Origin: Candidatus Sungbacteria bacterium RIFCSPLOWO2_01_FULL_47_10
GTDB taxonomy: Bacteria; Patescibacteriota; Minisyncoccia; Sungbacterales; GWA2-42-14
Direction: 5' to 3'
Length of the DNA: 10,080 nt
Assembly (NCBI GenBank): GCA_001820675.1
Contig: MHQO01000017.1
Location: 1,811 to 11,890 of the forward strand
Below are positions 1 through 10,080 of this stretch, piece after piece. Every line of letters begins with the position of its first letter. Position 1 is the first letter of the stretch. Made by a program: the position numbers and the translations under genes. Below the pieces are notes generated by a model. The model was not told the origin of the DNA, did not search any database, and worked only from the letters and a program-made list of their open reading frames with translations.

Positions 1-370
1 AGGGTTGGGTTGGGGTTCCAGCCAACACCCTCACTGCGATCAAAAAAACCAAAAAGGTTGAGAGTGCGTGAAAAATCGCCTGGAGGATCCAAACCGCTTC
101 GTAGTGATGCCCGAAGACGCTATATACTCCAACAAGGAAAAACTCATACCCGGGACCGACCCTGCCGATGGAATTGTCCTGATTGAACGGCCTATCGAAA
201 TTTTGGCGATAGCCATGGCCCTCAATCACGTTCATGGCAATCCGGTCATATGCGCCGGCGTCAACCGAAGGCTCAATGCGAAAATAGAACGAGTGGGCCA
301 CCGAAAGCAAAAATGAGGCGATAATGACGCCCCACAACAGTTTTTTATAATGAATCCCCAAAAAAAACAT
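1..370 (-). CDS. GT39/PMT-like membrane glycosyltransferase, N-terminal part
   Basis: An open frame runs from an ATG at 370 off the left edge of the window, giving the first 123 residues of a longer protein. A short basic N-terminus (HYKK, residues 7-10) precedes a membrane segment at about 11-30. A large loop with acidic residues follows, containing DAGAYDRIA (37-45) and EGHGY (50-54). Then come GPGYEFFLVGVYSVFG (72-87) and a second hydrophobic segment at about 92-117. This order (one helix, an acidic loop with D/E and 'Y..IA..', a GPGY motif, then more helices) is typical of GT-C enzymes of the GT39/ArnT/PMT type. Those enzymes move sugar from a polyprenyl-phosphate carrier to an acceptor outside the membrane. 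The gene is last in the leftward run, 193 bp after a GT2 that could make its donor. No Shine-Dalgarno is visible. The substrate cannot be told, and most of the protein lies outside the window. Confidence 0.8.
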   Translation of the reverse strand, partial: MFFLGIHYKKLLWGVIIASFLLSVAHSFYFRIEPSVDAGAYDRIAMNVIEGHGYRQNFDRPFNQDNSIGRVGPGYEFFLVGVYSVFGHHYEAVWILQAIFHALSTFLVFLIAVRVLAGTPTQP

Positions 371-380
371 GCTCAAACTC

Positions 381-559
381 GAAATCCGAAGCACGAAATC
401 CGAAACAAATCCTAATGTTCAAATTCCAAAACCAAGAAAATTGAACTTTTGAGTTTTTCCGCCGACCGCGTGCCGCCTGAAGCTTTAGCGGTGGTGCAAG
501 GCGGATCCGCCAACGGCAGAGAGTTTGTTTAGGATTTCGATATTAGAATTTCGGATTTC
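381..559. repeat. Interrupted inverted repeat, GAAATCCGAA family
   Basis: This fills the 193-bp gap between the GT2 and GT39-like genes. The left arm has GAAATCCGAA (381-390) and CGAAATCCGAAACAAA (394-409). The right arm has TTTGTTTAGGATTTCG (524-539) and TTCGGATTTC (550-559), complementary to the left with one mismatch but with different spacers. The left arm is four near-7-bp units in perfect register (GAAATCC, GAAGCAC, GAAATCC, GAAACAA). Inside are a GTTCAA/TTGAAC pair (417-422/441-446) and a GC-rich core (about 460-518) with the 12-bp palindrome GGCGGATCCGCC. No protein is encoded. It looks like a palindromic miniature element or dispersed repeat carrying a second GC-rich repeat nested in it. 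Confidence 0.7.
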
Positions 560-588
560 CGATTCAATTTGAAAACAAATTGAATCGG
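559..588 (-). repeat. Perfect 12-bp stem-loop over the GT2 stop codon
   Basis: CCGATTCAATTT (559-570) and AAATTGAATCGG (577-588) are exact reverse complements separated by a 6-nt loop. The stem contains the last codons and the TGA stop of the GT2 gene. No T-run follows on the minus strand, so it is not a standard intrinsic terminator. It could protect the mRNA 3' end, or be the edge of the adjoining repeat. Confidence 0.7.
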
Positions 589-1259
589 ATGATATGCCAT
601 AGTGCGGCAAGCCCGTCTTTCCAGCTTATTTTTTTCCCCTCCTCATACGTCCTTCCCGAATATGAAATACCGACCTCGTATACCCTCCAGCATCCCTTTG
701 CTACCCGTGCGGTAAGTTCAACCTCGATGCCGAAACGGTTCGAACGAAGTTTAGGCAGTATTTCTTCAATCACCTCTTTTCGGAAAACCTTATATCCGGT
801 TTCAATATCGGACAAATTGAGGTTGGTAAAAATATTCGAAAGAAACGTAATGAAAACATTCGCAATGTAGTGGTGAAAAAGAAGAACACGCCTCGGCTGA
901 TTGGTAACAAAGCGCGATCCGTACACGACATCCGCCCTGCCGTCAAGGATTGGCGCGAGCAAAACCGGATATTCCTTCGGATCATATTCAAGGTCGGCAT
1001 CCTGAATTAAAGCAACATCGCCTGCCACTTTCGCCAAGCCGGTCCTGAGTGCCGCTCCCTTTCCCCTGTTTACGGGGTGCCTCAATACTGTAACGCCCGC
1101 CATGTTCTTAAGTTTCTTCCCCGTTCCATCAACAGACGCATCATCAACGATAATTATTTCCTTTTCCAACCCCAAAGAATCGGCTGCCCTGACGCGCCGA
1201 ATCGCTTCTTCAATGGTTGACTCCTCGTTATAAACGGGGATAATGATGGATACCTTCAT
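564..1259 (-). CDS. GT2 glycosyltransferase, polyprenyl-phosphate sugar synthase (DPM1-like)
   Basis: A 231-residue soluble GT-A enzyme. The start is the ATG at 1259, where the fold begins ([13 protein letters not shown]). A longer frame to 1292 only adds residues encoded by an intergenic repeat. Visible motifs are VDDASVDGT (38-46), [12 protein letters not shown] (64-75), [10 protein letters not shown] (85-94, the metal-binding DxD), [10 protein letters not shown] (151-160) and [11 protein letters not shown] (175-185). The [11 protein letters not shown] segment near 201 is typical of dolichyl/undecaprenyl-phosphate mannose or glucose synthases. Family role: transfer of a hexose from GDP- or UDP-sugar to polyprenyl phosphate at the inner membrane face. 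No C-terminal membrane anchor is seen. It sits after a methyltransferase gene and before a GT39-like enzyme, which suggests it makes that enzyme's donor. It is a paralogue of the C-terminal half of the fused protein at 2475-3881. Confidence 0.92.
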
Positions 1260-1275
1260 AGAGCTCGCTAATATG

Positions 1276-1336
1276 CACAAATCAAAGCACAAATTCCACG
1301 AATATTTTATTTGTGAAATTCGCGGCCAGATTCGTG
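1276..1336. repeat. Heptamer repeat with nested inverted repeats between methyltransferase and GT2 genes
   Basis: Four 7-bp units in register, CACAAAT, CAAAGCA, CAAATTC and CACGAAT (1276-1303), are followed by inverted copies. CACAAAT (1288-1294) pairs with ATTTGTG (1309-1315), and CACGAAT (1297-1303) pairs with ATTCGTG (1330-1336). The repeat fills the 78-bp gap between the methyltransferase stop (1338) and the GT2 start (1259). That is the point where the paralogous protein at 2475-3881 is continuous. Confidence 0.6.
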
Positions 1337-1337
1337 C

Positions 1338-2018
1338 CTATTCGCGATCCTTTACAAACACAAACACAGCTATCACTCCAGTCCTGTTTAGAAACGGAAT
1401 ATGCTCAACAACGGCATTAAAAACATGAGAAAAAAATGGAATATATTTCGGAAACGGCAGGAAATATTTCGATTGCCTCAATTCAAATTGATTCCTTCGC
1501 ATCTCGCCGATCAGCCGCCATACCGGTATCCGCTCATGCGGCCCTTCCGGCATTTTCATTCCGAATTTCTCGGAAAGTTCCAAAACGGGCTCCCATAAGG
1601 GATTTGCCATCGAAACGATTACGGACGCGCCTGGCTTTGCCATGCGGGAAATATTGGCAATGCTTTTCATAACGTCTTCCAAATGCTCAATGACGTCGGC
1701 AAGAAAGATAAAATCGAAGTGTTCGCCGGTTACGAACGAAGCGGCATTTCCCTGATGAAATTCCAATTGCGGTATTCCCGCATATTTTTTTGCGGCGCGC
1801 TTGATCATTTCTTCCGATATGTCGATCCCGACTCCGCGGGCCGGCTTCAATTCCGCTAAAATTTCTCCCGTTCCGCACCCGATTTCCAAAACCTTGGCGC
1901 CTACGGGAATAAGCCCGCGATATATCCTTTTTACCGCGTCATAATAATACCAATTTTTCCGCTTCCAAGAATCGTATTCGGGAGCGATATGATCGAAATG
2001 TTTTTGTACTTCACTCAT
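1338..2018 (-). CDS. Class I SAM-dependent methyltransferase
   Basis: A 226-residue Rossmann-fold methyltransferase. The SAM-binding motif I is VLEIGCGTGE (43-52) and the acidic end of strand 2 is GVGIDISEEM (62-71). The post-strand-4 segment is DFIFLADVIEHLEDV (102-116), typical of the Methyltransf_11/25 or UbiE-like group. The N-terminus (FDHIAPEYDSWKRKNWYYYDAV) and the region after LWEPVLELSEKFG (141-153) match the N-terminal domain of the fused protein upstream, so the two are paralogues. The ATG at 2018 has a Shine-Dalgarno AGGAG three bases upstream. The substrate is unknown; in this locus a sugar hydroxyl, lipid carrier or glycan end is plausible. It is transcribed just after the GxxExxY insertion, whose left inverted repeat ends 5 bp before its start codon. 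Confidence 0.9.
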   Translation of the reverse strand: MSEVQKHFDHIAPEYDSWKRKNWYYYDAVKRIYRGLIPVGAKVLEIGCGTGEILAELKPARGVGIDISEEMIKRAAKKYAGIPQLEFHQGNAASFVTGEHFDFIFLADVIEHLEDVMKSIANISRMAKPGASVIVSMANPLWEPVLELSEKFGMKMPEGPHERIPVWRLIGEMRRNQFELRQSKYFLPFPKYIPFFSHVFNAVVEHIPFLNRTGVIAVFVFVKDRE

Positions 2019-2021
2019 TTT

Positions 2022-2026
2022 CTCCT
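2022..2026 (-). promoter_or_regulatory. Shine-Dalgarno for methyltransferase, overlapping the element end
   Basis: AGGAG on the minus strand lies 3 nt before the ATG at 2018. Its AGG is also the last three bases of the terminal inverted repeat (CGTAGG) of the element at 2024-2474, so the element edge supplies part of the ribosome binding site. Most other starts in this window have no such site. Confidence 0.6.
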
Positions 2027-2056
2027 ACGAATTACGAATTAAGGCGAATTACGAAT
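2024..2056. repeat. Left bipartite terminal inverted repeat
   Basis: 14-bp outer block, 7-bp spacer and 12-bp inner block; the exact mirror of 2442-2474. It covers the end of the GxxExxY gene and reaches to 5 bp from the methyltransferase start codon. Confidence 0.8.
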
Positions 2057-2440
2057 ATTAATGATTCTTTTAAATTGCAATCCACGGGAGGTAAAATTTG
2101 CCAGTATCCCAAGCTGAATACCACTCATCAAAAGATAACTGTTCAACTGATCAATATTCTGCTTGAGAAATCGTTCACCTTTCTTTATCTCCAAAATAAG
2201 TTTACCCTCAATCAAAAAATCAACAACACCCTGCGCCACCTTCTGTCCATTCACAACACAATCAATTCGCACTTGTTCCCTGAATTCAATTCCGGCTTCA
2301 CGCAACAATGATGCAATTGCTCGCTGGTAATAGCGTTCATGATACTGCGCACCAAGTGAATTACTTACTTCAAACAATACGCAAACTGTTTGAAAACTCA
2401 ATTCTGGATATATAATATCTTTTCGTTTTAATTCATGCAT
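2039..2440 (-). CDS. GxxExxY protein, PD-(D/E)XK nuclease-like
   Basis: A 133-residue protein that matches the GxxExxY family (PDDEXK_3 type) along its length. The signature region is SLGAQYHERYYQRA (28-41), where E35 and Y38 align with the E and Y of the name; the second glycine of the usual GPGF/L segment is Q here. The nuclease-like core follows: D74 in GVVDFLIEGK, then E84-I-K86 (the E-x-K pair), Q98 in QLNSYL, and the family tail IQLGILANFTSRGLQFKRIIN. Usual family length is about 125-135, so it appears intact. The function of the family is not established; nuclease activity is inferred from the fold. No Shine-Dalgarno is visible. The gene lies wholly between inverted repeats and interrupts a glycan operon to which it seems unrelated. 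Codons look more AT-rich than the neighbours, in line with a separate origin. Confidence 0.88.
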   Translation of the reverse strand: MHELKRKDIIYPELSFQTVCVLFEVSNSLGAQYHERYYQRAIASLLREAGIEFREQVRIDCVVNGQKVAQGVVDFLIEGKLILEIKKGERFLKQNIDQLNSYLLMSGIQLGILANFTSRGLQFKRIINIRNSP

Positions 2441-2441
2441 T

Positions 2442-2474
2442 ATTCGTAATTCGAAAAAAATCGTAATTCGTAGG
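2442..2474. repeat. Right bipartite terminal inverted repeat
   Basis: 12-bp inner block (2442-2453), seven A residues, and 14-bp outer block (2461-2474) that ends directly before the TAA of the fused methyltransferase-GT2 gene. It starts one base upstream of the GxxExxY ATG, so any promoter or leader for that gene must lie in or before this repeat. Confidence 0.8.
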
Positions 2475-3881
2475 TTAAATGAACTTAATCTTTCGCATCG
2501 CGAATGCGGTCATTTTTAACAATAACAGCCCGTGCTTCCAGCGATCGATATTGGTCGCCCCGTATGTGCGGGCTTTATACCGAATAGGCATTTCAACAAT
2601 CTTCAAATTCATTTTAGCGGCGCCGAACAATAAATCAAAATCGCCGAATGGGTCAAAATCTCCGAAATACGAACGGCTCGCCGCAATTTTCTCGTAATCT
2701 TTTTTGAAAAGAACTTTCGTTCCGCATAGCGTATCTTTAATGCGCTGGTCCAGGAGCCATGTGAACATCGTGCTGAAAAACTTGTTGCCCAGCACATTCA
2801 GAAAACGCATTGCCTGCTTCTCCATAGGATATACGAGCCGCGAGCCGTTAACAAATTCCCCCCTTCCAGACCGGATCGCATCATAAAACTTCGGTAGATC
2901 CTCCGGGGGCACGGTGAGATCGGCATCTAAAATCATCAGAATATCGCCCTTCGCCAGGGAAAAACCAAGCCGCACCGCGTCTCCCTTCCCACGCCCCTTC
3001 TGGACTGCAAATCGGATATTCCATTTCCCCGCGTATTTTTCGGCAACGCGCTTAATCTCACCAAACGTATCGTCAGATGAATGCCCCTCAATAAAAATAA
3101 TTTCGTTATATGAGCCGAATTGCGGAAGACGGCGGACCGCCTCTTCGATATTTCCTTTTTCGTTTCGCGCGGGAATAACAACCGAAACGGAATAATCCCG
3201 AACATCATGCGGAATCGGACGCGCAACGGCATACTGAATCAAGCACAACCTGTTCACCACGGGAAGATTCGCAATAAACCGGTTTATGAAAGCAGAGAAG
3301 AACGGAAGATAAGCGGGAAAAAGCATTTTCTTGCCTCGTTTGACGATTTCAAACCCGCCCAAATAAAGAAGGTTTTCAATGTCGCGGTCGGAAAGCCAAT
3401 GCTGGCGCGGCTGTTTTGCCTTAAGGCCGAGTGTCTCCGCAAAAAGCAAAATCGGCTCCCAGAGATAATTATAATACGTTATCACGATTCTGCTTTTTTC
3501 GCCGCTGATTTTCCGCAGTCGCTGAAAAAAAGATTCAACATCGTGCAAATACCCAAGCAGGTCTGATGCAACGATATAACTAAACCGTTCACCTAGTGCA
3601 AGTTCTTCCGCATCCATCACGGCCCATTCGTACTGCGGATACTTCTTTTTTGCGATATCAATCATTTTCTGACTAATATCAATTCCGACGCCATGTTTCG
3701 GAGAAAGCAGGGAAAGAAGCTCTCCCGTGCCGGACCCTATTTCAAGAACGGTTTCTCCGTCCGGAACCAAAAAATCTACAAGATCCTCAAGCGTCTTGTG
3801 GTAATACCAATTTCGCTTCTTCCAGTAATCACGCTCGTCAGCGCGAGCGTCAAAGTAACTTTGTAAAGAAGAGTGAGCCAT
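2475..3881 (-). CDS. Fused SAM methyltransferase - GT2 glycosyltransferase
   Basis: A 468-residue two-domain protein. Residues 1 to about 215 are a class I methyltransferase: motif I VLEIGSGTGELL (45-56), GVGIDISQKM (64-73), then a conserved LWEPILLFAETLG (140-152). After a short linker (about 221-231), residues 232-468 form a GT2 domain: SVVIPARNE (233-241), IEGHSSDDT (264-272), KGRGKGDAVRLGF (295-307), DADLTVPPEDLP (319-330, DxD) and CGTKVLF (386-392). The GT2 half resembles polyprenyl-phosphate sugar synthases. The protein is continuous across the point where the separate methyltransferase (1338-2018) and GT2 (564-1259) are split, and both halves are paralogues of those genes in the same order. 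Each half keeps its key motifs, so both may be active. Likely role: sugar transfer coupled to methylation during glycan or lipid-carrier processing. The acceptor is unknown. The gene starts 53 bp after fcl ends. Confidence 0.92.
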   Translation of the reverse strand: MAHSSLQSYFDARADERDYWKKRNWYYHKTLEDLVDFLVPDGETVLEIGSGTGELLSLLSPKHGVGIDISQKMIDIAKKKYPQYEWAVMDAEELALGERFSYIVASDLLGYLHDVESFFQRLRKISGEKSRIVITYYNYLWEPILLFAETLGLKAKQPRQHWLSDRDIENLLYLGGFEIVKRGKKMLFPAYLPFFSAFINRFIANLPVVNRLCLIQYAVARPIPHDVRDYSVSVVIPARNEKGNIEEAVRRLPQFGSYNEIIFIEGHSSDDTFGEIKRVAEKYAGKWNIRFAVQKGRGKGDAVRLGFSLAKGDILMILDADLTVPPEDLPKFYDAIRSGRGEFVNGSRLVYPMEKQAMRFLNVLGNKFFSTMFTWLLDQRIKDTLCGTKVLFKKDYEKIAASRSYFGDFDPFGDFDLLFGAAKMNLKIVEMPIRYKARTYGATNIDRWKHGLLLLKMTAFAMRKIKFI

Positions 3882-3934
3882 TCTCGCACGAAACCTGCGA
3901 TAAACTATTCATACCGCTTGTTTCCGGCTATTGG

Positions 3935-4962
<1,028 letters not shown>

Positions 4963-4983
4963 AAAATCAGGAAATGGTCATAT

Positions 4984-5004
4984 AATTCCTAACTCCTAAT
5001 TCCT
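4984..5004. repeat. Three heptamers at the gmd 3' end
   Basis: AATTCCT, AACTCCT and AATTCCT occur in exact 7-bp register. The gmd stop codon (TAG, 4989-4991) lies inside, and the last residues of Gmd (GIRS) are repeat-encoded. Confidence 0.6.
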
Positions 5005-5987
5005 TTCAGCCCATTTTTCTTCAAATCCGCATCAACCATGATTTTTACAAGTTCCTTGAATTTTACCTTCGGCTCCCAACCGAATGTGGCCTTCGCCTTG
5101 GAATAATCCCCCAACAGAATATCCGCTTCGGTCGGCCGGTAATACCGCTCATCGATTTCAACGTATTTTTTCCAATTCAACCCCACAAGACGAAAAGCTT
5201 CTTCAACAAATTCCATGACCGAATGCGCCTCGCCGGTCGCAATGACAAAGTCGTCCGGGGTTTTATACTGCATCATCATCCACATCGCCTCAACATAGTC
5301 GGGCGCGTATCCCCAATCCCGCTTTGCATCCATATTTCCCAAATATAATTTATCTTGCTTGCCTGCGACAATATCGGCAACGGCCCGCGTAATTTTCCTT
5401 GTAACAAATGTTTCCCCTCGCCGCGGGCTTTCATGATTGAAAAGAATTCCGTTGCACACGAACATTCCGTATGCCTCGCGGTAATTTTTTGCGGTCCAAA
5501 AACCGAACACCTTTGCAACCCCATATGGGGAGCGTGGATAAAAGGGTGTGGTCTCGGTCTGGGGAACCTCAACCGCTTTGCCGAACATCTCGCTTGAGGA
5601 GGCCTGATAAAATTTCGTTGAGTCGAGCCCCGCATCCCGAATCGCCTCAAGAAGGCGAAGCGTCCCGAGGCCTGTCACATCCGCCGTATATTCCGGCGTA
5701 TCAAAACTCACCCGCACATGGCTCTGCGCACCCAAATGATACACCTCATCCGGCTTGATTCGGCGCATGAGATGATTGATACCGCTTGCATCGGTCAAGT
5801 CGCCATAATACAAAAAAAACCGTGATCCTTTTTCATGCGGGTCCTGATAGAAATGATCGATCCGTTCCGTATTGAATGAACTTGAACGGCGCATCAGGCC
5901 ATGCACTTCATAGCCTTTCGACAGCAAAAACTCTGCCAAATATGAGCCGTCTTGACCGGTAATTCCGGTTATAAAAGCTTTCTTCAT
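4989..5987 (-). CDS. gmd: GDP-mannose 4,6-dehydratase
   Basis: A 332-residue SDR enzyme that matches Gmd along its length (family about 320-375). The start is the ATG at 5987, where the family N-terminus begins ([19 protein letters not shown]). The cofactor motif is GITGQDG (8-14). [13 protein letters not shown] (33-45) is the Gmd-specific NADP loop. The catalytic set is S131 and E133 (QASSSEMFG), Y155 and K159 (YGVAK). [16 protein letters not shown] (184-199) and [15 protein letters not shown] (222-236) are near-diagnostic for Gmd. It removes water from GDP-D-mannose to give GDP-4-keto-6-deoxy-D-mannose, the substrate of Fcl, encoded by the next gene. The C-terminus (KGIRS) is encoded by a heptamer repeat and may have been reshaped by it. 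A six-codon reading frame with its own Shine-Dalgarno overlaps the start codon by ATGA, which may couple translation. Confidence 0.96.
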
Positions 5988-6013
5988 AGTAATGAATGTG
6001 GCATAATTTCTCC
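5984..6013 (-). promoter_or_regulatory. Shine-Dalgarno plus six-codon leader frame overlapping gmd start
   Basis: GGAG (6010-6013) lies five bases before an ATG at 6004 that opens the frame MPHSLL and ends with TGA (5984-5986). This overlaps the gmd ATG (5985-5987) as ATGA. gmd has no Shine-Dalgarno of its own at normal distance, so ribosomes could reach it by terminating on this mini-frame and restarting. It may also be chance. Confidence 0.35.
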
Positions 6014-6065
6014 AATAAATCAAGCTTTATAAATCAAGTTCTGTGGGTTGTCGCATCTGATGCCC

Positions 6066-7196
6066 TTATTCAGCAATAACCGCTTGAATAATTCTTACCG
6101 CGCGTTTTTCCCACGAATAATTTTCAACGTCTTTTCTTGCTTGTGCGGCAAGGGCGGCATTCAATTTAGAATCACCTAACATATTCATAATGCCATCCGA
6201 CAACGCTCGCGCATCATCCGCGCTCACAAGCCAAGCATTTTTTTTATGCTCAAGCACTTCGCGAATGGCGGCGGTATCAGATGCGACAATAGGACTGCCT
6301 GATGCCATATATTCGAAAAGTTTCAGCGGCGAGGTATACAAATTCGAACGATCGTCTTTTTTTGTACCGGTAAGAACGAGAACATCCGCGGCTTTCAGAT
6401 ATACAGGAACCTCGGCATATTTTTTCTGGCCGACCTTTTTTATATTCGACGGAAGATTTTCTTTGGATAACGGAGAATCCTGCGGCGTTTCGCCTCCGAC
6501 AAGAAGCACGAGTATGTTTTTCGGAAGAAGGGATGCCGCCTTAATGAGCGTATCAATCCCCTTCCATCGATAAAAGTGGCCGGTATACACAACAATGCGG
6601 TCTTTTTCTCCGATGCCGAGACGGAGGCGCGCCTGAGATTGGGAAAGTTTGATATCAAAATCCTCTACGGAAACGCCGTCCGGCGCCCATACTACTTTTT
6701 CCTTCACGCCGGGAATTGCATCATATTTTTCTTTTGCGGCTCGGTTGATGACAACCACCAGCTTCAGCCGGTGAAAAAAACGCTGATACGCTTTTCGCGC
6801 AAGAAAATGAAATTCGCCGACACAATTCCTGCGAAAAAATATCAAAAACCAGAAAAGAATCGGATCGTGGCGAAAATAAAGAATATCGCGCTTTCGGGAA
6901 GCCGCATAAAAAACGGCGGATAGGGAAAACGAAACCGCAATCAGCCAATATGGAACCGGTCCCAAAAAAGAAAGATATGGGATCAGGTCAATGCACGGAA
7001 TTTTTCTTATCGTGAAAACCGGATCAACCCGGTAATACTCGAACGGGTCCTCGTTCATCGCCCACGTTTTACGGTTTGGCAAAAAAAGTTCAACCCCAAT
7101 TCCATTTTTCGCAAACGCCTCGCAGGTCTTCATGATCTGAAGGCCGTTCGCGCGGTCCGTGGGGATTCGTTCATTTGCGATATACAATAGTTTCAT
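6066..7196 (-). CDS. GT4 family glycosyltransferase
   Basis: A 376-residue GT-B enzyme of family GT4 (Glyco_trans_1-like C-terminal domain). The N-terminal domain opens with MKLLYIANERIPTDRANGLQ, where the 'RANG.Q' segment resembles the glycine-rich acceptor loop, and has a hydrophobic patch at about 71-99 that could touch the membrane. The C-terminal donor domain has PDGV (172-175), VVYTGHFYRWKGID (202-215), LVGGE (232-236) and SPLKLFEYMASGSPIVAS (289-306). The first glutamate of the E-x7-E pair is Tyr (Y287), and E295 is kept, as in the SPLKLFEYMA subgroup. It probably adds one sugar to the growing glycan; donor and linkage cannot be read from the sequence. It stands directly upstream of gmd (78-bp gap), so a fucose or mannose donor is possible. 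No Shine-Dalgarno is visible at the ATG. Confidence 0.9.
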   Translation of the reverse strand: MKLLYIANERIPTDRANGLQIMKTCEAFAKNGIGVELFLPNRKTWAMNEDPFEYYRVDPVFTIRKIPCIDLIPYLSFLGPVPYWLIAVSFSLSAVFYAASRKRDILYFRHDPILFWFLIFFRRNCVGEFHFLARKAYQRFFHRLKLVVVINRAAKEKYDAIPGVKEKVVWAPDGVSVEDFDIKLSQSQARLRLGIGEKDRIVVYTGHFYRWKGIDTLIKAASLLPKNILVLLVGGETPQDSPLSKENLPSNIKKVGQKKYAEVPVYLKAADVLVLTGTKKDDRSNLYTSPLKLFEYMASGSPIVASDTAAIREVLEHKKNAWLVSADDARALSDGIMNMLGDSKLNAALAAQARKDVENYSWEKRAVRIIQAVIAE

Positions 7197-7236
7197 GAAA
7201 ACAGGCGTGATGCAAATCTACAAATTGCTAATAATT

Positions 7237-7299
7237 CCTACGAATTACGAATACAATTACGTTTTCATTCGTAATTCGGCGACATTCGTAACTCGTAGG
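7237..7299. mobile_element. 63-bp gene-less palindrome with the same ends as the GxxExxY element
   Basis: The left end CCTACGAATTACGA (7237-7250) is identical to the left end of the element at 2024-2474. The right arm is ATTCGTAATTCG (7267-7278), a 7-bp spacer, then TCGTAACTCGTAGG (7286-7299), one mismatch from the other element's right end with the same 12-7-14 layout. The left inner block is degraded to AATTACG (7255-7261). No reading frame is present. ATT occurs directly outside both ends, a possible 3-bp target duplication. This is what a MITE-like, non-autonomous copy would look like. It sits in the 154-bp gap between two GT4 genes; the rest of that gap (7197-7236, 7300-7350) holds only fragments of similar AT-rich repeat. 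Confidence 0.6.
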
Positions 7300-7350
7300 A
7301 TTAACATTCGCAGTTCGCCGAATTAGCATTCCATTCGCATGGCGTTGGCA

Positions 7351-8487
7351 TCACATATTGTCACATTTCTCAAACCCCTCCCTCATTTTCGCCAGATATT
7401 CTTCTTTTGCTGGCGCTGCGATCTTTTTTGAAAACTCCTCCGCATTCTGCTTCAACTTTTCAAGATAACCGGTGTGCGATAAAAGAACATTCAATTTCCG
7501 CATAATTTCTTCCTCGTTCGGACCCTCACCCAAAAGCATGCCGGTTTTTCCTTCCTGTATGATCTCACGCGCGATACCGACATCGGCTGATAAAACAGGC
7601 AGGCCGGAAGCAAGTGCTTCGACAACGGTTCGTCCGTAGCCCTCGTAGTTTGACGATATAAGAAACAAATCAGCCGTTTTATAATACGACAAGAGTGTTT
7701 CGTAGGATACCGCGCCTTCGAAGCGGATTCCGTCTTTTTCGTATTTCTTTTGTAATGCCGCGCGCAACGACCCATCGCCGACCACAAGCAAAAGTACTGA
7801 AGGAAATTGCCCGGCATATGACCGAACCGCGCGACAGACCGCCTCAATATTCTTCTCACGAGTAATACGGGATGCCATGAGAATGATCGGGTATGCTTCG
7901 GGATATTTTTTGTGGAGATCCGTGACCGGCTCATGAACACGCACTCGCGCGATATCAACAAATACGGGGAGGATGGAGATTTTTGATTGTGGAATGTTGA
8001 GCGTGGAAATTAAAGAATTTTTTATGCGCGCGCTTACAACTCGAATGCATTCCGCATTTTGTACCGACCGGCAATACAGACGATATCGGATATAGTTTTT
8101 AAGAGATTCGCGGCGGAAAAATGGGCTCAAAAAATCAGTGTGGATTTGCGCTTGAAACGGAATGCCAAATCGCTTCTTGAGGAAGATCGCCGGTATATTC
8201 GTAAAGGCGTCCTGGGAAGTAATGTATGAATCATGAATCATGAATCCTGAATCATGAATAATGCGACGGCCGATTCTATAAGCGCCCAAAAAATAAAACG
8301 GCTTAAAAACCGTGTTGGTGGGATATGCCCGAACCTCTTCGGAAATCTGTTTTTCCTTGAATCCGGGAGCGGTATGGATAATAATGTGCAATTCGTCCAA
8401 AACCGATCCGTATTCTTTCATCCGTTTCTCCGATTCGCTTCCATCCGAAAGAATGGATTGATCGATGCTGAACATTAAAACTTTCAT
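7351..8487 (-). CDS. GT4 family glycosyltransferase with an in-frame heptamer array
   Basis: A 378-residue GT-B enzyme of family GT4. The N-terminal domain begins MKVLMFSIDQSILSDGSESEKR and holds ITSQDAFTN (89-97) and QIHTDFLSPFF (114-124). The C-terminal donor site has SRITREKNI (206-214, with R207 and K212), VVGDGS (235-240), FEGAVSYETL (256-265) and the complete E-x7-E motif EGYGRTVVE (282-290), followed by ALASGLPVLS. It should be a retaining transferase acting on the cytoplasmic side. Residues 76-89, including HDSGFMIHDSYI, are encoded by five 7-bp tandem repeats (8227-8261), so a change in copy number not divisible by three would shift the frame. The ATG at 8487 has no Shine-Dalgarno. 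The gene follows the nucleotidyltransferase after a 79-bp gap that contains a REP-like repeat. Confidence 0.92.
   Translation of the reverse strand: MKVLMFSIDQSILSDGSESEKRMKEYGSVLDELHIIIHTAPGFKEKQISEEVRAYPTNTVFKPFYFLGAYRIGRRIIHDSGFMIHDSYITSQDAFTNIPAIFLKKRFGIPFQAQIHTDFLSPFFRRESLKNYIRYRLYCRSVQNAECIRVVSARIKNSLISTLNIPQSKISILPVFVDIARVRVHEPVTDLHKKYPEAYPIILMASRITREKNIEAVCRAVRSYAGQFPSVLLLVVGDGSLRAALQKKYEKDGIRFEGAVSYETLLSYYKTADLFLISSNYEGYGRTVVEALASGLPVLSADVGIAREIIQEGKTGMLLGEGPNEEEIMRKLNVLLSHTGYLEKLKQNAEEFSKKIAAPAKEEYLAKMREGFEKCDNM
8227..8261. repeat. Five tandem heptamers inside a GT4 gene
   Basis: Five units in exact 7-bp register: TGAATCA, TGAATCA, TGAATCC, TGAATCA, TGAATAA (plus strand). Three units equal 21 bp, so the peptide HDS.. 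recurs every seven residues. Gain or loss of one or two units would truncate the protein; three would keep the frame. Confidence 0.85.
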
Positions 8488-8495
8488 ATTGTTAT

Positions 8496-8565
8496 GTCAT
8501 GCCAGCGAAAGCTGTGGCGCCGCGCTCCGCCATAGCGGCTACGCGACGGCGAGCGCAGGAATGAC
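8496..8565. repeat. REP-like palindrome with GC-rich insert
   Basis: The outer ends GTCATGCCAGCGAAAGCT (8496-8513) and GGCGAGCGCAGGAATGAC (8548-8565) are of the same type as 4892-4962. The middle (about 8514-8547) is GC-rich with its own pairing (CGCGCTCCGCC against GGCGAGCGC, and TAGCGGCTA). It begins one base beyond the nucleotidyltransferase stop codon (TAG, 8567-8569) and fills most of the gap to the next gene. Confidence 0.75.
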
Positions 8566-8566
8566 G

Positions 8567-9298
8567 CTATTGCCTAAAATTTCGTATCGCGTGATCCAAT
8601 CGCTCGAACGTACCACAGTCGAAAAACTGCCCATCATGACAATACCCGACCAACGCTCCCCGCGAGGCAAGCGCGGGGAATAGGTCCTTCTCGATCATAA
8701 GAAACTTCTCGGAGGTTTTCTCCGGATCAAGATGCGAAAAAGCATCAGGTGAAATCAGATAGAGCCCGCCCGAAATACGCGACGACGGAGGGTCCTTTGG
8801 CTTCTCAAGAAATTCAGAAATTTTTTCGCCATTCATGACCGCAACCCCGTAATCGGAAGGATTTTCTACCTCCATGAGCGCAATTGTCGCAAGCCCGGAA
8901 TGCTGATGATGAAAATCGCGCATTTTTGAGAGATTGACGCGCTTCAGTTCATCGGCGTTCGACATATAAAACTGATCTTCCCCGATCCACGGCATGAGGT
9001 GGTGATACACATACCCGAGCGTTCCCATGGGTTCTTTCTCAATTTCAAAACTGACCGCTGAGGAATTTATTTTATCTCCGAAACGTTTTTTCCACCATTC
9101 GAAATCTTCAATGTCCGGTTCCTTGATTACGACTTTAATGTCGCTGACACCATGACTGAAAAAATTCTCGATCAAATAATTTATGATCGGTTTTTTTCGA
9201 ACGGTCAAAAGCGGCTTGGGGATTTCAAGAGTAATCGGATAAAGGCGGGTGCCTTTGCCGCCCGCAAGAATAATGGCTTTGTGCGGTATGGAATTCAT
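8567..9298 (-). CDS. Sugar-1-phosphate nucleotidyltransferase (NTP_transferase family)
   Basis: A 243-residue single-domain nucleotidyltransferase. The N-terminal signature LAGGKGTRLYPITLEIPKPLL (from residue 11) carries the nucleotide loop, catalytic R18 and K28. Then come EKEPMGTLG (87-95), SNADEL (113-118, where family members often have NGD; D116 is the likely metal ligand), EFLEKP (162-167) and SGGLYLISPD (176-185). The late CGTFERL (228-234) includes the usual second metal-binding aspartate position just before it (D227). It joins a sugar 1-phosphate and an NTP to give a nucleotide sugar and pyrophosphate. Gmd and Fcl downstream need GDP-mannose, so mannose-1-phosphate guanylyltransferase is the best guess. 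The short length without a C-terminal beta-helix also fits HddC-, RfbF- or MurU-like enzymes. Its ATG is four bases past the stop of the preceding GT4 gene, so translation is probably coupled. Confidence 0.9.
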   Translation of the reverse strand: MNSIPHKAIILAGGKGTRLYPITLEIPKPLLTVRKKPIINYLIENFFSHGVSDIKVVIKEPDIEDFEWWKKRFGDKINSSAVSFEIEKEPMGTLGYVYHHLMPWIGEDQFYMSNADELKRVNLSKMRDFHHQHSGLATIALMEVENPSDYGVAVMNGEKISEFLEKPKDPPSSRISGGLYLISPDAFSHLDPEKTSEKFLMIEKDLFPALASRGALVGYCHDGQFFDCGTFERLDHAIRNFRQ

Positions 9299-9340
9299 GA
9301 ATTTACGAATTCGCAGATTTGCGAACGACTCGCAGTTCGT
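9296..9340. repeat. AT-rich palindromic repeat at the GT4/nucleotidyltransferase junction
   Basis: It contains ACGAATTCG (9305-9313), a small CGCA-GATT-TGCG hairpin (9313-9324) and CGCAGTTCG (9332-9340), the last also found at 7310-7318. It encodes the last residues of the upstream GT4 protein (RKSANS) and the leader of the nucleotidyltransferase gene. Related in style to the heptamer repeats elsewhere in the window, but more degraded. Confidence 0.4.
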
Positions 9341-10080
9341 TGATTAATTCCTGCATCATCCGTTCCACCGTAAAATCGCGCGCCGTCTTCCTGCCGTTTT
9401 TGCCGAGTTTTTCGGCAAAAACCGTATCGAATAAAAGCCGTTCGATCGCTTCTTTTATAGCACGTTTGTCGTTATATGCAACAAGAATGCCGTTTTCCTG
9501 ATCGCGAAGCACCTCCGGATTTCCGCCGATGGCGGTCGAGATAACCGGCGTTCCGGCGCCCATGACCTCGATTATCTGATGCGAAAAACCTTCGTAGCAG
9601 GTATTCAATATAAACATATCCGCCGCCGTAACATATTCAAGCATTTTTTCGCGCGGCAACTTTCCAAGAAGAATAACGCGCCCCTCCATTTCCTCCTGCC
9701 AAATCTTTGTCTTCAGAGCATCTTTCTCGGGACCGTCCCCGATGATAACGAGCTTCAGCCGCGGACGCGACGGGGCGAGTTCGGAAAAAAAGTCGATGAG
9801 CGGAGAGAAGCCTTTCCACTTCACAAGCCGTCCAACCGACACCAAAATTTCTTCATCCGCGCCGATTTCCAAATCCGCTCGTGCGGCACCCTTTTCTTTT
9901 TGTATATCCGCGATTTCAACGGAATTATAAATGACCGATATCTTTTTTTCCGGCGCTCTCCAGCCCACGACAAGGCGCTTAAGGTATTCCGAGGGCACGA
10001 TGACACGGCGGGCATGCCACGCGACATATCGCTCCGCAAACTGAAGAAGCTCAACCCGCACCCCGTACCGCCGGTGTTGA
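9303..10080 (-). CDS. GT4 family glycosyltransferase, C-terminal part
   Basis: The frame is open to the right edge; in-frame residues precede the GTG at 10061, so that codon is internal and the true start lies outside the window. About 258 residues are visible, against about 370-390 for the family, so roughly the first third is missing. Visible: HARRVIVPSEYLKRLV, the linker end of the N-terminal domain; NSVEI; VSVGRLVKWKG, the donor-loop R..K region; IIGDGPEK; and the complete E-x7-E motif EGFSHQIIE followed by VMGAGTPVISTAIGG. It is a GT-B retaining transferase, probably acting early in assembly of the same glycan, as it is the first visible gene of the run. Its last residues (RKSANS) are encoded by repeat sequence, and the stop is four bases from the next start codon. 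Donor and acceptor are unknown. Confidence 0.9.
   Translation of the reverse strand, partial: QHRRYGVRVELLQFAERYVAWHARRVIVPSEYLKRLVVGWRAPEKKISVIYNSVEIADIQKEKGAARADLEIGADEEILVSVGRLVKWKGFSPLIDFFSELAPSRPRLKLVIIGDGPEKDALKTKIWQEEMEGRVILLGKLPREKMLEYVTAADMFILNTCYEGFSHQIIEVMGAGTPVISTAIGGNPEVLRDQENGILVAYNDKRAIKEAIERLLFDTVFAEKLGKNGRKTARDFTVERMMQELINELRVVRKSANS

Follow-up and report, generated by a model that had tools for sequence, protein, structure and literature searches.

The window analysed here, a 10,080-nt stretch of a Candidatus Sungbacteria genome, probably holds a complete, small and autonomous mobile palindromic element, in which a PD-(D/E)XK nuclease of the GxxExxY family would be the mobility enzyme. 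That the two arms and the gene between them form one mobile unit is very likely, because a relative has an empty site, the arms vary together with the gene, gene-less copies are dispersed, and related elements occur in frame within proteins.

A nuclease gene packaged between perfect inverted repeats

The GxxExxY gene (PF13366) is enclosed by inverted repeats in two blocks of 14 and 12 bp (Table 1). Positions 2024-2037 (14 nt) and 2461-2474 are exact reverse complements of each other, as are 2045-2056 (12 nt) and 2442-2453, and each arm has a 7-nt spacer (2038-2044 and 2454-2460). The ATG lies one base off one arm and the TAA within the spacer of the other. The original prediction, made from the letters of this stretch, had described both this bipartite architecture and a 133-residue protein starting one base from one repeat and ending inside the other, and the coordinates confirm the two descriptions. 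It overlooked a gene-less palindrome at 7237-7299, for which the single-strand DNA fold of 7237-7300 has z = -5.84. With at most one mismatch, CGAATTACGA has eight matches in the window against a mean of 1.5 and a maximum of 5 in 200 shuffled sequences, so the repeat is more abundant there than expected by chance. The window also contains an inverted pair of another kind (CAGCTTTCGCTGGAATGAC-type; 4942-4974 and 8482-8514, 33 nt, 82% complementary, 3.5 kb apart), which may belong to a second dispersed repeat family.

Table 1. Coordinates of the element, its flanking genes and a gene-less copy within the window.
Feature	Position	Strand	Remarks
3' arm of the gene	2024..2056	+	CCTACGAATTACGA, 7-nt spacer, CGAATTACGAAT
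5' arm of the gene	2442..2474	+	12- and 14-nt blocks, exact reverse complements of the other arm; 7-nt spacer
GxxExxY / PDDEXK_3 gene, 133 aa	2039..2440	-	E, D, ExK and QxxxY residues found
Junction of element and downstream gene	2011..2030	-	end CGTAGG, then AGAAA, then ATG; end at Shine-Dalgarno position
TAA stop of upstream gene 2475-3881	2475..2477	-	adjoins element directly
Methyltransferase, one flank of insertion site	1338..2018	-	G001 counterpart 57% identical, 15 bp past other flank
Methyltransferase-glycosyltransferase fusion, other flank of insertion site	2475..3881	-	
Gene-less copy of the element's palindrome, 63 bp	7237..7299	+	single-strand DNA fold z = -5.84

The only profiles matched by the protein are PF13366 (82.5 bits, cut-off 22) and TIGR04256 (82.0 bits, cut-off 35). 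In the family alignments G, E, D, E-x-K, Q and Y are invariant or nearly so, and the putative PD-(D/E)XK catalytic residues are thus conserved in GxxExxY. The structure model (pLDDT 93.3) is nearest to 4ic1, and the first Foldseek matches (4ic1, LHK-Exo and lambda exonuclease) are DNA nucleases; restriction enzymes, MGME1 and Hjc rank close behind 4ic1 in the structural list, from which no finer kinship was drawn, and tRNA splicing endonucleases follow lower down. Cas4 has conserved cysteines for an iron-sulphur cluster. Unlike Cas4 and RecB-type nucleases, the GxxExxY protein is only 133 aa long, and cysteine is absent from the invariant and nearly invariant columns of two alignments (A1 and A3).

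In the source genome (G000; 84 contigs, 1.1 Mb), CCTACGAATTACGA is matched 14 times when at most one mismatch is allowed, and its backward control not at all. PF13366 occurs there in three complete genes and a short remnant. Inverted repeats flank every one of the complete genes, and the repeat differs from gene to gene: CGAATTACGAAT in the window, AATCTACAAAT for the gene on C2 and TCTCGAAT for the gene on C84, the last of which sits in frame inside gatB in a single 655-aa open frame. The remnant, 37 C-terminal GxxExxY residues scoring below the cut-off (L018:1501-1611), is perhaps a decayed copy. The gatB gene with the GxxExxY insert (L082:1447-3411) contains a further short insert, also in frame (peptide EIRNPKSEILNN...).

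Relatives carry the flanking genes without the element

Comparison of matching loci, the check proposed with the original prediction, recovered the same gene pair without the unit in two relatives. In G001 the upstream gene (61% identical) and the methyltransferase (57% identical) lie 15 bp apart, an empty site. In G004 the two genes are 75% and 65% identical and stand 189 bp apart without the GxxExxY unit; one gene beyond the site there is a gene-less copy of the window's repeat. Since these two relatives belong to other genera, the exact boundaries of the insertion cannot be read from them. G007 has a different ORF between the two flanking genes. The matching site in G004 (L293) is occupied by another, unrelated repeat (GTCATTCTGAGC...GGATGACA). 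Elements may have landed at this site more than once.

Inverted repeats enclose most of the GxxExxY genes scored

We collected 65 PF13366 matches from 35 of 142 related genomes, the source genome included, and counted 62 of them after dropping the two halves of a broken G131 gene and the 37-residue G000 remnant. Enclosure was scored as the best local inverted repeat between the two flanks, with a threshold of 15. This threshold was reached by 46 of the 62 matches, against 5 of 121 neighbouring ORFs (Fisher 8e-24); the other 16 matches fell below it. The control ORFs were chosen mechanically (90-300 aa, non-overlapping) from the same stretches as the GxxExxY loci, and all five with strong repeats turned out to be PF05635 genes, so that the control without PF05635 stands at 0 of 116. 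Flanks paired across genomes reached 15 in 11 of 364 cases. In named genomes, scanned with an alignment of six sequences, 80 loci were kept and 65 of these reached 15, against 34 of 473 cross-locus pairs. Where the flanks were complete (160 nt on both sides), 45 of 60 matches in relatives and 63 of 75 named loci reached the threshold. The expectation that other GxxExxY genes would often be enclosed by such repeats was therefore borne out in both sets, and chance flanking repeats are ruled out by the neighbour-ORF, cross-genome and cross-locus controls.

The majority of the named loci are labelled as Patescibacteria groups. Loci with other labels, which come from MAG contigs where mis-binning is possible, reached the threshold in Scalindua (30), WOR-1 (25), Methylovulum (21), two of three Bacteroidetes (20 and 15; the third, cut by a contig end, scored 4), three Saganbacteria (20, 19.5 and 15.5) and one Margulisbacteria locus (16.5); a second Margulisbacteria locus (13.5) and an Elusimicrobia locus with a short flank (10) fell below it.

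PF05635 loci were also scored separately: 21 of 30 (L083-L112, from a larger number of matches) reached 15. PF05635 genes between inverted repeats were seen at L058:9033-9392, L058:5162-5527, L059:5272-5658, L049:639-1004, L055:4859-5227 and among L083-L112, and many of the repeats flanking them are built of short repeated units.

Arms are built of iterated units and vary with the protein

Judged by eye, an arm typically consists of four short units in two pairs, the units being alike within one element and different between elements; examples are TACGAAT (the window's unit), TACTAAT, TGCGAAT and ACGCAGAA. The comparison covered 21 gene-less copies, a subset of the listed places in four genomes, all with the window's repeat (the window's own copy does not follow this layout). 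Unit positions were complementary in 537 of 567 cases, and spacers in 19 of 105, below the 34% for unrelated spacers (p 1.6e-4). The spacer was 5 nt long on the left in 19 of the 21 copies and on the right in 18, and copies were often loopless. When folded singly with DNA parameters, five copies form hairpins (z -5.8 to -10.2), three with a 5x5 internal loop and two, including the window's, with an irregular one. The spacer mismatch could also have another cause, avoidance of long perfect palindromes, given that complementary spacers do occur in some gene-bearing elements.

Similarity between arms follows similarity between proteins (Mantel rho 0.35, null SD 0.05, p<=0.0005) across 1142 pairs of the 49 of 62 elements scoring at least 14, leaving out pairs from one genome and those whose two frames are both longer than 700 aa. 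The nearest of the 62 proteins to the window's is that of G079, 62% identical and from another family, and its repeat is identical. Further afield, the gene at L231, from a MAG labelled Scalindua, is 53% identical and shares the repeat, and those at L193 and L221, from MAGs labelled Bacteroidetes, are 57-60% identical and have a variant of it.

Gene-less copies are scattered, and many end just before start codons

Gene-less copies of about 64 bp are dispersed, chiefly in genomes with GxxExxY genes, and orphan populations occur. We counted three patterns in the 142 genomes with at most one mismatch, own arms included. CCTACGAATTACGAAT has 53 matches in G079, 23 in G131, 13 in G000, nine each in G005 and G104, seven each in G004 and G018 and 0-2 in the remaining genomes, and its backward control has none throughout. 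For ACACTAATCCACGAAT there are 27 matches in G015, 12 in G018 and at most two elsewhere (control: one in three genomes), and for TCAACGAATAACGAAT 40 in G067, 38 in G011, 29 in G015, 17 in G100, 11 in G010, seven in G007 and at most four elsewhere (backward control: one in two genomes). Seven genomes have the searched pattern, within one mismatch, in the arms of their own GxxExxY genes: G079 (53 matches), G000 (13), G015 (27), G018 (12), G100 (17), G011 (38) and G007 (7). With a threshold of five copies, picked once the counts were known, CCTACGAATTACGAAT is abundant in 7 of 35 genomes with PF13366 versus 0 of 107 without (p 3.4e-5), ACACTAATCCACGAAT in 2 of 35 versus 0 of 107 (p 0.06) and TCAACGAATAACGAAT in 4 of 35 versus 2 of 107 (p 0.03).

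A strict pairing of arms and gene is disfavoured, because G067 (40 matches to TCAACGAATAACGAAT; L309) and G010 (11) have no PF13366 match, and because G131, G005, G104, G004 and G018 hold the window's repeat or a one-base variant of it yet have PF13366 genes with other arms. The G067 repeats are either an orphan population or served by another enzyme. In G025 the pattern occurs on one side of the GxxExxY gene, with just four matches in the genome. At L012:1501-1680 a copy of an end of the window's repeat stands beside an unrelated palindrome (GTCATTCCGGCGAATGCCGGAATCC...), an arrangement of nested small repeats.

Fourteen of the 17 gene-less copies examined in G079 end in CCTACGAAT / ATTGGTAGG, like the gene-bearing copy. 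No target duplication of at least 4 nt was found in any of 22 gene-less copies of one repeat, chosen from the listed places in two genomes (an element with a duplicated unit was counted once), and a DDE-type transposon or classical MITE was rejected on this ground. An ATG lies 5-23 nt beyond an end in 17 of the 22 copies, compared with 1547 of 6600 random positions from the same loci (23%; p 1.5e-7), where an ATG was counted when its ORF spans at least 50 aa or runs off the stretch. These copies are 16 of 17 in G079 and one of five in G000. The window's element likewise ends CGTAGG-AGAAA-ATG, and we infer that an element end may act as a Shine-Dalgarno sequence.

Related elements lie in frame within core proteins

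Ten of the 62 matches lie in frames of more than 200 aa, and in nine the GxxExxY domain is inside a recognised protein: LepA (five), RecG (two, at differing sites), GatB (one) and a glycosyltransferase (one). The LepA, RecG and GatB hosts score above the curated cut-off and the glycosyltransferase below cut-offs, and in all nine fusions the frame is open throughout. A 274-aa open frame with no recognised host (G015:C4) was excluded from the in-frame count. The domain is found in 5 of 29 LepA rows and 1 of 21 GatB rows (20 genes) among the matches listed. In LepA and GatB, core proteins with a whole nuclease domain in a loop, tolerance of the insert is directly testable, because no second intact copy of either is among the matches listed for the insert-bearing genomes.

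Relatives without the domain mostly have a short loop at the LepA or GatB site. Twelve loops without the domain are at least 60 nt long, of which five (L125, L136, L137, L142 and L152) exceed every control window of their own gene in self-complementarity. The clearest case is the LepA loop of G011, an in-frame gene-less palindrome of the repeat that flanks the GxxExxY gene of that genome. The idea that all the longer LepA and GatB loops are gene-less palindromes was rejected, as 7 of the 12 do not exceed every control window.

Some LepA inserts are more alike than their hosts. Identity between the G062 insert and the inserts of G004 and G005 is 83-84%, versus 51% for LepA after the insert and 70-75% for the conserved part before it, and the LepA family of G062 differs from that of G004 and G005. 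In pairs with the G131 LepA the inserts are 65-70% identical and the hosts 48-51%, and in pairs with that of G111 55-58% and 47-55%; the excess, limited to some LepA pairs, is clear for G062 against G004 and G005, moderate for G131 and weak for G111. A tree of the 62 domains, which has few columns and many open forks, groups four LepA inserts (94) with the G011 RecG and G111 LepA inserts beside them, and places the GatB, other RecG and glycosyltransferase inserts elsewhere. The simplest reading is spread at the same site together with several separate in-frame insertions. Neither the inserts in core proteins, nor the same-site spread in LepA, nor the ends at the Shine-Dalgarno position had been foreseen by the original prediction.

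Proposed mechanism and competing explanations

We propose an element made of two inverted arms of repeated short units (TACGAAT in the window) around a minimal PD-(D/E)XK nuclease gene. The nuclease would recognise its own arms once these have folded into a hairpin or cruciform and would cut at that place, and copies would reach new sites by transposition or enter the same site through homing-type repair; both may occur, and these data do not distinguish them. Copies of low cost would then persist, as in-frame inserts in protein loops or as inserts before start codons, where GTAGG ends could serve as a Shine-Dalgarno sequence. The earlier suggestion that GxxExxY proteins are the enzyme of a tiny mobile system thus stands for the mobility of the unit, given the empty site and the dispersal; the protein's own part is a candidate role, which on the comparisons above we consider reasonably likely. 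More broadly, the chances seem about even that GxxExxY genes mark a widespread class of autonomous palindromic elements that move their own iterated-unit ends, a class that would include enzyme-bearing inserts resembling Rickettsia palindromic elements, homing without intron or intein into LepA, RecG and GatB loops, and Shine-Dalgarno-like ends before starts, and for which PF05635 may be a second, unrelated enzyme.

The arms could instead be MITE- or REP-like palindromes moved by some other enzyme, with GxxExxY, like PF05635, a passenger or maintenance nuclease. Such an arrangement would fit the orphan repeat populations of G067 and G010 and the occurrence of PF05635, an unrelated small protein family, in similar inverted repeats. 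We consider it unlikely in view of the co-variation of arms and GxxExxY protein, the conserved catalytic residues and the lack of room for a second gene between the arms of the window's unit.

It is also doubtful that homing accounts for everything, with GxxExxY cutting element-free alleles, repair of the break copying the element in, and gene-less palindromes left over as deletion remnants. The LepA inserts argue for homing, being at one site in five genomes and in some cases more alike than their hosts, as do the in-frame positions beside GTPase and helicase motifs, which we take to resemble intein sites. However, the gene-less copies lie at many non-homologous sites and are often loopless, and random deletion is an unlikely source for them because they keep full-length ends and a near-fixed 5-nt spacer.

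An element acting at the RNA level, whose arms fold in transcripts and are processed like the intervening sequences (IVS) of 23S rRNA while the protein binds or cuts RNA, is improbable. The arms do fold strongly (with DNA parameters), similar repeats enclose PF05635, which is the protein family of 23S IVS, and a Coxiella IVS is reported to have heptamer repeats and a terminal stem of 28 bp (PMC4990558). Against this, an Rfam search of the window brought no family to threshold, rRNA families included; the frame remains open in all nine in-frame fusions, which would fit their being translated; and DNA nucleases lead the Foldseek matches, though tRNA splicing endonucleases appear among them. Finally, intergenic hairpins are common, but that ordinary ones (terminators or regulatory stems) flank a small gene here by chance is highly improbable given the neighbouring ORFs (5 of 121, all PF05635) and cross-genome flank pairs (11 of 364), and is contradicted also by the arm-protein co-variation, the named-genome scan and the empty site.

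Relation to known systems

RAYT proteins are Y1/HUH tyrosine transposases. The GxxExxY enzyme is of the PD-(D/E)XK type and has no Y1/HUH match. The comparison with RAYT/REP made in the original prediction holds as an analogy, in that these elements carry their own repeat and have dispersed gene-less copies; they work like RAYT/REP and are no member of it. RAYT/REP (REPIN) systems have dispersed palindromes, a lone gene flanked by matching inverted repeats, pairing of repeat and protein, and orphan repeats (see also PMC2817692, PMC3116915, PMC8266576). GxxExxY elements likewise have dispersed palindromes that share their ends with a lone gene. They differ in having arms that repeat units of 7-8 nt, whose spacer is unpaired in the gene-less copies studied, and in that related elements also lie in frame within proteins.

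Rickettsia palindromic elements (RPE) are described as palindromes in frame in protein-coding genes, about 150 bp long with an ORF for a conserved peptide (PMC10969869). Related GxxExxY elements and gene-less loops are similarly in frame in coding genes (the window's copy is intergenic); unlike RPE, some copies encode a conserved nuclease, and the likeness drawn here is one of layout. As with homing endonuclease genes, a nuclease gene occupies one conserved LepA site in distant hosts, some pairs exceeding host identity; the insert differs in that the frame runs on across it and no trace of an intron is seen, and related gene-less copies scatter elsewhere. The 23S rRNA IVS described in PMC4990558 has one small ORF in a terminal inverted repeat, with heptamer repeats beside the ORF. 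The IVS with S23p (PF05635) resembles the present elements in having a small ORF in an inverted repeat, and PF05635 genes here lie in similar repeats; the window's protein, however, is PF13366, and no rRNA family was matched in the window.

Among the matches listed in a literature search of titles and beginnings of abstracts, which ran without preprints and most subscription papers, none described GxxExxY genes in palindromic elements. If the proposed reading is right, the scattered and unexplained GxxExxY family would gain a function, RAYT/REP would gain a counterpart built on a nuclease, and palindromic repeats found in frame within proteins would have a candidate enzyme.

GxxExxY had no match in a phage collection and two weak homologues in a plasmid collection. 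The Persicobacter homologue has no inverted repeat (score 6.5). In Sphingomonas parapaucimobilis (L303:1483-1911) the homologue is situated between fabD and fabG, and its inverted repeat (TTCACGCGAAG...) scores 20; the record has just this one pair of ends, and no dispersal was seen in it. This species is a possible cultured model for the unit.
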